Part shown: positions 1 through 64,000 of the stretch, one piece after another
Layout of the letters: every line of letters begins with the position of its first letter
Position numbering within the stretch: the stretch's first letter is position 1
Translations under genes and position numbers: made by a program
Source of the DNA: Cryobacterium sp. N22
GTDB lineage: Bacteria; Actinomycetota; Actinomycetes; Actinomycetales; Microbacteriaceae
Direction: 5' to 3'
NCBI RefSeq assembly: GCF_002929555.1
Contig: NZ_PJJP01000031.1
Coordinates: 28,042-92,041 of the forward strand
DNA length: 64,000 nucleotides
Notes under the pieces: generated by a model
Database searches by the model: none
Told to the model about the DNA's origin: nothing
The model's input: the letters and a program-made list of their open reading frames with translations, nothing else

Positions 1-1598
1 CGGTAGTCGGGCATCCGGCCGGCGGGGATGATGGCCAGCAGCGCGACGCCGGCCAGGCCGAGCAGGGAGATCTTCAGGGCCAGCAACCGGGCAGCCGCGT
101 TGATCAGCACGGCCTCGTCGACCTGTTCCTGGGTGGCGGTGGTGTCGCTGAGCACCTCCTCCAGCCGCTCGTTGGTGACGAAGTTCACACTGTCGAGCGG
201 CACCTGTGCCGTGAGTTCCGGCGGCAGGGTGGGGCTGTCTGTCACGCTCGTGTTGATCAGGGCGCTGAGCAGGCCCACCGCGAAGACGCTGGCCACGGCG
301 ATGCCGATGCTGCCGGAGATGTTGTGCACCAGGCCCCGCCAGGCGCCCACGTCGCCGGCGAGCCGTTTGGGCGCGGCCGAGAGCAGGGTGTTGAACACCA
401 GTGCCACGATCGCGCCCTGGCCCAGGCCCAGGATAATGAGGCCGAGGATCACGACGAACTGTTCCCACTCGTTTCGGATGGTGAAGGCGAGCAGGGTGAG
501 GCCGAACGCCACCACCACGAAGCCGACCCTGGCGATGGTGTGCGGCGGGTATCGGCGGTACAGGGTGGCGACGAGCGTGCTGGCGAGGAAGATCGACAGA
601 GTGTACGGGATGATCGCGATCGACGTCTGGAAACTCGACCGGCCTTGCACGATCTGGATGTAGAGCGGGATCAGGAAGTTCGCCGCCGTGCCGACGAAGA
701 GCATCGCCGCCATCGCGAAGGTGGTCGCCTTCTCCGACCCCGATTTGAGAACCTCGAGGTCGAAGATCTGCGGCCGGTGGGCGGCCTTCTGCCGGCGCAG
801 CCAGACGAAGAAGACCTGGCCGATGATGGCGCCGAAGATGATCAGGATGGGCGCCGGAGAGACACCGAGGATGCTGAACGGGGCCGCGTCGGTGGCCAGC
901 ACCACGCCCCAGGTGTTGAGCCCGCTGAAGCCGAAGCTGAGCAGGATGATGGCCCCTGCCGCGAGCAGCGCCCCCACCCAGTCGATGGTGACCTCCGTCT
1001 GCGGCGGCACCACCTTGAGCCGGAAGCTGAGCAACAGGTTCACGCCGGCGAGCACCACGATGAGCGCGAAGGAGTACCGCCAGCCGATCGTCGACGCGAA
1101 GGTGCCGGCGATGAGCAGGGCGAGCACGCCGGCGGCCGGGATGGCGGCGGCCAGGTAGCCGATCGCCTTGGCCTGCTGCTCGCCGTGGAAGTTCGCCGCG
1201 ATGAACACCACCAGCGCCGGGGCGATGAGGGCGATCACCGCGCCGGAGGCGGCCTGGGCCACGAAGAGCATGGCCGGGGAGACGCTGAGCGCCACGGCGG
1301 CCATCGCCAGGCCGTGGATGACCACGGCGATCTGGAACACCCGGCGGGAGCCGAACTTGGCGCCGACCTTGGCACCGAGCAGGATGAACGCCGCCATCGC
1401 GAAGGTGCCGGCGGTGATGGCCGTTCCGACACTGGTGGCCGGCGTGTCGAGGTCGGTGGTGATGCCCTGCATCGACACCGTGAGCGCATTCACGGCGAAA
1501 GAGGCCTGGATCTGGGTGAGTACCACCACGATCAGCGGCAGCCAGGAGGCCGTCGGTGGTGGCGCCGTCGGGCTCTCCGGCAGGGTGTGTGCGGCCAT
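1..1598 (-). CDS. MFS transporter, 14-TM DHA2-like (3' end outside window)
   Basis: Inner-membrane proton-driven transporter of the major facilitator superfamily, probably an exporter of drugs or small metabolites. From the ATG at 1598 (GAGGGG lies upstream) the frame stays open to base 1, so the C-terminus is missing. The protein is a chain of hydrophobic segments. The loop after the second segment reads GAKVGAKFGSRRVFQ, the position of the conserved MFS loop 2-3 motif. A long polar stretch near residues 440-500 precedes the last membrane segments, as in 14-TM drug:H+ antiporter 2 proteins. It is transcribed away from the AraC regulator at 1838, which probably controls it. Substrate cannot be read from sequence. 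Confidence 0.88.
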   Translation of the reverse strand, partial: MAAHTLPESPTAPPPTASWLPLIVVVLTQIQASFAVNALTVSMQGITTDLDTPATSVGTAITAGTFAMAAFILLGAKVGAKFGSRRVFQIAVVIHGLAMAAVALSVSPAMLFVAQAASGAVIALIAPALVVFIAANFHGEQQAKAIGYLAAAIPAAGVLALLIAGTFASTIGWRYSFALIVVLAGVNLLLSFRLKVVPPQTEVTIDWVGALLAAGAIILLSFGFSGLNTWGVVLATDAAPFSILGVSPAPILIIFGAIIGQVFFVWLRRQKAAHRPQIFDLEVLKSGSEKATTFAMAAMLFVGTAANFLIPLYIQIVQGRSSFQTSIAIIPYTLSIFLASTLVATLYRRYPPHTIARVGFVVVAFGLTLLAFTIRNEWEQFVVILGLIILGLGQGAIVALVFNTLLSAAPKRLAGDVGAWRGLVHNISGSIGIAVASVFAVGLLSALINTSVTDSPTLPPELTAQVPLDSVNFVTNERLEEVLSDTTATQEQVDEAVLINAAARLLALKISLLGLAGVALLAIIPAGRMPDY

Positions 1599-1683
1599 GG
1601 TTATTGATCCCCTCGCTCACCCGGTCACTCACCCGGCCTGAATGAGAGTCACCATAAGACCGGGAATTCGGCCGGTGCAGAAT

Positions 1684-1712
1684 CTGGCGCGAGTCTGCCT
1701 AACCGCTGGCGC
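1684..1712. promoter_or_regulatory. direct repeat in AraC/MFS divergent promoter, possible AraC-type operator
   Basis: CTGGCGC occurs at 1684-1690 and again at 1706-1712, a 22-bp start-to-start distance (two helical turns) in the 239-bp gap between the divergent transporter and AraC genes. AraC-family proteins typically bind direct repeats with this spacing. Assignment to this regulator is inference. Confidence 0.35.
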
Positions 1713-1837
1713 AAAATTGCCCAATGTGGGCCACCTCCGTTGCCGGGACCGGTGTCTCGCAGTACCGTGCTGCGTGAATTCACGTCAGGACCAGGGCCGC
1801 TGTTCGCGGCGCCGCTCAGACCAACCGGGGGTGCACC

Positions 1838-2818
1838 ATGTGGGTACCGATTCCCGTCGGAGCCATGCAGCACATCATTGCCCAGGCCGGTCCGGTTCCG
1901 CTGCCCGACCGGGCGGTGACCGCGCTGGCCCGGCGGTTCTTCGTGCCGGAGTCCACGGTGTTCCACTTCTCGGCGAAGCGGCGCCTGATCGGGCAGACCT
2001 CGGTGACTCTCACCACGCAGTCGCCGTTCCGGTTCGACGGCAGCACCGAGGTGGCCCCGAATCTTCTGAACGTGGTGTTCCTGCTCAACGGGCTGATGGG
2101 CATCCGGATCGGCGGCGGCCCGGTGCGCACCCTGCGCCCGATCAGCGGCTACACGGTGCCGGGCTGGGACTCCGTGACGCTGGAAAGCACCGAAATGACC
2201 CGCGGTCTCGCCATCCAGCTGCCGCAGTCCCGGCTCGCCGAACGCGGGGTGCGCGTGCGCAGCGACCACCAGCCGATCGACGATTCCGGCTCGCTCGGTC
2301 TGCCGTTGCGGCTGTTCGCGCTGTCGATCGTCGACAGCGCCTGGTCGCCCAGCGGCGTGGGCACCCTGATGGTGGAGCGCACCATCGAGGACCTCGTGGT
2401 GGGCCTGCTACTGGAGGCCGACGGTTATGCGATGGACAGTGAGGACCTGCGCACGGGCCTGCGGGTGCGGGCGCGCAGTCAGATAGATGCGCGGCACCGG
2501 GACCCCGACCTCACCCCGGCGACCCTGGCCGCGCAGCTTGGCGTCTCGTTGCGGCACCTGCAGCGGGCCTTTGAGGGCAGCGGCGGCACCGTGGCCCACG
2601 AGATCGTCCGGGCGAGGGCCGAATCGGCCGCGGTGCTGCTGACTATGCCGCATTCCTCGGGCCTGACGATTGCGGATGTGGCGGCCAGGGCCGGGTACAG
2701 CTCCACCTTCGAGCTGCGGGCCGGCTTCAAGGCGCGGTATGCCATGCTTCCCTCGGAGTATCGAAGCCATCAACTGGTTCCCGGTGCCGAGCGCAGTTCC
2801 GCGCCTCGGGATGCGTGA
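1838..2818 (+). CDS. AraC family transcriptional regulator
   Basis: DNA-binding regulator of 326 aa. The last ~100 residues are the double helix-turn-helix of the AraC/XylS family: helix 1 around LAAQLGVSLRHLQRAF and helix 2 around IADVAARAGYSSTFELRAGF, ending with the expected P-S-E-Y-R. The first ~200 residues look like an AraC-type ligand or cupin-like sensing domain (AraC-binding-like). A GGGGG stretch lies just before the ATG. The neighbour in the other direction is an MFS transporter, a common regulator-target pair, so it may sense the substrate of that pump. The effector is unknown. Confidence 0.88.
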   Translation: MWVPIPVGAMQHIIAQAGPVPLPDRAVTALARRFFVPESTVFHFSAKRRLIGQTSVTLTTQSPFRFDGSTEVAPNLLNVVFLLNGLMGIRIGGGPVRTLRPISGYTVPGWDSVTLESTEMTRGLAIQLPQSRLAERGVRVRSDHQPIDDSGSLGLPLRLFALSIVDSAWSPSGVGTLMVERTIEDLVVGLLLEADGYAMDSEDLRTGLRVRARSQIDARHRDPDLTPATLAAQLGVSLRHLQRAFEGSGGTVAHEIVRARAESAAVLLTMPHSSGLTIADVAARAGYSSTFELRAGFKARYAMLPSEYRSHQLVPGAERSSAPRDA

Positions 2819-2931
2819 TTCCGCGTCAGCTTCCCCTGCCCGGGGCTGGCTGACTCCATAGTGAGCAGAACAGCAGCTCGCTCCACCCGCACTCACCCAG
2901 TGCATGTTCCCCAGCCGAGAGGTCTCCTGTC

Positions 2932-3657
2932 ATGGCACCCCATCCCTCCGCCCGGTTTCTTGCCGCCGCGGCCCTTCTGCTGGTCGTCGCCGGCTGCACC
3001 ATCCAAACGCCGAACGCGGCCTCCCCGTCGGGCACGGTACAGCCCGGCGCTCTCGTGGGCACCTGGGTGCTCGACGAGACCTTCGACAGCCCGGAGCAGC
3101 CGTACATCTCCTTCGTGCAGGACAACACCTGGAGCGCCTCCGACGGCTGCAACCGGGTGCAGGGCACCTGGGAGGTCGACGCCGACGGCACCCTGACCAC
3201 GACCTCCGGCCCCCAGACGATGATGGCGTGCCCCGGCGCCCAGCTGCCGCTGGCGGTCAGCCGCGGCACCCGGGTTCAGGTGGACGGTGACACGCTGGTC
3301 ATCCACAGTTCGTTCGACTCGACCGAGACCACCCTGGTGCGGTCCACCGACAGCACCGTGGGCCCGCAGGGGCTCCCGATCGGCTACTGGGTGGAGTCGA
3401 ACACCCCGACGGCGCCGTTCCTCTCGATCGAGGCCGACGGCACCTACTCCGGCAACGACGGCTGCAACGTGCTCACCGGAGCGTGGGAGCAGGCCGATGA
3501 CGAGGCGATTCTCTTCACCGGCGGCGCGACGACGCTGATGGCCTGCGAGGGCGTGGACCAGTGGTTGAACCAGGCCGCCCAGGGCCGGGTGCAGGCCGGC
3601 GTGATGACGCTGCAGGCCGCCGACGGCACCGTGCTCGGCCAACTGACGGCCCGCTAG
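2932..3657 (+). CDS. META-domain lipoprotein, two HslJ-like repeats
   Basis: Exported lipoprotein of 241 aa. Residues 1-23 form a lipoprotein signal ending in VVAGC, so Cys is the predicted lipid anchor. The mature part holds two tandem copies of a META/HslJ-like domain (about residues 38-125 and 140-240). Each shows the pattern W-x-x-SDGCN or GNDGCN followed by W and then TLMAC or TMMAC; the paired Cys may form a disulfide in each repeat. Single META domains are common in heat-shock HslJ and in secreted proteins; a tandem pair is less usual. Function is probably envelope related, not proven. It lies 14 bp before a small membrane protein and is likely co-transcribed with it. Confidence 0.8.
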   Translation: MAPHPSARFLAAAALLLVVAGCTIQTPNAASPSGTVQPGALVGTWVLDETFDSPEQPYISFVQDNTWSASDGCNRVQGTWEVDADGTLTTTSGPQTMMACPGAQLPLAVSRGTRVQVDGDTLVIHSSFDSTETTLVRSTDSTVGPQGLPIGYWVESNTPTAPFLSIEADGTYSGNDGCNVLTGAWEQADDEAILFTGGATTLMACEGVDQWLNQAAQGRVQAGVMTLQAADGTVLGQLTAR

Positions 3658-3671
3658 GGAAGAGGCAGCGC

Positions 3672-4004
3672 ATGGGCACCTATCCGATCACCATCGTGCT
3701 CATCGTGGGCGGCGCGATCGCGCTGGTGTTCCTGCTGCGGTTCGGCATCCGCCAGAACGCCGCCGCTGCCGCCATCGACCCGAACCCGGATGCGACGGGA
3801 GCGCTGGCCGTGCTCAGCTTCGTGCTGGCGCTGATCCTGCCGCTGATCGGGGTGGTGCTGGGCCATGTCACCCTGTCCCGCATTGCGCGCGGCGAGGCCA
3901 GCGGGCGCACCTTCGCCTACGCGGCACTGTGGGTGGGCTACCTGCTGCTCGCCCTGGAGCTGGGCGTGATCGTCTTTCTGTACCAGAACAACTACTGGAC
4001 CTGA
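3672..4004 (+). CDS. small DUF4190-like membrane protein
   Basis: Predicted membrane protein of 110 aa with three hydrophobic segments: an N-terminal one (residues 4-23) and a pair near residues 45-70 and 82-103. The sequence between segments 2 and 3 (GHVTLSRIARGEASGR) matches the G-x-x-A-x-x-x-I-x-x-x-x-x-x-G-x pattern of DUF4190 proteins, whose function is unknown. The ATG at 3672 follows AGAGGCAG and is 14 bp after the lipoprotein stop, so the two genes probably form an operon. It ends before a strong bidirectional hairpin. Confidence 0.7.
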   Translation: MGTYPITIVLIVGGAIALVFLLRFGIRQNAAAAAIDPNPDATGALAVLSFVLALILPLIGVVLGHVTLSRIARGEASGRTFAYAALWVGYLLLALELGVIVFLYQNNYWT

Positions 4005-4014
4005 CCGGCGCCGT

Positions 4015-4042
4015 GGCGAGTTGCCCACCTGGGCAACTCGCC
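4015..4042. terminator. bidirectional terminator hairpin
   Basis: A perfect 13-bp stem (GGCGAGTTGCCCA / TGGGCAACTCGCC) with a 2-nt CC loop lies between the convergent stops at 4004 and 4058. There is no T-run, as is common in high-GC actinobacteria. Confidence 0.7.
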
Positions 4043-4057
4043 GGGGGTGGGGCTGGT

Positions 4058-4915
4058 TTAGTACCAGTTCATCGCCTGCGAGTGCGACCAGGCGGCGCAC
4101 GGGGTGCCGTAGGAGCCGTTGATGTACTCGAGTCCCCAGGCGATCTGGGTGCTGGCGTTCGTGGCCCAGTCCGAGCCGGCCGAGGCCATCTTGCTGCCGG
4201 GCAGCGCCTGCGGGATGCCGGTGGCCCCGCCGTCACCGTTGTAGGCCGTGTACGACCAGTTGGATTCCTTCTCCCACAGCTGTGCCAGGCAGGAGAACTG
4301 CGACGCTCCCCAGCCGTACCGTGACGAGGCCAGGCTCGCGGCGGTGGCCTTGGCCCCGGCGGGGGTGTTGCCGCCGGCGACGGCCTGGGCCGCGGCCTGG
4401 GCCTCGGCGGCAGCCTGGGCGTCGGCGGCGGCCTGCGCTGCTGCGGCCTCCGTGGCAACCCGGTCCGCTTCGACGGCGGCGGCCTGCACGGACGCGGTCT
4501 GCTCCTTGGCCTGCGAGGTGAGCTCGGTCACCTCGGCCAGCGGCATCGAGATGTAGCCGGCCAGTGTGCTGGAGGTGGTCGACAGGGCGGACGCATCCAC
4601 CTTGTCCACGGCGGCATCGAGCGCGGTGTCGGCGTCGACCAGGGCCACGGATGCGGCGAGGTGGGTCTTGCTGATGGCCGCGGCCTTGGCGGCGGCACGG
4701 TCGTCGCGCTCCTGCTGGGCCTGCTGCTGCTGGTCGGCGACAGCCGACTGCACAGTGAAACCGGTGCCGGTCACGACCCCGGCGAGCACGAGGCCGCCGG
4801 CGAGGAGGGTGAGACGCTTGCTGCGGGAGCGGCTCTTGCGCTCGGCGCGGGTACTACGGGTGCTGCTGGTACTGGGGATTTCGGGCGTGGCGTTCAGAGA
4901 GTTATCGGGGCGCAT
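4058..4915 (-). CDS. secreted lytic transglycosylase-like protein
   Basis: Exported cell-wall protein of 285 aa. A basic N-terminus rich in Arg/Lys/Ser precedes a single hydrophobic segment (about residues 38-60). Next comes an Ala/Gln-rich, probably coiled region (60-195) and a C-terminal domain of ~85 aa with YGWGASQFSCLAQLWEKESNW and later GDGGATGIPQALPG. This is the layout of actinobacterial transglycosylase SLT/Rpf-like proteins, where the Glu in the EKESNW context is the likely catalytic acid that cuts the glycan of peptidoglycan. The start at 4915 is chosen because GGAAG sits 5 nt upstream; a GTG/ATG 39 bp further up is possible. It stands alone, convergent with the DUF4190-like gene. 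Confidence 0.8.
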   Translation of the reverse strand: MRPDNSLNATPEIPSTSSTRSTRAERKSRSRSKRLTLLAGGLVLAGVVTGTGFTVQSAVADQQQQAQQERDDRAAAKAAAISKTHLAASVALVDADTALDAAVDKVDASALSTTSSTLAGYISMPLAEVTELTSQAKEQTASVQAAAVEADRVATEAAAAQAAADAQAAAEAQAAAQAVAGGNTPAGAKATAASLASSRYGWGASQFSCLAQLWEKESNWSYTAYNGDGGATGIPQALPGSKMASAGSDWATNASTQIAWGLEYINGSYGTPCAAWSHSQAMNWY

Positions 4916-5181
4916 AGACTTCCAGGTCGTGTCGTGGTGCGCTCCATCGGGCACGCTTACTAATTGGGTTGGCCCACGCGCGTGGATCGGCGTCGGGCAA
5001 GCGGCCTAGCCTGCCCAAGCTACCTGAACGGAACCTCACTTTTTCCTGCCAAACCCATGTGAACGGGAGCCGCACGGCGGCCCGAACGGTGCCGATTTGT
5101 CCATGAGAATGCCCGGCCAGCGGGCTATTCGCACCGCGTGCCGCCAAGAGCGGCAAATGCCGGGTGGGGTACCGTAAAAAG

Positions 5182-5415
5182 ATGCCCACAACAGATCACA
5201 CTCCGCAGGCCCCCGCCTCCTCCGCTGGGGCCGGGGCTCCCACCAGCGCCGACCGTCTCATCGCGGCAATCGAGAGCATCAACGACGTCGACGTCGCCAA
5301 CGCCCCCGAAGCCGACCGGGCGGCCGTGCTCGAGCTCATCGACATCATCAACGACGAGCAGCGCTCCAGCCTGCTGTTCGCCCTACTCCTGGAGCGCATC
5401 CGCACCGGTGCCTGA
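5182..5415 (+). CDS. small conserved hypothetical protein
   Basis: An acidic protein of 77 aa with no signal or membrane segment. After an Ala/Pro/Ser-rich first 25 residues, the rest is predicted helical (LIAAIESINDVDVANAP, then AVLELIDIINDEQRSSLL). I do not recognise a family. Its stop overlaps the GTG start of the DUF2332 gene by 8 bp, so the two are translationally coupled and probably act together. The ATG at 5182 follows an A-rich stretch with no clear Shine-Dalgarno; an in-frame start six codons upstream is an alternative. Confidence 0.6.
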   Translation: MPTTDHTPQAPASSAGAGAPTSADRLIAAIESINDVDVANAPEADRAAVLELIDIINDEQRSSLLFALLLERIRTGA

Positions 5416-6409
5416 CCTCCCCCGGACGCCCACCGAGCAGCGCGCCCTGGACCTGGAGAAGACCGCCGACTGGTACCGGCGCTTCCGGCTGTTCGAGACT
5501 CCGGGTCAGTCCGGGCTCTACGCCGACTGGGCCGGCGGGGTCGAGGGCGATGCCGAGGTCCTTGCCCTGCTCATCACTCTGCCGCGGCCCAAACGCCAGC
5601 CGAACCTGATCTTCGCCTGCGCGCGCCTGCTCGGCGCACCGCTGTCGGGTTATCCGGTCTTCCGCCGCTGGCTTCTCGAGCACTGGCCGGCGGTCGCCGC
5701 CGAGGCGCGGGTGCGCGCCACCCAGACCAACGAGCCGCGCCGCCTCACCGCGATCATGCCGGTCCTCGCCTCGATCGGCCCGCGGGTGGCCCTGATCGAG
5801 GTCGGCGCCAGCGCGGGACTCTGCCTCTACCCCGACCGGTACAGCTACGACTATTCAGGCCGGCGGGTGGATCCGGCCGACGGACCCAGCCCGGTACTGC
5901 TCGCTGCCGAGACCACCGGGCCGGTGCCGCTCCCGGAGCATCCGCCCGAGGTCGTCTGGCGCGCCGGCCTCGACCTGAATCCGTTGGACGTGCACGACCC
6001 CGAGGACGTGCGCTGGCTGGAGACTCTCGTCTGGCCCGAACAGACCGAGCGTCGCCGTCGACTGGATGCGGCGATGGCGATCGTGCGCCGGGACCCACCG
6101 CTGCTCGTGGGTGGGGACGCCGCCCAGGATCTCGAGGCGCTGGTCGCGCGCGCGCCGGACGGAGTGCCGCTGGTCATCGTCAGTCCCGCGGTTTTGGTCT
6201 ACCTGGCTCCCGCGCAGCGGGCGGCCTTCGCGGATGCCGTGACCGGCTTCGGCCGCTGGATCTCGCTGGACGGCGTCGGTGTGCTGCCCCGAGTCGACGC
6301 GCTGCTGCCGGAGACACCGGTGCCGGGCGACTTCATCGTCTCCCTCGACGGCCGGCCCCTCGCCCGGTGCGGTGCGCACGGACAGACCCTCGACTGGATC
6401 GTCGGCTAG
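5408..6409 (+). CDS. DUF2332 family protein
   Basis: A cytoplasmic protein of 333 aa matching the DUF2332 family found widely in actinobacteria, of unknown function. It begins with TEQRALDLEKTADWYRRF and contains the Gly-rich IEVGASAGLCLYPDRYSY, which resembles a nucleotide- or SAM-binding turn, and a later VIVSPAVLVYL strand. The start is a GTG at 5408 that overlaps the upstream stop; no in-frame ATG fits better. Length is typical for the family. The GASAG motif suggests a Rossmann-like methyltransferase fold, which is inference. Confidence 0.78.
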   Translation: MPDLPRTPTEQRALDLEKTADWYRRFRLFETPGQSGLYADWAGGVEGDAEVLALLITLPRPKRQPNLIFACARLLGAPLSGYPVFRRWLLEHWPAVAAEARVRATQTNEPRRLTAIMPVLASIGPRVALIEVGASAGLCLYPDRYSYDYSGRRVDPADGPSPVLLAAETTGPVPLPEHPPEVVWRAGLDLNPLDVHDPEDVRWLETLVWPEQTERRRRLDAAMAIVRRDPPLLVGGDAAQDLEALVARAPDGVPLVIVSPAVLVYLAPAQRAAFADAVTGFGRWISLDGVGVLPRVDALLPETPVPGDFIVSLDGRPLARCGAHGQTLDWIVG

Positions 6410-6446
6410 GCCTGCCGCTCATCGGGCACGCTTCTAAGATGGCGGT

Positions 6447-7424
6447 ATGCGTGCACTCGTGGTCCACACCCCAGGCGGCCCGGACGCCCTCACCCTCGAA
6501 ACCGTCCCCGACCTGGTCGTCGGCGCCGGCGACATCCGGATCGAAGTGGCCGGGGCCGGCGTGAACCGGGCCGATGTGCAGCAGCGCCAGGGCCTCTACC
6601 CGTCCCCAGCGGGAGCACCGAAGTGGCCGGGCCTGGAGGTCTCCGGCATCGTGACCGAGACCGGGATCGCCGTCACCCGGTTCGCCGTCGGCGACAGGGT
6701 CTGCGCGCTGCTGGCCGGCGGCGGCTACGCCACCGAGGCCGTGGTGCACCAGGACCTCGCCCTGCCCGTTCCCCAGGGGGTTGACCTGACCGACGCCGCC
6801 GCGTTGCCGGAGGCGCTGGCGACGGTGTGGTCGAACGTCTTCATGAGCGCCGGCCTCAGGGCCGGCCAAACCCTGCTCGTGCACGGCGGCGCCAGCGGCA
6901 TCGGTACCACCGCTATCCAGTTGGCCCGGCTGGCCGGCGCCCGGGTCCTGGTCACGGCCGGATCCGCCGAAAAGCTGGCCGTGTGCGGGCAGCTCGGCGC
7001 GGAGGTGCTGATCAACTACCGCGAGCAGGACTTCGTGGCCGAGGTGCTCGCCGCGACCGGCGGGCACGGCGCCGACGTGATCCTGGACATCATGGGCGGC
7101 TCATACGCGGCCCGCAATGTGGCGGCGCTCGCCCTGGGCGGCACCATCATGGTGATCGCCAACCAGAGCGGTGAGGACGCCGTCTTCAACCCGTTCCATC
7201 TCATGCAGAAGCGCGGCCGCTACTGGGGCACCACCTTGCGCGCCCGGCCCGCCGTGGAGAAGGCGGCCATCATGGCCGACCTGCTCAGCCGGGTGTGGCC
7301 GTGGCTGGAATCCGGCGCACTGAAGCCGGTGGTCGACAGCAGGTTCTCGTTCGCCGACGCGGCGGATGCGCATCGCCGGTTGGAGGCATCCGCTCACGTG
7401 GGCAAGATCGTGCTGGTGCCCTGA
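6447..7424 (+). CDS. NAD(P)H:quinone oxidoreductase-like MDR enzyme
   Basis: Soluble oxidoreductase of 325 aa in the zinc-independent quinone oxidoreductase branch of the medium-chain dehydrogenase/reductase superfamily (Qor, PIG3-like). The N-terminal GroES-like domain carries GAGVNRADVQQRQGLYP, the family signature. The Rossmann domain has LVHGGASGIGTTAIQLAR at about residues 145-162 for NAD(P)H binding. The C-terminus runs up to HVGKIVLV, as in homologues. The usual catalytic-zinc ligands of alcohol dehydrogenases are absent, as expected for this branch. It likely reduces quinones or enones with NADPH; the actual substrate is unknown. The gene is monocistronic and convergent with the diguanylate cyclase. 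Confidence 0.85.
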   Translation: MRALVVHTPGGPDALTLETVPDLVVGAGDIRIEVAGAGVNRADVQQRQGLYPSPAGAPKWPGLEVSGIVTETGIAVTRFAVGDRVCALLAGGGYATEAVVHQDLALPVPQGVDLTDAAALPEALATVWSNVFMSAGLRAGQTLLVHGGASGIGTTAIQLARLAGARVLVTAGSAEKLAVCGQLGAEVLINYREQDFVAEVLAATGGHGADVILDIMGGSYAARNVAALALGGTIMVIANQSGEDAVFNPFHLMQKRGRYWGTTLRARPAVEKAAIMADLLSRVWPWLESGALKPVVDSRFSFADAADAHRRLEASAHVGKIVLVP

Positions 7425-7449
7425 GCGCGCCCGGTCGGGCGGTGCGGCC

Positions 7450-9321
7450 TCAGGCCCGGGAGCCGGCGAGTTCGACCCGGTTGCGGCCGGCGGCCTTGGC
7501 CTCGTACAGGGCGGCATCGGCGCGGCCGAGCCAGCGGGAGACGCTCTCCCCCTGCTTGAGCAGGGCGACACCCACACTGGCGGTGCAGCGGAGCCCCGCC
7601 GTGACTACGCCCCACGGGTGGGTGCGCACCTCGCCGAGCAGGCGCTCGCAAATCTGCACGGCCTGGTCGAGGGTGGTGTTGCCGAGCACCAGCAGGAATT
7701 CTTCGCCACCGACCCGCACCGCGAGGTCGCTGTCGCGAGTGGCCTCGCCGAGGATCTCGGCCATGGTGGTGAGCACCCGGTCGCCGGTCGCGTGACCGTG
7801 CTCGTCGTTGACCCGCTTGAAGTGGTCCATGTCGACCATCACCGCGCAGAGCGGTTCCGACCGTTCCCTCGCGGTGCGCATCATCTCGGGCAGCTGCCGG
7901 TCGAGGGCCCGGCGGTTGGGCAGCCGGGTGAGCGGGTCGGTGTGCGCCTGCTGGTCGAGCTCCTCGGCGCGGATGCGCTGCATCTCGGCTTCCAGCTGTG
8001 AACGCTGCGCCTCGTGGCGGGCCTGCTCGATTTCCAGGGAGTTGATCAGCATCCGCGACTGCAGCCCGGCGGTCTGCCTGGTGAGTCCGAGGATCAGCAC
8101 GTGCAGCCGTTCGTGATGGTGCAGGGCCTGCTCGAACCGGCCGGCGTCGCGGTGCATCTCGTAGAGCGACCTGTGCAGTTTCACGTTCAGGGCCGCGTCC
8201 TCGGCCACGGACGGGTCGGCGAGCTGGGCGTTCATCATGGCGCAGGCCAGGTCGACGCGGCCCTCGGCCTGCGCCACCTCGGCCAGCTGCGCATCGTTGT
8301 TCACGGCCAGGTTGCGGTAGCCGTTGGTGATGGCGATGGTCTTGGACCGGCCGGCCTGCCGGCGCGCTTCGGCGTATTCGCCGCGCTCCATGAGGAACCC
8401 GACGAGGTTGGTGCGCGCGATGGTCTCGTCGAAGGCGTGCCGCTGCTCTACCGATCGCGCCACAGCGGCGCGAATGATGGCGATCCCGTCGTGCAGGGCC
8501 GCCTGGGCGTCCTCGCCCTTGGCCCGCTGCGCCCGGGCGATCTCCAGGTAGCTGTCGCCCAGGTTGTTCCGCGCCGCGAACTCGGCCTGCGGGTCTCCGA
8601 GGGTGTCGGCCAGGGCGAGGGCCTGCCGGCCCAGCTCGATGCTGCGCTCGGCGTCGCCGAGAGCCTGATGCACCATCGACGAACGCGACAGCGCCCAGAA
8701 CTCCGCCGTGCGGCTGCCGCAGACCCGCGCGGCTTCGAGAGCGCCGAGCACGTGGCCGAGCGCGGGTTCTTCCAGCGCGGTCTCGTGGAACGCGAGAGCG
8801 AGTGTGCAGTGCACCATCGACTGGCCGAGCAGGTCGCCGCTGGCGGTGAGGTACTCCAGGGCGAGAAGTCCGTGCCGCACTGAGGCCTCGAACTCGCCCA
8901 ACCGCAGCCGGTGGCCGGAGAGCAGCTGACGGGCGCGGGCCTCCTGGCCGGGGGTGATGAAGGGGTCGGCGAGCACCTGTTCGGCCTGGGCGGCGCCGGT
9001 ATTGTGCTGGCCGTCCTGGTTGGCCTGGGCGCTCTCGGCGAGCAGCCTCTCGATCGTGGACCGACGGGCGAGCGAGGCCGGGAAGCCGGGTGCGTGGCCC
9101 GGCTGGTGCAGGTCATCGTCTGGCGCCGGGCCCGGCAGGTCGGCGAGCTCCACAAAACCGCCGGGCAGGGTCGTGTCTCGACCACCGTCGGCCTGGCTCA
9201 GGTCGGCTATGCCATCCGCCACCGAATCAACGGTGGCCAGCAGGGCGTCGGATGTCGGCGGCTCGGACGGTACCGTGGCGCCGGCCGGGAGCGGGGCCAC
9301 CAGGTCATCGAATGCAGTCAT
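7450..9321 (-). CDS. TPR-GGDEF diguanylate cyclase
   Basis: A predicted cytoplasmic c-di-GMP synthase of 623 aa. Residues ~80-430 consist of helical TPR-like repeats, for example ALGDAERSIELGRQALALA and YAEARRQAGRSKTIAI. A coiled linker (QARHEAQRSQLEAEMQRI) leads to a C-terminal GGDEF domain (~458-615) that starts DPLTRLPNRRAL. The active-site loop is GGEEF, a functional variant. Five residues before it stands RDSD, the RxxD inhibitory site, so product inhibition is expected. No membrane segment is seen; signals probably act through the TPR part. No EAL or PilZ partner lies in the window. Confidence 0.9.
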   Translation of the reverse strand: MTAFDDLVAPLPAGATVPSEPPTSDALLATVDSVADGIADLSQADGGRDTTLPGGFVELADLPGPAPDDDLHQPGHAPGFPASLARRSTIERLLAESAQANQDGQHNTGAAQAEQVLADPFITPGQEARARQLLSGHRLRLGEFEASVRHGLLALEYLTASGDLLGQSMVHCTLALAFHETALEEPALGHVLGALEAARVCGSRTAEFWALSRSSMVHQALGDAERSIELGRQALALADTLGDPQAEFAARNNLGDSYLEIARAQRAKGEDAQAALHDGIAIIRAAVARSVEQRHAFDETIARTNLVGFLMERGEYAEARRQAGRSKTIAITNGYRNLAVNNDAQLAEVAQAEGRVDLACAMMNAQLADPSVAEDAALNVKLHRSLYEMHRDAGRFEQALHHHERLHVLILGLTRQTAGLQSRMLINSLEIEQARHEAQRSQLEAEMQRIRAEELDQQAHTDPLTRLPNRRALDRQLPEMMRTARERSEPLCAVMVDMDHFKRVNDEHGHATGDRVLTTMAEILGEATRDSDLAVRVGGEEFLLVLGNTTLDQAVQICERLLGEVRTHPWGVVTAGLRCTASVGVALLKQGESVSRWLGRADAALYEAKAAGRNRVELAGSRA

Positions 9322-9597
9322 GACGCGTCACCGGCCCGGGCGCGAGCAAGAAGGGCAGACAGGCTGAGCGCACTGCCCGCTCGTCTCAGCGGGAAGTGCT
9401 GTGATGATACGCCATGTACGTTCACGGCTCAGTCCCCAAACTGCTCGTAACTCCGAACCTAGCAGCGCCGCACCGGCCACTGGGGCTGTGTGCAGCTCTC
9501 CTAAGCCCCCATTCGCGGGTGATTTCGACAAAAAGGGATCGAGCCCTCACGGATGCAGGTACGAGGAGGCCGTGAGGCGACCGGAGCCTCACGCCGG

Positions 9598-10617
9598 TCA
9601 GCGCCAGCCGAGGTCGGGAGCCACGAATCGCAGCACCGACTCGAGCAGCCGCGCGTTGTAGTCCACACCGAGCTGGTTGGGCACCGTCAGCAGCACGGTG
9701 TCGGCGGCCGCCACCGCGGCATCCTGCGCCAGCTGCTCGACGAGCACATCGGGTTCGCCGATGTAGCTCTTGCCGAATCTGGCCAGACCGCCGTCGAGGT
9801 GGCCCACCTGGTCGCGATTGTCGGCCTGCGCGCGCAGGCCGAAGTAGCGGCGGTCCTCGTCGGTGACCAGCGGCATGATGCTGCGGCTCACCGACACTCG
9901 CGGAGTGCCGGTGTGCCCGGCGTCCGTCCACGCCTGGCGGAAGATCGCGATCTGTTCGGCCTGCAGGTCGCCGAAGTCGGCGCCGGTGTCTTCGGTGAGC
10001 AGGGTGGAGCTCATCAGGTTCATGCCCTGCTCGCCGGTCCACTTCGCGGTGGCTCGGCTGCCGGAGCCCCACCAGATGCGCTCGGCCAGGCCCGGTGCCT
10101 GCGGCTGGATGGCGAGCAAGTTGCTGTGCCCGGTGAGCTGCGGGTTTGCGGCGGCGACCCCGGCCCCGCTGATGGCGCGGCGGAATTGTGCGGTGCGCTC
10201 GCGGGCGTCATCCGCGTCGCTCTCGCCCGGCCGGGGCACGTGGCCGAACGCCTCGGCGCCGCGCAGTGCGGTCTCGGGTGAGCCGCGGCTGAGGCCGAGC
10301 TGCAGCCGTCCGTTGCTGATCAGGTCGGTGATCGCGGCCTCTTCGGCCATGTAGAGCGGGTTCTCGTAGCGCATGTCGATCACGCCGGTGCCCAGCTCGA
10401 TCCGGCTGGTGCGGGCGGCCATCGCGGCCAGCAACGGGAACGGCGATGCGAGCTGCGGGGCGAAGTGGTGCACCCGCACCGACGCGCCGTCCACGCCGAG
10501 CTCCTCGGCCGCCACCGCGAGTTCCACGGTCTGCAGCAGGGCATCCCGTGCGGTTCGCACGAGCGATCCCGGCACCGCCTGGTAGTGGCCGAAGGACAAG
10601 AACCCGATCTTCTTCAT
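9598..10617 (-). CDS. luciferase-like (LLM class) flavin-dependent monooxygenase
   Basis: A flavin-dependent oxidoreductase of 339 aa with a bacterial-luciferase-type TIM barrel. It begins with KKIGFLSFGHYQ, has VHHFAPQLASPFPLLAAMAART near residue 60, and then IELGTGVIDMRYENPLYMAEE, the strand-helix order of F420- or FMN-dependent LLM proteins. GRLQLGLSRGSPETALRG follows. Whether the cofactor is FMN or F420 cannot be decided here. The gene is transcribed away from the HAD hydrolase at 10886, with a copy of the 60-bp palindromic repeat midway in the gap. Confidence 0.82.
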   Translation of the reverse strand: MKKIGFLSFGHYQAVPGSLVRTARDALLQTVELAVAAEELGVDGASVRVHHFAPQLASPFPLLAAMAARTSRIELGTGVIDMRYENPLYMAEEAAITDLISNGRLQLGLSRGSPETALRGAEAFGHVPRPGESDADDARERTAQFRRAISGAGVAAANPQLTGHSNLLAIQPQAPGLAERIWWGSGSRATAKWTGEQGMNLMSSTLLTEDTGADFGDLQAEQIAIFRQAWTDAGHTGTPRVSVSRSIMPLVTDEDRRYFGLRAQADNRDQVGHLDGGLARFGKSYIGEPDVLVEQLAQDAAVAAADTVLLTVPNQLGVDYNARLLESVLRFVAPDLGWR

Positions 10618-10720
10618 GGTTCGTGCAAGGTTGCCGGGCCGTGGCGTATTCCCGATCTCATCCGCGGTTCTGTGCCGCCGAGGGGGCCGGCGGGGTGGCG
10701 GCGGCGGCTCGATGGTGCTG

Positions 10721-10780
10721 CGCGGGGTAGGCGCCGCTATGCGGGTGGCGCGCCACCCGCAGACCGGCGCCTGGCCCGCA
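10721..10780. repeat. 60-bp palindromic repeat, copy 1
   Basis: Core GCGGGTGGCGCGCCACCCGC at 10741-10760 with outer arms GGCGCCG...CGGCGCC and ...CCCGCA. It lies between the divergent starts at 10617 and 10886, almost exactly centred. The right arm has AGACCGG where other copies have ATAGCGG. Confidence 0.9.
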
Positions 10781-10885
10781 CAACGGCCCTACTGCCCCAT
10801 ATAGCGGCGCCCGACCCGTGCCGATTGAGGAGGCTGCGCCGGGTCGTTAACCGGCCGAGGCCCCACACCCTGCCAAGCTGAGGTC

Positions 10886-11620
10886 ATGCGGCATCTGTTC
10901 CTCGACTTCTTCGGCACGCTGGTCAACTACGCGGACTCCCGCGCGGGCCAGGGCTACGCCGACACCCACGCGAGCATGCGGGCCTTCGGCGCGGCCGGCA
11001 CCGAGCAAGAGACCGCCGACGCCTGGCTGGACGCCTTCCACCGGCTCAACGCGGAGTCCGACGAAGACCACCGCGAGTTCACCATGGAGGAGCTGTCGCG
11101 GCGCGCCATCCTGCGACTGCTCGGCCGCGAACCCGACGCCACCGAGATCGCCGCCGGCGCCGCGAGCAACATGGCGGACTGGGAGCGCGGAGTGGTGCTG
11201 ATCCCCGGCATGGCCCAGACGCTGAGGGAACTGGGCCAGAGCTTCACCCTCACCATCGTCTCGAACACGCACAGCGCATCCGTCGTGCCCCGCCAGCTGG
11301 CGGCCATGGGTGCCACCGACCTCATCGCCAACATCGTGACGTCGCTCGAGGTGGGCTTTCGGAAGCCCCACTCCGCGATCTACCAGGCGGCCCTGGACCG
11401 GGCGGATGCCGATCCGGCCCGGGTGATCTTCGTCGGCGACACCTGGGACGCCGACTTCGACGGCCCCCGCGCGCACGGCATGGAGGCCGTTCTCGTCGCG
11501 CCCGCCCCGCGCGACGGTGTGCCGGAGACCCGCCGGGTCGCCTCGGTGCTCGACCTGCCCGACCTGCTCTCGTTCCGCTACCCGAGCACCCGCCCCATCA
11601 GCACCCGCGGGGTGGCATAA
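10886..11620 (+). CDS. HAD superfamily hydrolase
   Basis: A haloacid-dehalogenase-superfamily hydrolase of 244 aa. Motif I is FLDFFGTLV: the nucleophile Asp is present, but the second Asp of phosphatase-type DxD is Phe, as seen in dehalogenase-type members. Motif II is probably TIVSNT, motif III the Lys in GFRKPH, and motif IV GDTWDADFDGP with the metal-binding acids. A helical cap lies between motifs I and II (C1 type). It probably acts on a small phosphate ester or haloacid; the DFFGTL change makes phosphatase activity less certain. GAGG lies 4 nt before the ATG. Confidence 0.85.
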   Translation: MRHLFLDFFGTLVNYADSRAGQGYADTHASMRAFGAAGTEQETADAWLDAFHRLNAESDEDHREFTMEELSRRAILRLLGREPDATEIAAGAASNMADWERGVVLIPGMAQTLRELGQSFTLTIVSNTHSASVVPRQLAAMGATDLIANIVTSLEVGFRKPHSAIYQAALDRADADPARVIFVGDTWDADFDGPRAHGMEAVLVAPAPRDGVPETRRVASVLDLPDLLSFRYPSTRPISTRGVA

Positions 11621-11648
11621 CTCCTGCGGGATCCCGGCCCGCGGCGCG

Positions 11649-12419
11649 TTACCCGCGCAGTGGGGCCCGACGCAGGGCTCCCCAGCCGAGCGCGAACGCG
11701 AGCGCGGACGGAAGCAGGAGCGCCGCGAAGAAGCTCGGTGCGGGCATGCCCATCAGCCAGTCGAGAAACGGCGGGGCCATGCCGGTGAGGACCGCGAAGG
11801 CCATGAGGCCCAGCACCACCAGGGCCACCGATACCCAGAGCACCAGCATTCCCATCGCCCGCCAGCGGGCGTAGACGGCTCCGAACGCTGACGTGACGGC
11901 GAAGAGCAGGATCTGCAGGCTGAACAGCGACAGCCACACGGTTCCGGCGCCGGCCTCGCCGAACCAGAGCGCCGTGAAGTGGTGGAAAACGACACCCGAC
12001 TCGTTGATCGCACGCTCGATCTCGGTGAGGATCGCCCAGCCGGTGGCGTTGAAGGCCGCGATCACGACATAGGTGAGCAGCGTGCCCAGGGCGTACTCGC
12101 GGCGGGTGATGCTGAAGCCCATCGCGAACGGGAACACCGCGTTCACGGCCTGAACGCCCACCACGGCGAGGTACCAGAGCGGCGAGAGTACCGCCCAGCT
12201 GTAGCTCATCCCTTGCAGGGCGTCCTGCCGGTTCGCCTCGGGCACCGACGCTGAGATCAACAGAGCCACCACGATCGAGACAACCAGGGCGACGCCGGTG
12301 ATGATCCAGGGGATGCCGACATAGGTGAGGCGATTGACCAGGTGCAGCCGCATCACCTTGATGGTCCGGCGCCGGTTGGACAGGCGGGGCACCGGAGGTG
12401 CAGTACTGATTGCGGTCAT
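11649..12419 (-). CDS. ABC transporter permease (YtrA-regulated type)
   Basis: An inner-membrane protein of 256 aa with about six hydrophobic segments, the first around GIPWIITGVALVVSIVVALL. It follows an ABC ATPase by 10 bp and belongs to the same three-gene operon, so it is taken as the membrane part of that transporter. There is no EAA loop of importer permeases; the arrangement is that of ABC-2-like exporters or lantibiotic-immunity-type systems controlled by YtrA regulators. The transported compound is unknown. The ATPase gene immediately upstream supports this reading. Confidence 0.75.
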   Translation of the reverse strand: MTAISTAPPVPRLSNRRRTIKVMRLHLVNRLTYVGIPWIITGVALVVSIVVALLISASVPEANRQDALQGMSYSWAVLSPLWYLAVVGVQAVNAVFPFAMGFSITRREYALGTLLTYVVIAAFNATGWAILTEIERAINESGVVFHHFTALWFGEAGAGTVWLSLFSLQILLFAVTSAFGAVYARWRAMGMLVLWVSVALVVLGLMAFAVLTGMAPPFLDWLMGMPAPSFFAALLLPSALAFALGWGALRRAPLRG

Positions 12420-12429
12420 GACATGCTCC

Positions 12430-13344
12430 TCACTCGTGGACGACCGACGCCACGGCGGGCGCCGGCGCCGATCGGGTACTCAGGTCGACGATCAGTTGCT
12501 GGAAGGACACCGGCGCAATCTCGAGGTTCGCGGCGGCGGCGGCGCGGTGGTCGGCGGCGGTCAGCCGGCCCGCGATGGTCACCGTGGCCAGGCCGCCGAG
12601 GGTGTCGCGATGCAGAACCTGACGCCCCTCGGCAAAGCTGTCGACGTCGCCGGCCCGTCCGGCTACCGCGGAGGCGCTGCCGCGCAGGCTCTCGGCGCTC
12701 TGGTCGAGCAGCAGGCGGCCCTCGTCGAGGACCAGCACGTGCTCGAGCAGGTTGCTCACCTCATCGATCAGGTGGGTCGACAGCACGATCGTGCGGGGCT
12801 GCTCGGCGTAGTCGGCGAGCAGGGTGTCGTAGAAGGTGTGCCGGGCCACGGCATCCAGGCCGAGGTAGGGCTCGTCGAAGATCGTGATGCTGGCCCGGCT
12901 GGCCAGGCCCACGATGACGCCGAGAGCGGACTGTTGGCCGCGGGAGAGTTTTTTCACGTCTCGCTTGAGCGGCAGCCGGAACTTGCCGACCAGCTCATCG
13001 GCGAACGCGGCATCCCAATTGGAGAAGAACCACGGGGCCCCGGCCAGAATATGCCGGGCCTGGAAACCGTCCGGGTAACGCTGAGCCTCCGAGACGAAGC
13101 AGATCTGCTGCAGCACGGCGCTGTTCTCAACCGGATTCTCGCCGAAGAGGCGCACGCTGCCGGCGCTCGGGAAGGCCTGGCCGGTCAGCATCCGCATCAG
13201 GGTGGTCTTGCCGGCGCCGTTGCGGCCGAGCAGCCCGCAGATGACGTTGGGCTGGAGGGTGAACGTCACGTCCTGCAGGGCCGCGACGTCCCGGTAGCTG
13301 CGGCTGAGGCCATCCACCTGGATGACCGGGGTCTGGCTGTTCAT
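12430..13344 (-). CDS. ABC transporter ATP-binding protein
   Basis: A cytoplasmic ATPase subunit of 304 aa. It has Walker A GLLGRNGAGKTTLMRML (about residues 35-51), a Q-loop region, signature LSRGQQSALG (degenerate from LSGGQ; the second Gly is Arg), Walker B ASITIFDEP and the switch His in VLSTHLIDEV. The C-terminal ~80 residues are an extra domain typical of exporter ATPases. The ATG overlaps the stop of the GntR gene upstream by 4 bp (ATGA), so translation is coupled. It powers the permease encoded next. Confidence 0.88.
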   Translation of the reverse strand: MNSQTPVIQVDGLSRSYRDVAALQDVTFTLQPNVICGLLGRNGAGKTTLMRMLTGQAFPSAGSVRLFGENPVENSAVLQQICFVSEAQRYPDGFQARHILAGAPWFFSNWDAAFADELVGKFRLPLKRDVKKLSRGQQSALGVIVGLASRASITIFDEPYLGLDAVARHTFYDTLLADYAEQPRTIVLSTHLIDEVSNLLEHVLVLDEGRLLLDQSAESLRGSASAVAGRAGDVDSFAEGRQVLHRDTLGGLATVTIAGRLTAADHRAAAAANLEIAPVSFQQLIVDLSTRSAPAPAVASVVHE

Positions 13345-13709
13345 CGTGTCTCCCTTTCGATGAGCTGGTTCTCGATGAGCTGGGTGATCTGGTCGGGCGC
13401 GATGCCCAGGCTGGCGGCTTCGGCGAGCATTGGGGCGATGTACTCCAGCACGAAGAGCTCACGCCGACGTGCCGTGATACGTTCCCGGGCACCCGCGACC
13501 ACGAACATGCCGATCCCGCGGCGTTTGTAGAGGATGCCCTGCTCGACGAGCATGTTCACGCCCTTACCGGCGGTGGCCGGATTAATGCGGTAGAACATGG
13601 CAAATTCGTTGGTCGAGGGCACCTGGCCCTCTTCGCTGAGCGCGCCGGACAGGATGTCGTTCTCGACCCGCTCAGCAATCTGCTGAAAGATCGGTCGACC
13701 TTCATCCAT
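13341..13709 (-). CDS. GntR family regulator, YtrA subfamily
   Basis: A DNA-binding repressor of 122 aa. The winged helix (about residues 5-70) reads IFQQIAERVENDILSGALSEEGQVPS and then RINPATAGKGVNML, the GntR signature. Only ~50 residues follow, two helices, which is the short effector domain of YtrA types. It is first in an operon with an ABC ATPase and permease. The ATG at 13709 is 10 nt after GGAGGT; a GTG one codon earlier is an alternative. A 16-bp inverted repeat just upstream (13730-13745) is the probable self-operator. Confidence 0.85.
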   Translation of the reverse strand: MDEGRPIFQQIAERVENDILSGALSEEGQVPSTNEFAMFYRINPATAGKGVNMLVEQGILYKRRGIGMFVVAGARERITARRRELFVLEYIAPMLAEAASLGIAPDQITQLIENQLIERETR

Positions 13710-13729
13710 CACGACGCCCACCTCCGTGG

Positions 13730-13745
13730 TTAGTTACCTAACTAA
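13730..13745. promoter_or_regulatory. probable YtrA/GntR operator
   Basis: A perfect inverted repeat TTAGTTA-CC-TAACTAA, flanked by GTGGT and ACCAC further out, lies 20 bp upstream of the GntR start. It is notably AT-rich for this genome. YtrA regulators bind such palindromes in their own promoters; that this protein binds it is inference. Confidence 0.6.
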
Positions 13746-13818
13746 TGAACCACAGGACCGCCGTGAACGCAAGACCCCGACGCGAAGACCTGCGCACGCG
13801 ACTGGGTAAGCTCGGCGA

Positions 13819-14328
13819 ATGGTTACCGAGGGGTTCAGCATCCGCGCCACACAGGTGGACGACTGGCGTGAGGTGCGCGCGCTGCGCCTGGAGATGCTGA
13901 AGGACACCCCGATCGCGTTCGGCGAGACCCTGCAGGATGCCCTCGGCCACTCCGACAGCGAATGGCGGATGCGTGCCGCCCGCGGCACCGCCGAACACGG
14001 CATCGCCCTCGTCGCGATCGATTCGGCCGGTCGCTGGGTGGGCACCATGGGCGGCTACGTTCCGGACGCGACCACCGGCGCGCTGCTGGTGGGCGTGTAC
14101 GTGTCACCGGACCACCGCGGCCGCGAGGCCGGAGTCTTCGACGCCCTGCTCGGCGCGATCGAGGAGTGGGCCCGCAGCGAGGGCGCCGTGCTGACCCTGC
14201 ACGTGCACGAGGACAATTCCCGCGCCCGCGCCGCCTACCTCCGCCGGGGATTCACCGAGTCCGGACACCGGGTTCAGTACGTCCTGGACTCCAGTGCCAT
14301 GGAGATCGAGATGGTCAAGCCGCTCTAA
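13819..14328 (+). CDS. GNAT family N-acetyltransferase
   Basis: An acetyl-CoA-dependent acyltransferase of 169 aa. The central strand LLVGVYVSPDHRGREAGVFDALL carries the acetyl-CoA pyrophosphate-binding segment (R-G-R-E-A-G for Q/R-x-x-G-x-G/A). The C-terminal part LTLHVHEDNSRARAAYLRRGFTESGHR is the usual GNAT N-x-x-A-x-x-x-Y-x-x-x-G-F motif. Substrate is not evident. The gene is divergent from the GntR operon and its stop overlaps that of the DUF2207 gene on the other strand by 4 bp. Confidence 0.85.
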   Translation: MVTEGFSIRATQVDDWREVRALRLEMLKDTPIAFGETLQDALGHSDSEWRMRAARGTAEHGIALVAIDSAGRWVGTMGGYVPDATTGALLVGVYVSPDHRGREAGVFDALLGAIEEWARSEGAVLTLHVHEDNSRARAAYLRRGFTESGHRVQYVLDSSAMEIEMVKPL

Positions 14329-16295
14329 CGGCCGCCGCCACCACCGCCGCCTCCTCCGCCGCCGGAGAACCCGCCACCGCCGGATCCACCGGAGAAGCTG
14401 CCGCCCCCGCTGCTAGACCACGAAGACGTCGGCGTTTGTGTCGTCTGTACCGAACTGACGATCCCGTTCAGCGCCGAAGTCAGGTACATGCCGCTGAAGG
14501 CGTTCTGCGACACAAACCAGCCCGGCGGAGTGTTTTCCCGCTCGTAGTACACCGCGAGCTCCGCGGCCCATTCCTTCTCGACACCCCAGAGCACCGCGAA
14601 CGGCAGCAGCTTTTCGTAGAGTTTCACGAGTTCCACGGTGTCGGGGGCGGATTCGGCAGAAGCGGCGGATGCGGCGGATGCGGCGGCGTCAGGCACGGAT
14701 CGCGGCACGGGGACGCGCAGCGCACCCTCGGGGCTCTGCAACATGCGGAACCTGTCCGCCTCGGCGAGGTCGAGGTACACCTTCATGCCGGCGAGGTAGT
14801 CGCGCCGTTCACGGCCCGCCGCGGTGAGCAGCAGCGGCCGGCTCCCCGCAACGACGCCCACGATCACGGCGGCTGCGACGAGGAGCAGCAACGGAGTCCA
14901 CCAGATCGCGGGCGGATCGACGATCGCGAGAACACCCACGACCAGCGCCGCCAGCGCGCCGAGACCGATAAGCAGGCGAATCCTCGCCCTGGTCAGCGCC
15001 GGTCGCGCGCGCCAGCCGCGGGCGGTGTTGCGAACCGTCGCATCCGTCGCCGCGGCCTTGAGCCCGCGGGCGAGCGCGTCGTTGGTGACCCCGAGTTCGC
15101 AGACCGCACCGTCCGGCAGCCCGGGGAAAATGGTGGCGAGGACGGCGAGCTCCTGGTCGTCGACGCCGTCGGTCGAGAGCAGTTGCAGCGTGTAGTCGCC
15201 GCCGTCGGCGCTCACCGGGTAGTCGAGGATGCGCACGTTGCCGCGCACCGCGAAACTCACGATTTGCGCGGCAATGGCCGTGACAGATCGCCCGATGAGG
15301 TCGCCGGCCTCGAGGAGGTTGTAGCCGTCCGGGACGCTGTACTGGGCGATGATGGTGCCGCCCTTCGGGTCGCGGGGGCGCACGAAGGCCCAGGCGAGTG
15401 CGAACACGCCGCCGAGCACGGGCATGCCGAGCAGCCCGAACGGGAACCCGCCGAGGACGGCCGAGGGACCGAAACCGGACGCGTTATCGGCGTCGGGCCG
15501 CGCCTCGGCGGGCACCTGCACGAAGGTGCCGGGCGTGAAGCCGATGGCCACGGTGAGGTTCTCCCCCGGGCCCAGGTCGGTGGCCTCGGCGGTGAACATC
15601 TGGCCGGCCGGGGCCGCGGCGTCCGGGGCTACGGCATCCGGGTCGGCTTCCTGCACGATCTGGCAGTCGCCGCTCTCGCCCTGCGCCCCGGTGTAGCAGG
15701 CGCTGGTGCCGGTGAGGAAGGGTGTGATGGCCGGATCGACGTGCACGCGGGCGGCGACGGCGCCGAACGGCTGGTCGAAACCGGTGCCGTTGGTGTCCCA
15801 GTAGAGCTCGTCGGCGTTGGTGTCCGCGAACGTGCGCACCACGTTCTGCTGGGTGTAGCTGATGACATAGGTCTGGGTGCCGCGCACGAACTCGTCGGTG
15901 CCGAGTGCCAGCTCGGTGAAACCACCGTTGATCTCGGTCGCGAAGTACACCGGCTCACCCTGGGCATCGGTGACGGACTCGACCGTCGTGTGCAGCGGCA
16001 CACCGTCGTAGTCGTTGGGGATGGCGCGGATGATGCCGCGGTTCTGGTCGAAGTCGGGGAACTCGGCCACGAAGGTCTCCACCGTGCGCAGGGTGGAGTG
16101 CCCGGCGTCGTCGCGGCCCAGGTAGTACTCCCCCGCGTAGAGGGCGAAGCTGAAGTTCGAGGTGTCGGTCGCCACGGCCGCGGACACGCTTCCGACCAGG
16201 CTTGGCGCCGCGCCGGCGTTCGCCGCCAGCGGGGCGCCCAGCGCCAGCACTGCCGTCACGATGAGAGAGGACAGGACCTTCACAAGACGCGTCAC
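14325..16295 (-). CDS. DUF2207 membrane protein with Gly-rich tail
   Basis: An exported membrane protein of 656 aa. It has a signal peptide (residues 1-25, VTAVLALGAPLAANAGAA) and an extracellular beta-rich domain of ~320 aa that begins with NFSFALYAGEYYLGRD. A membrane segment (FGLLGMPVLGGVFALAWAFV) follows, then a cytosolic part, a pair of membrane segments near LIGLGALAALVVGVLAIV, and a final tail of almost only Gly and Ser. This matches DUF2207 (YciQ-like) proteins of unknown function. The GTG start at 16295 overlaps the preceding stop (GTGA), which decides it; a longer frame upstream is not needed. Confidence 0.83.
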   Translation of the reverse strand: MTRLVKVLSSLIVTAVLALGAPLAANAGAAPSLVGSVSAAVATDTSNFSFALYAGEYYLGRDDAGHSTLRTVETFVAEFPDFDQNRGIIRAIPNDYDGVPLHTTVESVTDAQGEPVYFATEINGGFTELALGTDEFVRGTQTYVISYTQQNVVRTFADTNADELYWDTNGTGFDQPFGAVAARVHVDPAITPFLTGTSACYTGAQGESGDCQIVQEADPDAVAPDAAAPAGQMFTAEATDLGPGENLTVAIGFTPGTFVQVPAEARPDADNASGFGPSAVLGGFPFGLLGMPVLGGVFALAWAFVRPRDPKGGTIIAQYSVPDGYNLLEAGDLIGRSVTAIAAQIVSFAVRGNVRILDYPVSADGGDYTLQLLSTDGVDDQELAVLATIFPGLPDGAVCELGVTNDALARGLKAAATDATVRNTARGWRARPALTRARIRLLIGLGALAALVVGVLAIVDPPAIWWTPLLLLVAAAVIVGVVAGSRPLLLTAAGRERRDYLAGMKVYLDLAEADRFRMLQSPEGALRVPVPRSVPDAAASAASAASAESAPDTVELVKLYEKLLPFAVLWGVEKEWAAELAVYYERENTPPGWFVSQNAFSGMYLTSALNGIVSSVQTTQTPTSSWSSSGGGSFSGGSGGGGFSGGGGGGGGGGGR

Positions 16296-16696
16296 GCCCC
16301 CGAGCCTAGTGACCCCCTCACCGTGACTTCGAAAGCTTGCCGCTCCACGACGGTCCCCTCGGGCAAGTCCCCGGCCACGGCAAGCAACCAATCGACGAAG
16401 TCCGCCACGGGCAGGTCGCTGCAGTCCGGGCACCATCCCATCAGCTCAAGTCCCGCCATGGACGCGGCGAGGTACTCCTGCCGGGTAAGCCCGGGTATGT
16501 CCCGCACCACTGCGGTGGTGGTGTGCCGGGTCGAGCTCAGGCCGGAGAACGAACGTCCGCACCCGCACGATCCGTAGGGGTTATTCTCGCTCGCCGAGCA
16601 CATCGGATGGAGCCAAATCAGCTCGCCCTCTATGCAGTAGGCGAAATCCGTCTCCCGCGTGCCCTGGGTTGCCGAGGTCGCCACCAATACCCTCAT
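16292..16696 (-). CDS. conserved hypothetical protein with Cys pairs
   Basis: A soluble protein of 134 aa beginning MRVLVATSATQGTRETDFAYC. It has GSCGCGRSFSGLSSTRHTTTA around residues 48-67 and WCPDCSDL near 98-105, so two Cys clusters could bind a metal. Family function is unknown to me; similar short proteins occur in actinobacteria. It is coupled by a 4-bp overlap to the DUF2207 gene downstream. The ATG at 16696 is the first plausible start; the open frame upstream has non-native Pro/Arg-rich composition. Confidence 0.65.
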   Translation of the reverse strand: MRVLVATSATQGTRETDFAYCIEGELIWLHPMCSASENNPYGSCGCGRSFSGLSSTRHTTTAVVRDIPGLTRQEYLAASMAGLELMGWCPDCSDLPVADFVDWLLAVAGDLPEGTVVERQAFEVTVRGSLGSGA

Positions 16697-16814
16697 GATC
16701 TGCTCCGTTTTCTCGGCACGAGGGTTGGTGAGTAGGTGACGGCAGGCTAAACGGAGCCACCGACATCCGCCTCGCTGACGGGCCGGCGGCCAGGCGACCC
16801 GGCGGGAGCGGAGC

Positions 16815-17792
16815 CTAGAAGCCCTCGGGAACGTGCGGCCGGTAGGGGGCGGCGAGGCGGGCCAGCTCGTCGGTAGTGAGGGTGAGGTCGACGGAGGCGA
16901 CGGCATCCAGGAGGTGGTGCGCCTGGGTGACGCCCACGATGGGTGATGTCACGGCCGGCTGCTGGCGCACCCAGGCCAGCGCCACCTGCGCGCGCGGCAC
17001 CGCGCGCTCGGCGGCGACCTGGGCCACGGCGGCCGCGATCTCGCGGTCCCCCTCCTCGTGCTGTTTGTACAGGGTCTGGCCGAAGGTGTCGGTTTCGGAG
17101 CGGTCGGTGGTGTCGTGCCAGTCGCGGGTGAGCTTGCCGCGGGCCAGCGGGCTCCACGGCAGCACGCCCACGCCCTGATCGAGACAGAACGGCAGCATCT
17201 CGCGTTCCTCCTCGCGGTTGAGCAGGTTGTACTGGTCCTGCATCGACACGAAGCGGGTGAATCCGCCCAGATCGGCGGTGTACTGCGCCTTCGCGAACTG
17301 CCAGGCGTACATCGACGAGGCGCCGATGTACCGGGCCTTGCCGGCCGTGACCACATCGTGCAGCGCCTCCATGGTCTCCTCGATCGGGGTCAGCGGGTCC
17401 CAGCGGTGGATCTGGTAGAGGTCAACGTGGTCGGTGCCCAGCCGGGTGAGGCTGTGGTCGATCTCGGCCAGGATGGCGCGGCGCGAGAGTCCGGCGCCGT
17501 TCGGGCCCGGGCGCATCCGCCCGTGCACCTTCGTGGCGAGCACGTACTGGTCCCGCGTGCTGAAGTCCCGCAGCGCCCGGCCGAGGATCTCCTCGCTGCT
17601 GCCGTCTGAGTACACGTTGGCGGTGTCGAAGGTGGTGATGCCGGCTTCCAGCGCCTGCCAGATCAGGGGGCGGCTGGTCTCCTCGGGCAGGGTCCAGGAA
17701 TGGTTGCCGCGCATCGGATTGCCGAAGCTCATGCAGCCCAGCGTGATCGCCGATACCTCGAGGCCGGTGCTGCCCAGTCGCACATATTTCAT
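16815..17792 (-). CDS. aldo/keto reductase
   Basis: A NADPH-dependent reductase of 325 aa with the AKR TIM barrel. It has the start KYVRLGSTGLEVSAITLGCMSFG and the catalytic tetrad segment FDTANVYSDGSSEEILGRAL (Asp, Tyr), with the barrel Lys in VLATKVHG and His in LYQIHRWD. The NADP-binding C-terminal segment includes SPIVGVTQAHHLLDA. It resembles the YghZ/Tas-like group acting on aldehydes or ketones. It is divergent from the DUF1801 gene at 18023, with a repeat copy between them. Confidence 0.9.
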   Translation of the reverse strand: MKYVRLGSTGLEVSAITLGCMSFGNPMRGNHSWTLPEETSRPLIWQALEAGITTFDTANVYSDGSSEEILGRALRDFSTRDQYVLATKVHGRMRPGPNGAGLSRRAILAEIDHSLTRLGTDHVDLYQIHRWDPLTPIEETMEALHDVVTAGKARYIGASSMYAWQFAKAQYTADLGGFTRFVSMQDQYNLLNREEEREMLPFCLDQGVGVLPWSPLARGKLTRDWHDTTDRSETDTFGQTLYKQHEEGDREIAAAVAQVAAERAVPRAQVALAWVRQQPAVTSPIVGVTQAHHLLDAVASVDLTLTTDELARLAAPYRPHVPEGF

Positions 17793-17898
17793 GGCGTTCC
17801 CTTCGTTGCGAAACCGAGCACTTCAGACGCCTTCACTCGTGTCTACCGCCTGGGCGAGCTGGCGTCAATTGCGCCGTCGCGGATGAAGCCCGGCGGTG

Positions 17899-17958
17899 CG
17901 CGGGAGCCGCGCCGCTATGCGGGTGGCGCGCCACCCGCATAGCGGCGCCTGACCCGCA
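17899..17958. repeat. 60-bp palindromic repeat, copy 2
   Basis: The most regular copy in its inner part: GCCGCTAT + 20-bp core (17919-17938) + ATAGCGGC is a perfect palindrome, with CCTGACCCGCA on the right end. It lies between the divergent starts at 17792 and 18023. Confidence 0.92.
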
Positions 17959-18022
17959 CAGCTCGCACGCGAGGTTCGGCGGGCCCTCGCTGCCCCGCCG
18001 ACACCCGCGGTACGCTCCATTC

Positions 18023-18427
18023 ATGGTCGATCGATATCGCTCCGTAGAGGAGTTCCTCGCCGCGCAGCCCGTGGAGCGCCTGCCCGTGATCGAGGCGCTG
18101 CGGCAGCTCGTGCACGAGGCCAACCCCGCCGCTCAGGAGCACATCAAGTGGAACTCCCCCAGCTATGTGCTCGACGGGGTCGATCAGGCCACGATCAGCG
18201 CTCAGGGCAAGAACGGGGTGCGCCTGGTGTTGCACCGGGGCGCGACCATCGCCGAGAACAGGGATGCCGCATCCGCTTTCACCGGCGACCCGCACGGCCT
18301 GCTCACCTGGCACTCCGATATTCGGGCGAGCCTGCTCGTGACCGACCTCGCCGACCTGGCGGCCAAACAGGACGCGGCCGTCGGAGTCGTCCGTGCCTGG
18401 CTCGCCCCGGCCGGTCCCTCGGCCTGA
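18023..18427 (+). CDS. DUF1801 (YdhG-like) protein
   Basis: A soluble protein of 134 aa of the DUF1801 family. Near the N-terminus stands VEEFLAAQPVERLPVIEALRQLVHEANPAAQEHIKWNSPSY; the E-x-I-K-W-x-x-P-x-Y part is the family signature. Function is unproven; the fold binds iron or small ligands in some relatives. A second, more distant DUF1801-type protein is at 34155. The gene starts 65 bp after repeat copy 2, which would therefore be near or in its leader. Confidence 0.8.
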   Translation: MVDRYRSVEEFLAAQPVERLPVIEALRQLVHEANPAAQEHIKWNSPSYVLDGVDQATISAQGKNGVRLVLHRGATIAENRDAASAFTGDPHGLLTWHSDIRASLLVTDLADLAAKQDAAVGVVRAWLAPAGPSA

Positions 18428-18461
18428 CGCGCGGTGCGCCGCCTCAGCGAGCCCGCTAAGG

Positions 18462-19250
18462 TTACGCTGCCGTCGCCTCGCGCCCGTCCGCCCCGGCCGC
18501 ATCATCGCCCCCACTCGGGCGCACCCGCACGGTGCGCCAGGTGTCCAGGGCGATCACCCCGCCGAGAATCGCGAGGGCCAGGCAGACCGATGCGAGCGCA
18601 TCCGTCGGCCAGTGGTAGCCCAGGTAGACCCGACTGATTGCGGCCAGCCCGATGGCGACCACCAGAACCACACCGACCAGCACCGCCACACGCCGGCGCG
18701 CCGCCCGACGCGAGTAGATGAGGTAGGTGAGCAGCAGGAGGAAGTTCGTGGCACCCGACACATGCCCGGACGGAAACGAATAGGTGGTGTCGACGCCGAA
18801 GAGCATGAGGTCAACGGGCGGTCGCCCGCGTTCGACGAGGCGGGTGATCGCCTGAACGAGAACCAGCCCGGTGAGCGTGCCCAGCGCCAGCAGCAGCGGC
18901 CGCCAGAGGTGCTTGGCGAGGAATGCCCAGAGGACGATGGTTCCCAGAACCACCACGGGCAGCGCGACCGGCCCGAACCCGATCGCGAGCCCGATCATGA
19001 TCGCGGTCACGGTTCCGGTACGGCTCTGCATGAGCCAGGCGTTGACAGGGGAATCGATGCTCGCCACGTCATCACGCTGCACGACGTCGGCGAGTATCAC
19101 GAGGAAGCCGGCCACACCGATGACGACAAGCGCCACCGCCATCAGGTAGAGCCTTGTGCGTTCACGGGCCGTGCGCCAGCGGTCCTGCACGATGAACTTC
19201 TCGTTCAGGGCACGCAAGCGTTCCCGCTTGGTGTTCGAGGGTGCGCTCAT
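18462..19250 (-). CDS. PAP2 superfamily membrane phosphatase
   Basis: An integral membrane lipid or diphosphate phosphatase of 262 aa with about six hydrophobic segments. The three PAP2 motifs are visible: RLVERGRPPVD (motif 1, only partly matching K-x6-R-P), YSFPSGHVSGA (motif 2, PSGH) and SRVYLGYHWPTD (motif 3, SR-x5-H-x3-D). The catalytic His pair is present. The probable substrate is undecaprenyl diphosphate or phosphatidic acid, not decidable from sequence. The gene is monocistronic and convergent with DUF1801. Confidence 0.87.
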   Translation of the reverse strand: MSAPSNTKRERLRALNEKFIVQDRWRTARERTRLYLMAVALVVIGVAGFLVILADVVQRDDVASIDSPVNAWLMQSRTGTVTAIMIGLAIGFGPVALPVVVLGTIVLWAFLAKHLWRPLLLALGTLTGLVLVQAITRLVERGRPPVDLMLFGVDTTYSFPSGHVSGATNFLLLLTYLIYSRRAARRRVAVLVGVVLVVAIGLAAISRVYLGYHWPTDALASVCLALAILGGVIALDTWRTVRVRPSGGDDAAGADGREATAA

Positions 19251-19393
19251 CAGTGCTGCCCGATCGAGACTCGGATGCGTCGGCGCATGGTGTCCTTTCG
19301 GGTGGTGCAGGTAATTCTTAGTGCGAGTGCGTCCCGCCGGTGGAGAATGACCCTACACAGCGACGACGGTGAAAATCCAGTCGGACCCCGACG

Positions 19394-20599
19394 CTACCCC
19401 TCCTGCACGGTGACCCGACCCGGTCCGCGGCCGAGCACCGTCGCCACCACGGAGGTGCTCAGCGCCAGCACGATCAGCACCGGGGCGGCGACGCCGAGCG
19501 CCGTCTGCAGGCCCACCGCGGTGGCCTCCAGGCCGAGCAGCACGGCGACGATTCCCTGCAACAGGTAGGCCACGGTGTACACCACCGAGATGGTGCCCGC
19601 CCGGTGGTGCGCAGGCGCATGCTGGTTGAGCAGGCCCAACCCGCCGAGGAACAGCAGCCCGTAGCCCACCCCGGCCGCCACCGAGGTGACCGCGAAAACC
19701 GGCAGCGACGCGGTGGCCGCGCTGAGCACGAGCAACGCCACCGCCGACGCGCTGGCCAGGCCGCCGAGGCCGATGGCGAGGCGGGCGGGCATCCGTTTGG
19801 CGGCCAACGCGGTGATGCCGATCACCACCGATGTGATTGCGAGCACCAGCCCGGACACGAGGGTGTTGTCGGAGTGGATGAGGTCCACCGAGATCTGTGC
19901 ACCGAGCGAGAGCAGCACGGCGCCCACCGCGAAGGCCGTGGTGATCGCAAGCGCGGATGCGGTGACCACGCCGCGGAGACCCTCCGGCACCCGGATCGCC
20001 CGGGGCCGCCACCGGCTGGAGGTTTCGGCGCCGGCCACGTGCCTGGGCAGGGTGAGCACGGCCAGGAAGACCAGCGCCGCGACAAGCACGACCACCCAAT
20101 AGCTGAGCTGGCGCGGGTTGGGGGCATACTGCACCAGGGCCCCGGCGATGATCGTGGCCACGGCCAGCCCCACCGCGGTGGCTGCCGTGTTCACCGAGCT
20201 GGCCCTGGCCGTGCCACCGCGGGTGTTGAACTCCACCATGGCGGCGCTGGCCGGTGCAATCGCCAGCCCCACACCCAGGCCCTGGAAGGCCCGTGCGACG
20301 AACAGCCAGCCCTCGGACGGCGCGAGAGCGAAGAGCAGGGCGCCCAGGAACATCGCGGCGACCCCGGCGAGCAGGGCCGTGCGGCGTCCGATGTGGTCGG
20401 AGAGGTCGCCGAACACCAGCAGCACCACCACCAGCACCAGCGGATACACCGCGAACAGGGTGGTCGTGGCCGCGGGGGTCATGGCCCAGTCCTCGGCGTA
20501 GAGCGGATAAATCATGGTGGGTGAACCGCTGGCCCAGAGGGCGAGCATGGCCACCGAGGCTGCCGTCCAGAATCGGGCGGCGGGGTGGGATGGCGACAT
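19394..20599 (-). CDS. MFS transporter (12-TM)
   Basis: An inner-membrane transporter of 401 aa with 12 predicted segments. The loop after TM2 reads GDLSDHIGRRTALL, the MFS loop 2-3 signature (G-x-x-x-D-x-x-G-R-R). The start at 20599 has GGAG 4 nt upstream and yields a short polar N-terminus before the first segment; a longer frame starting at 20686 would add a Pro/Arg-rich head and is less likely. It is divergent from the HxlR regulator gene at 20770, so it is probably its target. The substrate is unknown. Confidence 0.85.
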   Translation of the reverse strand: MSPSHPAARFWTAASVAMLALWASGSPTMIYPLYAEDWAMTPAATTTLFAVYPLVLVVVLLVFGDLSDHIGRRTALLAGVAAMFLGALLFALAPSEGWLFVARAFQGLGVGLAIAPASAAMVEFNTRGGTARASSVNTAATAVGLAVATIIAGALVQYAPNPRQLSYWVVVLVAALVFLAVLTLPRHVAGAETSSRWRPRAIRVPEGLRGVVTASALAITTAFAVGAVLLSLGAQISVDLIHSDNTLVSGLVLAITSVVIGITALAAKRMPARLAIGLGGLASASAVALLVLSAATASLPVFAVTSVAAGVGYGLLFLGGLGLLNQHAPAHHRAGTISVVYTVAYLLQGIVAVLLGLEATAVGLQTALGVAAPVLIVLALSTSVVATVLGRGPGRVTVQEG

Positions 20600-20769
20600 G
20601 CGGCTCCAAACCGAACGACGGGCCCCCGGCGGGACCAGGTTCTGGGGCGAGGTCTGCCATCGGGGAACGGATGCGCGCCGCACCATTGCAGGGCCGGCCG
20701 CCGGATGGCGGCCGTTCCGTCACGCTAGCAGGCTGGGTTGGGTATTCCAAGTCAATGTAGGATGGGGGC

Positions 20770-21309
20770 ATGACAACGGAATCTTCCGATGCTCCCCCGA
20801 CACCCGTGACGCCGAAACGCTCCGGCGACGACCTGCGCTGCTCCATCGCACGCACCATGCAGGTACTCGGCGACCGGTGGACGATCCTGATCGTGCGGGA
20901 GGGTTTCCGCGGGCACACCCGGTTCAGCGACTTCCGCCGGGTGCTCGGCATCCCCACCGACATCCTCACCTCACGGCTGTGCTCGCTCGTGGACGCGGGA
21001 GTCCTCGAACGCCGCGGCTATCGCGAACCCGGCGCCCGGGAGCGATTCGACTACCACCTCACCGCAGCCGGCGAGGCCCTGCTGCCGGTGCTGGGCGCCC
21101 TCGCCCAGTGGGGCAACGAATTCCGGCCCTCCGGCCACGGCCCCAGCCGGCTGTACCAGCACGCCGAGACCGGTGAGGCCGCCACGATCGCGTTCGTGGC
21201 CCCCGACGGCCAGGTCATCGACCCCGCCGACATCGCCATCGTGCCCGGCCCCGGCGAGAACGACCTCGAGATCGGTCCGATTCGCCCCCTCGCCGCCGCA
21301 CACCACTGA
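20770..21309 (+). CDS. HxlR family transcriptional regulator
   Basis: A winged-helix regulator of 179 aa. The HxlR core (about residues 22-115) reads LRCSIARTMQVLGDRWTILIVREGFRG, then FSDFRRVLGIPTDILTSRL and the wing GYREPGARERFDYHLTAAG. The Cys in RCSIA is the position used for redox sensing in some relatives. A ~60-aa extension follows with an Asp/Pro-rich sequence. It is divergent from the MFS gene; TTGG-GTATT-CCAA at 20738-20750 in the gap is a weak operator candidate. Confidence 0.86.
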   Translation: MTTESSDAPPTPVTPKRSGDDLRCSIARTMQVLGDRWTILIVREGFRGHTRFSDFRRVLGIPTDILTSRLCSLVDAGVLERRGYREPGARERFDYHLTAAGEALLPVLGALAQWGNEFRPSGHGPSRLYQHAETGEAATIAFVAPDGQVIDPADIAIVPGPGENDLEIGPIRPLAAAHH

Positions 21310-21323
21310 CGGCCGAATTGCGC

Positions 21324-21339
21324 CCGCCGGGGTCGGCGG
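21324..21339. terminator. hairpin between convergent genes
   Basis: A 6-bp GC stem CCGCCG-GGGT-CGGCGG lies in the 33-bp gap between the stops at 21309 and 21343. There is no T-run, so it is only a modest terminator candidate for both directions. Confidence 0.4.
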
Positions 21340-21342
21340 CGG

Positions 21343-22281
21343 TCAGCGCTGCGGGAGGTTGACCGTGTCACCCTCGGAGGTGAGGTCGGCGCCCTCCGGC
21401 AACTCCAGGACCTCGATGGTGGGATCGGCGACCAGTGCGTCCACGAGTGCCCGGGAACCGGCGATCACCGTGGAGTCGAAGTCGATCTCGCTCACCAGCA
21501 CCCAGGCGTGGTCGTCGGGCCAGATCAGACTCGGCGACTGCGGCCACCTCGAATCGGTCCACGGCGCATCCGTCACCCAGGCCGGGTCGACGAACCGGCG
21601 GATGCCCGCGTCGAACAAGACGTAGTCCCGCCCGGGCAACTGCAGGCGAGCACCGGATGACACGTCGGCGGGCAGCAGGCCGGGGGCCGGCGAATCGGCG
21701 GGCTCGAGCATCGCGGCGAGCGCCGCCTGCCGCAGCAACGCGTCGCCGGTCTCACTCGCGCTCTCGGCTGCGGGCTCGGCAGCCCCGTCGTCGCTCACCA
21801 TGATCGTGGAGACCCCCATCCCGCTGACGAGGCCGCCCCAGCCCTCCCACACGGCTGCGATTCCGGCATCCGGGGTGCCGGTGTGGGCGGCCAGGTGCGC
21901 GGCCACGACGGAGAGCACGGCCACGTCGAGATTGCCCACGGCGGGCTGGGAGTACCGCCAGCCGTCGCCGTCGACGAGTTCGTTGTACTCGTTGGGCACC
22001 CCGCGGTACAGCCGGCCGGACTGCGCCAGCGGATGCATGGTGGCACCCCAGACCTCGGCCACCCGCGCCCACGACACGGACTCGTACTCGATGCCCGACG
22101 GAAAACCACGATCTGGGCCGGACCAGGTTCCAGGGCCGATGGGCCGGTCAATCGCGACGGGGTGGAACACCCGCGCGTAGGCCTCGAAACCATGCGGCAC
22201 CGCGGAGTGCATGTTCCGCCACTGCACGTCCAGCAGTTCGCGCAGCCACTCGCCGCGCCCCACATCGCCCACCCAGTCCAT
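21343..22281 (-). CDS. hypothetical protein
   Basis: An acidic soluble protein of 312 aa, unrecognised. It begins DWVGDVGRGEWLRELLDVQW, has a Trp-rich segment (ARVAEVWGATMHPLAQSGRLY) and, near residues 225-280, a second region (LPGRDYVLFDAGIRRFVDPAW, then SPSLIWPDDHAWVLVSEIDF). It lacks a signal peptide and membrane segments. The GGTGAGGT before the ATG at 22281 supports the start. It looks like the actinobacterial proteins annotated only as hypothetical; function unknown. Confidence 0.7.
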   Translation of the reverse strand: MDWVGDVGRGEWLRELLDVQWRNMHSAVPHGFEAYARVFHPVAIDRPIGPGTWSGPDRGFPSGIEYESVSWARVAEVWGATMHPLAQSGRLYRGVPNEYNELVDGDGWRYSQPAVGNLDVAVLSVVAAHLAAHTGTPDAGIAAVWEGWGGLVSGMGVSTIMVSDDGAAEPAAESASETGDALLRQAALAAMLEPADSPAPGLLPADVSSGARLQLPGRDYVLFDAGIRRFVDPAWVTDAPWTDSRWPQSPSLIWPDDHAWVLVSEIDFDSTVIAGSRALVDALVADPTIEVLELPEGADLTSEGDTVNLPQR

Positions 22282-22503
22282 ACCTCACCGTAGGACCTGC
22301 CCGACCAGAAAACACCCCCCCGATGAGCCGCGGATGGCCCGCCCGCGGACACACCTCTGCAGGAGTTATACCCCCGATCGGGGGATCTCGCTCGGGGTTC
22401 GGGAGGACCGCACGGGCACCTTCCCCGGCTCCGGCCGCGGCAGTACCGTGTCTGGCATGAGGCGGATGCGCCCCGCACCGAGGACACTGAACGGAGGCCC
22501 ACC

Positions 22504-22932
22504 TTGAGCAGCACGCCCATTCGCAGCCGCGGTTACCTGCCGCCCAGCCGATTCATGGTGCACGTCGTCAACCCGGTCGCCCAGGCCTGCGGTACTCCAA
22601 CCCTCATCGTGCGGGGTCGCATCAGCGGCCTCGAGTTCAGCACCCCGGTGGCACCGTTCCGGTTCGAGGGCCACCGGTATGTCATCGCCGGCCGCGGCGA
22701 GACCCAGTGGGTGCGCAATCTCCGGGTCGCCGGACGCTGCGAGCTGCGCATCCGGTGGCGTCGTCACCCGTACCGGGCCACCGAGTTGCGGGGCCTCGAA
22801 CACGACCAGGTTGCCGCCGACTACCTCGAGAAACTGGGCCGTCGGGCCCGGCCGTTTCTGGCCGAGCTGCCGGATCTGGCCGACCATCCGATCTTCCGGC
22901 TCGAACTCTGCGAAGCACCGGTGCGCAGCTGA
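22504..22932 (+). CDS. nitroreductase/quinone reductase (Ddn-like, deazaflavin-dependent) family
   Basis: A small enzyme of 142 aa with the split-barrel fold of F420-dependent nitroreductases. The typical sequence of substrate and cofactor strands is seen: TLIVRGRISGLEFSTPVAPFRFEGHRYVI, then GETQWVRNLRVAGRCELR (the W-V-x-N-L-R segment is the signature) and the C-terminal HPIFRLEL. It may reduce quinones or nitro compounds with reduced F420. The start is a TTG at 22504, supported by GGAGG 6 nt upstream. It is convergent with the monooxygenase operon. Confidence 0.75.
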   Translation: MSSTPIRSRGYLPPSRFMVHVVNPVAQACGTPTLIVRGRISGLEFSTPVAPFRFEGHRYVIAGRGETQWVRNLRVAGRCELRIRWRRHPYRATELRGLEHDQVAADYLEKLGRRARPFLAELPDLADHPIFRLELCEAPVRS

Positions 22933-22944
22933 CCCGGTCGTCCC

Positions 22945-24570
22945 TCACCGCACGGGCAGCCCCACCAGGCGCAGCCAGGCTGCCAGGTGCGGTTCGTCGA
23001 GCACCGGAGCCCGCAACCCCACGTAGCCGTCGGGCCGCACGACGAGCATTCCGGTGCCGGGCCGATCGTCGAGCCGGTAGCTGTGCACCAGCGGGCCCAG
23101 CATCCGCTCGGGCACCTCGCGCGCGTCGGCCTGCAGCAGGATGTGCACTCCCGGCCGCGCGAGCAACGCGTGCAGGCGCACCCGGCGGCCCTGGCAGCGC
23201 ACCAGGGTGTCGGCCACCCTCGAGCCCGGCCGCAGCACCCGCCGAGCGAGCCCGCCACGCACCGGGGTGAGTGAGGCGCGCACCTCCAACGACAGCGGAC
23301 TGTGCGCGTACCGCAGCCGAAACTGCGAGAGGGTTCGGACGCCGACCGCGGTGAGCCGGCGTTGCCGGGTGAGCCACGGCAGCAGCGGCGCGGCCAGCGG
23401 CACCAGCACGGCCCGGCCGAGCTGGGCCAGCGGATGCAGGCTCGCCTCGGCCCAATACATGGTGTGGGTCAGGCGCAGCACGGCCCGGTCGGCGGGGCGA
23501 CGCTCCAGGGCGTAGGAGTCCAGCAGCGCCGAACCGGGCCGGGCGGCCAGGGACCCGGCCGCGGCGGCGAACCCCAGCTTCCAGCCGAGGTTCACGGCGT
23601 CGTGGATGCCGGCGTTCATGCCCTGCGCGCCCGCGGGCGAGTGCACGTGGGCGGCATCGCCGGCCACGAAGAGCGGACCCCGGCTGAACCGGCTGGCGAT
23701 CCGGTGCTGCAGCCGCACCTGGGCCGACCAGGCCACCTCGGTGATCTGCGCGGGCAGCCCGGCCTCGTCGACCAGCTGCTGCAGCTGGTCCTGCGGCACC
23801 GGCGGCCCGGGCTGGCCGAACGGCTGCCGGTCGTCGCCCGCCCGCCGGGTGGCGAGCATCCGCCAGGTGGCCCGTTCGCCGATGTTGAAGAGGAACACCA
23901 GCCCCTGCCGCCCGACGACCACATGCGCGACCCCGGTCTCGAGCATCACCGGCGCCACCGCCCGCGACCCGGCGCCGGCGGGGCCCAGCTCCACGTCCGC
24001 GAGCACCACCTCCTGGTCATAGTCGCCGCCGAGGAAACCGCCCACCGACCGGCGCACCAGGCTCGCCGACCCGTCGCAGCCGGCCAGGTAGCGGCAGAGC
24101 ACGTCTTCGTCCGGCTCGCCGTCCGCGGTGCGCAGCACGGCCCGGGCACCGCCCTGACGCAGCCGCGCCAGCCGCACCACCTCCGCACCGCGCTGCACCG
24201 CCACGCCACGCTCGGCGAGCGCCGCGGCCAGCACGGTCTCCACGTCGGACTGCCGCACCAGGAGCAGGTGGGGAAACGCGGTGCCGGGCAGATCGAGGTG
24301 CTCGATCGACACCGGCACCACCCGCGAGCGCAGGTGCAGCCGCACCGACGGTGAGGGGTCACCGAGTGCGAGCAGGGCATCCGTCACCCCCAGCGGACGC
24401 AACAGTTCGAGGGTGCGCGGATGCATCACCATCGCCCGCGACGGCCGGAACTCCTCCGGCCGGCGTTCGACGATGCGCACCCGGGCCCCGTGGTCGACGG
24501 CCTGCAGCGCCAGGGTGAGGCCGGTGGTGCCGGCCCCCACGACCAGTAGGTCGACGTCGAAATCGGTCAT
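22945..24570 (-). CDS. FAD-dependent aromatic hydroxylase-like monooxygenase
   Basis: A flavoprotein of 541 aa of the phenol or aromatic-ring hydroxylase (UbiH/PHBH) family. The N-terminal dinucleotide-binding motif is VDLLVVGAGTTGLTLALQA. A second FAD motif stands at GPLFVAGDAAHVHSPAGAQGMNAGIHDAVNLGWKL (GD plus the DAAH context). A thioredoxin-like C-terminal part is suggested by HILLQADAREVPERMLG. It needs NAD(P)H and oxygen; the substrate is unknown. The ATG overlaps by 4 bp the stop of a 199-aa protein upstream, so the two are translated together. Confidence 0.87.
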   Translation of the reverse strand: MTDFDVDLLVVGAGTTGLTLALQAVDHGARVRIVERRPEEFRPSRAMVMHPRTLELLRPLGVTDALLALGDPSPSVRLHLRSRVVPVSIEHLDLPGTAFPHLLLVRQSDVETVLAAALAERGVAVQRGAEVVRLARLRQGGARAVLRTADGEPDEDVLCRYLAGCDGSASLVRRSVGGFLGGDYDQEVVLADVELGPAGAGSRAVAPVMLETGVAHVVVGRQGLVFLFNIGERATWRMLATRRAGDDRQPFGQPGPPVPQDQLQQLVDEAGLPAQITEVAWSAQVRLQHRIASRFSRGPLFVAGDAAHVHSPAGAQGMNAGIHDAVNLGWKLGFAAAAGSLAARPGSALLDSYALERRPADRAVLRLTHTMYWAEASLHPLAQLGRAVLVPLAAPLLPWLTRQRRLTAVGVRTLSQFRLRYAHSPLSLEVRASLTPVRGGLARRVLRPGSRVADTLVRCQGRRVRLHALLARPGVHILLQADAREVPERMLGPLVHSYRLDDRPGTGMLVVRPDGYVGLRAPVLDEPHLAAWLRLVGLPVR

Positions 24571-25166
24571 GCCGGTTCGCGCACCCGGCGCTTGGCCGAC
24601 ATCGGCTCGGCCGGGCGCCACCAGTCCCCCGCCACGCCGTCCGCTCCAGCCGAATACCGGTACGGGTCACGCAGGAACTCGTCCCGGTGCACTCCGGGCA
24701 GCACGGCGTAGTGGATCGACCCCGGTTCGCTGCCCAGCGCGAGCACCCGCCACAGGGTGCGGGCGTAGGTCTCGGCGAGTTCCGTGCCGTCCCATTCGTA
24801 GATGCCCCGGTACAGCCCGTTGATGTCGTGGGTGAGCCACAGCTTCGACACGTAGCCGGGAAACCCGACGAACAGCGGGGTGTTCATGATGCTCTGCACC
24901 CGAAACCAACGGTGCGCCCGGCCGCGCAACAGTCGCAACCGAAACCCCACCACCAACACCGCCGGCGCCTGGGCCGCAGCCCGGTCCACCACGGTTTCGC
25001 GGTAGACCACCGCGCGGCTGCCGTCGGCGAACGACAGGCGTTTGCCGGCGTTCGCCCGTGGCAAGTGGATGCGCCGCTGCGCGAGCAGCATGCCGGTGCG
25101 TGCCACGCAGGCGGCCAGGCCCCGCACCACCGGGCCCAGCGGAAGGGGCGGTTTCTCGCTCATCAT
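24567..25166 (-). CDS. hypothetical partner protein of the FAD monooxygenase
   Basis: A protein of 199 aa, unrecognised. It begins MMSEKPPLPLGPVVRGL, has a short hydrophobic stretch (APAVLVVGFRLRLL, residues ~65-80) and a Trp/Tyr-rich C-terminal half with RWFRVQSIMNTPLFVGFPGY and the acidic LYRGIYEWDGTELAETYART. The pattern suggests a small lipid- or substrate-binding protein, not certain. The GGAGGAG upstream of the two ATGs at 25166 and 25163 supports the start. The ATGA overlap with the monooxygenase indicates a functional pair. Confidence 0.68.
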   Translation of the reverse strand: MMSEKPPLPLGPVVRGLAACVARTGMLLAQRRIHLPRANAGKRLSFADGSRAVVYRETVVDRAAAQAPAVLVVGFRLRLLRGRAHRWFRVQSIMNTPLFVGFPGYVSKLWLTHDINGLYRGIYEWDGTELAETYARTLWRVLALGSEPGSIHYAVLPGVHRDEFLRDPYRYSAGADGVAGDWWRPAEPMSAKRRVREPA

Positions 25167-25527
25167 GGTCGCTCCTCCCGCTACCAGGGCCAGCACCCGT
25201 CGACGGCGGCCGGTCCACGACGCTGCCAGCATAGGCAGCCCGTCCACTCCGGGGAAGGCCCGGTTCGGCCGGGGGATTCGCCCGGTAAGCACCAGCGCGT
25301 GCACGGTTGCGCCACGATGTGTGCCCGGGTGGCCCGCGGCGCGCCCGCCACCGGCACCCCGTGCACGCTTGGGCGAACCCCGGAAAAATCCTCGAAAAAC
25401 CTGTGCACTGAGCGATACCCTCAGGTGCGCGTGCTCGAAAGCGGCCCCGGTTGCTGCCGACAACGCGTTCACGACTCCAGGTGGCCCGTCCACCATCAGC
25501 CCCACCCGGCACGGCCCCGAAGGACCC
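25167..25527. other. 361-bp intergenic region, no gene seen
   Basis: A divergent promoter region for the hypothetical/monooxygenase operon and the GNAT gene. GTGCAC occurs three times (near 25299, 25362 and 25404), otherwise no clear motif, hairpin or frame. Confidence 0.5.
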
Positions 25528-26082
25528 ATGATCCCCATCTCCTCGCTCGACGACCCGTGGCCATCGACCGTGGCGCCCACCGTGCACCTCGTGCAGTTGA
25601 GCCAGGTCACCATCGACGCCCTCGCCCAGGAGGACCTCGACCTGGCCAACGAGCAGGCGGCGGTGGAGCTGAGCCCCTTCTTCGTTGAACGGGCCAACGC
25701 CAACACCTGGCGCTACCGCAGCCGCCAGCTCGCCGCTACACCGGCCGCCGCCAGCTGGATCACCCGGGTCATCTACGACCCCACCCGGCGGCTCGCTGTC
25801 GGCCAGTCCGGCTACCACGGCCCTCCGGATGACACCGGCATGGTGGAGGTGGGCTACGCCGTGGATGCCGCGTACCGGCGGCAGGGCTACGCCCGCGCCG
25901 CACTCACCGCGCTACTCGAACGCGCCCGCATCGAGCCGGCCGTCACGGTGGTGCGGGCCACCATCCGCCCCGACAACCTGCCCTCGCGCGCCCTCATCGC
26001 CCAGTTCGGCTTCGTCGAGGTGGGCGAGCAGTGGGACGACGAGGACGGCCTGGAAACCATCTTCGAGTTGCCCGTCGGCTGA
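25528..26082 (+). CDS. GNAT family N-acetyltransferase
   Basis: An acetyltransferase of 184 aa. The acetyl-CoA segment is VEVGYAVDAAYRRQGYARAALTALLE (R-R-Q-G-Y-A-R/A), followed by VRATIRPDNLPSRALIAQFGF, the family N-x-x-S/A-x-x-x-x-x-x-x-G-F segment. It resembles RimJ/RimL-type or small-molecule N-acetyltransferases. The start at 25528 gives a polar N-terminus; no strong Shine-Dalgarno is visible (AAGGA lies 8 nt upstream of ATG). It precedes the 19-bp unit array. Confidence 0.82.
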   Translation: MIPISSLDDPWPSTVAPTVHLVQLSQVTIDALAQEDLDLANEQAAVELSPFFVERANANTWRYRSRQLAATPAAASWITRVIYDPTRRLAVGQSGYHGPPDDTGMVEVGYAVDAAYRRQGYARAALTALLERARIEPAVTVVRATIRPDNLPSRALIAQFGFVEVGEQWDDEDGLETIFELPVG

Positions 26083-26112
26083 GCCGGACCGCCCGGGCAG
26101 CAGCGCCCGGCT

Positions 26113-26389
26113 CTCGCGGCACTGCTTTGTTCTCGCGGCACACCTTTGTTGCGGCGGCACGTGCTCTAACCTGTGCCGCCGAGGACAACACCTGCCGCGG
26201 AGAACGACATCTGCCGCGACACTCGTTGCGCACCGCCGCCCCGCCCACTCTCGTGGCGCGCGATAGTGCTCGTGGCGCAGGATAGTGCTCGTGGCGCAGC
26301 ATATCGCCCGCAATAACCTGCGCCACCACCGCCAACCTGCGCCACCAAAAGAACCCGCGCCACGAGAACAAACCTGCGCCACGACACAC
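26113..26389. repeat. array of 19-bp units in direct then inverted orientation
   Basis: Block A: direct units starting with CTCGCGGCAC at 26113, 26132 and (GCGGCGGCAC) 26151, then inverted units with GTGCCGCCGAG, CTGCCGCGGAG and CTGCCGCGAC near 26174, 26192 and 26211. Block B: CTCGTGGCGC at 26250, 26269 and 26288, then AACCTGCGCCAC (or AACCCGCGCCAC) at 26315, 26334, 26352 and 26371. The step is 18-20 bp throughout, and the inner bases vary. In each block the inverted units can pair with the direct ones to give a long hairpin. No open frame of note uses it. The role is unknown. Confidence 0.85.
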
Positions 26390-26419
26390 GCATCCATCGA
26401 CGCACACCCGCCGCAGCGC

Positions 26420-26466
26420 ATGCCCACCGCAACGGATGCCCACCGCAACGCACCCCCACCGCACCG
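26420..26466. repeat. short tandem repeat, 16-bp period
   Basis: Two identical 15-mers, ATGCCCACCGCAACG at 26420-26434 and 26436-26450, then a third with three mismatches (26452-26466). It lies between the 19-bp array and the MFS start, and may belong to the same repeat-prone stretch. Confidence 0.7.
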
Positions 26467-26586
26467 GATGCCGCCCGCGCGACCAGGTGCGCCGCCACCG
26501 GCATCCGTGCCAAGCTTGAAACCCGTGCCCGCGCTCAACAACGGGGCCGACGGCCACTCACCACCACCAGAAAGTCCGCTGACGCA

Positions 26587-27879
26587 ATGACGCCTCCCGC
26601 CCGCTTCGCAGAACGCACCGCAGACCGCCCCGATGTGACCGTGCGTCGCGCCCGGTTCGCCGTGGCCGTGCTGTTCTTCACGAACGGCGCCCTGTTCGCC
26701 AACCTGATCCCCCGGTATCCCGCGATCAAGTCCGAGCTCGGGCTCAGCAACGCCGAATTCGGTTTCGCCGTCGCCGCGTTCCCGCTCGGCGCCCTCATCG
26801 CCGGGCTCGCCGCGGGCATGCTCATCCGCCGGTTCCGCTCGTCCCGGGTCGCCGTGGTGTCGACGATGCTCACCGCGGTGGGCCTGATCCTGGCCGGAAT
26901 CGCGCCCAGCTGGGCGGCCCTGGCCGCCGGCATCTTCCTGGCCGGGGCGATGGACTCCATCACGGACGTCGCCCAGAACTCGCACGGCCTGCGCGTGCAG
27001 CGGCTCTACAAACGCTCCATCCTCAACTCCTTCCACGCGGTGTGGAGCATCGGCGCGGTCACCGGCGGACTCCTCGGCGCCGCCGCCGCGCAGCTCGACA
27101 TTCCGCGCGGCCAGCACCTCATCGTGTCCGCCGTCACCTTTAGCCTGTTCGCCCTGTACAGCTACAGGTTCCTCCTGGCCGGACCCGAGCCTCTCGAACC
27201 CGAAGCCACCGCCCCGGAACCGCACGCCGACACACCCACCCGCTCCCCCGCCCGGTGGGGCAAGTGGCTGGTGCTCGGCGCGCTCGTGGTGATCGCCGCC
27301 TCCGGCGCCGTCGTCGAGGACGCCGGCGCGTCGTGGTCGGCCATCTACCTCTCCGACGCGCTCAGCGCATCCGCCCTGGTGGCCGGGCTGGGCTTCATCG
27401 CCCTGCAGGGCATGCAGTTCATCGGCCGGCTACTCGGCGACGGTCTCGTCGACCGGTTCGGCCAGCGCGCTGTGGCCCGCACCGGCGGTGCCATCGTGTT
27501 CCTGGGCATGGGCACCGCCCTGGCCTTCCCGTCGATCCCGGGCACCATCGTGGGCTTCGGGCTGGCCGGCTTCGGCGTCGCCACCCTGATCCCGGCCGCG
27601 ATGCACGCCGCAGACGAGCTGCCCGGTTTCCGGGCCGGCACCGGCCTCACCATCGTCGCCTGGCTGCTGCGCCTGGGCTTCCTGTTCTCGCCGCCCATCA
27701 TCGGCGCCATCGCCGACCTCTCCCAGCTGCGCTACGGGCTGCTCCTCGTGCCCGTGGCCGGCCTGCTCGTGGTGTTCTTCGCGCCGGTGCTGGCCACCCG
27801 GGTGCACGGCCGGGCCGCGGATGCCTCCCCCGCGGACAACACGGACCTCACCCCAGCGCCCGCAACGACGGCGCCCTGA
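26587..27879 (+). CDS. MFS transporter
   Basis: An inner-membrane transporter of 430 aa with 12 hydrophobic segments. The loop after the second segment is GMLIRRFRSSRVAVVS, a degenerate loop 2-3 motif, and a later one is GDGLVDRFGQRAVARTG. The first segment reads FAVAVLFFTNGALFANLIPRYP, which is typical of the FucP/YbjJ-like branch annotated as sugar or drug transporter. A weak AGAAAG precedes the start. The substrate is unknown. It lies downstream of the repeat array. Confidence 0.85.
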   Translation: MTPPARFAERTADRPDVTVRRARFAVAVLFFTNGALFANLIPRYPAIKSELGLSNAEFGFAVAAFPLGALIAGLAAGMLIRRFRSSRVAVVSTMLTAVGLILAGIAPSWAALAAGIFLAGAMDSITDVAQNSHGLRVQRLYKRSILNSFHAVWSIGAVTGGLLGAAAAQLDIPRGQHLIVSAVTFSLFALYSYRFLLAGPEPLEPEATAPEPHADTPTRSPARWGKWLVLGALVVIAASGAVVEDAGASWSAIYLSDALSASALVAGLGFIALQGMQFIGRLLGDGLVDRFGQRAVARTGGAIVFLGMGTALAFPSIPGTIVGFGLAGFGVATLIPAAMHAADELPGFRAGTGLTIVAWLLRLGFLFSPPIIGAIADLSQLRYGLLLVPVAGLLVVFFAPVLATRVHGRAADASPADNTDLTPAPATTAP

Positions 27880-27926
27880 CCGCGGCCGGCTCGGGGCTGG
27901 GTCCGGTTGCCGGGCGGGCGGCCGGG

Positions 27927-28184
27927 CTAGGCGCGCGGCGTCTCGTCGTCGGCCGGGACCTCGTCGCGCAGCGGCTCGGCGGGCCGCAGCACCAGGCCGA
28001 GGAACATCGCCAGACCCAGCACGCCGGTCAGGAGTCCGCCGCCGCCGAGATAGATCTCGGCCGGCGTGGCGAATCCGCTCAGCGCATCCAGTCGCAGACC
28101 CACGTGGATCAGGAACCCGGTGAACCCGACGCACAGCCCTGCGCTGACGACCAGACCGATCACGGCGGCGCTCTGGCGCTTCAT
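27927..28184 (-). CDS. small membrane protein, two TM segments
   Basis: A protein of 85 aa with hydrophobic segments at about residues 6-26 and 45-68, then a polar acidic tail. No family recognised. The ATG at 28184 has AAGGAG 7 nt upstream. It is convergent with the MFS gene and divergent from the glutaredoxin gene. Confidence 0.6.
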   Translation of the reverse strand: MKRQSAAVIGLVVSAGLCVGFTGFLIHVGLRLDALSGFATPAEIYLGGGGLLTGVLGLAMFLGLVLRPAEPLRDEVPADDETPRA

Positions 28185-28327
28185 GGGGTACTCCTTCGGG
28201 TGGATCCTGAGCTGAGTCAAGCACAGTTCGGCTCTGGTCAGGGGATTATTTCCCCGGGAGACTCCATCGGGCAGTTCCGCGATCCGGCGCCCGGCATCTG
28301 CCCAGTCGAGCCGCCTAAACTCGACGG

Positions 28328-28618
28328 ATGACCGTACCCGCCGCACCCGCCACCGCCACCGCCACCGCCACCGCCACCATCACCATGTTCGGCGCCGAGT
28401 GGTGCCGCGACTGCCGTCGCTCGAAGAAGCTGCTCGACGGCCTCGGCGTGGCCTACGACTACGTGGACCTGGAGTCCGTGGCCGACGGCGCCGACCGGGC
28501 CAAGGCCATCAGCGGCCGCACCCAGATCCCCGTGATCGTTTTCCCCGACGACACCCACATGGTGGAACCCAGCGACGCCGACGTGCGCGCCAAGCTCACC
28601 GAGCTCGGCACCGTCTAA
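28328..28618 (+). CDS. glutaredoxin-like (mycoredoxin) protein
   Basis: A thiol-disulfide protein of 96 aa. The thioredoxin-fold motif FGAEWCRDCRRSKKLLDGLGV has CRDC as the active site, and TQIPVIVF carries the conserved cis-Pro. The mycoredoxin/glutaredoxin-like NrdH family fits. The N-terminus is extended by (Ala-Thr)5, written by five perfect GCCACC hexamers at 28349-28378; the canonical fold would start near the ITMFG at residue 18. Its reductant would be mycothiol or NADPH systems. Confidence 0.8.
   Translation: MTVPAAPATATATATATITMFGAEWCRDCRRSKKLLDGLGVAYDYVDLESVADGADRAKAISGRTQIPVIVFPDDTHMVEPSDADVRAKLTELGTV
28349..28378. repeat. five GCCACC hexamers inside the glutaredoxin gene
   Basis: In-frame hexanucleotide microsatellite encoding Ala-Thr pairs near the N-terminus. 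Such tracts change length by slippage, but multiples of 6 bp keep the frame. Confidence 0.85.
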
Positions 28619-28657
28619 TCTCCACGCCGGCCGCCCGGGGCACCGCGAGGTACGGTC

Positions 28658-29137
28658 TCACCGCCGAGGCACCCCGAGCATCCCCGCCAGAGTGTGCAGC
28701 GCCGCGGTCACCTCGCCGCTGACCCGCCTGCCCCCGGCACCCGGCGCATGTTCAGTGCCGGTGCGCGCCACGTGCTCGGCCACCCTGAACAGCCAGGCCC
28801 GGAAGGCCGAGTCCATCGTCGGCGCCTGCGCCTCGACCAGGGCCAGCGCGCGCGCCAGTTCGCCCAGCACTCGGGCCTGCTCGTCGGCGGCGCCGTCGAT
28901 CACCCCGAGGTCGCGGGTGAGCACCTCGGCCACCAGGTCGGCGTCGATTTCCTTCACGATGGGCAACGCATCCGATTGGTGCGCCTCGAGCGTCACGGCC
29001 TTCTCCGCGGCCAGCATCTCGGTCACGACCGCCATCGGCTCCCTGGGCGACGCCCCCACCAGGTACAGTCCTACCAGAAACGGTGCGGCCGCCACGGCCT
29101 GCCATTCCTCGGCGGTGAAGGCCTCCCTGACGGCCAT
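28658..29137 (-). CDS. hypothetical protein
   Basis: A soluble, mostly helical, acidic protein of 159 aa, unrecognised. It starts AVREAFTAEEWQAVAAAPFLVG and has the helical stretch ADLVAEVLTRDLGVIDGAADEQARVLGELARALALVEAQ and a Gly/Arg-rich linker near the end (HAPGAGGRRVSGEV). The GGAGG ahead of the ATG at 29137 supports the start. No membrane segment and no Cys. Confidence 0.65.
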   Translation of the reverse strand: MAVREAFTAEEWQAVAAAPFLVGLYLVGASPREPMAVVTEMLAAEKAVTLEAHQSDALPIVKEIDADLVAEVLTRDLGVIDGAADEQARVLGELARALALVEAQAPTMDSAFRAWLFRVAEHVARTGTEHAPGAGGRRVSGEVTAALHTLAGMLGVPRR

Positions 29138-29553
29138 CTCAGCTCCTCCTCGAGCGCCGGCCTGGGCAAGACGCGCCCGACCGGCACCAACCGCGCCCGG
29201 CGCGATGCCGCGGCTGACTCGTGTTCGCTAACGCCCCCGCTGGGCACGCACCCCCGCTCGCGCCGCGCCTACCTGTAAACGCTACGCCTGCGCCCCGGGC
29301 CCGCGCTACGGCTGACGTCAACCGCCACCCGGCCCATCCGCCGGCCCGGCGCCGTTGCACCTCACCCACGCCGGGGGTACCGTAAACGCCACATCGCACC
29401 CGGCCGCGAGCGTGGCCGGTTGACCTCCGTTGCCACGCTGAACGGACAGTGCGATCTGAGAGCCGCAACCCGCTGCGCGTCCCCGCCCCCGGGTCACTTG
29501 TCGACACGCCCGCACCACTCCACGCACCGGTAGTCTTCACCCCGGGGGTAAAG
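29138..29553. other. 416-bp intergenic region, nothing clear
   Basis: Promoter space between divergent genes at 29137 and 29554. I see no gene, no strong hairpin and no recognisable RNA; GTAAACGC occurs twice (near 29276 and 29383). Confidence 0.45.
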
Positions 29554-29805
29554 ATGGACACGACAGAGCACGACATGGCCGAGCAGAACACAGCGGAGGC
29601 CGACGGGCTGACGATCTTCGACGACGTGCACGAGGTGCGTGACGAGCGCGTCGCTTTTGTCGGATTGCAGCTGATGGCCGTGGTTCTCAGCTACTCATTC
29701 GCGCTGGGCATCCTGGTGATCGTGCTGGTCCCGGTCGTCCTGGCCCTCACCCTCCTCTGGCCGTACCTGCCGAGCATGCTGTTCCCTCAGAGCGCCGGCT
29801 TGTAG
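29554..29805 (+). CDS. small single-TM membrane protein
   Basis: A protein of 83 aa. An acidic soluble head (DTTEHDMAEQNTAEADGLTIFDD) is followed by a ~40-residue hydrophobic stretch (VGLQLMAVVLSYSFALGIL, VIVLVPVVLALTLLWPYL), probably two membrane passes. It is unrecognised. The start at 29554 has GGGGG 7 nt upstream; earlier frames have low-quality coding. Its 3' end overlaps the methyltransferase gene on the other strand by 19 bp. Confidence 0.5.
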   Translation: MDTTEHDMAEQNTAEADGLTIFDDVHEVRDERVAFVGLQLMAVVLSYSFALGILVIVLVPVVLALTLLWPYLPSMLFPQSAGL

Positions 29806-30287
29806 CCAGCCGAGGCCCGGAATACGCCGACGTAGCGCGCAACCTGGTCGGCGTACCTCACGAACTCCGGGCCGAACGTCTCGCGGAGCACCCGTTCCTC
29901 GGCGCGCACGCCGCGGTGCTCTGCCAGGATCGCCACCGGCAGCGTGACCAGGGTCCACGCCGACCCGCGCATGACGCCGAAGCCCAGGTGGATGAGCCAC
30001 CATCCGACGTACATCGGGTGGCGACTCAAAGCGTACGGCCCGGTGGTCACCAGCGACTGCGGCTGCTCGAGGTCGAATCCTCCGGTCGTCCGACGCCGCC
30101 GTTCCGCCAGCGCCCATACGACCAGCGCGCACCCCGCCACCACGAGCGGGGCGCCTGCCGCGCGGTGGGCGGTGCGCGTGCCGGGCAAGCGTGCCGGCTG
30201 GAACCGGTCGAGCACAATGCCGACCACGAGCCCGACAGCCTGCCCCGGCGGCAGGGGCAGGTTGCGGATGACCCCGGTCACGCCCAC
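29787..30287 (-). CDS. isoprenylcysteine carboxyl methyltransferase-like membrane protein
   Basis: A membrane methyltransferase of 166 aa of the ICMT/phospholipid methyltransferase family. The signature LVTTGPYALSRHPMYVGWW (residues ~82-100) is the SAM-binding turn with the conserved R-H-P-x-Y, and later EERVLRETFGPEFVRYADQV carries the acidic-Y motif. About four hydrophobic segments. The start is a GTG at 30287 with GGAGG 8 nt upstream, and overlaps the 3' end of the monooxygenase gene by 10 bp. Confidence 0.8.
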   Translation of the reverse strand: MGVTGVIRNLPLPPGQAVGLVVGIVLDRFQPARLPGTRTAHRAAGAPLVVAGCALVVWALAERRRRTTGGFDLEQPQSLVTTGPYALSRHPMYVGWWLIHLGFGVMRGSAWTLVTLPVAILAEHRGVRAEERVLRETFGPEFVRYADQVARYVGVFRASAGYKPAL

Positions 30288-31402
30288 TGCGACTCCTCCA
30301 CAACGTCGCGGCCTACCGATGTCGGCCCTGATGCGGTGCGGATGCGCTTGGCAAGGTAGGCGGCATCCCTGGTGATGCCGGGGAGGGTCGCCGACGCCTC
30401 AGCGAACAACAGCTCCTGGCCGAGGAAGTACAGGCCCGGAACGGACCGGGCAACGCCGCGGTACTGCCGGATCCGGCCCTCGGCGTCGAATGCCGGCGCG
30501 TCCACCCAGTCAAAGTCGTCGCGGTAACCCGTGCACCAGATCACGCTCGACACGTCGCATACCCGGCCGTCCGCGAGCTCCGGTTTGCCGCCCTGCACTC
30601 CCACCACTCGCGGGAGCAGTTGTACCCCGGCGTCGACGAGGTCCCTCACCTTGGTTCGGACGAGCGGATCGGCGTGTGTGGCCAGCTTCGCCAGTGCCCT
30701 GCGCCCGAGGGGCGTGCGGCGGGTCAGGACGTGGAGACCGAGGAACCGCACGGCGGGGAAGGCGAAGCGCGCCGCCGTCCGGCCATGGCGGATCGGGATC
30801 TCCGGGGCCGGCGTCCCCGCGAGCCGGGTCGGATGCGTCAGGCTCAGCTCCCGGGCGATCTCGGCCCCGGAGTTGCCCACTCCGACGACGAGTGCCGCAC
30901 CGGGCGGAAGCTCAGCCGGATTGCGGTAGGCGCTGGAGTGCCGCTGGACGATGGTGGGGGCGAGCTGGTCGGCGAAGGCCGGGGTGTGGGGAGTCTGAGA
31001 TCCGCCGGTCGCCAGGACCACGTTCTTCGACTCCCACCGGTGCTCGCCCGCACTGGAGACGTAGTGCCCGCCCTCGCGTCGAAGTCGGTCCACCCGCACG
31101 CCGTTGCGCACGGGCAGGGCGAACGTGGTGGCGTAGGCCTCAAGGTAGTCGGCGACGTCGTCCTTGGTGGGAAAGCCCAGCGCGTCACCCGGGAACGGCA
31201 TTCCGGGGAGCCCGTCGTACTTCGCAGGTGTGAACAGTCGGAGGGAGTCCCAGCGCATCCGCCACGCATCGCCGACGCGCCCATGCGCGTCGAGGATGAC
31301 GAAGTCACGATTCTGCTGAGCCAGGTAGTAGCCGAGGGCAAGCCCTGCCTGTCCGCCGCCGATCACGACGGTGTCGACATACTCGGTCTGGTTCGTGTTC
31401 AT
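30278..31402 (-). CDS. FAD/NAD(P)-dependent monooxygenase (CzcO/FMO-like)
   Basis: A flavin-containing monooxygenase-type enzyme of 374 aa. The FAD motif VVIGGGQAGLALGYYLAQ stands near the N-terminus and the NADPH motif LVVGVGNSGAEIARELS near residue 170. Between them lie the Trp/Tyr-rich barrel, the MPFPGDALGFPTKDDVADYLE and VLATGGSQTPHTP segments of the CzcO-like group, and CTGYRDDFDWV near the C-terminus. The probable role is an NADPH/oxygen-dependent N- or S-oxidation. It sits between a LuxR regulator and a methyltransferase-like gene on the same strand. Confidence 0.85.
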   Translation of the reverse strand: MNTNQTEYVDTVVIGGGQAGLALGYYLAQQNRDFVILDAHGRVGDAWRMRWDSLRLFTPAKYDGLPGMPFPGDALGFPTKDDVADYLEAYATTFALPVRNGVRVDRLRREGGHYVSSAGEHRWESKNVVLATGGSQTPHTPAFADQLAPTIVQRHSSAYRNPAELPPGAALVVGVGNSGAEIARELSLTHPTRLAGTPAPEIPIRHGRTAARFAFPAVRFLGLHVLTRRTPLGRRALAKLATHADPLVRTKVRDLVDAGVQLLPRVVGVQGGKPELADGRVCDVSSVIWCTGYRDDFDWVDAPAFDAEGRIRQYRGVARSVPGLYFLGQELLFAEASATLPGITRDAAYLAKRIRTASGPTSVGRDVVEESQWA

Positions 31403-31527
31403 GGTTGTGCCTCCGGTTCAACAAGGAGTGGAAGGTTCATATCCCCCACGCTACGAAGCGGCAGGTGCCGGGCGCGTCGACTGAAATGCGCATCCGCGGC
31501 TGCCGCGATGGGCAAATCTATGTACCG

Positions 31528-33156
31528 CTAAACCAAACCGTGCTCATAGGCGTACGCGGTTGCGGCCGCCCGTGACGAGAGGCCGAGCTTCGCAAAGATG
31601 TTGCTCACATGGCGCGCAACCGTCTTCTCGCTGAGGAAGAGCGCACCTGCGATGGACTTGTTGGTCATACCCGCTGCGACCAATCGCACGACCTCGATCT
31701 CGCGCGTTGTCAGCGGACCGTCCGGCCCCGTCGTCTCGCGCACGAGGGCGTCCAACTCCGCAAGCGCCGGGACTGCGCCGAGACCGACCAAGGTCGCCCT
31801 CGCGGCCTCGAACTCCATCAACGCCGCGTCTTCGTCGCCGAGTGCGCGCCAGGCGCGCGCGGTGAGCACACGGCACCGTGCCGCTTCATACGGCGTGTCG
31901 AGTTCCAGCCAGAGAGTCCTCGCCTGACGCAGCCGGTTCAGCGCACCGCTGGCCTCCCCCTCAGCGAGGAGCACGGCGCCGACGGACTGGTCAGCGAAGG
32001 CCTGCAGCATCGGCATGGCGTCTTCCTCGCCCAGTGCGGCCAACGCGTCAGCGCCCTCTCGCGCAGCAGTCGTATCCCCGGCGGCCAGCTCGATCTCAAC
32101 CACGGCGGCCAGCAGTCGCCGCCGGGTGGCCGGGTCGGCGCCCTCGACGGTCCGACGGATCAAGGACTGTGCCAATTTCGCTTTTCCCTGGGCCAGACGC
32201 AGCAGAGCCAGCCCCGGCTGCGGCTCGAACCCGGTCTGGTTGGCCTGGCTGTATGACGTGGCTGCGGCATCGAACTCCCCACGCAGCCGTTGCACCTCGC
32301 CTTGCTGATAGTAGGCCCCGTACAACGCGTGCCGGTCGCCTCGTTGAGCTCGATCCTGGGCGACCTGTGCGGCCTCGAGCGCGGTCGACCACGCCCCATG
32401 CAGGCAGAAAAGCTCGGCTCGATGCATCTGGCACTGACCGCTGAAGAGCACCAGTTCGGGCTGGTCGTTGCACCAGCGGTCAAGAGCAACCGTCCACTCC
32501 TGGGCGCGGCGCAGATCGAAGGCAAGGTGACAACTTTGCAGCACCGAGCAATAGATGATGCCGGAGGGAACCGGGGAGATCTCCCCGGCCGTGACGGCGA
32601 CCATGACCTCGTCGAGCAGGACCAACCCTGCGTTCAACTGACCCAGCATGATTTGCGCTTGCCCCTGCCCCAGCCGCGCCAGAGCGCTGAGGTCGGGGTC
32701 GTGGAATCGTTCCCCCAACACAGCCACCTCATCGAAAGTCCGCGCGGCGCTCTCGGCGTCGCCGCCGTAGAGGGCACCAAGGGCGACGGGAACGAGAAGT
32801 AAACCCTGAACGGAACTCGGGTGGGGATCCTCGTGCACGAGTCGCTGCGCTCGAGCGAACCAGCCGCCGCTGCGCGCTGGTTCGCGCAGGTCCATCAGGT
32901 GCAGGCCGATCCACGCCGCACACCGGGCCGCAGCGGCGACGTCGCCCTCGATGAGAAACTCCTCGTGCGCCCTCGTCAGGGTGTCGATGCCATCGGTTGG
33001 CTTGCCGATCAGCACAGCCGCTGTGCCGAACCACTCGAGGTATTGCGCCGGGAGCCCGCCCTGCTGATCGGCATCCGTCAAGGCGCTGAAGGCGTCGCCA
33101 TAGCGATGTGCCGCATAGGCCATACGACCACGATCAAGCGCGACGGAAGAGGTCAT
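31528..33156 (-). CDS. LuxR-type regulator with TPR-like sensor part
   Basis: A protein of 542 aa with a C-terminal LuxR/GerE HTH (about residues 480-540): TTREIEVVRLVAAGMTNKSIAGALFLSEKTVARHVSNIFAKLGL. The rest is helical repeat, TPR-like (for example DFSA/ALTDADQQGGLPAQYLEWFGTA and WFARAQRLV), with no P-loop, so it is not a LAL/MalT-type ATPase. It is first in the direction of a monooxygenase and a methyltransferase gene and likely controls them. The start at 33156 follows GGAGGG, 4 nt upstream; a longer frame is possible. Confidence 0.82.
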   Translation of the reverse strand: MTSSVALDRGRMAYAAHRYGDAFSALTDADQQGGLPAQYLEWFGTAAVLIGKPTDGIDTLTRAHEEFLIEGDVAAAARCAAWIGLHLMDLREPARSGGWFARAQRLVHEDPHPSSVQGLLLVPVALGALYGGDAESAARTFDEVAVLGERFHDPDLSALARLGQGQAQIMLGQLNAGLVLLDEVMVAVTAGEISPVPSGIIYCSVLQSCHLAFDLRRAQEWTVALDRWCNDQPELVLFSGQCQMHRAELFCLHGAWSTALEAAQVAQDRAQRGDRHALYGAYYQQGEVQRLRGEFDAAATSYSQANQTGFEPQPGLALLRLAQGKAKLAQSLIRRTVEGADPATRRRLLAAVVEIELAAGDTTAAREGADALAALGEEDAMPMLQAFADQSVGAVLLAEGEASGALNRLRQARTLWLELDTPYEAARCRVLTARAWRALGDEDAALMEFEAARATLVGLGAVPALAELDALVRETTGPDGPLTTREIEVVRLVAAGMTNKSIAGALFLSEKTVARHVSNIFAKLGLSSRAAATAYAYEHGLV

Positions 33157-33279
33157 GCTGCCCTCCAGCGGCGAGCGCAGACAGCGCCAGAACGCGCTGG
33201 GCACCCGTCAGATATTCGTCACCCTACTGCCGGGTCATCCCCGCCGCAATGATCGCCCGTTCGTGCCGGGCGCATCCGC

Positions 33280-33981
33280 CTATTTCACCAGCGCCGCCCG
33301 CCACCGCTCGTACCGGGACTTGCCCCTGAGTCGCCACAGCAACCGGATCGGCGCCGGCAGGTGCTCGTGCTGCCAGTCGTCGCCGCCGTCCGGCTGCGCG
33401 GCGAGAATCGTGCCCAGCTGAACGAACATCTTGCCCTTGGGTGTGGCCTTACGTCCGTGTTCGGAGAGCGCGTCGACCTCTTTCGGCGTGATGACGGTCT
33501 CCATCACCGGCACGATGTGGGTCTCCTCGTCGGGCAGGTGCACGGCGAGCGCCGCATTGATGCCGGCCAGGGCGGTGGCAACGGATGCGGCATCCGTCGT
33601 CCGGCCGCTCGCCCGCCAGGCCGGCAGGCTGGCATCCAGCTCGTTGAGGTGCACGAGCATCTGCGCGTGCTGCTCCTTCATACGCGCCACATGGGTGGCA
33701 CACGAGGGTGCCCGGCTCTCCAGCCGGCCCCAGAGCATGGTGTCCTCACCCTCGTGGTGCGCGTGCAGGCCGACCGAGAGCATGGCCAGATAGTCGCCGA
33801 CGAAATCGGCCTGGGCCGCATCGCCGTCGGCGACCTTGCCGACGAGCGCGGGACCCTCGCCGAACCCGGCCCGGAACATCCGATGGATCTCGGCCATGCC
33901 CCGGGCGTCGCAGGTCTTCACCGCATCGGTACGGGGTCTGTCGGGGCTGTCGCCGCTGGACGGCAACGCTGTGGCGGGCAT
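33280..33981 (-). CDS. hemerythrin HHE-domain protein
   Basis: A cytosolic protein of 233 aa with a four-helix hemerythrin fold. The metal-ligand signals are IHRMFRAGF (HxxxF, residues ~32-40), LHAHHEGEDTMLW (HHEGED), HVARMKEQHAQML (HxxxxxxxH) and LAVHLPDEETHIVPVM (HLxxEETHIxP). It likely binds a non-heme di-iron or oxygen/NO. A Lys/Trp-rich tail (SRYERWRAALVK) follows. The start is assigned without a strong Shine-Dalgarno. It is divergent from DUF1801 at 34155. Confidence 0.85.
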   Translation of the reverse strand: MPATALPSSGDSPDRPRTDAVKTCDARGMAEIHRMFRAGFGEGPALVGKVADGDAAQADFVGDYLAMLSVGLHAHHEGEDTMLWGRLESRAPSCATHVARMKEQHAQMLVHLNELDASLPAWRASGRTTDAASVATALAGINAALAVHLPDEETHIVPVMETVITPKEVDALSEHGRKATPKGKMFVQLGTILAAQPDGGDDWQHEHLPAPIRLLWRLRGKSRYERWRAALVK

Positions 33982-34087
33982 GGAGGCCTCCTTCGTACGT
34001 TCGTCGCTAGGACTGTATCCGCGCGCCAGTCGGCCATCAAGGGCAGCATCAACCGTGGCACGGCTCCGCCCGCTCCGCGACGTGGTG

Positions 34088-34125
34088 CGCGGGCAGAGCG
34101 CCGCTACGCGGGTGGCGCGCCACCC
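34088..34125. repeat. 60-bp palindromic repeat, copy 3 (right arm lost)
   Basis: The left arm and the centre are intact up to GCGCGCCACCC at 34125; the rest of the right arm is replaced by unrelated bases. It lies in the divergent gap between 33981 and 34155. A truncated copy. Confidence 0.85.
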
Positions 34126-34154
34126 TGGCTGGGCGGGCGCGCAAGGAGAAGACC

Positions 34155-34586
34155 ATGGAGCTCACCGGCCGAGACGTCGACGAATACCTCGCGACCCTGG
34201 AGGGCCCGGACGCCGACTCCATCCGCGCGCTCGACGCCATCATCGCGGAGGTCTTCTCCGGAGTCACCCGGGAGCTGTGGGAAGGCATCTTTTGGGGCGG
34301 CACCGAGCAGCAGATCATCGGCTACGGCCATGTCGTGATCGCCCGGCCGGGCAAGCCCACCGTGGAGTGGTTCGTCGTGGGCCTGGCCCGGCAGAAGAAC
34401 AACCTCAGCGTCTACGTCAACGCGTCCCAGGACGACAAGAATCTCATCCAGCACTACAAGGGCAAGCTCGGCAAGGTCAAAATGGGCGCCGCCGCGCTCA
34501 ACTTCGCGTCGATCGACTCTCTCGAGCTGGATGCGTTCCGCGCCCTGCTCCAGGACGCCGCCCGGCTCACGCCCGACGCGACCTGA
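34155..34586 (+). CDS. DUF1801-like protein
   Basis: A soluble protein of 143 aa with the DUF1801/YdhG layout: DVDEYLATLEGPDADSIRALDAIIAEVFSGVTRELWEG and later YGHVVIARPGKPTVEWFVVGLARQKNNLSVYVN, and a C-terminal segment with KGKLGKVKMGAAALNFASIDSLELDAFR. The pattern of the aromatic GYG-x-V and the K-x-N-L segments is typical. Function is unknown. AAGGAGAAG precedes the ATG by a few bases, just after repeat copy 3. Confidence 0.75.
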   Translation: MELTGRDVDEYLATLEGPDADSIRALDAIIAEVFSGVTRELWEGIFWGGTEQQIIGYGHVVIARPGKPTVEWFVVGLARQKNNLSVYVNASQDDKNLIQHYKGKLGKVKMGAAALNFASIDSLELDAFRALLQDAARLTPDAT

Positions 34587-34836
34587 CCCGGCACGTGACC
34601 CGGTGCCCCGGCCCGGCGACTTGGCCCGCGACTTGACGCGGCGCCCGTCCCGGCCGCATCCGTCGCCACCGGCGACCCTCACCTGTCACGGCCGCCGTCT
34701 CCATCGCGCCCGCACAGTCCCGGCATCCGGGCTTCCACCGACATTTCCGTGCACAACTCCTGCTATTTCTTCCCGGCCACCGACGGATGCCCGGGATTCC
34801 GGGGCACGGACGCGGCCGCACCGAAAAGTGCCGGAG

Positions 34837-36681
34837 TTAGGCTCGGGGCGCTGGAGTGGGGGCGGGCGACACGGTTGCCACGGCCGCGGCCGGCACCGGC
34901 ACCGCCACCGGCGCCGCAGCCGCACCCGGTCCAGCTCCGGCCCCAGCCCGGCGCGTGCCGCGCCGCACCCCGCGCCGCCCCCGCGCTCCCCCGCGGCCGT
35001 ACACCAGCCACATCGTGAAGCCCATGATGATCATCAACAGCACCGTGTACACGAACGTGATCGACATGGCGTCGAGGTTGTTCTCCCCCTCGGTGCTGGC
35101 CCGGATCGCCAGACCCAGCGGCTCGTACAGCGGGTGGTAGAGGAACACCGCGGTGTCGTAGTCATCCAGCAGGCTGTTGAAGTTGAGCGCGGTGATCGCC
35201 GCCGCGGTGGGCAGCACCAGCGGCACCAGCACTGTGCGCAGGGTGAACAGCGGGCCGGCGCCGAGGATGCGCGCGGCATCCTCGAGCGATTCGGGCACCG
35301 ACGCGAACGCCGCCTTGAGCAGCCGCAGCGTGAACGGGATCTTCACAATCACGTACGCCACCAACAGCAGCACGGTGGTGCCGGTGAGCACCTGCCCGCC
35401 GATCAGCGGGTTGGGCCGGTCGAAGGTCATCACCAGCGCCAGCGCGATGAGGATCGTCGGCAGGATCCACGGGATGTGCAGCAGGTACTCCAGCAGCGTC
35501 GTGACCGGGTTGCGGTGTTTCTGGAACACCCGCGCCACGAACAGCATCCCCAGCACCACGATCAGCGACGCCAGCGCGCTGTAAACCACGCTCACCACGA
35601 ACGGTTTCAGCACCGAGGGGGTGCCGAACACGGTGGCGTAGTTGGCCAGCGTGAACGAGTCCCAGGTGATGGTGCCGGTGCTGATCGCGGTGGACTCGAG
35701 GAAGGAGAACAGCACGATCAACAGCACCGGCAGCGCGTAGACCACGAACAACACGTACGCCGCCACGTGCACGAGCACGTTCGCGAGCGGGTTGCGGATG
35801 GGCTGCTTCTGCAGCGGGGTAGCCACCTTCGCCACCGAGAAGTAGGTGCCGCTCTTCTCCACCCGGTTCATCATGGCCAGCAGCACGATGGTGGCCAGGC
35901 CCAGGATGATCGCCAGCAGCGCCGCCAGGTCGCGGGAGCCGCTGCTCTTGGAGAAGGTGAGGATCATCGGTGCGATGGTCTGGAAGTCGGTGCCGCCGAG
36001 CACCAGCGGCGCGGTCAGCGCGCCGAGGCCGGTGAGGAAGGTGAGCACGGTGACCGCGAAGATCATCGGCCGCAGCGCCGGCAACACAATCCGCCAGAGG
36101 ATGCGCCAGGTCGACGCCCCCATATTGCGGGCCGCTTCGATGGTCTGGTAGTCGATCTTCGCCAGCGACGACCCCAGGAACAGCATGTGGTTCGTGGTGG
36201 TGGCCAGGGTCATCACCACGACCACGGCGAAGTAGCCGGAGAACCAGTTCGGGTCGATGTCCGGGAACACGTTCAGCGCCGCGTTGGTGATGAACCCGTT
36301 CTTGCCGTAGATGAAGTTGTAGCCGGCGGCCAGCACGATGCCGCCGTAGATCAGCGTGGTGGCGTAGCCGAGCCAGAGCACCCGGGAGCCGCGGATCTTG
36401 AAGTAGTCGGTGACCAGAACGATGAAGATGCCCACCACGTTCACCGTCACCGCGAGGGTGGCGGCGAGAGCGAAGCTGTGCCAGAGGCTCTTCAGCGCCC
36501 GTTCGGAGCTGATCAACTTCTCCAGCGCGCGAAAGCTCAGCTTTCCGTCGGGGAAGAACGTGCTGATCAGCAGGTTGGCGTTCGGGAGCACGAGGAAGGT
36601 GGCGATGAACCAGACCAGCACGACGAGCACGATGACGACAAGCGGGGAGCGGAGCATCGCCCGCCACGATGAGTTACGCAT
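34837..36681 (-). CDS. iron-type ABC transporter permease (double module)
   Basis: A 614-aa inner-membrane permease with two homologous ~270-aa halves, each with ~6 segments and an EAA loop: first EAARNMGASTWRILWRIVLPAL, second LEDAARILGAGPLFTLRTVLVP. This matches the fused FbpB/ThiP-type permeases of Fe(3+), thiamine or 2-aminoethylphosphonate importers. The last ~50 residues are an unusual Ala/Gly/Pro/Val-rich cytoplasmic tail. It works with the ATPase at 36691 and the binding lipoprotein at 37776; these three form the operon. Confidence 0.87.
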   Translation of the reverse strand: MRNSSWRAMLRSPLVVIVLVVLVWFIATFLVLPNANLLISTFFPDGKLSFRALEKLISSERALKSLWHSFALAATLAVTVNVVGIFIVLVTDYFKIRGSRVLWLGYATTLIYGGIVLAAGYNFIYGKNGFITNAALNVFPDIDPNWFSGYFAVVVVMTLATTTNHMLFLGSSLAKIDYQTIEAARNMGASTWRILWRIVLPALRPMIFAVTVLTFLTGLGALTAPLVLGGTDFQTIAPMILTFSKSSGSRDLAALLAIILGLATIVLLAMMNRVEKSGTYFSVAKVATPLQKQPIRNPLANVLVHVAAYVLFVVYALPVLLIVLFSFLESTAISTGTITWDSFTLANYATVFGTPSVLKPFVVSVVYSALASLIVVLGMLFVARVFQKHRNPVTTLLEYLLHIPWILPTILIALALVMTFDRPNPLIGGQVLTGTTVLLLVAYVIVKIPFTLRLLKAAFASVPESLEDAARILGAGPLFTLRTVLVPLVLPTAAAITALNFNSLLDDYDTAVFLYHPLYEPLGLAIRASTEGENNLDAMSITFVYTVLLMIIMGFTMWLVYGRGGARGRRGVRRGTRRAGAGAGPGAAAAPVAVPVPAAAVATVSPAPTPAPRA

Positions 36682-36690
36682 CCGGCGCCC

Positions 36691-37701
36691 CTAGTACTGC
36701 AGAACCGCGGACGGGTCGATGTACAGCGTCGCCGCCGCACCGGCGACCAGCGGCAGCGCGCCGCCTTCGGGCACCAGCGCGCGAATGCGGCTGCCGTGGC
36801 TGTCGATCGTGTAGGTGCTGTGCGAGCCCTGGTAGACCCGGTCGGCGATCACGCCGTGCAGTCGAACGGATGCGCCGTGCGCCGGCTCCTGCAACGCCAC
36901 CTTCTCCAGGCGCAGGTAGGAGCTTTTGTCCGGGGCCAGGGTGCTGCCGCCGGCGTGCCGCAGCTGCTGCATGAACTCGCCGGTGAGCCGGTTCATCGCA
37001 CCAACGAAGGTGGCGACGAACTCGGTGGCCGACCGGTTGTAGATCTCCTCCGGGGTGCCCACCTGCTCGACCACGCCGTGGTTGAACACGGCGATCCGGT
37101 CGCTCATGGTGAGGGCTTCCTCCTGGTCGTGGGTCACGTACACGGTGGTGATGCCCAGCTCCCGCTGCAGGTTTTTGAGCTGTTCGCGCAGCTGCACGCG
37201 CAGCTTGGCGTCGAGGTTAGACAGCGGTTCGTCCAGCAGCAGGATGCGGGGCTTGAGCACCAGGGCCCGGGCGATCGCCACCCGCTGCTGCTGGCCGCCG
37301 GAGAGCTCGGACACGTTCTTGGCCAGCTGCTCCGAGGTGAGCTCCACCTGGGCGGCGATCTCGTCGACCAGCCGGTCGGTTTCGGCACGATGGGTCTTGC
37401 GCACCTTGAGTCCGAAGGCGATGTTCTCCCGCACGCTCATGCTGGGGAACAGGGCGTAGTTCTGGAACACCATGCCCACGCTGCGCTTTTCGCTGGGCAG
37501 CTTGGTGGCCGCCTTGCCGCCGATGTAGATCTCGCCCGCGCTGGGCTCGATGAACCCGGCCAGGGTGCGCAGCGCCGTGGTCTTGCCGCAGCCCGACGGG
37601 CCGAGCAGGGTGAAGAACTCACCCTGCTCGACCTCGAGGTTGAGCTTCGGGATGGCGATGTGCTCACCGAAGGTCACTTCGATGTCGTCGAACCTGATCA
37701 T
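36691..37701 (-). CDS. ABC importer ATP-binding protein (FbpC/PotA-like)
   Basis: An ATPase of 336 aa. Walker A is LGPSGCGKTTALRTLAGF, the signature SELSGGQQQRVAIARAL, Walker B RILLLDEPLSNLD and the H-loop VYVTHDQEEALTMSD. A C-terminal TOBE-like region (~240-336) is present, as in iron, spermidine and maltose-type importers. The start at 37701 begins MIRFDDIEVTFGEH; a same-frame extension upstream runs into the binding-protein gene and is rejected. The 9-bp gap to the permease shows one operon. Confidence 0.9.
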   Translation of the reverse strand: MIRFDDIEVTFGEHIAIPKLNLEVEQGEFFTLLGPSGCGKTTALRTLAGFIEPSAGEIYIGGKAATKLPSEKRSVGMVFQNYALFPSMSVRENIAFGLKVRKTHRAETDRLVDEIAAQVELTSEQLAKNVSELSGGQQQRVAIARALVLKPRILLLDEPLSNLDAKLRVQLREQLKNLQRELGITTVYVTHDQEEALTMSDRIAVFNHGVVEQVGTPEEIYNRSATEFVATFVGAMNRLTGEFMQQLRHAGGSTLAPDKSSYLRLEKVALQEPAHGASVRLHGVIADRVYQGSHSTYTIDSHGSRIRALVPEGGALPLVAGAAATLYIDPSAVLQY

Positions 37702-37775
37702 GATGGTGCTTTCTGGTGCAGTTAACGGCGGCGTCGAGTGCCGGCGATGTCGGGTGAGCGCGTGCGAGCTGCAGG

Positions 37776-38855
37776 TTAGGGCAGGTATTCGAGCTCGGTC
37801 TTCTCGACCCAGGCGCCGATGTTCTCGCGGGTGAGGGCGAAGTCGATGTCCTGCTTGGGCAGCGACTCGATCAGCTCCACGACCTCGGGCAGCGCCTGGC
37901 CGCGGGCCTTCTCGTTCACCGGGTACGACGCGAACTCCGCCGCGAACGCGCCCTGGGTTTCGGCGCTGCCGAACCAGTCGATGAACTCCTCGGCAGCGGC
38001 CTCGCGCGGGGTGCCGGCGATCACGGCGATCTGCTCGGTCACGTAGGGCACACCATCCGCCGGGCTGATCACACCGGTGACGGTGCCGTATTCGGCGTCG
38101 CGGGCGGTGATGCCGCTGGAGGGCAGCACGCCGAAGTCCACGTCGCCGCGGGCCATGCGGGCGTACAGGTCGGTGCCCTCCTCGGCGGGTGAGCCGTGCG
38201 CGTAGTAGTCCTCCACCTGCTTCCAGCCTTTGTCGGAGACGCCGAGGTCGCCGTCCTCGTCGAGGTACGGTGCCAGCAGGCCGGCGAGCACCAGCTGCGG
38301 GGTGGCCTGGCCGAGCGCGGTGTTCACTTCGTAACGACCGTCGTAGGCGGCGTCCTTCCACAGGTCAGCCACCTCGGTGGGGGCGTCGGCGGCGGGCACC
38401 TTGTTGGTGTCGTAAACCGTGACGATGGCCTGCTCCACGAGCGGCCAGAACGCGCCATCCTCGGGGTCGCCGGACTCCTGGTCTACCTCCGCGGCCCAGG
38501 CCGGTTCGTAGGCGGTGACGGCTTCTTCGTCCTTGAGGGTTTCGAAGAACATGTTGTTCAGGCCGAACACCACGTCGCCGACCGGGTTGTTCTTCTCGGC
38601 CACGATGCGGTTGGCCAGGTCGGCGCCGCCCAGGCCCACGATCTCGATGTCCAGGCCGGCTTCCTTGGCCTGCGCGGTGACCCATTCGCCGCGGCCGTCG
38701 CCGTTGGAGTTCGTGTAAACGATCAGGGTGCCGCCGGCGTCCCCGCCGCCCTGGCCCTCGCCCGAGCCGGCATCCGCCGAGGCGCAGGACGCCAGGACCA
38801 TGGTGCTGAGGATGATGGTGGCGACTGAGGCCGTCTTGAAAGTGCGCTTATGCAA
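37776..38855 (-). CDS. ABC importer solute-binding lipoprotein (Fe3+-type)
   Basis: A lipoprotein of 359 aa. The signal peptide ends in STMVLASC, a lipobox, and a Gly/Ser/Glu-rich linker follows. The mature domain starts TLIVYTNSNGDGRGEWVTAQAKEAGLDIEIVG and contains GDVVFGLNNMFFE and ADGVPYVTEQIAVIAGTP, as in the FutA/AfuA family of ferric-ion or small-solute binding proteins. It is the first gene of the operon with the ATPase and permease; spacing is 74 bp to the ATPase. The true ligand is not proven. Confidence 0.85.
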   Translation of the reverse strand: MHKRTFKTASVATIILSTMVLASCASADAGSGEGQGGGDAGGTLIVYTNSNGDGRGEWVTAQAKEAGLDIEIVGLGGADLANRIVAEKNNPVGDVVFGLNNMFFETLKDEEAVTAYEPAWAAEVDQESGDPEDGAFWPLVEQAIVTVYDTNKVPAADAPTEVADLWKDAAYDGRYEVNTALGQATPQLVLAGLLAPYLDEDGDLGVSDKGWKQVEDYYAHGSPAEEGTDLYARMARGDVDFGVLPSSGITARDAEYGTVTGVISPADGVPYVTEQIAVIAGTPREAAAEEFIDWFGSAETQGAFAAEFASYPVNEKARGQALPEVVELIESLPKQDIDFALTRENIGAWVEKTELEYLP

Positions 38856-39436
38856 TTGTGTTCGTCCTTTTCCTGAGCCTCGCGGGCGCCTCGGGCGCTC
38901 ACCGGCCGTATCTGCTGTGTCGGCAATCGTCTCTTCACGTTAGGTCGGCGTGAAACCGGCCCGTCACCGTTCGAGCGACTGTTCGCCTTGCGTTTGTCTG
39001 CTGTACATCAGCGGATGCCGTGGGGCACGCCGCCGGTCGAACCCTCGGCACCCGCGGCATGGCCGGCGGGTTCGCGGAGACCCAGCGTCACCCGCACCCT
39101 CGGCGCCTGATCGTCATCCCCGGTGTTATTCCTGCAATACGAGCGACTCTGCCCATTTTTTGTCTCCCCAAAACGAATTGCGTATCCCCACGTTATGGGG
39201 TGGATGCGGGTTCTGTATGTCCCCCTAAAAGAGGACCCGGGGGTGAGTGTCGTCGGGGGTGTCGAGGTATGCGGGCGATGCGCCGCTATGCGGGTGGCGC
39301 GCCACCCGCAGAGCGGCGCCTGACCCGCGCGACGCCCCGCCAGCATCCGTTGGCTCATCGCCCCAGGGGCTAGTGTCGGTGGCACCCGAGACCATGGGGC
39401 TTCGCGCATCGTTGAACCCCTGCCAGGAGGCACCGG
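38856..39436. other. 581-bp intergenic region with an AT-richer patch
   Basis: A divergent gap between the importer operon and the amidohydrolase-like gene. It holds repeat copy 4 (39270-39329) and an AT-richer patch (39120-39235), including GCCCATTTTTTGTCTCCCCA and CCCCCTAAAAGAGGACCC; I see no open frame with support. Regulatory sites for the iron operon probably lie near 38860-38960 but no recognisable box was found. Confidence 0.5.
39270..39329. repeat. 60-bp palindromic repeat, copy 4
   Basis: Core at 39290-39309 with CGCCGCTAT on the left and AGAGCGGCGCCTGACCCGCG on the right. It lies between the divergent starts at 38855 and 39437. Confidence 0.9.
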
Positions 39437-40222
39437 ATGACCACCCCGCACATGACCACGCACTTTCGCGTCATCGACAACTCGGCCAGCAGCCCGGTCA
39501 TCCTGCATGCGCCGCACGGTGGGCGCACCATCCCGCCGGAGCACCTCGACGCGTACCTCATCTCCCTGTCCGAGTTGGAGGCGGAGAAGGACGCCATGAC
39601 CGACCACCACACGAACACCCTCGTCGCGGCCATCACCGGTGCCAGCGCGGTCATCAACGACCTGTCCCGATTCGCGGTGGATGTCGAGCGCTTCCCCGAC
39701 GAATCCGAGGAGATGAACGCCGTCGGCATGGGCGTGCTCTACACACACGGCTCCCGCGGGCAGGAGATCCGCCGGGTGGCCACCGTCGATGAGGCTGGGC
39801 TGCTGGACTACTTCGCCGCCTACTCCCGCCGGTTCACCGAGCTGGTGGACGCCACCCTGGCGCGGCACGGCCGCGCCGTGATCATCGACGTGCACTCGTA
39901 CCCGTACGACGAACTGCCCTACGAACTGCACGGCGGCGGCCCTCGCGCGCCCCTCTGCGTCGGTTCAGACCCGTTCCACGCCTCCGAGGCGTTCCTGCAC
40001 GCCGTCGCCGAGAGCTTCGCCGGCCTCGAGTCCGCGGCCAACACCCCGTTCGCCGGCGCCTACGTGCCGTTGAAGCACTACCGAACGGATGCCAGGGTCA
40101 GCTCGGTGATGCTGGAGATCCGGCGCGATGTGTACCTGGACGAAGCCACGGTCGAGCTCGACGAGGCTGGGTTCCTCGGTCTGCAGCAGTCCCTGCAGCG
40201 CCTGGTCGACACCCTGGCCTGA
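39437..40222 (+). CDS. N-formylglutamate amidohydrolase family protein
   Basis: A soluble hydrolase of 261 aa of the HutG/N-formylglutamate amidohydrolase family. PVILHAPHGGRTIPPEHLDA is the N-terminal signature (a metal-binding H-x-x-H-G-G/S). DVERFPDESEEMNAVGMGVLYT and VIIDVHSYPYDELPYE carry further acid/His ligands. The C-terminus has MLEIRRDVYLDEATVELDEAG. It may act in histidine degradation or on other N-acyl amino acids; no other hut genes are near. AGGAGG lies 7 nt before the ATG. Confidence 0.87.
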   Translation: MTTPHMTTHFRVIDNSASSPVILHAPHGGRTIPPEHLDAYLISLSELEAEKDAMTDHHTNTLVAAITGASAVINDLSRFAVDVERFPDESEEMNAVGMGVLYTHGSRGQEIRRVATVDEAGLLDYFAAYSRRFTELVDATLARHGRAVIIDVHSYPYDELPYELHGGGPRAPLCVGSDPFHASEAFLHAVAESFAGLESAANTPFAGAYVPLKHYRTDARVSSVMLEIRRDVYLDEATVELDEAGFLGLQQSLQRLVDTLA

Positions 40223-40365
40223 CCCGGCCCGTACCGTCCTGGTCCGGGATCAGACCGCCGGGCCGGCCGGGACGAGCGCTGCGGCGTTCCGACGCGGAGG
40301 GAGCCCGACGAAGCGGCCGCTCCCCCGCCGGCCGTCGGACTTGTCCAACTCCGTAGGATGGCCCC

Positions 40366-40830
40366 ATGCCCGCAACCCCCGAACTCGAAGCACCGTCAGC
40401 GGATGATCTGGAGCTCATTGAGCTCGCTCGCGCGACCATCGACGCCAACACGGATGCCGGCCCCGACGAAGACGGCGCCCACACGATGGGCGCGGCCGTC
40501 CGGGCCGCCGACGGCCGCATGTTCGCCGGCGTGAACCTGTTCCACTTCACCGGCGGCCCGTGCGCCGAGCTGGTCGCCCTCGGCACCGCCCGCGCCAACG
40601 GCGCGCGCCAGATCACGACGATCGTCGCCGTGGGCAATCACGGTCGCGGCGTGGTCGGCCCGTGCGGTCGGGACCGGCAGGTGCTCTTCGACTATCACCC
40701 CGGCATCCGGGTGTTGCTGCCCACCGCCGCGGGAGTGCGGGTGGCCCGCATCGAGACCCTGATGCCGTTCGCCGCGGCGTGGACGCTGGAGGGCGGCACC
40801 CAGCAGTACGACGACGAGCGCTTTCGCTGA
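40366..40830 (+). CDS. cytidine-deaminase-like protein, one zinc Cys changed
   Basis: A protein of 154 aa of the cytidine deaminase-like fold. The catalytic segment is GGPCAELVALG (C-A-E, with Glu as proton shuttle) and the second ligand segment is VVGPCGRDRQVLFDYHPGI, where P-C-x-x-C of tetrameric cytidine deaminases reads C-G-R-D: the last Cys is Asp. FAGVNLFHF provides the substrate-binding Asn-like region. It may deaminate a nucleoside or act on a related base. The start is assigned on the ATG at 40366. Confidence 0.8.
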   Translation: MPATPELEAPSADDLELIELARATIDANTDAGPDEDGAHTMGAAVRAADGRMFAGVNLFHFTGGPCAELVALGTARANGARQITTIVAVGNHGRGVVGPCGRDRQVLFDYHPGIRVLLPTAAGVRVARIETLMPFAAAWTLEGGTQQYDDERFR

Positions 40831-40874
40831 CGCGAGGGGCTGCGCATGCGACGTCCACCGCGGCAGCGTTTCGC

Positions 40875-40940
40875 AACTGTTCCCGATCCGGACAATTGCG
40901 CCCGGTGTGCCGGGCACACTTGTCCGCACTGGTAACAGTT
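40875..40940. promoter_or_regulatory. nested two-fold-symmetric element upstream of MFS gene
   Basis: AACTGTT (40875-40881) N7 CGGACAA (40889-40895) N24 TTGTCCG (40920-40926) N7 AACAGTT (40934-40940): both pairs are inverted around the same centre. Within the middle, GTGTGCC-G-GGCACAC (40905-40919) is another palindrome. It lies 39 bp before the MFS start, consistent with a paired operator or a leader structure. Confidence 0.55.
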
Positions 40941-40978
40941 AGCCCGGTCGCGGGCGACCGGCGGGAGAGAATGGCTCT

Positions 40979-42397
40979 ATGACCCGATCGGCGACCCTCA
41001 ACCGCCCCCTCGCCCTTCTCGTCGCCGGCACGTTCTTCATGGAGAACCTCGACGGCACCATCATCCAGACCGCCGCGCCGGCCATGGCCGTCGACCTCGG
41101 CGTCAACGCCGTCGACATCAACATCGCCATGACCGCGTACCTGCTCACCCTGGCGATCGGGGTTCCGGTCAGCGGATGGCTGGCCGACCGGTTCGGCACC
41201 CGGCGCATCTTCGCCCTGGCGATCGTGATCTTCACCGTGGCCTCCGCCCTCTGCGCGCTGAGCACCTCGCTGCCGATGCTCGTGGCCATGCGTGTCCTGC
41301 AGGGCGTGGGCGGCGCCATGATGGTGCCGGTCGGACGCCTCGCCGTGCTGCGCGCGATCGAGAAGCGTGACCTGCTGGATGCGATGGCGTACCTCACCTG
41401 GCCGGCCCTGCTGGCGCCGGTGCTCGCGCCGGTGCTCGGCGGCGTGATCGCCGACACCGTGGGCTGGCAGTGGATCTTCCTGGTCAACATCCCGATCGGC
41501 CTCGTCGCGTTCGTCGCGGCGCTCCGGCTGGTGCCGGCGATCGTCCCGGTGCACCGGCACCGGCTGGACTGGGCGGGCTTCATCCTGGTGGGGGTGGCCC
41601 TTGCAGCGCTGGTCCTGGGCATGGAGCAGATCGGGGCGGCCCCGACCAACTGGTGGCTGGCCGGCGGGCTGCTCGTGCTGGCGGCCGGGGTGGGCGTGGG
41701 CGCGGTGCTGCGGTTGCGGCGGGCGGCGCATCCGCTGCTCGACCTGACCGCGCTGAGCATCCCCACCTTCCGGGTGGGCAACGTCGGCGGGCTGGCCTAC
41801 CGGCTGTTGATCGGTGCCGCACCGTTCCTGTTCGTGCTGCTCTTCCAGACCGGGTTCGGTTGGAGTGCCTCGCAGGCCGGGCTGCTCGTGATGGCGGTGT
41901 TCCTAGGCAACGTGGCCATCAAGCCGGCGACGAGCCCGCTGATTCGCCGGTTCGGCTTTCGTACCGTGATCGTGGGCAGCAACCTCGGCGGCGCCGTGGT
42001 GTTCGTGTTGTGCGCCTTCATCGATCCGGCCACGCCGATCGCCGTGATCGCGGTGCTGCTCTTCGCGAGCGGGGTGTTCCGCTCGATCGGCTTCAGCGGC
42101 TACAACTCGGTGCAGTTCGCGGATGTGCCGGCGCAGCTCACCTCGGGCGCGAACACCCTCGCATCCACCCTGCAGCAGGTAGCCGTGGGGCTCGGCATCG
42201 CCGTGGCCGCTCTCATCGTGCGGGCCACCACCGCCGGTGCCGCGCTGGTGGACCCCGGTACGGCCGAGCTCGGCTACCGCTGGGCGTTCGCGGTGCTGGC
42301 CGTGCTGCTCGTGTTGCCTGCGGTCGAAGCGTGGCGGATGCCGGCCCACGCCGGCGCGGAGGTCGCTGCCCGACGGCCCCGGCTGGCGGCCCGCTGA
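40979..42397 (+). CDS. DHA2 family MFS drug transporter (EmrB/QacA-like)
   Basis: A 472-aa inner-membrane exporter with ~14 hydrophobic segments. It starts LALLVAGTFFMENLDGTIIQTAAPAMA, the motif D1-type segment with the D-x-T-I of EmrB/QacA proteins. Loop 2-3 reads SGWLADRFGTRRIFALAIV. VLAPVLGGVIADTVGWQWIFLVNIP is motif C (G-P-x-x-G-G-like, the antiporter motif) plus the W-R/W-x-F-x-I-N-x-P. It probably exports drugs. A symmetric operator-like element lies just upstream; no regulator gene is adjacent. Confidence 0.9.
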   Translation: MTRSATLNRPLALLVAGTFFMENLDGTIIQTAAPAMAVDLGVNAVDINIAMTAYLLTLAIGVPVSGWLADRFGTRRIFALAIVIFTVASALCALSTSLPMLVAMRVLQGVGGAMMVPVGRLAVLRAIEKRDLLDAMAYLTWPALLAPVLAPVLGGVIADTVGWQWIFLVNIPIGLVAFVAALRLVPAIVPVHRHRLDWAGFILVGVALAALVLGMEQIGAAPTNWWLAGGLLVLAAGVGVGAVLRLRRAAHPLLDLTALSIPTFRVGNVGGLAYRLLIGAAPFLFVLLFQTGFGWSASQAGLLVMAVFLGNVAIKPATSPLIRRFGFRTVIVGSNLGGAVVFVLCAFIDPATPIAVIAVLLFASGVFRSIGFSGYNSVQFADVPAQLTSGANTLASTLQQVAVGLGIAVAALIVRATTAGAALVDPGTAELGYRWAFAVLAVLLVLPAVEAWRMPAHAGAEVAARRPRLAAR

Positions 42398-42456
42398 GCC
42401 GTGCCGAGCAGTGCCGGTCCCCGATCCCCCACGCCCGATCGACCGGAATCACGGTA

Positions 42457-42516
42457 TGCGGGGTAGGCGCCGTTATGCGGGTGGCGCGCCACCCGCATAA
42501 CGGCGCCTGGCCCGCG
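42457..42516. repeat. 60-bp palindromic repeat, copy 5
   Basis: Core 42477-42496. The inner arms are CCGTTAT and ATAACGG rather than CCGCTAT and ATAGCGG: a paired change that keeps the hairpin. It lies between convergent genes (42397 and 42593). Confidence 0.92.
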
Positions 42517-42592
42517 CGACACCCCGGAGCGGGCATCCGGCACACGCGCCACCCCTCGCAGCCGAGCCCGAGGCCGCCGCGCGGCCTTGGCC

Positions 42593-43078
42593 CTACGGAC
42601 CGAGCCGCCCCCGGCCGCGCAACAGCTGCACCAGGGCATCCAGAACCGGCAGCTGCCCGCGCACCAGCCGCACCCGGGCCTGCTCGAGCCCCACCCACCG
42701 GGCATCATCCACCTCCGGGAACGACCGCACCCGGCCGGAGCCCTTCGGCCACTCCAGCTCAAACGTGTTGCTCACCACGGTGTCGACCGCGACGTCGGCC
42801 TCCGCCGCGAACACCGTGACGACCTTGCCCGACGACTGCCGGAACTCCCCCAGCTCGACATACTCCGCCTCCGGCGCCGGCACCCCGATCTCCTCCTCGA
42901 ACTCCCGCCGCGCCGCCGCGAACGCATCCTCGCCGAGCCGGTACTCCCCCTTGGGGATCGACCAGGCCGCGGCATCCTTGCGCGCCCAGAACGGGCCGCC
43001 CATGTGCGCGATCCACACCTCGGGCTCCGCCGCATCCGTCAACCGATAGAGCAGGATGCCCGCACTCAACACCACCAT
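42593..43078 (-). CDS. NUDIX hydrolase
   Basis: A pyrophosphohydrolase of 161 aa. The NUDIX box GEYRLGEDAFAAARREFEEE matches G-x5-E-x7-R-E-U-x-E-E-x-G-U in full, at about residues 43-65. It starts VVLSAGILLYRLTDAAEPEVW with AWSIPKGEYR before the box, typical of a bacterial NUDIX group that handles nucleotides. It follows the PPK2 gene by 11 bp on the same strand and is thus probably co-expressed with it. The start at 43078 has GAGGGG upstream. Confidence 0.88.
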   Translation of the reverse strand: MVVLSAGILLYRLTDAAEPEVWIAHMGGPFWARKDAAAWSIPKGEYRLGEDAFAAARREFEEEIGVPAPEAEYVELGEFRQSSGKVVTVFAAEADVAVDTVVSNTFELEWPKGSGRVRSFPEVDDARWVGLEQARVRLVRGQLPVLDALVQLLRGRGRLGP

Positions 43079-43089
43079 TGGCCCACCCC

Positions 43090-43950
43090 TCAGGACGCGG
43101 CCAGCCTGGCGCGCTCGGCGAGCACGTCGAAGTCGGCGGGCGGCCAGGTAAGCACCATGTCGTCCAGTGCCTTGAGCAGCAGCTGCCGAACCGCGAGCCG
43201 GGCAAACCATTTGTGGTCGGCGGGCACGACGTACCAGGGCGCGAACGCCGTGGAGGTGCGCTCAAGCGCGGTCTGGTACGCCGCCTGGTAGCCGGGCCAC
43301 AGCATCCGCTCGTCGATGTCACCCGGGTTGAACTTCCAGTATTTGTCGGGCCGGTCGAGCCGCTCGAGCAGCCGCTTCTTCTGCTCGCCGGCGCTGATGT
43401 GCAGCATCACCTTGATCACGGTGGTGTGATCGTCGACGAGCTCCTGCTCGAAGGCGTTGATCAGGTCGTAGCGTTCCTCGATCTCCTCGGGCGAGGCGAG
43501 CTGCCTGACCCGGCCGATCAACACGTCTTCGTAGTGCGAGCGGTCAAAGACGCCGATCATGCCGGCGGTGGGCAGTTCTCGGCGGACGCGCCAGAGAAAG
43601 TCGTGCCGCAGCTCGGCCGGGGTGGGCGCCTTGAACGCCACGTGACTGACGCCCTGGGGGTCGACGGCGCCCACCACGTGACGCACGATGCCGCCCTTGC
43701 CTGAGGTGTCCATCCCCTGCAGGATGAGCAGGACCTTGCGCGGGTCGCCCTCCCGGCTATTGGCGAAGAGCATCTCCTGCTGGTGCGAGAGCGACTCCGC
43801 GGCGACGCGGCCGATGTCCTGGGCATCCGTTTTGCCGCCGCTGAAGCCGGGCGTGGAGCCGGGGTCGACGGTGCCGAGGACGAACCCGCGGGTGACCTTG
43901 AGCAGGTTGCTGGATGCGTCCGTCCAGGCGGGAACGGATTTCGAGGCCAC
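43090..43950 (-). CDS. ppk2: polyphosphate kinase 2 family protein
   Basis: A soluble kinase of 286 aa of the PPK2 family, which transfers phosphate between polyphosphate and nucleotides. Walker A-like motif LLILQGMDTSGKGGIVRHVVG and DRSHYEDVLIGRV (Walker B/lid region) are the family hallmarks, with RLLERLDRPDKYWKFNPGDIDER as the lid. The GTG start at 43950 follows GGAG; longer frames upstream look non-coding. A NUDIX gene follows directly. The nucleotide substrate (AMP, ADP or GDP) cannot be decided. Confidence 0.88.
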   Translation of the reverse strand: MASKSVPAWTDASSNLLKVTRGFVLGTVDPGSTPGFSGGKTDAQDIGRVAAESLSHQQEMLFANSREGDPRKVLLILQGMDTSGKGGIVRHVVGAVDPQGVSHVAFKAPTPAELRHDFLWRVRRELPTAGMIGVFDRSHYEDVLIGRVRQLASPEEIEERYDLINAFEQELVDDHTTVIKVMLHISAGEQKKRLLERLDRPDKYWKFNPGDIDERMLWPGYQAAYQTALERTSTAFAPWYVVPADHKWFARLAVRQLLLKALDDMVLTWPPADFDVLAERARLAAS

Positions 43951-44090
43951 GGCGGCTCCCTTCGTCGGATGCTGCCATTCTGCTCCGGCGGCAGCCGAAA
44001 ACCGTGGATTCCGTGACGAATTGCCGGTTTCGTTCCACTCATAGGTAAGGCAAGTCATCCGCCACAGTCTCCAACCAGAAAGCAGGCCCC

Positions 44091-44297
44091 ATGACCGCAC
44101 TACGCCTCCTCCTCGCCGCCGCCGTCGCGTTCGCGTTCTACCTCATCGGCGCCAAGGCCGGCCGAGGCCGGTACAGGCAGATCCGCCGCAACGCCAAGAA
44201 GGCGTGGAACGACCCGACGGTGAAGAAGGCCCGCGTCCGCACGCACAAGCTCGCCAGCCGCAACGCGAAGAAGATCACCAAAGCCGTTCACCGCTAA
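44091..44297 (+). CDS. small basic membrane protein (paralogue of 58366)
   Basis: A protein of 68 aa: an N-terminal hydrophobic segment (LRLLLAAAVAFAFYLIGAKAG) followed by a strongly basic tail with RYRQIRRNAKKAWNDPTVKKARVRTHK. It closely resembles the 68-aa protein at 58366-58572 over its whole length, and both genes share an almost identical start region (AAAGCAGGCC before ATGACCGC). Function unknown. It is 33 bp upstream of another small membrane-anchored protein. Confidence 0.75.
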   Translation: MTALRLLLAAAVAFAFYLIGAKAGRGRYRQIRRNAKKAWNDPTVKKARVRTHKLASRNAKKITKAVHR

Positions 44298-44330
44298 TCC
44301 ACCTCCCCTCCCCCCCTCGAAAGGACTCCC

Positions 44331-44627
44331 ATGACCGACCACACCGCACAGCAGGCCCACGACCTCGTCGAGGACACCGTCACCAAGGCCGGCGAGCTCG
44401 CCGACCAGGCCCGCCACGCCGTCGACGACACCGTCGCCACCGCCACAGCGGCCCTGCGCGAGATCGACACCACCGCAGCCATCGCCGCGGCGCGGGAGTT
44501 CGCGACCGACACGTTCGAGAAGCTCTCCGGCGCCTACAAGCGCAACCCCACTCTGGTCATCACGCTCGGCTCTGTCGCCCTGGCCGCGGTGACGGGCCTC
44601 GGCGCCCTGCTCGCCAAGCGCCGCTAG
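44331..44627 (+). CDS. small helical membrane-anchored protein
   Basis: A protein of 98 aa. The first ~65 residues are an amphipathic Ala/Asp/Thr-rich helix region (AQQAHDLVEDTVTKAGELAD and ATAALREIDTTAAIAAAREF) and the C-terminal ~25 are a hydrophobic segment ending in KRR. This resembles YtxH/DUF3618-like stress-associated proteins. GGA lies 6 nt before the ATG. Likely in one transcript with the basic protein upstream. Confidence 0.65.
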   Translation: MTDHTAQQAHDLVEDTVTKAGELADQARHAVDDTVATATAALREIDTTAAIAAAREFATDTFEKLSGAYKRNPTLVITLGSVALAAVTGLGALLAKRR

Positions 44628-44662
44628 GCGCACCGCCGAACGGATACGGCGTCAGGCCGGCG

Positions 44663-44695
44663 GGTACTCGGTCGTCATCTCAGCGACCGAGTACC
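44663..44695. terminator. hairpin terminator between convergent genes
   Basis: A 12-bp perfect stem GGTACTCGGTCG / CGACCGAGTACC (9-nt loop), extended by further GC pairs after a one-base bulge. It spans the last codons of the HD-domain gene and the gap to 44627. No T-run. Confidence 0.55.
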
Positions 44696-45198
44696 GCCGC
44701 GAGCGTGGTGCCGAGCAGCCGTGCCGACTCCTCGTACTTGGCCGTGAGCCGGCGGCTCGTCTCCGGGGGCAGCGCGGCCTGCCGGGCCGGGTTCGCGTTG
44801 TGGGCGAGGTCGGCGCGCTTCACGACCAGCGCCAGCGGGTCGGCGGCCACCCTGGCCATCGACTCGGCGAGTGGTTCGCCGGCCCGTTTGGTCAGCGCAT
44901 CCACCGCCCGAACCAGGGACTCGTCAAAGCCCCGCGCACGCAGGTCGTCGAGCGTCACGGGGGTGTCCTCCACCACGTCGTGCAGCACCGCCACGGTCTT
45001 CTCCGGCACGGTGTGCACCAGGTTCATCACGCCCAACGGATGCTCGATGTAGTCCACCCCGAGCTTGTCGACCTGTCCGGCGTGCGCCGCCCGCGCGAGC
45101 GCGATCGCGGCCTCCAGGGTGCCGGCTGCCGGGCCGCCACCGCCGTGGGTGTGGTCCTGCTCCGAAACTGCGCCGGCCGATTCGGTGGTGTCTGTCAT
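44680..45198 (-). CDS. HD-domain metal-dependent phosphohydrolase (SpoT-like N-domain)
   Basis: A cytosolic protein of 172 aa with the HD domain of RelA/SpoT-like hydrolases. IALARAAHAGQVDKLGVDYIEHPLGVMNLV begins the domain (H of A-x-x-A-H), VAVLHDVVEDTPVTLDDL carries the HD pair, and ALVVKRADLAHNAN carries the final D. There is no synthetase or TGS domain, so it is a small alarmone-hydrolase-like or nucleotidohydrolase type. It starts at 45198 and is divergent from the VOC gene, with repeat copy 6 between. Confidence 0.82.
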   Translation of the reverse strand: MTDTTESAGAVSEQDHTHGGGGPAAGTLEAAIALARAAHAGQVDKLGVDYIEHPLGVMNLVHTVPEKTVAVLHDVVEDTPVTLDDLRARGFDESLVRAVDALTKRAGEPLAESMARVAADPLALVVKRADLAHNANPARQAALPPETSRRLTAKYEESARLLGTTLAAVLGR

Positions 45199-45274
45199 GG
45201 CAACCCCTCGAAGGCAATCAAAGTTGAGTCACCTCGAAGCTAGCGCCCGACGGCGCGAGGTGCCAGCAGAGGTG

Positions 45275-45334
45275 TGCGGGGCAGGCGCCGCTATGCGGGT
45301 GGCGCGCCACCCGCATAGCGGCGCTGCACCCGCG
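45275..45334. repeat. 60-bp palindromic repeat, copy 6
   Basis: Core 45295-45314; TGCGGGGCAGGCGCCGCTAT on the left and ATAGCGGCGCTGCACCCGCG on the right. It lies between the divergent starts at 45198 and 45387. Confidence 0.92.
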
Positions 45335-45386
45335 CAGCGCAGATCGCGCGGCTCGCGGCTCGCGGCTCGCGGCTACCATCCACAGC

Positions 45387-45847
45387 ATGAGCGAACCCAC
45401 GAACCCCCACCCCGCCCCGGTCCGACAGCTGCGCCTCGTCGTCGAGACCGAAGACTTCGATGCCGCCCTCGCCTTCTACCGCGACGAGCTCGGCCTGCCC
45501 GAGTCGGAGTCCTACGAGGGCGAGGACGACGCCCGGGTCGTGATCCTCAGCGCCGGGATCGCCACCCTCGAGCTGTCCAATCCCGCCCAGGTACGGCTGA
45601 TCGATCGGGTCGAGGCCGACGGCCGGCCCAGCCATCGCCTCCGCGTCGCGTTCGAGGTCGACGACACCACGGCCACCACCGACCGGCTCGTCGCCGCCGG
45701 CGCGCGGTGCTCACCGCCACACCCCGCGAAACCCCGTGGCGCTCGATCAACTCCCGAATGGATGCGCCGGCCGGCCTCCAGATCACCCTCTTCCAGGAGC
45801 TCGACGCCGGGGAGAACCTCACCGGCGACGGCGACATCCCGGCCTAA
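45387..45847 (+). pseudogene. VOC/glyoxalase family protein, frameshifted
   Basis: A VOC superfamily metalloenzyme-like fold. The first ~107 residues (VRQLRLVVETEDFDAALAFY, later EDDARVVILSAGIATLEL and DRLVAAGAR) are in one frame. At about 45705-45707 the frame switches: the natural continuation (VLTATPRETPWRSINSRMDAP, then GLQITLFQEL) lies in the next frame and ends at the TAA at 45845-45847. One missing G in the GCGCGGTGC stretch would explain it. In the original frame, a Pro/Arg/Ser-rich tail instead runs to 45857. Either a sequencing error or a recent mutation. Confidence 0.8.
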
Positions 45848-45853
45848 CCAGGG

Positions 45854-46846
45854 CTAGCCCTGCAGCACAGCCCAATCGCCGTTGGCGGTGATGGTGATCA
45901 CCGACGGGCCCGCGCCGACGGTCGCGGCGCCCTGGTACGGGCCGCTTTCATTGACCAGCTCGCTCGTGCCCGCGTCGGTGTGCTCGGCCACGGTGAGGTA
46001 GCCGCTGTCCGCGTAGCCGAACGCCAGCGTCGCCGCCGGCCCGCTGTAGAGGAAAACCGCGTCGTCGGTGCCGGTCTCGGCGAGCGCCGGGGCGGAGGAC
46101 ACCGGCGCGAGGTCGATCGTCCAGTTGCCGCTCGCGACCACCTTGAGCGAGACGCCGGGCTCGCCCAGGTCTCCGTTGAGGCCGTAGACGGTGGTGCCGG
46201 CGTAGGCGCCGAAGGTGTTCACCATCAGATCCGGGGTCGGCCGGTTGTCCGCATCCAGCACCTGCAGACTGAAGCTGCCGCCGCCGTCGTGGGTTGCCGT
46301 CAGCAGCGCCGCGGCCGCACCGTCCGGGAGGGCGAGAACGGCGTCGCCGGCACCCGCCTGGGTTACCGCATCGAAGCTGCCGTAGGTCTCATCCGCCCAA
46401 CCGGCGGCGGTCGGCCCGTCGACGGCATCGGCATCGGCGGCCGGCCCGTCGGCCGTGGTGTCATCCTCGACCACCGAATCCGACTCTGAGAAGACGGCCC
46501 CCGCCGTCATCGCGGCATTCACCGCGCCGTTGAGGCCGCTTCCCACGATGACCACGATCGTGATGACCCACGCCGTGACCTTCCTCTTGTCAAAGCCGGC
46601 GAGACGCTGACCCGATTTGTCGGTCGTGGTGCCGGTCAGCACGATGATGAGGTCCACGAGCGCCCAGATGCCGAGGCCACCGAGGGTGAGGAGTTTGGCG
46701 ATGGCCGTGCCGATCTTGCCGAGGTAGAACCGGTCCGCCCCGAACACACCCAGCAGCAGGGCGAGCAGCCAGGTGACGACGAAGCTCTTCTGGGGTTGAA
46801 GCGGCGCTTTCGCGGCAACCGGATCGTGGAGTACGGGCTGAGACAT
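45854..46846 (-). CDS. TM2-domain membrane protein with long extracellular-type tail
   Basis: A membrane protein of 330 aa. Residues ~20-70 are a TM2 domain: FVVTWLLALLLGVFGADRFYLGKIGTAIAKLLTLGGLGIWALVDLI with the conserved D-R-F-Y-x-G. A third membrane segment follows (WVITIVVIVGSGL), then an acidic Ala-rich linker (VVEDDTTADGPAADADAVDG) and a ~200-aa beta-rich region. Function unknown. AAGGAG 4-5 nt before the ATG at 46846 supports the start. Confidence 0.72.
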   Translation of the reverse strand: MSQPVLHDPVAAKAPLQPQKSFVVTWLLALLLGVFGADRFYLGKIGTAIAKLLTLGGLGIWALVDLIIVLTGTTTDKSGQRLAGFDKRKVTAWVITIVVIVGSGLNGAVNAAMTAGAVFSESDSVVEDDTTADGPAADADAVDGPTAAGWADETYGSFDAVTQAGAGDAVLALPDGAAAALLTATHDGGGSFSLQVLDADNRPTPDLMVNTFGAYAGTTVYGLNGDLGEPGVSLKVVASGNWTIDLAPVSSAPALAETGTDDAVFLYSGPAATLAFGYADSGYLTVAEHTDAGTSELVNESGPYQGAATVGAGPSVITITANGDWAVLQG

Positions 46847-46990
46847 GGAGCTCCTTGCTGGGCAGTGGAAACCCTGGGAGCCGACAGCGGCATGAAACCG
46901 GGCGTCAGTGTGGTTCCCCCCAGAACACGTGCCCCCGAAGAGTACCGGGTTCCGGAGCGCCGCAAACTTGTACTCGCAGGATGCTACAAC

Positions 46991-47012
46991 TTGTGTTAGA
47001 CATGTGACACAA
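46991..47012. promoter_or_regulatory. inverted repeat ahead of the membrane protein-GntR operon
   Basis: TTGTGT (46991-46996) N10 ACACAA (47007-47012), 18 bp upstream of the ATG at 47031. It could be the autoregulatory operator of the GntR protein encoded by the second gene. Confidence 0.45.
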
Positions 47013-47030
47013 CATCCGAAAGAGGCGCAC

Positions 47031-48077
47031 ATGTCACTGCACACCCGCACGCCGATCGGCCCGTTGGATCTGGCGGCGGCCGCGTTCACGCTGCCGCTGT
47101 TCTCGCTGGTCCTCGCCGCACTCATCGTCGTCGGCACGCTCCTCGTGCCGCGGCTGCGCCACCGGTTCGGAGGCCTCGCGGCACCGAGCGGCACCCGGCC
47201 GCCGGCCGTCGCGGCGCGCTACCGGCCCGAACACCGGGCGCTCGGCATCGGCGCGATCGCGGTCGTCGTGGTCTACGCGGTCGAGAAGGTCGTCCGCGGC
47301 TACCTGCTCAACCTCGTCGACATCGTCGAGTGGTGGCAGTACGCGACCCCGCTGTTCGCCGCAGTTCTCTGCCTCACTGTCGGCCTGGCTCTCATCGTGG
47401 TCAGGGGCGCCCCCGGCCCCGAGCAGCCGGTGCTGCCGACCGCCCGGCGCACCTGGCTGAGCTTCGGCCCCCGCGCCGGGCTCATCGGCGGCGCCGTCGC
47501 GCTGGTGGCCCTCCTCGCCACGACCATCGCGGCCGGCCTGGCCTCGTCGTCCGACGAGCGTGGGCGCTTCATCTATCTCGAAATCCCGGTGCCGAATACG
47601 CAGCTCGAACCGCTCCGCCCCTGGTTTTACGGCTGGGACTTCGGCGTGCCGGTGCTGATCTGCCTCGCCGCGCTGGCTTTGGTGACCTGGGCGACCCTGC
47701 GCCGTAACGCGCTGCGGCCCTACCTCCGGCCCGAGACCGTCACCGCCGAGCGCAGCGCGCGCGCCCAGGTCGCGTCCGGCGCCGTGGCCATCGCCACGGC
47801 CGCCACGCTGCTCGCCCTCGGCGGCGCGTTCAGGTTAATCGGCCGGTACGGCTCGATGTCGCAACTGACGGTCGGGAACGATGGCGCCGGCACCACCTAC
47901 GACATGACCTGGCGGTACGCGGAGTTCGCGGCTGCGGCCCAGTGGCTGGCCCCGGCTCTGGAGATCACCGGATTCGCGCTGCTGCTGTTCGTCGCGATCC
48001 GGCTGCTTCGCCGACCGGACCCGGAGCGCCAGCACCCGCGCCCGCAGCCCAGCTCCCAGCCGGAGGCCGTGCGATGA
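47031..48077 (+). CDS. multi-TM membrane protein of unknown function
   Basis: A 348-aa integral membrane protein with about eight hydrophobic segments, the first around LAAAAFTLPLFSLVLAALIVVG. An extracytoplasmic stretch (RFIYLEIPVPNTQLEPLRPWFY) lies in the middle. No family recognised. The stop overlaps the start of the GntR regulator gene by 4 bp (ATGA), so it is probably regulated by, or is the target of, that protein, as with the exporter or permease partners of YtrA regulators. AGAGG precedes the ATG. Confidence 0.75.
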   Translation: MSLHTRTPIGPLDLAAAAFTLPLFSLVLAALIVVGTLLVPRLRHRFGGLAAPSGTRPPAVAARYRPEHRALGIGAIAVVVVYAVEKVVRGYLLNLVDIVEWWQYATPLFAAVLCLTVGLALIVVRGAPGPEQPVLPTARRTWLSFGPRAGLIGGAVALVALLATTIAAGLASSSDERGRFIYLEIPVPNTQLEPLRPWFYGWDFGVPVLICLAALALVTWATLRRNALRPYLRPETVTAERSARAQVASGAVAIATAATLLALGGAFRLIGRYGSMSQLTVGNDGAGTTYDMTWRYAEFAAAAQWLAPALEITGFALLLFVAIRLLRRPDPERQHPRPQPSSQPEAVR

Positions 48078-48484
48078 GCGCCGGGCCGATCCTGCCGCTG
48101 ACGGATGAGTCCAGCCCCGCCCTCGACATCTACCGCCAGTTGCGGGGTCTGATTGTCTCGGGCCAGCTCGGCGCCGGCGAGCGCCTGCCCACCGTGCGTC
48201 AGACCGCGAGCGACCTCGGCGTGGCCCCCGGCACGGCCGCGAGGGCCTACAAGCTGCTCGAGCGAGACGGACTCGTGGTCACCCGCACCGCGGCCGGCAC
48301 CCGGGTGTCCGCGTCCGCGGCGGTACTGCCCCGATCGGTCGTCAAACGCATCCGCGACCTCGTGGCCGAGGCCGAATCGGTCGGCGCCGACCCCGACGAC
48401 GTCATCGACGTGCTGCGCGTCGTCTGGCAGGCCGGCTCCGCCGCATCCGCCCAGCCGGAGGATGACCGCCCGGTCACGGGGTAG
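48074..48484 (+). CDS. GntR family regulator, YtrA-like
   Basis: A regulator of 136 aa. The GntR winged helix is residues ~17-85: SPALDIYRQLRGLIVSGQLGAGERLPTVRQTASDLGVAPGTAARAYKLLERDGLV. The last ~50 residues form the short YtrA-type domain with PRSVVKRIRDLVAEAESVG. Its start overlaps the membrane protein stop (ATGA) and GGAGG lies upstream. Likely a transcriptional repressor of this operon; the effector is unknown. Confidence 0.87.
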   Translation: MSAGPILPLTDESSPALDIYRQLRGLIVSGQLGAGERLPTVRQTASDLGVAPGTAARAYKLLERDGLVVTRTAAGTRVSASAAVLPRSVVKRIRDLVAEAESVGADPDDVIDVLRVVWQAGSAASAQPEDDRPVTG

Positions 48485-48537
48485 TTCGCGCGGCTCTGGG
48501 GATTGCCCTCAGCGCGATTGCGGATGAAACTGCCCGT

Positions 48538-48822
48538 GTGAATGACACCAACTGCCCTCACCCCCTCAGTAAGCGCGATGCCGCCGCTCTCGTCGGCATC
48601 CTGGCCAACCTCGAAGGGCTGGTCTGGGTGGCCGGCCTCGACGATTCTTCCGTGGAGACCCTTCTGCACCGTCTCGAAAGCGACGGCATTGCCGCGCCGT
48701 TGGGCGAGGGAGCCGACCCGCGCTACAACGTGCGCCAGGCGCTCAACGACCTCAACCAACAGCTGCGCTACGCCCTGGGCGAGTACGACAGCCCGCACAG
48801 CTCGGCACCGGTCCCCCGCTGA
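48538..48822 (+). CDS. small hypothetical protein
   Basis: A soluble protein of 94 aa, unrecognised: LSKRDAAALVGILANLEGLVWVAGLDDSSVETLLHRLES is a predicted helical region, then LNDLNQQLRYALGEYDSPH. It starts with a GTG at 48538 and has one Cys. It lies between the GntR gene and the dihydrofolate-reductase-like gene (convergent). Confidence 0.55.
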   Translation: MNDTNCPHPLSKRDAAALVGILANLEGLVWVAGLDDSSVETLLHRLESDGIAAPLGEGADPRYNVRQALNDLNQQLRYALGEYDSPHSSAPVPR

Positions 48823-48841
48823 CAGCACGATCCGCCCCAGC

Positions 48842-49435
48842 TCAGTGGACCACCCGGTAGGTGACGTGGGTGACCAGCTCGTTCTCAGTGGTGCTGACCT
48901 CGTGCAGTTTGACGTCATCGAGCCCTTCCAGCAAAGGCTCGCCCGCGCCCAGCACCACCTGTGCAACGTGCAGCCGCAGCTCGTCGATGAGACCGGCCAA
49001 CAGGTATTGCCGCACGGTCGAGGCGCCGCCGGCGATGGCCACGGTCTTCTCCCCCGCAGCGGCGCGCGCCTGCTCCAGCGCCGATTCGATGCCGTCGGTG
49101 ACGAAAAAGAAGGTCGTGCCTCCCGACATGGTCAGCGGCGCGCGCGGGTAATCGGTCAGCACGAAAACCGGCGCGTGGTACGGCGGATCGTCGCCCCACC
49201 ACCCCTTCCACTCGTTATCCCACTCGCCTCGGCCGGGACCGAACATGTTTCGGCCCATGATGTACGCGCCCGACTCCAAGATCGCCGCGATCTCCGCGGC
49301 ATTCTCGGTGGGTTGCTCGATCATCCAGCGGTGCAGTCGCTCGCCCCCTTCGCCGAGCGGATTCTGCAGACTCTGGTTCGGTCCGGCCGCGTAGCCGTCG
49401 GTAGAGACTGTGATGTCGCAGGTCACTGTCGTCAT
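48842..49435 (-). CDS. dihydrofolate reductase/RibD C-domain family protein
   Basis: A reductase of 197 aa of the RibD C-terminal (dihydrofolate-reductase-like) family. The opening TCDITVSTDGYAAGPNQS and the central RNMFGPGRGEWDNEWKGWW, then GKT... replaced here by GEKTVAIAGGASTVRQYLLAGLIDELRLHVAQVVLGAGEPL, are the family order. NADPH-dependent reductase activity is expected, substrate unknown. AGGAG lies 10 nt before the ATG at 49435. Confidence 0.82.
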   Translation of the reverse strand: MTTVTCDITVSTDGYAAGPNQSLQNPLGEGGERLHRWMIEQPTENAAEIAAILESGAYIMGRNMFGPGRGEWDNEWKGWWGDDPPYHAPVFVLTDYPRAPLTMSGGTTFFFVTDGIESALEQARAAAGEKTVAIAGGASTVRQYLLAGLIDELRLHVAQVVLGAGEPLLEGLDDVKLHEVSTTENELVTHVTYRVVH

Positions 49436-49468
49436 TCTCGTTCGCTCCTAATCGCCACGCCAGGCCGG

Positions 49469-51640
49469 TCACACACTCACGGCCGCCGGCACCACATTGG
49501 GCGGCACAAGGTCGTGCCGCAGGTAGCTGCGGCGGAACCGGCCGCTTCCCGCCGTCAACGCCCGGAGCTCGATGGCGTACCGCAGCAGCTCGGCATCCGG
49601 GATCTCGGCGCTGATCTCGGTGCGCTCATCGCCCACCGAGGTGGTGCCGGTCATGTGGCCGCGGCGGGTGGACAGGTCGGTCATCACCGCGCCCACGGAG
49701 GCGTCCGGGACGCTGATCGTCACCGCCGAGACGGGTTCGAGCAGCTGGATCCGGCTCGCCGCGGCGGCCTCCCGCAGCGCCAGCGCCCCGGCGGCCTGGA
49801 ACGCGGCATCCGACGAATCGACGCTGTGCGTCTTGCCGCCGACCAGCGTCACCCTGATGTCCACGACGGGGAACCCCGCCGAGACGCCCTTCTCCATCTG
49901 CGCCCGGACGCCCTTCTCCACCGACCCGATGTAGTGCCCGGGCACCACACCGCCAACGATCTTGTTCACGAACTCGAACCCCGTTCCGCGCTCGCGCGGT
50001 TCGACCTCGATCTCGCAGATGGCGAATTGGCCGTGGCCGCCGGACTGTTTGACGTACCGCCCCCGGGCGGCGGCCGGCGCGGCGAACGTCTCCCGCAGCG
50101 GCGTGATCACCTCGACGGTCTCCAGCTTCACGCCCTGACTGCGCAGCCGGTCCAGCACGACCTCGGCGTGCGCCTCCCCCATGCACCAGAGCACCAACTG
50201 GTGGGTTTCGGCGTTGCGCTCCACCCGCAGCGTCGGGTCGACGGCCACGATCTTGCCGAGGTTCTTGGCCAGCGCGTCGTCGTCGCTGCGCGCCGCGCCG
50301 TGCACCGCCACCGGCATCAGCGGCTCCGGCATCTCCCACGCCTCCACCAGCAGCGGCGCCTCCCGGTCGGACACGGTGTCTCCGGTCTCCGCGTCGGTCA
50401 GCCGGGTGAGCGCGCAGATGTCCCCCGCCACGCAATACGGCACCGGCCGGAGGATGGCCCCCAGCGGGGATTGCAGGTGGGTGACCCGTTCGTCGCTGTC
50501 GTGGTCCTGATGGCCCCGGTCGGTGAGGCCGTGGCCGCCGATGTGCACGATGGAGTCCTCCCGCAGCGTGCCGGAGAAGATGCGGACCAGGCAGACCCGG
50601 CCCAGGAACGAATCGATGGTGGTGCGCACCACCTCGCCCACCAGCGGCCCGTCCGGATCGCAGGTCAACGGCCCCACCTCCCGGCCGTCCAGGTCCGTCA
50701 CCGTCGGCAGCGCCCGCTCCATGGGCGAGGGAAACGCGCCGGTGAGCACCTCCAGCAGTTCCGTCATGCCCACCCCGGTCTCGGCGGAGGTCGCCAGCAC
50801 CGGATAAAAGCTGCCACGGACCACGGCGATCTCCAGGTCGGCGGTGAGGGTGCCCAGGTCGATCTCGGCGCCGCCGAGGTAGCGCTCCATCAGGGTTTCG
50901 TCTTCGCTCTCGGCGATGATCCCCTCGATCAGCGTGGCCCGGGCCGGCTCCGCGTCGGCACGTTCGGCCTCGGTGGCCGGCCGTTGGGCGGGGCCGGCGG
51001 TGCCCGTGCCGTAGTCCGAGACCGTGCTCGAGAGCAACCCGAGCAGGCCGGTGATGGCGCCGTTGTTGCGGATCGGCACGGCCAGCGGCAGCACGGCGCC
51101 GAAGTTCTCCTGGCACGCCGCCAGCACCGCCTCGTACGCCGCCCGCGGATGGTCGATCCGGTTGATCACCACGGCCCGCGGCATCCCGATGCTCTCGCAC
51201 TCGGCCCAGAGCGCCGTGGTGGCCGCGTCGACACCGTCAACTGCTGAGACCACGAACAGCGCCGCATCCGCTGCCCGCAGCCCGGCCCGCAGGTCGCCGA
51301 CGAAATCGGCGTAGCCGGGGGTGTCGAGCAGGTTCACCTTCACGTCGCCGACGGCCAGCGGCAGCACTGACAGCGCAACGGATCGTTGTTGGTGGATCTC
51401 GGACGGGTCCGAGTCGCTCACCGTGCTGCCGCCCTCGATCGAGCCCATCCGGGTGAGGGCACCGGTGGCCACGAGTAACGCTTCGGCGAGCAGGGTCTTA
51501 CCTGCGCCGGACCGGCCGACCAGGGCGACGTTGCGGATCTTCTCCGGCCGATCCATCGGTGGGCCCGACGACGACGCGGCCTTGCGTTGTTCCGCGCCGC
51601 CGCGGCCTGATCCCTTCGACGCATCCTGTTTTCCCGACAT
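49469..51640 (-). CDS. elongation factor G-like protein (EF-G2 type)
   Basis: A GTPase of 723 aa homologous to elongation factor G. G1 reads LVGRSGAGKTLLAEALL (P-loop with R-S instead of H-V-D), G3 DTPGYADFVGD and G4 INRIDHP (NRID rather than NKxD), the set typical of the actinobacterial EF-G2 group that is not the main translocase. Domain IV is visible as GGHGQFAICEIEVEPRERG, and the C-terminal part contains RRGHMTGTTSVG. The N-terminal 25 residues are Ser/Gly-rich. GGGAG precedes the ATG. Possibly ribosome-associated; role unproven. Confidence 0.87.
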   Translation of the reverse strand: MSGKQDASKGSGRGGAEQRKAASSSGPPMDRPEKIRNVALVGRSGAGKTLLAEALLVATGALTRMGSIEGGSTVSDSDPSEIHQQRSVALSVLPLAVGDVKVNLLDTPGYADFVGDLRAGLRAADAALFVVSAVDGVDAATTALWAECESIGMPRAVVINRIDHPRAAYEAVLAACQENFGAVLPLAVPIRNNGAITGLLGLLSSTVSDYGTGTAGPAQRPATEAERADAEPARATLIEGIIAESEDETLMERYLGGAEIDLGTLTADLEIAVVRGSFYPVLATSAETGVGMTELLEVLTGAFPSPMERALPTVTDLDGREVGPLTCDPDGPLVGEVVRTTIDSFLGRVCLVRIFSGTLREDSIVHIGGHGLTDRGHQDHDSDERVTHLQSPLGAILRPVPYCVAGDICALTRLTDAETGDTVSDREAPLLVEAWEMPEPLMPVAVHGAARSDDDALAKNLGKIVAVDPTLRVERNAETHQLVLWCMGEAHAEVVLDRLRSQGVKLETVEVITPLRETFAAPAAARGRYVKQSGGHGQFAICEIEVEPRERGTGFEFVNKIVGGVVPGHYIGSVEKGVRAQMEKGVSAGFPVVDIRVTLVGGKTHSVDSSDAAFQAAGALALREAAAASRIQLLEPVSAVTISVPDASVGAVMTDLSTRRGHMTGTTSVGDERTEISAEIPDAELLRYAIELRALTAGSGRFRRSYLRHDLVPPNVVPAAVSV

Positions 51641-51737
51641 GAGCAGCTCCCGACGTCGTCGTCTTTCCCGCACCGTTGCATCCAATTGACACCCAGACCT
51701 CGCCAAACGGCAAGGGCCGCCGCAAAGCGGTACTGAG

Positions 51738-52124
51738 TCAGGCCTCGAGCACAACAAGTAGATCGGTGCACGCGTTGCACAGGCGATGGCACGCACCGGT
51801 ACAGGTGACCCAGGGGCTGTGGAGCTGCACCATCTGCTCACACGCCGCCGCTGATGCCGTGCACACTTCCACGCAGGCCTCCAGCACTGCGATCGCCGCC
51901 GAGCGGTTCGCGCTGGTCGTCCAGGACAACACCCTGACCGTCACCGTTCCGAGTACCACACAGTCCAGATCAGCGAGGAAGCACGTGGTGATGTCTCCGT
52001 CACCGTGCAGCGCCAGACACGCGTCGGCGCACCTTTCGCTGACCGCGATCACCTCGTCGCAGGCCAACTCACAGGCAACAATCCGTTCCCGAATCAGGGC
52101 GCCCACCACGTCGCCGTCCAACAT
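51738..52124 (-). CDS. DUF326-type Cys-rich four-helix protein
   Basis: A protein of 128 aa with 12-13 Cys in C-x3-C and C-x-x-x-C patterns: ACELACDEVIAVSERCADACLALHG, then ITTCFLADLDCVVLG and CVEVCTASAAACEQ, followed by CTGACHRLCNACTD. This spacing is that of DUF326 proteins, which form four-helix bundles that bind copper via Cys. The ATG at 52124 has no strong Shine-Dalgarno; a longer frame up to 52196 is possible. It lies downstream of nothing on its strand and near EF-G2. Confidence 0.75.
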   Translation of the reverse strand: MLDGDVVGALIRERIVACELACDEVIAVSERCADACLALHGDGDITTCFLADLDCVVLGTVTVRVLSWTTSANRSAAIAVLEACVEVCTASAAACEQMVQLHSPWVTCTGACHRLCNACTDLLVVLEA

Positions 52125-52216
52125 GCCAACACCATATCCCCGGGCCGCAACCCCCCAGCGATCCCGGCACGCCAGGCATATGGTCTCGCCATGCAAACCG
52201 TGAGGGAGGCCGGCTG

Positions 52217-52555
52217 ATGGGACACCTGATCTATGACTCGAGCCTCAGAATCGACTTCAACGACCGGATGCTCGCCCATCTGCAGGTTGCCTTCGCGGTG
52301 AAGCTGCACTCGAACGAGGGATTCCTGTTCTCGTGGCGACAGGACAGAGACGGCGACGGCGGTCGAGGTGCGATCTGGATCCACCCCGATATTTCGATCC
52401 TCTACAGGTTCACCGATCAGCTGAAGCCGATGCTCAATCCCCGCTGGGTCGACGCGCTCGTGCAATCGGCCAACTCGACAGAGGGCATGTCCGCCCTGCC
52501 CGAACCGAGCCCGCCCGCGGCTGCGGATCTGCACGCCGCACCACACAACCACTGA
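52217..52555 (+). CDS. small DUF7882-like protein
   Basis: A soluble protein of 112 aa beginning MGHLIYDSSLRIDFNDRMLAHLQVAFAVKL, with FSWRQDRDGDGGRGAIWIH and PRWVDALVQSANSTEGM. This is the pattern of the short Microbacteriaceae proteins grouped as DUF7882, of unknown function and often near cell-wall or ligase genes. GGGAGG lies 8 nt before the ATG. It is divergent from the Cys-rich gene. Confidence 0.75.
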   Translation: MGHLIYDSSLRIDFNDRMLAHLQVAFAVKLHSNEGFLFSWRQDRDGDGGRGAIWIHPDISILYRFTDQLKPMLNPRWVDALVQSANSTEGMSALPEPSPPAAADLHAAPHNH

Positions 52556-52595
52556 GCGGGGGCCGTGGAGCTCTGCCGGCCGTTACGCTCGAGCC

Positions 52596-53060
52596 ATGGG
52601 TTCCCGAACTGAACAGTCCACGCGGGTGCGCCCGGCCGGGCAGCGGGCGCCGGCACGCCGCGCCCCCTCCCGGCGCACATCCCGCGCCGCACGGTACCTT
52701 CCGATCCTGCTCTTCGTGGCCGGCTACCTCGTCGTGAACGCGCTCCTGCCGATCCCCCTGTGGGTCGCCGGCATCTACCTCGCCGCCAGCATCGTCTGCT
52801 TCATCTTTTACGCGGTCGACAAGTCGGCGGCCACCGCGGGGCGCTGGCGCGTGCCGGAGGCCACTCTGCTGCTCTGGGGTGTCGTCGGCGGCTGGCCGGG
52901 CGCCATCGTCGCCCAGCAGACCCTGCGGCACAAGACCCAGAAGGCCAGCTTCCGGTCGGTGTTCTGGTTCACCGTGATCGTGAACCTGATCGTTTTCGCG
53001 GTGTTCGCGACTCCAGCCTTTTCGCTGTTCGCCGAGTGGACCACACGCCCGGCGTTCTGA
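52596..53060 (+). CDS. DUF1294 membrane protein
   Basis: A protein of 154 aa with a basic N-terminus (Arg-rich residues 1-32) and four hydrophobic segments. The signature YAVDKSAATAGRWRVPEATLLLWGVVGGWPG and RHKTQKASFRSVFWFTVI is typical of DUF1294 (YdzA-like) of unknown function. The start at 52596 gives a plausible basic head. Confidence 0.85.
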   Translation: MGSRTEQSTRVRPAGQRAPARRAPSRRTSRAARYLPILLFVAGYLVVNALLPIPLWVAGIYLAASIVCFIFYAVDKSAATAGRWRVPEATLLLWGVVGGWPGAIVAQQTLRHKTQKASFRSVFWFTVIVNLIVFAVFATPAFSLFAEWTTRPAF

Positions 53061-53145
53061 CCCGAGCTGACGGCTCTCGCCGGTCAGCGACCCCCGCCCC
53101 CGCGCACAACACCTGCGACTGGTGGGCACCAGACGGGACGAGCAA

Positions 53146-54231
53146 TCAGGAGCCCGCGGTCGCCTTTCGGAGCAACCGGGCGAGGAAGCCGGGGCGGCGC
53201 GGGGACTCGGCCCCGGCAGGGATGGCGCTCGCCGCCGGTGCCGGTGCCGGTACCGGTACCGGTACCGGTGCCGGTGCCGGTGCCGGTACAGGTTCCGCGA
53301 CTACGGCCCGCTCAGGTTCCGCCGCGGGTCGCGGGCGGGTCCAGTCCTCGCGGAATCCCGTCATGCGCATCTTCGGCCAGATCTTCTCTGCCCGCTCGAA
53401 GATCGCCTCGACGGCTGCTTTGTTGGGGGCGAAGTGCACCACGATGCCGGTGATCGGCAGGTGGGCGATGACGTTGAGGTCGACCTCTGCGGAGGCATCG
53501 ACCACGATGCTTTGCACCTTGATGCAGGACGCCAGCACGGACAGGTCCGAGACGGGGTAACTGAAGGTGTGCAGCTGGGTCCTCTTGGCCAGATGGCCCA
53601 GGCCCGTCTGGTCCTCGGCCAGATCGTCGCTCTGGAAGGACACCAGCTTCGGCGCCGCGAGGAAGTCGAGGTTCGCGGTCACCATTTTGTACAGTTCCAG
53701 GGTGCGGAGGCGGGGCATCCGGGCGAGGTTGGCGATGTCGGGCAGGTCACATTCTGACAACCGCAGTCGGGTGATTTTCGGCAGCAGGGCCAGGTCTGCG
53801 GCGGTGAGGCCGGTGACCCTGCTCAGCGACAGCTGTTTGAGTTTCGGCGCCTCGTCGAGGACGGCGAGCGCGGCGGCGTCGAGGTGCATGTTGCTGATGT
53901 GCAGCCGGGTCAGCGAGGCGCTCTTCGCGACCATCGTCAGGTCTTCAGGGGTGAACGACCCCTGAGCAATCACGAGTTCCCGAAGGGCGGGGAGGTCCGC
54001 GATCACCTCCTTGTTCGTGACCAGGCCTGGTGCCCCGGGCAGGAGAAGGTCACGGAGGCCGGGCATCCGCCTGCACAGCGACAGGTCCACGGGGCGGTCC
54101 GCCCGCTGCAGGGCCAGCATCTCCACCGAGGCCAGAATCCTGGCCACAGGCATGTCGGCCGCGATCTTCTTGGCGAAGTGGTCACGCCAGAAGTCGTCAA
54201 AATCCGGGTCAGAGTCGATTTCGGTCTGCAT
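53146..54231 (-). CDS. leucine-rich-repeat-like protein with Pro/Ala/Val tail
   Basis: A soluble protein of 361 aa. The body (residues ~30-280) is a series of ~23-residue leucine-rich-like repeats, such as PGLRDLLLPGAPGL, PALRELVIAQGSF, ASLTRLHISNMHL, PKLKQLSLSRVTG and PKITRLRLSECDL. The C-terminal ~90 residues end in a low-complexity (PAPAPVPVPVPAP) segment that derives from the 6-bp repeat at 53234-53290, then a basic end. It likely mediates protein contacts. The start at 54231 is assigned by the codon pattern; no strong Shine-Dalgarno. Confidence 0.72.
   Translation of the reverse strand: MQTEIDSDPDFDDFWRDHFAKKIAADMPVARILASVEMLALQRADRPVDLSLCRRMPGLRDLLLPGAPGLVTNKEVIADLPALRELVIAQGSFTPEDLTMVAKSASLTRLHISNMHLDAAALAVLDEAPKLKQLSLSRVTGLTAADLALLPKITRLRLSECDLPDIANLARMPRLRTLELYKMVTANLDFLAAPKLVSFQSDDLAEDQTGLGHLAKRTQLHTFSYPVSDLSVLASCIKVQSIVVDASAEVDLNVIAHLPITGIVVHFAPNKAAVEAIFERAEKIWPKMRMTGFREDWTRPRPAAEPERAVVAEPVPAPAPAPVPVPVPAPAPAASAIPAGAESPRRPGFLARLLRKATAGS
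53234..53290. repeat. GGTGCC/GGTACC hexamer tandem repeat in the LRR-like gene
   Basis: About nine in-frame 6-bp units in the 3' part of the gene on the minus strand; they encode Pro-Ala / Pro-Val pairs. A slippage-prone minisatellite that keeps the frame. Confidence 0.85.
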
Positions 54232-54337
54232 GTCAGAGAGTCTCGCACAGCCCGTGGTGGGCGCCACCTCAAGCCGGAGTTTTGCACCAGCAGGGGCGGA
54301 ACTAGCGCCGAGCCGGGCGCCCGGCCGGGCGCCGGAG

Positions 54338-55810
54338 CTAGCGCACCCCGCCCATCAGCCGCAGGATCGGCCGGGCGAACAGCGCCAGGATGACACCGAG
54401 AACAATGGCGATGCCTCCGAGCACCCCGAAGTACAGGTGTTCGGGGGCGGTCGCGTACCACTCGGCCAGCAGACCCGAAATGGCGGTGCCTAGGGCAACC
54501 GACAGGAAGAACAGCGCGACCATCTGCGTCTTGAACAGGTCGGGCGCGAGCTTGGTGGAGACCGACAGCCCCACGGGTGAGAGCAACAGCTCCGCGACGG
54601 TGAAGACCAGCAGGATGCCGACCATCGCCAGCAACGGCGTCGAGTTGGCCGCTCCCCCGGCGAACGGCAGGAACGCGAGGAACCCCACGCCCATGATCGC
54701 GGTGCCGGAGGCGAATTTCACCGGCGTGGACGGCTGACGCGTGCCCCACTTGGTCCACAGCGCGGCGAACACGCCCGACAGGATGATGATGAAGATCGGG
54801 TTGATCGACTGCACCCACGACACCGGCATCTCCCAGCCGAAGAAGACACGGTCAAGTCGCAGGTCCGAGTAGATCGTCACGACGGTGAACTGCTGCTGGT
54901 AGAGCGACCAGAACGCCACGCTCGCGATGAAGAGCGGGATGAACGCATACACGCGCTTCCGCTCCACCGTCGAGATGTGCCGGTTGCTGAGAATCACAAT
55001 GAAGTACGACACGGATGCCACGATCGTGACCCCGATCACGATGGTCACCAGGTTCGTCGCGGTGATGACGCCCATGAGCACCAGCACTACGATGAGCACG
55101 ATGAACGCGGCCGCGATCAGCCCGTACGGCAGGTACCTGCTGCGCGGCAGCGGGTCCGGCACCTCGCGGGAGGAGTCGGGCAGGCGCTTGCGGCCGAACG
55201 AATACTGGGTCAGACCGATCGCCATTCCCACCGCGGCCAGAGCGAATCCGAAGTGGAAGCCAATGGTCGACTGGAGCAGTCCGGTGAGGATCGGGCCGAA
55301 GAACGCGCCCAGGTTGATACCGAGATAGAACAGGGAGAAACCGGCGTCGCGCCGGGGATCGTCCTTGCGGTACAGGGTGCCGACCACGGAGGTCGCATTG
55401 GCCTTGAGGCCACCGCTACCAAGCGCGATCAGGATCAGGCCGACAACGACCCCGGCCACGCCCGGGATCGAGGCCAGGGCGATGTGCCCGACCATGATGA
55501 TGACCGCACTGACGAAGAGCACCCGTTCGGAGCCGACCAGGCGGTCGGCGATCCAGGCGCCCAGGATCGTGGAGAGGTAGACCGCTCCGCCATACGCGCC
55601 GACGATGCCCGCGGCCGTGGCCTGCGGGATACCGAGGCCGCCGTCTGCCGCGGAGTAGTACAAGTAGAGCAGCAGGATGCCTTGCATCCCGTAAAACGAG
55701 AAGCGCTCCCACATCTCGACGCCGAAAATGCTGGCCAGCGCACGAGGCTGACCAAAGAAGCGGTGGTCGTCCTGTGGGGTGCCTGCATCAGGCTCCGCAA
55801 TGTTTGTCAT
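54338..55810 (-). CDS. POT family proton-dependent peptide transporter
   Basis: A 490-aa inner-membrane transporter of the POT/PTR family. It carries the POT signature near the N-terminus (ASIFGVEMWERFSFYGMQGILLLYL; the E-x-x-E-R-F-x-Y-Y-like segment) and GSGGLKANATSVVGTLY and FSLFYLGINLGAFFGPILTG (the second signature). It carries 14 or so segments. It probably takes up di- and tripeptides with H+. The ATG at 55810 is chosen because the earlier frame has a polar, unrelated N-terminus. Confidence 0.92.
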   Translation of the reverse strand: MTNIAEPDAGTPQDDHRFFGQPRALASIFGVEMWERFSFYGMQGILLLYLYYSAADGGLGIPQATAAGIVGAYGGAVYLSTILGAWIADRLVGSERVLFVSAVIIMVGHIALASIPGVAGVVVGLILIALGSGGLKANATSVVGTLYRKDDPRRDAGFSLFYLGINLGAFFGPILTGLLQSTIGFHFGFALAAVGMAIGLTQYSFGRKRLPDSSREVPDPLPRSRYLPYGLIAAAFIVLIVVLVLMGVITATNLVTIVIGVTIVASVSYFIVILSNRHISTVERKRVYAFIPLFIASVAFWSLYQQQFTVVTIYSDLRLDRVFFGWEMPVSWVQSINPIFIIILSGVFAALWTKWGTRQPSTPVKFASGTAIMGVGFLAFLPFAGGAANSTPLLAMVGILLVFTVAELLLSPVGLSVSTKLAPDLFKTQMVALFFLSVALGTAISGLLAEWYATAPEHLYFGVLGGIAIVLGVILALFARPILRLMGGVR

Positions 55811-55938
55811 TGTTCCGACGATACTACGGAGGCGAAACCCCCCACAACGCGGCACCGGGCCGAACGACTCCCCCCATGCCATACTCGCCGCCGATCGCCC
55901 AGGACGCCCGGGACGGGCTCAGTGCGCCCCGTACGGCG

Positions 55939-55966
55939 GAATGCGCCCGCTATAGCGGGCGCATTC
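55939..55966. terminator. perfect 28-bp palindrome, terminator-like
   Basis: GAATGCGCCCGCTA-TAGCGGGCGCATTC, a perfect inverted repeat without spacer, 54 bp downstream of the secreted protein stop (minus strand). No T-run; it may act as terminator of that gene or be another repeat element. Confidence 0.5.
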
Positions 55967-56019
55967 GGCCAGACGAGGCGCAGTCGCGCCGAACGACGCG
56001 CAGGGCACGCCCCGCAGCG

Positions 56020-58182
56020 CTACTTCTTGGCCTCGAACCACACCTGGGTGAACCCGCCGGCGGCAATGAACACCGTGCCGCTGCGCTTGTCGCCCTTGCC
56101 CTTGTGCGCGTCGGCGACGGGCTGCCCGGTGGCGTCGAACGCCTGCTGCACGAGCTGCTGCCCGCGCGGCACGTCGACGCGGCGCTCCGTGTCGGCCACG
56201 TCGGCGCTCACGAACAGGGTCGAGTCGCCGGCCGGCCCGGTCACCGCAACCGTGGAGATCAGCGGCTGGATCAGCAGCGCGTCCAGCTGCGCCGCGGCAT
56301 CCGTCGTGCCGACGACCTGGGTGACCCTGCCCGGCAGGGTGCTGGCCAACGGCAGCGGCAACAGCTGGCCGGGCGTCTCGGTGACGCCCTGCTCGCCGGC
56401 GCCGCCGTTGGCGGTACTGCCGAGCAACTGCTGCTTACCCTTGCCCGGCCGGCTGGTGCCGGTGGTCCAGGTGGTGGTGCCCGACGGGTCGACGACCTGG
56501 TTCACGATCGGATGCACGCGGCGGGCCTGATCGTCGGCGGGGACGGTGATGCGCAGTGTGCCGCCCGCCGCCAGGTCGACGTAGGCGCCGCCGGACCAAT
56601 TGGCCTCACCGGTCCAGGCCGATTTCGGCGTGGTCACGGTGCCGCCGGTGATCACACCGGACTCGGCCTCGACCACGCTCAGCCCGTGAGTGTCGACCGT
56701 GGCGGTGATGCCCAGGGCCGCGGCCTTGAGGTCGGGGTTGGCGTCCAGGGTGAGCATCGAGAACAGCGCGTGGATGGTGGACTCGGCGCCGGAGTTGGGG
56801 TTGACCCGGCCGTCACGTTCGATGCCGTCGATCGCGGTACCCGTCGCCGGGTCGTACGCCGGCAGTCCGCTACGGTTCGCGCCGAAGTACCAGCCGGCGG
56901 TGATCGCGGCGATGTTCAGCAGCCCGGGCGCATCGGCGGCTTCGGCGGTGGCCACCAGGCTCTGCAGCCGGGAGTCGACGCCGTAGGCGATCTGCGCCTC
57001 GCCGGGGGTCGGCGACCAGGCATTGTCGGGTCCGCCCGCGGCCAGCAGTTGCGGGGTGAACTGTGCGGTGTCCTGCACCGCGGCCGTGAGCAGCGCGGGG
57101 TCGTCGAGCACCTCGGATGCCGTCGCCGCGGCCGCCGGGGCCAGCCCGCCCCAGGCGTGCCACAGGCTGGGCGAGCCCGTCCAGGGCATGATCGCGCCGA
57201 ACGGCCAGTCTCCGCTGGCACCCTCATCCGTTGACATCGCCGCGATTCCCTCGCTCAGCTGGCTGAGCGCGGTTTCGGCGATGGCCACGGTGGGGCCGGC
57301 AGGTTCGGCCTCCAGGTAGGCGGCCAGGCCGAGCACGGCCTCGGCCGACGCATCCGCGCCGTCGGCGATCAGCCAGGCCGGCACCGGGTCGCCGTCGGCG
57401 ACGTCGTAGCTGGGGTAGTCGCCGAGCGACCCGGCGTTGAGGGCGGCCAGGCTGAGGTTGAGCCGTTCCTCGAGGAACGCGGCGAACGCGGGGTCTTCGT
57501 CGGCGAACGCGGCGTAGCCCTCGCCGAGCGCCCACACGGTGCGGGCGAGCCAGTAGGACTCGGCCGAATCGCTCGGATCGGGCAGCTCCACCGGATCGGC
57601 GCTCGGGTTCAGGGTGCCGTCCACCTGCTGCCAGAGCACCACGTTCCCGGCGTTGGGCCCATCGGTGGTCTGCAGGTAGGTGAGCGAGCGCAGGGTCTGG
57701 AAGGCGTGGTCACGGCTCGTCGTGTCGCCGGTCTGCTGCCAGTGCCGCAGATAGACCACGGCCGCGCGGGAGGTGTCGTCGGCGTTGAACGCGCCCTGGC
57801 CGTAGTAGCCGGTGGCCGGGTCGAACTTGCCGCCGCCGATGGGGCTGTAGCTGCCGTCGTCGTTCTTGTCGGCGTAGGTCCAGGGTGCCTCAACGACCGG
57901 GTTCTCCGCGGCCTGGTACGTGGTGTGCCCGGCGATCACCGGCAGGGGCACGTCGGCGAGGAGAAAGTTGAGATGGCTGAGGTTGGTGAGCGGGGTGGAT
58001 GCCTCGGCGGCCGGGTGGGCCGACGGGGTGCTGCCGGCGGTGGCTGTGAGCGCCGACGCGGGAGCGGCGGCCAGGGCGCCGGCGCCGGCGAGGGCGACCG
58101 ACAGGGTCGCGGCCAGGGCGAGCCGGCCCGACCGTGAGTGAGCGGATGGATGGGAGCCTGATCGAACATCGTTGTACGTCAT
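56020..58182 (-). CDS. large secreted glycosidase-like protein
   Basis: A secreted protein of 720 aa. The signal peptide (residues 1-45; LALAATLSVALAGAGALAAAPASALT) is followed by a helical (alpha/alpha)6-barrel-like region (~55-470), with Tyr/Trp/Asp-rich repeats such as SYSPIGGGKFDPATGYYGQ and GDWPFGAIMPWTGSPSLWHAW, and a carbohydrate-binding-module-like part (VVEAESGVITGGTVTTPKSA and WSGGAYVDLA). It is likely a glycoside hydrolase or related polysaccharide enzyme; the exact family and catalytic residues are not decided. It stands alone on the minus strand. Confidence 0.6.
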   Translation of the reverse strand: MTYNDVRSGSHPSAHSRSGRLALAATLSVALAGAGALAAAPASALTATAGSTPSAHPAAEASTPLTNLSHLNFLLADVPLPVIAGHTTYQAAENPVVEAPWTYADKNDDGSYSPIGGGKFDPATGYYGQGAFNADDTSRAAVVYLRHWQQTGDTTSRDHAFQTLRSLTYLQTTDGPNAGNVVLWQQVDGTLNPSADPVELPDPSDSAESYWLARTVWALGEGYAAFADEDPAFAAFLEERLNLSLAALNAGSLGDYPSYDVADGDPVPAWLIADGADASAEAVLGLAAYLEAEPAGPTVAIAETALSQLSEGIAAMSTDEGASGDWPFGAIMPWTGSPSLWHAWGGLAPAAAATASEVLDDPALLTAAVQDTAQFTPQLLAAGGPDNAWSPTPGEAQIAYGVDSRLQSLVATAEAADAPGLLNIAAITAGWYFGANRSGLPAYDPATGTAIDGIERDGRVNPNSGAESTIHALFSMLTLDANPDLKAAALGITATVDTHGLSVVEAESGVITGGTVTTPKSAWTGEANWSGGAYVDLAAGGTLRITVPADDQARRVHPIVNQVVDPSGTTTWTTGTSRPGKGKQQLLGSTANGGAGEQGVTETPGQLLPLPLASTLPGRVTQVVGTTDAAAQLDALLIQPLISTVAVTGPAGDSTLFVSADVADTERRVDVPRGQQLVQQAFDATGQPVADAHKGKGDKRSGTVFIAAGGFTQVWFEAKK

Positions 58183-58365
58183 CCGTCAACTAAACCGGTT
58201 AAGTTCGGCGGCGTCAAGAGTTATCCTCAGCTTTAGCTCACGCGTGCGCCGACAATTCCGCCTCCAGCCGCGGTGCGCCCGCGACCCTGACGGAGCATTG
58301 TGCCCTCGCGTGCAGCGGACGAAACTAGCCCGTAGCACTGGCCCCGACCCGGAAAGCAGGCCACC

Positions 58366-58572
58366 ATGACCGCCCTTCTCCTCATTATCGCCGCACTGAT
58401 CGCTCTCGTCGGCTACGCCTTCGGCACCAAGGCCGGGCGGAGTCGATACGAGCAGATTGAGCGTGGCGCCCGGAAAGCCTGGAATGGCCCGGAGGCCAGG
58501 AAGGGCCGCGCCCGCCTGCAGAAGCTGGCCAAAGAAAACGCGAAGAAGATCGACAAGGCCGTGCGCCACTAG
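58366..58572 (+). CDS. small basic membrane protein (paralogue of 44091)
   Basis: A protein of 68 aa with an N-terminal hydrophobic segment (LLLIIAALIALVGYAFGTKAG) and a basic tail including SRYEQIERGARKAWNGPEARKGRARLQK. It is the same length as, and clearly similar to, the protein at 44091: shared G-x-K-A-G-R-x-R-Y, K-A-W-N and K-x-A-K-K-I-x-K-A-V. The 5' flanks are also nearly equal. Function unknown; here the next genes are an ArsR regulator and an MFS transporter. Confidence 0.75.
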   Translation: MTALLLIIAALIALVGYAFGTKAGRSRYEQIERGARKAWNGPEARKGRARLQKLAKENAKKIDKAVRH

Positions 58573-58660
58573 GCACCCCCTTCGTGGGGCGACCGCCGCC
58601 GCCATCCGAAACGCACAATAAGTGTTGCGCAATGACTGTTGTTCTTATACGGTCGAGGTC

Positions 58661-59248
58661 ATGGCTCCCCGCGACACCCAGCGCAGCACACTCACGTCGG
58701 CCGCCTCGATGCGGGTGCTGGCGCATCCGACCCGGCTGCGTCTGCTGGGTCTGCTGCGCGAGCGCGGACCGCAGACCGCGGCGCAGCTCGGCGACATCGT
58801 GGACGAGGCCCCCGGCACCATCAGCTATCACCTCGGCAAGCTGGCCTCCATCGCGTTGATCGAGCCCGCCGAGGCTCAGAGCAGCGACCAGCGCGAACGC
58901 TGGTGGCGGGCCACGACCGCTCTCACCAGTTGGGAGCCCGCCGACCTGCTCGACGACCCCGACAAGCTCGCCGCGTCGGCCAGCCTGCAAAAGTCCATCG
59001 CCCAGGCCTACGCCGCCCGGTACACCGACTACATCGACGCGACGCCGACCCTGCCGCGTGAATGGGTGGGCGCCGCCGCCAGCGGCGACCGCAGCCTGCG
59101 CCTGACCGTGGCGGAACTCACCACCATGCGCGCCGAACTCGAGGCGCTCGTCGAGCGATGGGTCGAGACCGGTGCCGCCCACGACCCCGCCGGCACCGAC
59201 GGCGCCGAAGCCGTGGTGCTCGTCTACCAGGCCTACCGCCGCCCCTGA
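58661..59248 (+). CDS. ArsR-type HTH transcriptional regulator
   Basis: A winged-helix regulator of 195 aa. HTH residues ~15-75: STLTSAASMRVLAHPTRLRLLGLLRERGPQTAAQLGDIVDEAPGTISYHLGKLASIALIEPAEA. A C-terminal domain of ~110 aa follows with a Trp-rich segment. No Cys metal site of the ArsR/SmtB kind is present, so the signal is probably not a heavy metal. The ATG follows GAGG. It is 12 bp upstream of the MFS gene, so it probably regulates it; TTGCGCAA at 58625-58632 might be its operator. Confidence 0.85.
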   Translation: MAPRDTQRSTLTSAASMRVLAHPTRLRLLGLLRERGPQTAAQLGDIVDEAPGTISYHLGKLASIALIEPAEAQSSDQRERWWRATTALTSWEPADLLDDPDKLAASASLQKSIAQAYAARYTDYIDATPTLPREWVGAAASGDRSLRLTVAELTTMRAELEALVERWVETGAAHDPAGTDGAEAVVLVYQAYRRP

Positions 59249-59260
59249 CCCGGCCCGCCG

Positions 59261-60550
59261 ATGACCATGCCCACAGCGGATGCGCGCCCGCGCGACCGCC
59301 GCGCCACCGGTTCCCTCTCCGCGCTGCTCGCCGCGCACGCCATCTCCCAAACGGGAAACGTGGTGACCGCGTTCGCCATCCCCTTCTACGTACTCGGCCT
59401 GGGCGGCTCGGGGGTCGAGGTAGGCATCGCCGCGTTCTTCGCCACCGCCCCGGTGGTGATCGGCGGCGCGCTCGGCGGGGTCGTCGTCGACCGGGTGGGT
59501 CACCGCCGCGCGGCCATCGTCGCCGACCTGGTGAGCGGAGCGACCGTGTTGACCATCCCGGTGCTCGCCCTCACCGTCGGCCTGCCGTTCTGGGCGCTCC
59601 TGCTGCTGGTTTTCGCCGGCGGCCTGCTCGACACCCCCGGGCAGACCGCCCGCCGGGTGATGTTGCCGAGCCTCACGGCTCGCGCGGGAGTGCGCCTCGA
59701 GCAGAGTGTGGGCCTGCTCGACGGGTCGGAGCGGTTCGCGAAGCTGATCGGCGCCTCCATCGCCGGGCTGCTCGTCGCGCTGGTGGGGCCGATGGCGGCC
59801 CTGTTCGTCAACGCCGCCACCTTCGCGATCTCGGCGCTGCTCACCTGGCTGTTCGTGGCCGCCACGCCCGCCGACACCCTTCGACCCCCGGCCCCGGACC
59901 GCTCCGACGCACCCCGAACCAGCTACTGGGCCGACCTGGCCGAGGGCTTCCGGTTTGTCATCCGTGACCCGCTGATGCGGCTGATTGTGGGCCTGGTTCT
60001 CGTCACGAACCTGTTCGACGCCGCCCGCGGAGCGACCCTGCTCCCCCTCTACGCGAACGACCGCCTGGGCGGCGCGGCTGCGCTGGGTCTGCTGGTGGCG
60101 GTCATGGGCGGATGCGCCCTGGTCGGCAACGTCGCCTTCGGCTTCGTCGCCCACCGCGTTCCCCGCCGGGTGACGTTTGCGGTGTGCTTCGCCCTGGCTG
60201 GCGGGCCCTCGAGCGCCGCCTTCGCCCTCGGCGCCCCGCTTCCCGTTCTCGTGGCCCTGACCGCGCTGTCCGGCCTGGCCGCCGGAGCGATCAACCCGAT
60301 CCTGGGCACCGTGGAGCTGGAGCGCATCCCCGCGCACATGCGCGGCCGGGTATTCGGTCTGATCAACGCCGGCGCCTGGGCGGGCGTACCGTTCGGGGCG
60401 CTGCTCGGCGGTATCGCTGCCGACACCATCGGCCTGGCGGTGTCCTTCGGCATCGTCGCCGTGCTCTACACACTCATCACGCTGAGCCCGCTCACCGGCG
60501 GCGCCTGGCGGCAGATGGAGCGGCGGCCGGGACCGGCATCCGGCACCTGA
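59261..60550 (+). CDS. MFS transporter, EntS/MFS_3 type
   Basis: A 429-aa inner-membrane protein with 12 segments. SLSALLAAHAISQTGNVVTAFAIPFYVLGLGGSG opens the first segment, GVVVDRVGHRRAAIVADLVSG gives the loop 2-3 motif, and GVRLEQSVGLLDGSERFAKLIG is typical of the enterobactin-exporter-like/MFS_3 group. It forms an operon with the ArsR gene. It may export a hydrophobic drug or metabolite; the substrate is unknown. Confidence 0.87.
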   Translation: MTMPTADARPRDRRATGSLSALLAAHAISQTGNVVTAFAIPFYVLGLGGSGVEVGIAAFFATAPVVIGGALGGVVVDRVGHRRAAIVADLVSGATVLTIPVLALTVGLPFWALLLLVFAGGLLDTPGQTARRVMLPSLTARAGVRLEQSVGLLDGSERFAKLIGASIAGLLVALVGPMAALFVNAATFAISALLTWLFVAATPADTLRPPAPDRSDAPRTSYWADLAEGFRFVIRDPLMRLIVGLVLVTNLFDAARGATLLPLYANDRLGGAAALGLLVAVMGGCALVGNVAFGFVAHRVPRRVTFAVCFALAGGPSSAAFALGAPLPVLVALTALSGLAAGAINPILGTVELERIPAHMRGRVFGLINAGAWAGVPFGALLGGIAADTIGLAVSFGIVAVLYTLITLSPLTGGAWRQMERRPGPASGT

Positions 60551-60618
60551 GCCGCCGCGGGTGCCCGCGCCCGCCCGCTCCCGCCCGTGGCCGCCCGTGG
60601 TCTGCGCCAGGCGCGGTA

Positions 60619-60678
60619 TGCGGGTCAGGCGCCGCTATGCGGGTGGCGCGCCACCCGCACAGCGGCGCCTTGCCCGCA
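60619..60678. repeat. 60-bp palindromic repeat, copy 7
   Basis: Core 60639-60658, arms TGCGGGTCAGGCGCCGCTAT and ACAGCGGCGCCTTGCCCGCA. It lies in the gap between two same-strand genes (60550 and 60850), immediately followed by a decayed copy. Confidence 0.9.
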
Positions 60679-60688
60679 GAACGAGGTA

Positions 60689-60742
60689 TGCGGGTCCGGC
60701 GCCGGTACGCGGGCAGGGCGCCACCGGCGCGCGCCACCCGCG
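60689..60742. repeat. decayed copy of the 60-bp repeat (copy 8)
   Basis: TGCGGGTCCGGCGCCGGTAC, then GCGGGCAGGGCGCCACCGGCGCGCGCC and CACCCGCG: the left arm is recognisable and the centre has changed by insertion and substitution. Ten bases lie between copies 7 and 8. Confidence 0.7.
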
Positions 60743-60817
60743 TGGAGGCGTATGACCAGCGCAGCACCGCGCGCCGGGCACACCCGTGTCAGAACCGATA
60801 AACTGTACCCATAGGTC

Positions 60818-60849
60818 ATCCTCCACCCCGTCGGGCGGAGGATTTTTTT
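60818..60849 (+). promoter_or_regulatory. leader hairpin with U-tract, overlapping the ribosome binding site
   Basis: ATCCTCC (60818-60824) pairs with GGAGGAT (60837-60843), with inner CCC/GGG pairing, followed by seven T (60843-60849) directly before ATG at 60850. The GGAGG in the 3' arm is the Shine-Dalgarno of the GNAT gene. So one element can act as intrinsic terminator and hide the ribosome binding site. Confidence 0.65.
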
Positions 60850-61374
60850 ATGACCACTCCACAGCCAGCCCCATTCGCCATCACCATCGCGCAGGATGCC
60901 GACCGTCCTGCCCTGGAACGGCTCTGGGCACTCTTCCGACACGACATGTCCACCCACACCGGTGTCCTCCCCGACCGAGACGGTCGATTCCGGCAGGAAA
61001 GGTTGGCTGCAGGCTTCGATGCTCCCGGCTGGCGCGTCTATCGCATGAGCCTCGGCGGCGGCCCGGTCGGCCTCGCCGTTGTGCGCGCACTCGACTCCGA
61101 CGAGCGGGTCCTGAGCAGCTTCTTCATCGTGCGGGGCGCCCGCCGGGGCGGACACGGTCTGAGCGCCGCTCGGTTCGTCATTCAACAGCATTCCGGCGCG
61201 TGGGCGGTGGCGTTCCAGGACGCCAATCGTCCCGCCGCACGGTTCTGGCGTCGGGTGGCAACGGATGCGGCGGGCACCGCCTGGTCCGAGCAGCACCACC
61301 CGGTTCCCGACCGGCCCGATCTGCCGGCCGACACCTGGATCCGGTTCAGCACCGAGGCATCCGCCAACCGCTAG
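60850..61374 (+). CDS. GNAT family N-acetyltransferase
   Basis: An acetyltransferase of 174 aa. VLSSFFIVRGARRGGHGLSAARFVIQQ carries the acetyl-CoA binding loop (R-x-G-G-H-G with R-G). WAVAFQDANRPAARFWRRVATDA is the GNAT N-x-x-A-x-x-F-W segment. The GGAGG site lies inside the leader hairpin, so expression may be controlled by that structure. Substrate unknown; it begins the last small operon region. Confidence 0.83.
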   Translation: MTTPQPAPFAITIAQDADRPALERLWALFRHDMSTHTGVLPDRDGRFRQERLAAGFDAPGWRVYRMSLGGGPVGLAVVRALDSDERVLSSFFIVRGARRGGHGLSAARFVIQQHSGAWAVAFQDANRPAARFWRRVATDAAGTAWSEQHHPVPDRPDLPADTWIRFSTEASANR

Positions 61375-61452
61375 CAGTTTCGCGTCGTTCACCTCGAAGG
61401 CTATCCGGCTCAAAAACGTGCCGGATCCCGGCGCGAGTGGCACGATCAACCC

Positions 61453-61845
61453 ATGACACGGTTCGCCATCGACTCGGCAGTCGCCCTCCTCCTGATCCGG
61501 GACGGCCGGCGGGTGCCCGACCACCATGAACTGGTGGCACCGTCCTTGCTGCGTTCGGAGGTGCTGTCCCGGCTTTACCGGGAGGTGCGCATGGCCCTCC
61601 TGGACGATGCCGCGGCACGCCGGCAACTCGACGGTCTGGCCGGCTTGAAGATCCACCTGCTGACCGATCGGGTGTCCCGGTCCACCGCCTGGAAGATCGC
61701 CACCGAGCTCGACTGGGACGAGATCGGGCCGGCGGAGTACCTCGCCGTGGCCACCCTCCAGGCCGATGCCCTCGTGACGGAGGACGACCGACTGGTCGGC
61801 CAGCGGCTGGTGCCGATCGCGGCCTACGACGACCTCTTCGCATGA
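61453..61845 (+). CDS. PIN-domain protein (VapC-like), no antitoxin seen
   Basis: A PIN-fold protein of 130 aa. FAIDSAVALLLI has the first metal-binding Asp, APSLLRSEVLSRLYREV the Glu (R-S-E-V-L), and AEYLAVATLQADALVTEDDRLV the last acid cluster (T-E-D-D-R). It matches VapC-like ribonucleases. No candidate antitoxin with ribbon-helix or AbrB fold lies within 78 bp upstream, and the 335 bp downstream (61846-62180) hold only repeat copy 9. It may be a solitary PIN nuclease or a remnant. Confidence 0.72.
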   Translation: MTRFAIDSAVALLLIRDGRRVPDHHELVAPSLLRSEVLSRLYREVRMALLDDAAARRQLDGLAGLKIHLLTDRVSRSTAWKIATELDWDEIGPAEYLAVATLQADALVTEDDRLVGQRLVPIAAYDDLFA

Positions 61846-61898
61846 CCATGCACCGCAGCCGCACCCCACCGGTCGCCTGACACCCGCCGACTGAGCTG

Positions 61899-61958
61899 CG
61901 CGGGCCACGCGCCGCTGGGCGGGTGGCGCGCCACCCGCCCAACGGCGCCTCACCCGCG
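61899..61958. repeat. 60-bp palindromic repeat, copy 9
   Basis: Core 61919-61938. The arms are CGCCGCTGG and CCAACGGCG instead of CGCCGCTAT and ATAGCGGCG: the AT pair next to the core has been exchanged for GG/CC in both arms (one further C-A mismatch). It lies between two same-strand genes; the remaining bases to 62180 show nothing else. Confidence 0.9.
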
Positions 61959-62180
61959 CACCGCAAGAAACGCCGTTCGGCCAGGCGTCTGGCCCACAAC
62001 GTGACTCCTGGAGAGTGGGCGTGAATGAGTGGCCCTCCTCGTGATCCTCCGGGCCGAGTGGATGTCGGCAGACGACGTCGCCGCGGCCCCGGTGTCGGCG
62101 GACGTCCTCGACAGTCCCCCAGGTGGGCCACCCTAGGCTGAGCCCATGCAGAGCGTCATCGTGCCCCGGGACCAGAGCTG

Positions 62181-62540
62181 GTGATCGCCGACAGCCAGAG
62201 GCCAAGCAGCCGCCGCCTGTTCGTCACCGGGGTCGTCCTGATCGACCTGATCGCGGTCGCCATCGCCTTTTGGCCGGTGCTGGTTCTTGGCTTGGGGCTC
62301 CAGGCGATCGGCGCTGCCAACGACTGGTGGCCGGGCGATCCCCATTCGAACGATGGCGAAGAGGTCTTCGCGACCATCGCCGGAGCGGTCGGTCTGCTGA
62401 TCGTGCTGGTGGCGGCGGCTGTTCCGGTGGCACTTCTCGCCCGGCGGCAGCGGCAACCGGTGTTCCGCTCGACCGCGCGCAACACCCTTTACCTCCTGGG
62501 CGCCTGCCTGGTGATCGGCATCCTGCTCCTCATCGTGTGA
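62181..62540 (+). CDS. small membrane protein
   Basis: A 119-aa protein with three hydrophobic segments: residues 13-40 (LFVTGVVLIDLIAVAIAFWPVLVLGLGL), 65-87 (IAGAVGLLIVLVAAAVPVAL) and 99-118. A polar loop GAANDWWPGDPHSNDGEE lies between the first two. No family recognised. The start is a GTG at 62181 with a weak AGAGC upstream. Confidence 0.6.
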   Translation: MIADSQRPSSRRLFVTGVVLIDLIAVAIAFWPVLVLGLGLQAIGAANDWWPGDPHSNDGEEVFATIAGAVGLLIVLVAAAVPVALLARRQRQPVFRSTARNTLYLLGACLVIGILLLIV

Positions 62541-62765
62541 CGAGGCTCGTCCGTGGGTGCCGGGGTGTGGCCGCTCGACCGAGCGACGAACGATTAATAG
62601 GAGATAGGTCGCAAAATAGGATGCTGCGCCCGATTCCGTCCCATTAAAGTCACTATTTCCCATTTTCGAGGTGCCGGTCGGCCCGAAGAACATGGTTCAA
62701 CCCGAAGAACGAGACGCGGGTGGGACGGTCGTACGGCTGCGGTCACACCCCCACGACGTAACGCA

Positions 62766-62799
62766 CCCCACCCCCGACCGTGATTGGTCGGGGGCGGGG
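62766..62799 (-). terminator. hairpin downstream of the putP-like gene
   Basis: CCCCACCCCCGACC / GGTCGGGGGCGGGG with a 6-nt loop: 13 of 14 pairs match. It is 25 bp past the stop of the minus-strand gene at 62824; no U-run. Likely transcription end for that gene. Confidence 0.5.
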
Positions 62800-62823
62800 T
62801 TCGAACGGACGCAGTGCCGAGAA

Positions 62824-64000
62824 CTAGACGACGACCGGCTCCGACTCCGGTTCCGTGTAATCCTGCCGGGCCTGCTCCACCGCGGCGTCAAACTCTGCCT
62901 CGATCTCCGCGGACGGCTTGTGGGTAGCCAGCGAGACCGCCACGGCCGAGAGCAGGCTGGCGGCGAAGCCCGGCACGATCTCGTACATGGTGTCGCTCAG
63001 CGGCGAATTGCCCCAGATGAACACGACCACGGCGCCGGTGATCATGCCAGCCAGGGCGCCCCAGGTGGAGAGCCTCTTCCAGTACAGCGAGAGCAGCACC
63101 ACGGGGCCGAACGCCGCACCGAACCCGGCCCAGGCGAAACCGACCAGTTCCAAGATGGTGGCATCCCGGTTGAGCGCGATCAGCCCGGCGACGAGGGCCA
63201 CGAGCAGCACGCCCAGACGGCCGAGCATGACCAGCTGCTTGGGCGTGGCATCCTTCTTGCCCACGATCTTGTACAGGTCCTCCACCAGCGCCGAGGAGCA
63301 GACGATCAGCTGCGACGAGACCGTGCTCATGATGGCGGCCAGCACCGCCGCCAGCACCAGACCGGCCACGAACGGGTGGAACAGGATCTGCGAGAGCAGC
63401 AGGAACACCGTTTCGGGGTTGTCCAGGGTCACGTCGGGGTTCTGCTGGAAGTAGGCGATGCCGATCAGCGCGGTGGCGACGGCGCCCAGGGCGGTGAGGA
63501 TCATCCAGCCGATGCCGATCCGGCGGCCGGCCTTGGCATCCTGCGGGCTGCGCAGCGCCATGAACCGCACCAGGATGTGCGGCTGGCCCACGTAACCCAG
63601 GCCCCACGCGGCGGCGGAGATGACGCCGAGCACCGATCCGCCGGCGGTGAAGGAGAGCAGGTCGGGGTTGACCTCGCGGATCGAGTCGATGGTGGCTCCG
63701 ATGCCGCCGGTGGCGCCCAGGGCGACAACGGGCACCACGATGAGCGCGGCGAGCATGAGCAGGCCCTGGGCCACGTCGGTGAGGGTGGCGCCCAGGAACC
63801 CGCCGAAGAGTGTGTAGAGCAGGGTGACGCCGGCGACGATGAGCATGCCGGCGAGGAAGGTGGAGCCGAAGGAGTTCTCGAAGAACACCCCGCCGGCGAC
63901 CATGCCGGAGGACACATAGAACGTGAAGAACACCAGGATGATCACGCCGGAGACCACCCGCAGCAGCCGCGAGGTGTCCTTGAGCCGGTTCTCGAAGAAG
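62824..64000 (-). CDS. putP: sodium/proline symporter (5' end outside window)
   Basis: The C-terminal ~390 aa of a sodium:solute symporter of the PutP family. The frame continues to the right edge (FFENRLKDTSRLLRVVSGVI, a typical PutP segment before TM3-4). SSGMVAGGVFFENSFG, LGYVGQPHILVRFMALRS (PutP signature) and TVSSQLIVCSSALVEDLYK follow. It imports L-proline with Na+ for nitrogen/carbon use or osmoprotection. The final 50 residues are an acidic tail (EPESEPVVV). The upstream part and promoter lie beyond the window. Confidence 0.92.
   Translation of the reverse strand, partial: FFENRLKDTSRLLRVVSGVIILVFFTFYVSSGMVAGGVFFENSFGSTFLAGMLIVAGVTLLYTLFGGFLGATLTDVAQGLLMLAALIVVPVVALGATGGIGATIDSIREVNPDLLSFTAGGSVLGVISAAAWGLGYVGQPHILVRFMALRSPQDAKAGRRIGIGWMILTALGAVATALIGIAYFQQNPDVTLDNPETVFLLLSQILFHPFVAGLVLAAVLAAIMSTVSSQLIVCSSALVEDLYKIVGKKDATPKQLVMLGRLGVLLVALVAGLIALNRDATILELVGFAWAGFGAAFGPVVLLSLYWKRLSTWGALAGMITGAVVVFIWGNSPLSDTMYEIVPGFAASLLSAVAVSLATHKPSAEIEAEFDAAVEQARQDYTEPESEPVVV

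Follow-up and report, generated by a model that had tools for sequence, protein, structure and literature searches.

Dispersed dyad arrays with a 19-bp period in Cryobacterium as candidate recognition sites of an AbiEi-type winged-helix protein

The stretch of DNA analysed here, called the window, covers 64,000 nucleotides of the genome of Cryobacterium sp. N22. An intergenic repeat region is found at positions 26114-26384. The gene upstream encodes a GNAT acetyltransferase (25528-26082, plus strand; Pfam PF13302, E 5e-16), and the gene downstream encodes an MFS transporter (26587-27879, plus strand; Pfam PF07690, E 1e-25). The repeat region is composed of two dyad arrays, blocks A and B. Block A starts with three direct units (26114-26161, plus strand), whose cores begin at 26114, 26133 and 26152 and read TCGCGGCACT, TCGCGGCACA and CGGCGGCACG, with a step of 19 bp. 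A 10-bp centre (26162-26171), also present in the A-type copies elsewhere in this genome, separates them from three inverted units (26172-26219, minus strand; cores at 26172, 26191 and 26210). Block B contains three direct units of the form TCGTGGCGCR, likewise at a 19-bp step (26251-26298, plus strand; cores at 26251, 26270 and 26289), a centre of 20 bp (26299-26318), which is shared by all B-type copies, and four inverted units (26319-26384, minus strand; cores at 26319, 26338, 26356 and 26375). The two blocks thus represent a 10-bp-centre and a 20-bp-centre class, respectively.

The arrangement was evaluated with a score that ignores the core sequence and compares four 10-mers at a step of 19 bp and a centre of 10 or 20 bp (maximum 60). 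Block B reached 56 and block A 46. When the whole window was shuffled 30 times by codon blocks, no value exceeded 41, the maximum reached, and control steps of 15-23 bp in the real sequence gave 36-45. An earlier reading of the sequence alone (the sequence-only reading) had described three direct and three inverted units in block A and three direct and four inverted units in block B, and this count is confirmed. The step of 18-20 bp given there can be narrowed to 19 bp, with a single step of 18 bp in block B. Its view that the region is neither a CRISPR array nor an ordinary tandem repeat is also supported. A CRISPR array needs repeats in one orientation and unique spacers, and was rejected, as the units here occur in both orientations, form a dyad and are separated by spacers of 8-9 bp between cores.

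Eight more elements with the 19-bp geometry, but with other cores, are located in the window and had been overlooked before. Six belong to the TGCGGG family: 10717-10784 (step 19, centre 10; score 47), 17895-17962 (score 50), 39266-39333 (score 44), 42453-42520 (score 48), 45271-45338 (score 50) and 60615-60682 (score 50). The element at 61895-61962 (score 51) has a core of the GCGGG family, and the one at 55919-55986 (score 47) has the core TGCGCC (ATGCGCC). The latter core is the same as that bracketing a gene of the same genome (contig C17, position 52063), a paralogue of the gene family described below. The seven other elements (10717, 17895, 39266, 42453, 45271, 60615 and 61895) carry the core (C)TATGCGGG. 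Nine such elements were counted on the 151-kb contig C38, whereas samples from the rest of the genome, about 690 kb in total, contained only two; no cognate gene for them was found on contig C38.

The sequence-only reading had suggested a genome search for the units, and this search revealed a dispersed family instead of local noise. The genome of strain N22 harbors about seven B-type and about six A-type arrays, including the window locus, and all of them are intergenic. An exact match in Cryobacterium sp. 1639 agrees with its placement in Cryobacterium (Microbacteriaceae). At three loci, an A-type array adjoins a B-type array (window 26114-26384; C29:77929-78179, locus L002; C36:114039-114370, locus L004), which suggests that an element already present is where a new one tends to arrive. 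When 57 Cryobacterium genomes were searched with a pattern of two B-core units, 15 gave a match. The version with the 10-bp centre matched in 25 of the 57, with 10-40 copies in twelve genomes and no matches for the control. About 25 copies of the element are present in a genome of another genus (G060). An order-wide search of 396 genomes with the GGCGCA version returned no real match outside the genus, because it is the core and not the geometry that changes.

Indeed, the step is constant at 19 bp, and the core sequence varies between species. In an unbiased histogram over all fetched loci, the centre spacers measured only 10 and 20 bp, plus whole 19-bp units. The spacers between cores are free to vary in sequence but fixed in length. 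Elements are about 68-190 bp long with two to six units per arm; the combinations seen are 3+3, 4+3, 3+4 and 4+4, with up to five or six units per arm elsewhere. The arms appear homogenised within an array. In the elements of genomes G305 and G307 (loci L188-L256), the outer units read TCGCGGCGCA and the inner units AAGCGGGCGCA, so that the consensus differs between outer and inner positions; several species have just one deviating inner unit. Absent spacing conservation or strain-specific noise had been named as grounds against a functional role. Here, the spacing is kept and the family is dispersed.

The elements are located between genes, for the most part where 3' ends converge. For 65 elements from three genomes (G305, G307 and G060), 33 were located at convergent, 26 at tandem and 6 at divergent junctions, and none in genes. 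The other junctions of the same loci (n=82) comprised 12 convergent, 47 tandem and 23 divergent ones. The elements are also polymorphic. A comparison of close strains, likewise proposed in the sequence-only reading, uncovered presence/absence and unit-number polymorphism at the window site. The site is empty in the close relative G280 as well as in G315 and G340, it carries block A only (four forward and three reverse units) without block B in G350, and it is occupied by a GGCACT-type array in G334. No excess of flanking direct repeats, as expected from target-site duplication, was detected in 99 elements. Many orthologous elements are common to G305 and G307, so the spread is not fast.

Across species, loci could only be aligned through one gene, which sits between two arrays. 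Its product has about 330-410 residues and contains an AbiEi_4 winged helix (PF13338 up to 2e-9; PADLOC AbiEi models up to 4e-16). The C-terminal region has the motifs GEFDGxxKY and EKRRED and resembles DUF559/PD-(D/E)XK proteins. The residues E223, D255, E266, D268, E291 and K292 are invariant in 31 proteins, and DUF559 matches are weak (E 0.02-0.15). Given this invariant pattern (E, D, ExD, EK) and the weak DUF559 matches, the protein is probably a nuclease. A sequence search of the PDB gave no relevant match, and no homologue was found in viral contigs. Three homologues turned up in a plasmid collection, in plasmid-labelled records that carry core chromosomal genes.

The main subfamily of this protein is clearly separated by score from its paralogues and is encoded in about 40 of the 57 Cryobacterium genomes. 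Elements were searched de novo at the gene loci, using four 10-mers at a step of 19 bp. At least one element was detected at 25 of 30 main-subfamily loci, with elements on both sides at 16; none was detected near the gene at the remaining 5. When steps of 14-25 bp were compared around the gene, 19 alone stood out. The flanking cores are species-specific and include GGCGCA, AGCGCA, GGCCCA, GGCACG, GCGTG and TGCGCA. Paralogue loci gave a similar picture. Forty of them were fetched regardless of their flanks, and elements within about 500 bp were counted: 27 had an element, 15 had elements on both sides, and none was detected near the gene at 13. Here the cores were TGCGCC, CAACTGTTGC, CGAGAGTCGC, GCGCGGG and others. 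At the paralogue loci, 45 element matches were counted near the gene. The more distant flanks, 116 kb in all, contained 2 and the 25 kb inside the genes 0; control steps produced 0-3 matches.

The gene itself varies in its surroundings. Its site is empty in G314, where homology resumes 3 bp past the outer edge of the array. In G302, the flanks are unchanged but the gene between them has the opposite orientation, and in G060 it is bracketed by two identical elements. In G350 (locus L357), the gene is apparently split, with two elements on each side. The association extends to another order: in Tsukamurella, one homologue has a 78-nt repeat with a step of 19 on each side, and the two repeats are 88% identical. 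A second Tsukamurella homologue (L384, 2286-3696) has 131-nt repeats on both sides with GGTGGGGGA motifs and without the 19-bp dyad geometry; these are perhaps another element type. In strain N22 (G000), the gene is located on contig C20 (110249-111355), with a block-B-type array 113 bp upstream, on one side only. Its neighbours, read by eye, are genes for a LacI regulator and a sugar ABC transporter.

The core found at the gene matches that found in the rest of the genome. In all six genomes with GGCGCA at the gene, GGCGCA elements number 16-40 and GGCCCR elements are absent; in all eight with GGCCCA at the gene, GGCCCR elements number 35-75, with two GGCGCA elements at most. At least 20 elements with GGCGCA or GGCCCR cores were counted in 19 of 40 gene-bearing genomes versus none of 14 gene-less ones. 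The protein tree branches in line with the cores. In these comparisons, phylogeny confounds gene presence and core type with species; the paralogue result, obtained within one genus, is independent of such tests. Four genomes (G314, G324, G327 and G335) have elements without a main-subfamily gene, hence elements can outlive the gene or be served by paralogues. Block B corresponds to the genome's own gene on contig C20, with its B-type array on one side. Block A corresponds to alleles of relatives such as G340 and G334, which have GGCACG at the gene.

Taken together, blocks A and B are best explained as dispersed extragenic elements that serve as arrays of cognate duplex-DNA sites for the AbiEi-type winged-helix protein with a DUF559/PD-(D/E)XK-like domain, a reading to which we assign a probability of about 0.7. 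It draws on the observed geometry, dispersal, gene bracketing, core matching and polymorphism, and on a pairing of gene and array that was established statistically. Of the functions suggested in the sequence-only reading, a protein-binding array is the best-supported option. The fixed 19-bp step, the 10- or 20-bp centre, the variable spacers, the independent units and the bracketed cognate winged-helix gene would all fit such an array. Free spacer sequence, fixed length and unit independence are what marks sites that are recognised one by one at a set spacing.

The proposed mechanism would be as follows. Two to six recognition sites, one every 19 bp, would face a similar number of inverted sites across a centre of 10 or 20 bp, and monomers may bind them cooperatively from both sides of the dyad. 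REPs are thought to be spread by TnpA-REP. In the same way, the array could be spread by its protein, perhaps through cutting and the provocation of copying repair. Slippage may then alter the number of units, trimming or extending the arrays. The result would be a REPtron-like pair of a DNA-binding and probably nucleolytic protein and the array that it recognises, the array being dispersed in the genome. The inverted repeats to which AbiEi and Rv2827c bind have spacings of 3 and 13 bp, 10 bp apart (PMC7319586), a precedent both for a dyad and for spacing that shifts by 10 bp.

In another explanation, the AbiEi-type protein represses its own gene and has its regulatory sites in the dispersed arrays, which would be operators of a regulon with no role in mobility. 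AbiEi proteins are indeed autorepressors that bind inverted repeats (PMC7319586), and the array in strain N22 is upstream of the gene. Nevertheless, the elements avoid divergent, promoter-rich junctions (6/65 versus 23/82) and favour 3' ends. They also flank the gene downstream, and the sites are polymorphic between relatives. The operator explanation is therefore considered unlikely.

The preference for convergent junctions (33/65 versus 12/82) and the absence from open reading frames would also suit RNA hairpins acting as bidirectional terminators or as stabilisers of mRNA 3' ends between convergent genes. Block B has a predicted fold of -65.6 kcal/mol (z -6.5). The long cruciform or hairpin envisaged in the sequence-only reading is thus possible as a fold, but arm pairing is not what has been conserved. 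The match between arms within an element is no better than between elements of the same genome (G305 and G307, n=41; G060, n=20; 20-bp-centre class, n=22), and the arms are alike because each unit resembles the unit of its species. Compensatory pairing, striking by eye in single elements, was discarded after a within-genome permutation showed none; a pairing signal appears only when several species are pooled, via their species-specific consensus. Conservation acts on each unit separately, as it does on protein sites. Furthermore, the centre is fixed at 10 or 20 bp, yet hairpin loops tolerate change. There is no U-tract rule, one gene family is bracketed by these same elements, and orthologous sites are empty in close relatives. 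A search of Rfam returned no match at the gathering score and only sub-threshold chance matches, and a terminator scan gave two weak sites on the minus strand versus 0.6 expected. RNA hairpins are an improbable explanation, and transcription termination may be a side effect of the arrays. More generally, the case is a warning against taking every intergenic repeat that looks like a hairpin for a structure in RNA.

If the arrays had arisen neutrally, through slippage and template switching during replication and with no partner acting in trans, this would account for the varying unit number and the homogenised look of the arms, but not for an identical geometry that recurs with unrelated cores beside one gene family or for a roughly 60-fold enrichment near the gene over the far flank. 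As a full explanation, slippage is very improbable; it probably explains the changes in unit number (2-6 per arm), and neither the dispersed copies nor the fixed centre. Sites for chromosome segregation or organisation (parS-, matS- or SBS-like), also suggested in the sequence-only reading together with a replication site, would be dispersed, multi-copy and of fixed dyad geometry, but numerous, lineage-specific elements whose core changes between species, which are gained and lost between close relatives and which form several unrelated families within one genome make this reading the least credible.

The pairing of array and protein gives a partner, and thus a testable role, to a large actinobacterial family annotated only as "AbiEi family antitoxin domain-containing" or "hypothetical". 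On a wider scale, we tentatively propose, at somewhat less than even odds, an undescribed and widespread class of actinobacterial elements, in which each AbiEi-type winged-helix/nuclease gene has a private core "address" in 19-bp dyad arrays, disperses these arrays and diversifies them in step with the protein. Since each paralogue has its own core at a fixed geometry, nature would here offer a code that links winged-helix sequence to DNA address and that genome sequences suffice to read.

Several known systems share features with the elements described here. DUF559 and Vsr-like PD-(D/E)XK proteins resemble the bracketed protein in the GEFDGxxKY and EKRRED motifs and through weak DUF559 matches, but in the literature searched no known member has a repeat family as its partner. 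MITEs with subterminal transposase sites are also short, internally repeated, non-coding, dispersed and polymorphic, and their autonomous gene is bracketed by the same ends. In contrast to MITEs, the 99 elements have no target-site duplication, each single element is a complete dyad, and the protein is not a known transposase. AbiE type IV toxin-antitoxin systems have an AbiEi-type winged helix and inverted recognition repeats as well, with spacings of AbiEi and Rv2827c (3 and 13 bp) that differ by 10 bp (PMC7319586). However, an adjacent AbiEii/DUF1814 toxin was not seen among the neighbours read by eye at the strain N22 locus, the sites are dispersed throughout the genome and flank the gene on either side, and the protein has a nuclease-like C-terminal domain.

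The closest likeness is to REPtrons, in which the cognate gene is bordered by its own elements, is mostly single copy and has gene-specific elements (PMC8266576). Here, too, the elements are dispersed, extragenic and palindromic, with none in open reading frames, and the cognate gene is bordered by the same elements, occurs mostly as a single copy and has elements specific to it. On the other hand, the protein combines an AbiEi winged helix with a weak DUF559 match (Pfam, PADLOC) and is not of the HuH/Y1 (RAYT) type, and no conserved flank is present outside the core, unlike the GTAG/CGTC tag of REPs. The element is a dyad of many units with a 19-bp period and a length of about 68-190 bp, where REPs form a hairpin of 20-40 nt, and its arm pairing is not conserved. 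Membership in the REP/RAYT family was rejected on account of the differing protein and tag. The gene and its arrays would be a second way, unrelated to the first, of arriving at the REP/RAYT arrangement.

Follow-up and report, generated by a model that had tools for sequence, protein, structure and literature searches.

The gene for a GNAT-family acetyltransferase in the analysed window, a 64,000-nucleotide stretch of the Cryobacterium sp. N22 genome, is preceded by a hairpin whose 3' arm contains the Shine-Dalgarno (SD) sequence and whose T-run leads directly into the start codon. We consider this element, with a probability of roughly 0.6, to be a promoter-proximal attenuator that has been stripped to its output part and has no sensor, and that in this genome also acts as a lock on the SD sequence. 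Conditional control of the GNAT gene, which the preliminary description had suggested for this leader, is a plausible idea that the comparison with related sequences now supports, and a constant low setting of the gene is possible.

Table 1. Positions of the leader elements and of the GNAT gene in the window.
Feature	Position	Strand	Basis
-10-like hexamer TAAACT, without a clear -35	60799..60804	+	sequence
Outer inverted repeat GGTCAT/ATGACC, can pair across the start codon	60814..60855	+	sequence, fold
5' arm of the hairpin, AUCCUCC, with the anti-SD core inside	60818..60824	+	sequence, fold, covariation in orthologs
Inner stem of three pairs with its 4-nt loop, CCC-CGUC-GGG	60826..60835	+	sequence, fold
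3' arm, GGAGGAU	60837..60843	+	sequence
GGAGG, the only SD of the GNAT gene, within the 3' arm	60837-60841	+	sequence
T-run, seven T, SD-to-start spacer and terminator-type tail	60843..60849	+	sequence, leader comparison
GNAT-family acetyltransferase, 174 aa	60850..61374	+	profile, predicted structure, Foldseek

Structure and putative promoter of the leader

As summarized in Table 1, the hairpin has an outer stem of seven pairs (A60818-C60824 with G60837-T60843) and an inner stem of three pairs (C60826-C60828 with G60833-G60835), which are separated by the mismatch A60825.C60836, and the loop occupies positions 60829-60832. T60843 closes the stem and is the first of the seven T that end at T60849, the ATG starts at 60850, and the distance from GGAGG to the ATG is 8 nt. 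The earlier statements that a hairpin with a U-run surrounds the ribosome binding site of the GNAT gene and that seven T run straight into the ATG proved exact to the base. The outer repeat, GGTCAT (60814-60819) with ATGACC (60850-60855), was seen in the leader of this genome.

The G+C-rich hairpin with a U-run immediately 3' has the form of an intrinsic terminator, and its terminator d-score is above 0. The hairpin was absent from the output of the consensus terminator scan, presumably because of its internal mismatch. The folding energy of the predicted leader (60811-60849) is −17.2 kcal/mol (z = −3.26), and the segment 60800-60880 gave z = −3.14; each value was equalled by 1 of 200 shuffles. 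The claim that one structure could stop transcription or block translation is supported. The claimed rarity also held: in the genome of 4.06 Mb, the pattern CCTCC-N3-20-GGAGG-N-TTTT occurs at two sites, and at a single site when an ATG is required and the loop may be 3-30 nt, while the reversed-pattern control gave 0 in both cases. With a covariance model of the leader, the only further match in the genome at E<0.01 was the opposite strand of the same site. The arrangement of hairpin, SD sequence and T-run is not due to chance.

As for the promoter, TANNNT ending 8-18 nt 5' of the hairpin arm was found in 30 of 39 leaders, compared with 4 of 390 background windows further upstream; 5 of the 44 leaders were omitted from this count because the script did not recognise their 5' arm, and some misses are assignment errors (e.g., L006, L158 and L160). 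Judged from its sequence, TAAACT is a good -10 box in the window, and it places the putative transcript start near 60811, 5-10 nt 5' of the hairpin, with a predicted leader length of only about 40 nt. A leader of that predicted length would have no space for a riboswitch, T-box or leader peptide. With this predicted start site, the terminator-like hairpin would sit between the promoter and the gene, as in an attenuator, and no start codon is present between the start site and the hairpin.

Control by WhiB7 was considered as a candidate, and no WhiB7-type AT-rich box was found by eye 5' of the -10 box. In L124, L126 and L157, a common stretch containing an inverted repeat such as CCGTC-N5-GACGG lies some 20-60 nt 5' of the -10 box and is perhaps an operator.

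Conservation, pairing and detached forms

In the nearest orthologs, the order of elements is TANNNT, usually 10-13 nt, a hairpin with the SD sequence in its 3' arm, a T-run, and ATG. This anatomy was found in 11 of the 12 best-scoring genes of the family, the window's own included. In a tree of 67 GNATs, built by a quick method with the labels assigned beforehand, the fused leader (-10-like box, hairpin with SD, T-run, ATG) is present in 22 of the 23 members of the window's clade; the whole tree comprises 30 fused and 10 detached members and 27 without the hairpin, with four changes of the hairpin/no-hairpin label. Short, broken or duplicate proteins such as L009 and L086 were excluded from the tree, L088 is a long, broken row, and L122 was labelled as having none, yet a hairpin like it lies some 200 nt upstream. 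The hairpin has been lost from L010, inside the window's clade, and is absent from L177, and L176 has lost the 5' arm.

The conservation check proposed in the preliminary description gave a positive result, the leader being kept with the GNAT gene across actinomycete families. Named carriers include Curtobacterium, Frigoribacterium, Frondihabitans, Agreia, Glaciihabitans and Agromyces, all of which we take to be Microbacteriaceae, and Streptomyces resistomycificus; the GNAT gene of the Agromyces carrier is broken. Order- and class-wide searches (396 and 394 genomes) added further families (L091-L094, L118, L121 and L124-L126), and the more distant GNAT paralogs showed no such hairpin leader. 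A strict leader test was positive in 33 of 92 GNAT rows, with duplicates and distant paralogs counted and some leaders recognised by eye being missed (L006, L016 and L094). Among 310 coding ORFs used as a control, the seven positives were 4 GNATs and the pattern-fetched loci L137, L138 and L146, and 14 of 6600 shuffles were positive.

The alignment of 11 leaders has a stem of 11 pairs, 4 of which show compensated changes. Across 44 leaders, the arms belonging together form 8.1 of 9 pairs versus 6.7 of 9 for exchanged arms, a difference that none of 5000 permutations equalled, although the figure is inflated by sequence relatedness and a few arms were misplaced by the arm finder (e.g., in L002, L006, L007, L012, L092, L094 and L165). 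A G.U pair is present in the SD helix of 19 of the 44 leaders, which fits RNA and not a DNA palindrome. The SD sequence lies inside the stem in all fused members, in the form GGAGG, GAAGG or TGAGG, and the SD-start spacer contains at least 4 T in 44 of 44 leaders; the loop varies in sequence and in length (3 to 21 nt). The best single-hairpin folds range from −11.6 to −41 kcal/mol with G+C-rich stems. The d-score is positive in only 34 of the 44 leaders. T-tails are weak in L014, L091 and L118 and in the detached L109-L114, L117, L123, L170 and L173, and termination may be poor in such members.

The best 11 matches of the covariance model made from these 11 leaders were the training sequences themselves; among the weaker matches, of which 19 family loci were inspected, were sequences that resemble the family's ordinary terminators; the tail TTTTCTTGT recurs in several of them, and some directly follow a tRNA-like sequence. 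As these apparent terminators match the model and several have the same tail, the leader has the local-terminator form, with stem letters that also make the SD sequence. At a short contig end (L049, complement of 116-192), the element GCCTCGACC..GGTTGAGGCTTTTTTTATG is followed by a short frame unlike GNAT. In L088 (Agromyces), a remnant resembling a tRNA 3' end directly precedes the hairpin, and ARAGORN finds no tRNA in it.

In the detached form, the promoter-side hairpin is kept and the GNAT gene has an SD sequence of its own and starts at a distance of 17 to about 120 nt downstream; the genome searches yielded L069, L109-L114, L116, L117, L119 and L123 as such loci. From held-out PLSDB plasmids (14 records, 12 of them read with H2 and H3 left out, and L178 repeating L170), 11 distinct GNAT loci were obtained, of which 1 is fused, 8 are detached and 2 lack an intact hairpin, and the promoter-side hairpin is thus present in 9 of the 11. 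Closure of the SD sequence is not universal, since a detached start with its own SD was found in 8 of the 11 plasmid loci and in 10 of the 67 tree rows. The hairpin and T6 are kept despite a downstream GNAT SD in L069, L116, L162, L167, L168, L171, L172 and L174. This persistence of the hairpin suggests that termination is its older or more general role and that SD closure was added later, the direction of the change not being settled by the tree. A leader peptide in the detached form was considered as a candidate and set aside: the ORFs from the post-hairpin ATG, mostly translated by eye, look mutually unlike, with 22 codons in L162.

Proposed mechanism and alternative explanations

In the attenuator mechanism proposed here, RNA polymerase would start about 7 nt before the hairpin, as the -10 box suggests, and within about 40 nt the nascent RNA would fold the G+C-rich hairpin with the U-run behind it. 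Most transcripts would end at the hairpin, near 60846-60850. In the readthrough RNA, the same hairpin is predicted to close the only SD sequence and, in this genome, partly the start codon, and the GNAT gene would be kept low by this double lock. Because the leader has no space for a sensor domain, release would act on the hairpin or the polymerase itself, whether through a factor of the NusA/NusG type, through altered elongation, or through a protein that binds the RNA and opens the 5' arm. Since the unrelated GNAT and MFS families have a common leader, we favour, as a tentative guess, that an altered termination machinery brings about the release. As the signal, either an RNA-binding protein or a transcription factor that targets the terminator is possible. 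The other two signals that had been suggested fared worse: translation of a leader is unlikely because no ORF stands ahead of the hairpin, which begins only 5-10 nt after the predicted transcript start, and temperature is unlikely because the stems are G+C-rich over the whole range of folding energies given above. With −17.2 kcal/mol at 37 °C, the structure over the SD sequence of the window is not the weak melting stem of an RNA thermometer.

The hairpin could also answer no signal, and only set a low basal level by constant down-tuning or protect the 5' end of the mRNA. No sensor or alternative fold was seen, the loop is not conserved, and the hairpin starts no more than about 10 nt from the predicted 5' end, all of which would suit this reading. 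However, a terminator and an SD lock kept in such distant relatives, and in two gene families, would be costly for a constant setting, and we regard this explanation as rather unlikely. Another reading gives the hairpin a translational function only: it would hide the SD sequence, the T-run would be an unstructured A/T spacer, and a protein or another RNA would open the lock. The placement of the SD sequence in the stem of every fused member agrees with it, as do tails such as CTTTCGCGT (L014), which are poor terminators; but it leaves the hairpin and T6 of the detached loci with their own SD unaccounted for, together with the identity of the tails to those of ordinary terminators of the family, and it is clearly improbable.

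The remaining alternatives can be given little weight. That the hairpin terminates the upstream MFS gene (ending at 60550) and has merged with the next start codon, as the preliminary description had allowed, would suit the co-directional MFS gene of the window and the similar terminator that follows a tRNA-like sequence in L059. However, a -10 box lies between the MFS gene and the hairpin, and the leader is conserved while the neighbours change; by crude gene calls, 14 of the 39 leaders with a called upstream ORF have the nearest one pointing away, and in L084 an opposite-strand tRNA gene lies just upstream. Because the gene moves and the leader moves with it, assignment of the hairpin to the upstream gene found poor support and is very unlikely. 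A DNA operator, with the inverted repeat as a repressor site, is suggested by arms that are palindromic in some members and by the site just after the -10 box, but G.U pairs break the DNA symmetry in many leaders, the loops differ widely in length, and the T-run and SD sequence are kept, all of which leaves it hardly credible. An upstream sensor, as in a riboswitch, T-box or leader-peptide attenuator, has in its favour that in relatives (L138-L145) such systems end in a hairpin of this form and that guanidine-IV-type riboswitches control GNAT and MATE genes (PMC9788692). Against it, no Rfam aptamer matched at the leader at the gathering score or E<=1, no T-box sequence was seen by eye in 60700-60817, the promoter box directly precedes the hairpin with no ORF in between, and the loop is not conserved; the probability of such a sensor is very small.

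If the attenuator reading is extended, the leader may be a cassette of only about 45 nt, made up of promoter, terminator, SD and start, on mobile detoxification genes (GNAT and MFS) of actinomycetes, with the transcription machinery itself as the sensor. A drug or stress that slows RNA polymerase or alters NusA/NusG-dependent termination would then open both genes, without a ligand-binding RNA, leader peptide or dedicated regulator. This extension is speculative and is offered as a long shot. Attenuators are usually found through their sensor part (aptamer, T-box or uORF), and an output-only leader would escape such searches. The leader is also a short, easily built system for asking whether the efficiency of termination can itself be a signal. 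Through this leader, the mobile GNAT family and the MFS family are marked as probably co-regulated, a hint that may aid the search for their substrates.

Related leaders and the GNAT gene

The strict pattern before an ATG was found at 14 places in 148 genomes of the class. With gene names assumed from the sequence, these are 5 ileS genes behind a T-box (L139-L143, where the T-box was presumed from its consensus), a binding-protein gene behind a cobalamin riboswitch (Rfam), an ilvB gene, a cimA-like gene preceded by a leader peptide that has three Ile codons, 2 GNAT genes, 2 MFS genes, and 2 without assignment. The output part therefore ends known attenuators, and in the GNAT and MFS leaders it follows the promoter directly. 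In 150 genomes of the family, the pattern occurs at 9 places, comprising 1 GNAT, 1 MFS, and 7 that have no clear gene or follow other features. The Streptomyces-type pattern, searched in 56 genomes of one genus, gave 12 places in 12 genomes, 8 before one MFS family and 4 before GNAT genes (one detached); the MFS genes with this leader in Streptomyces-type genomes match TIGR00900 below the cut-off.

Among open-licence PMC papers, this GNAT/MFS leader was not found described. The closest systems in print are the rimP-leader, then cplR, and the guanidine-IV-type riboswitches. The rimP-leader is a terminator without a visible antiterminator, 4-130 nt before the gene, which may include the ribosome-binding site and for which the general factor NusA was proposed as the regulator (Naville and Gautheret 2010, PMC2965389). 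The GNAT leader likewise has the form of a terminator that includes the SD sequence, and no visible antiterminator. However, the rimP stem is GGGc...gCCC with G on the 5' arm and precedes rimP-nusA-infB (PMC2965389), whereas the stem found here, CCUCC...GGAGG, has a C-rich 5' arm and the SD sequence in the 3' arm, and precedes GNAT and MFS genes. The cplR leader of Clostridioides difficile shares the terminator hairpin, the SD in an arm and the U-run, and termination as well as closure of the SD was shown to contribute there, but it has a uORF and an antiterminator (PMC10201436); the GNAT leader has neither. In the constructs tested for the guanidine-IV riboswitch and the Gd4v motif, the terminator runs with 7 U into the start codon, before GNAT and efflux (MATE) genes; these motifs depend on a further hairpin upstream and on a pseudoknot whose bases are conserved (PMC9788692), in contrast to the GNAT leader, which has no upstream hairpin and no conserved loop.

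Two actinobacterial systems are also similar. The ileS T-box has a near-identical output part in L139-L143 (CCTCC...GGAGG, T6, ATG) and differs by its upstream tRNA-binding part (PMC7583486), which the GNAT leader lacks. The whiB7 leader is a drug-response attenuator, and the WhiB7 regulon includes GNAT and MFS genes, but that leader is long, with a uORF and an antiterminator (PMC10727445).

The assignment of the protein to the GNATs is based on its predicted structure, which has the GNAT fold (pLDDT 85.6) and for which Foldseek found many GNATs at E about 1e-7, indicating the fold only and no substrate. No Pfam cut-off was reached (best Acetyltransf_6, E 0.014), Pfam and NCBIfam gave no name, and a sequence search of solved structures gave no match. 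The gene is rare: among 57 genomes of the genus, 3 gave significant matches, and the only strong match was the window's own, and in 24 of 398 genomes of the family. In the named genomes, a single-protein search gave no match and an alignment-based search gave 23 loci; none was found in phages. The gene is mobile, occurring on plasmids and beside transposase and recombinases, and some plasmid GNATs adjoin a Tn3 transposase, a tyrosine recombinase or an adenylyltransferase-domain gene. No conserved neighbourhood was found, with common neighbours in fairly close relatives only. From this spread and these neighbours, the protein is probably a mobile acetyltransferase used against some toxic compound.

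Several individual loci deserve mention. In Frigoribacterium faeni (L009/L071), the GNAT gene has an in-frame TAG at codon 59, and the frame and leader are otherwise intact. Two Streptomyces-type loci contain a guanidine-III riboswitch (L084 4366-4434 and L124 3346-3408), in each case some 1.8 kb beyond the start of the GNAT gene, and repetitive proteins with many mutually similar segments follow the GNAT gene in L069/L115.

In the window, an ArsR-type regulator and then an MFS transporter (TIGR00900/Tap-like) lie just upstream of the GNAT gene (58622-60550). Intergenic palindromic repeats with the core GCGGGTGGCGCGCCACCCGC flank the GNAT gene and the next gene (60613-60747 and 61892-61965); their 58-nt unit is present in 3 copies of 62-100% identity that form long hairpins. 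Rfam gave only sub-threshold matches on the locus, mostly to miRNA families on the upstream repeats. About 80 nt after the GNAT gene, a small ORF (61453-61845) has a sub-threshold PIN-domain match (E 0.094) and possibly encodes an orphan toxin-like protein.
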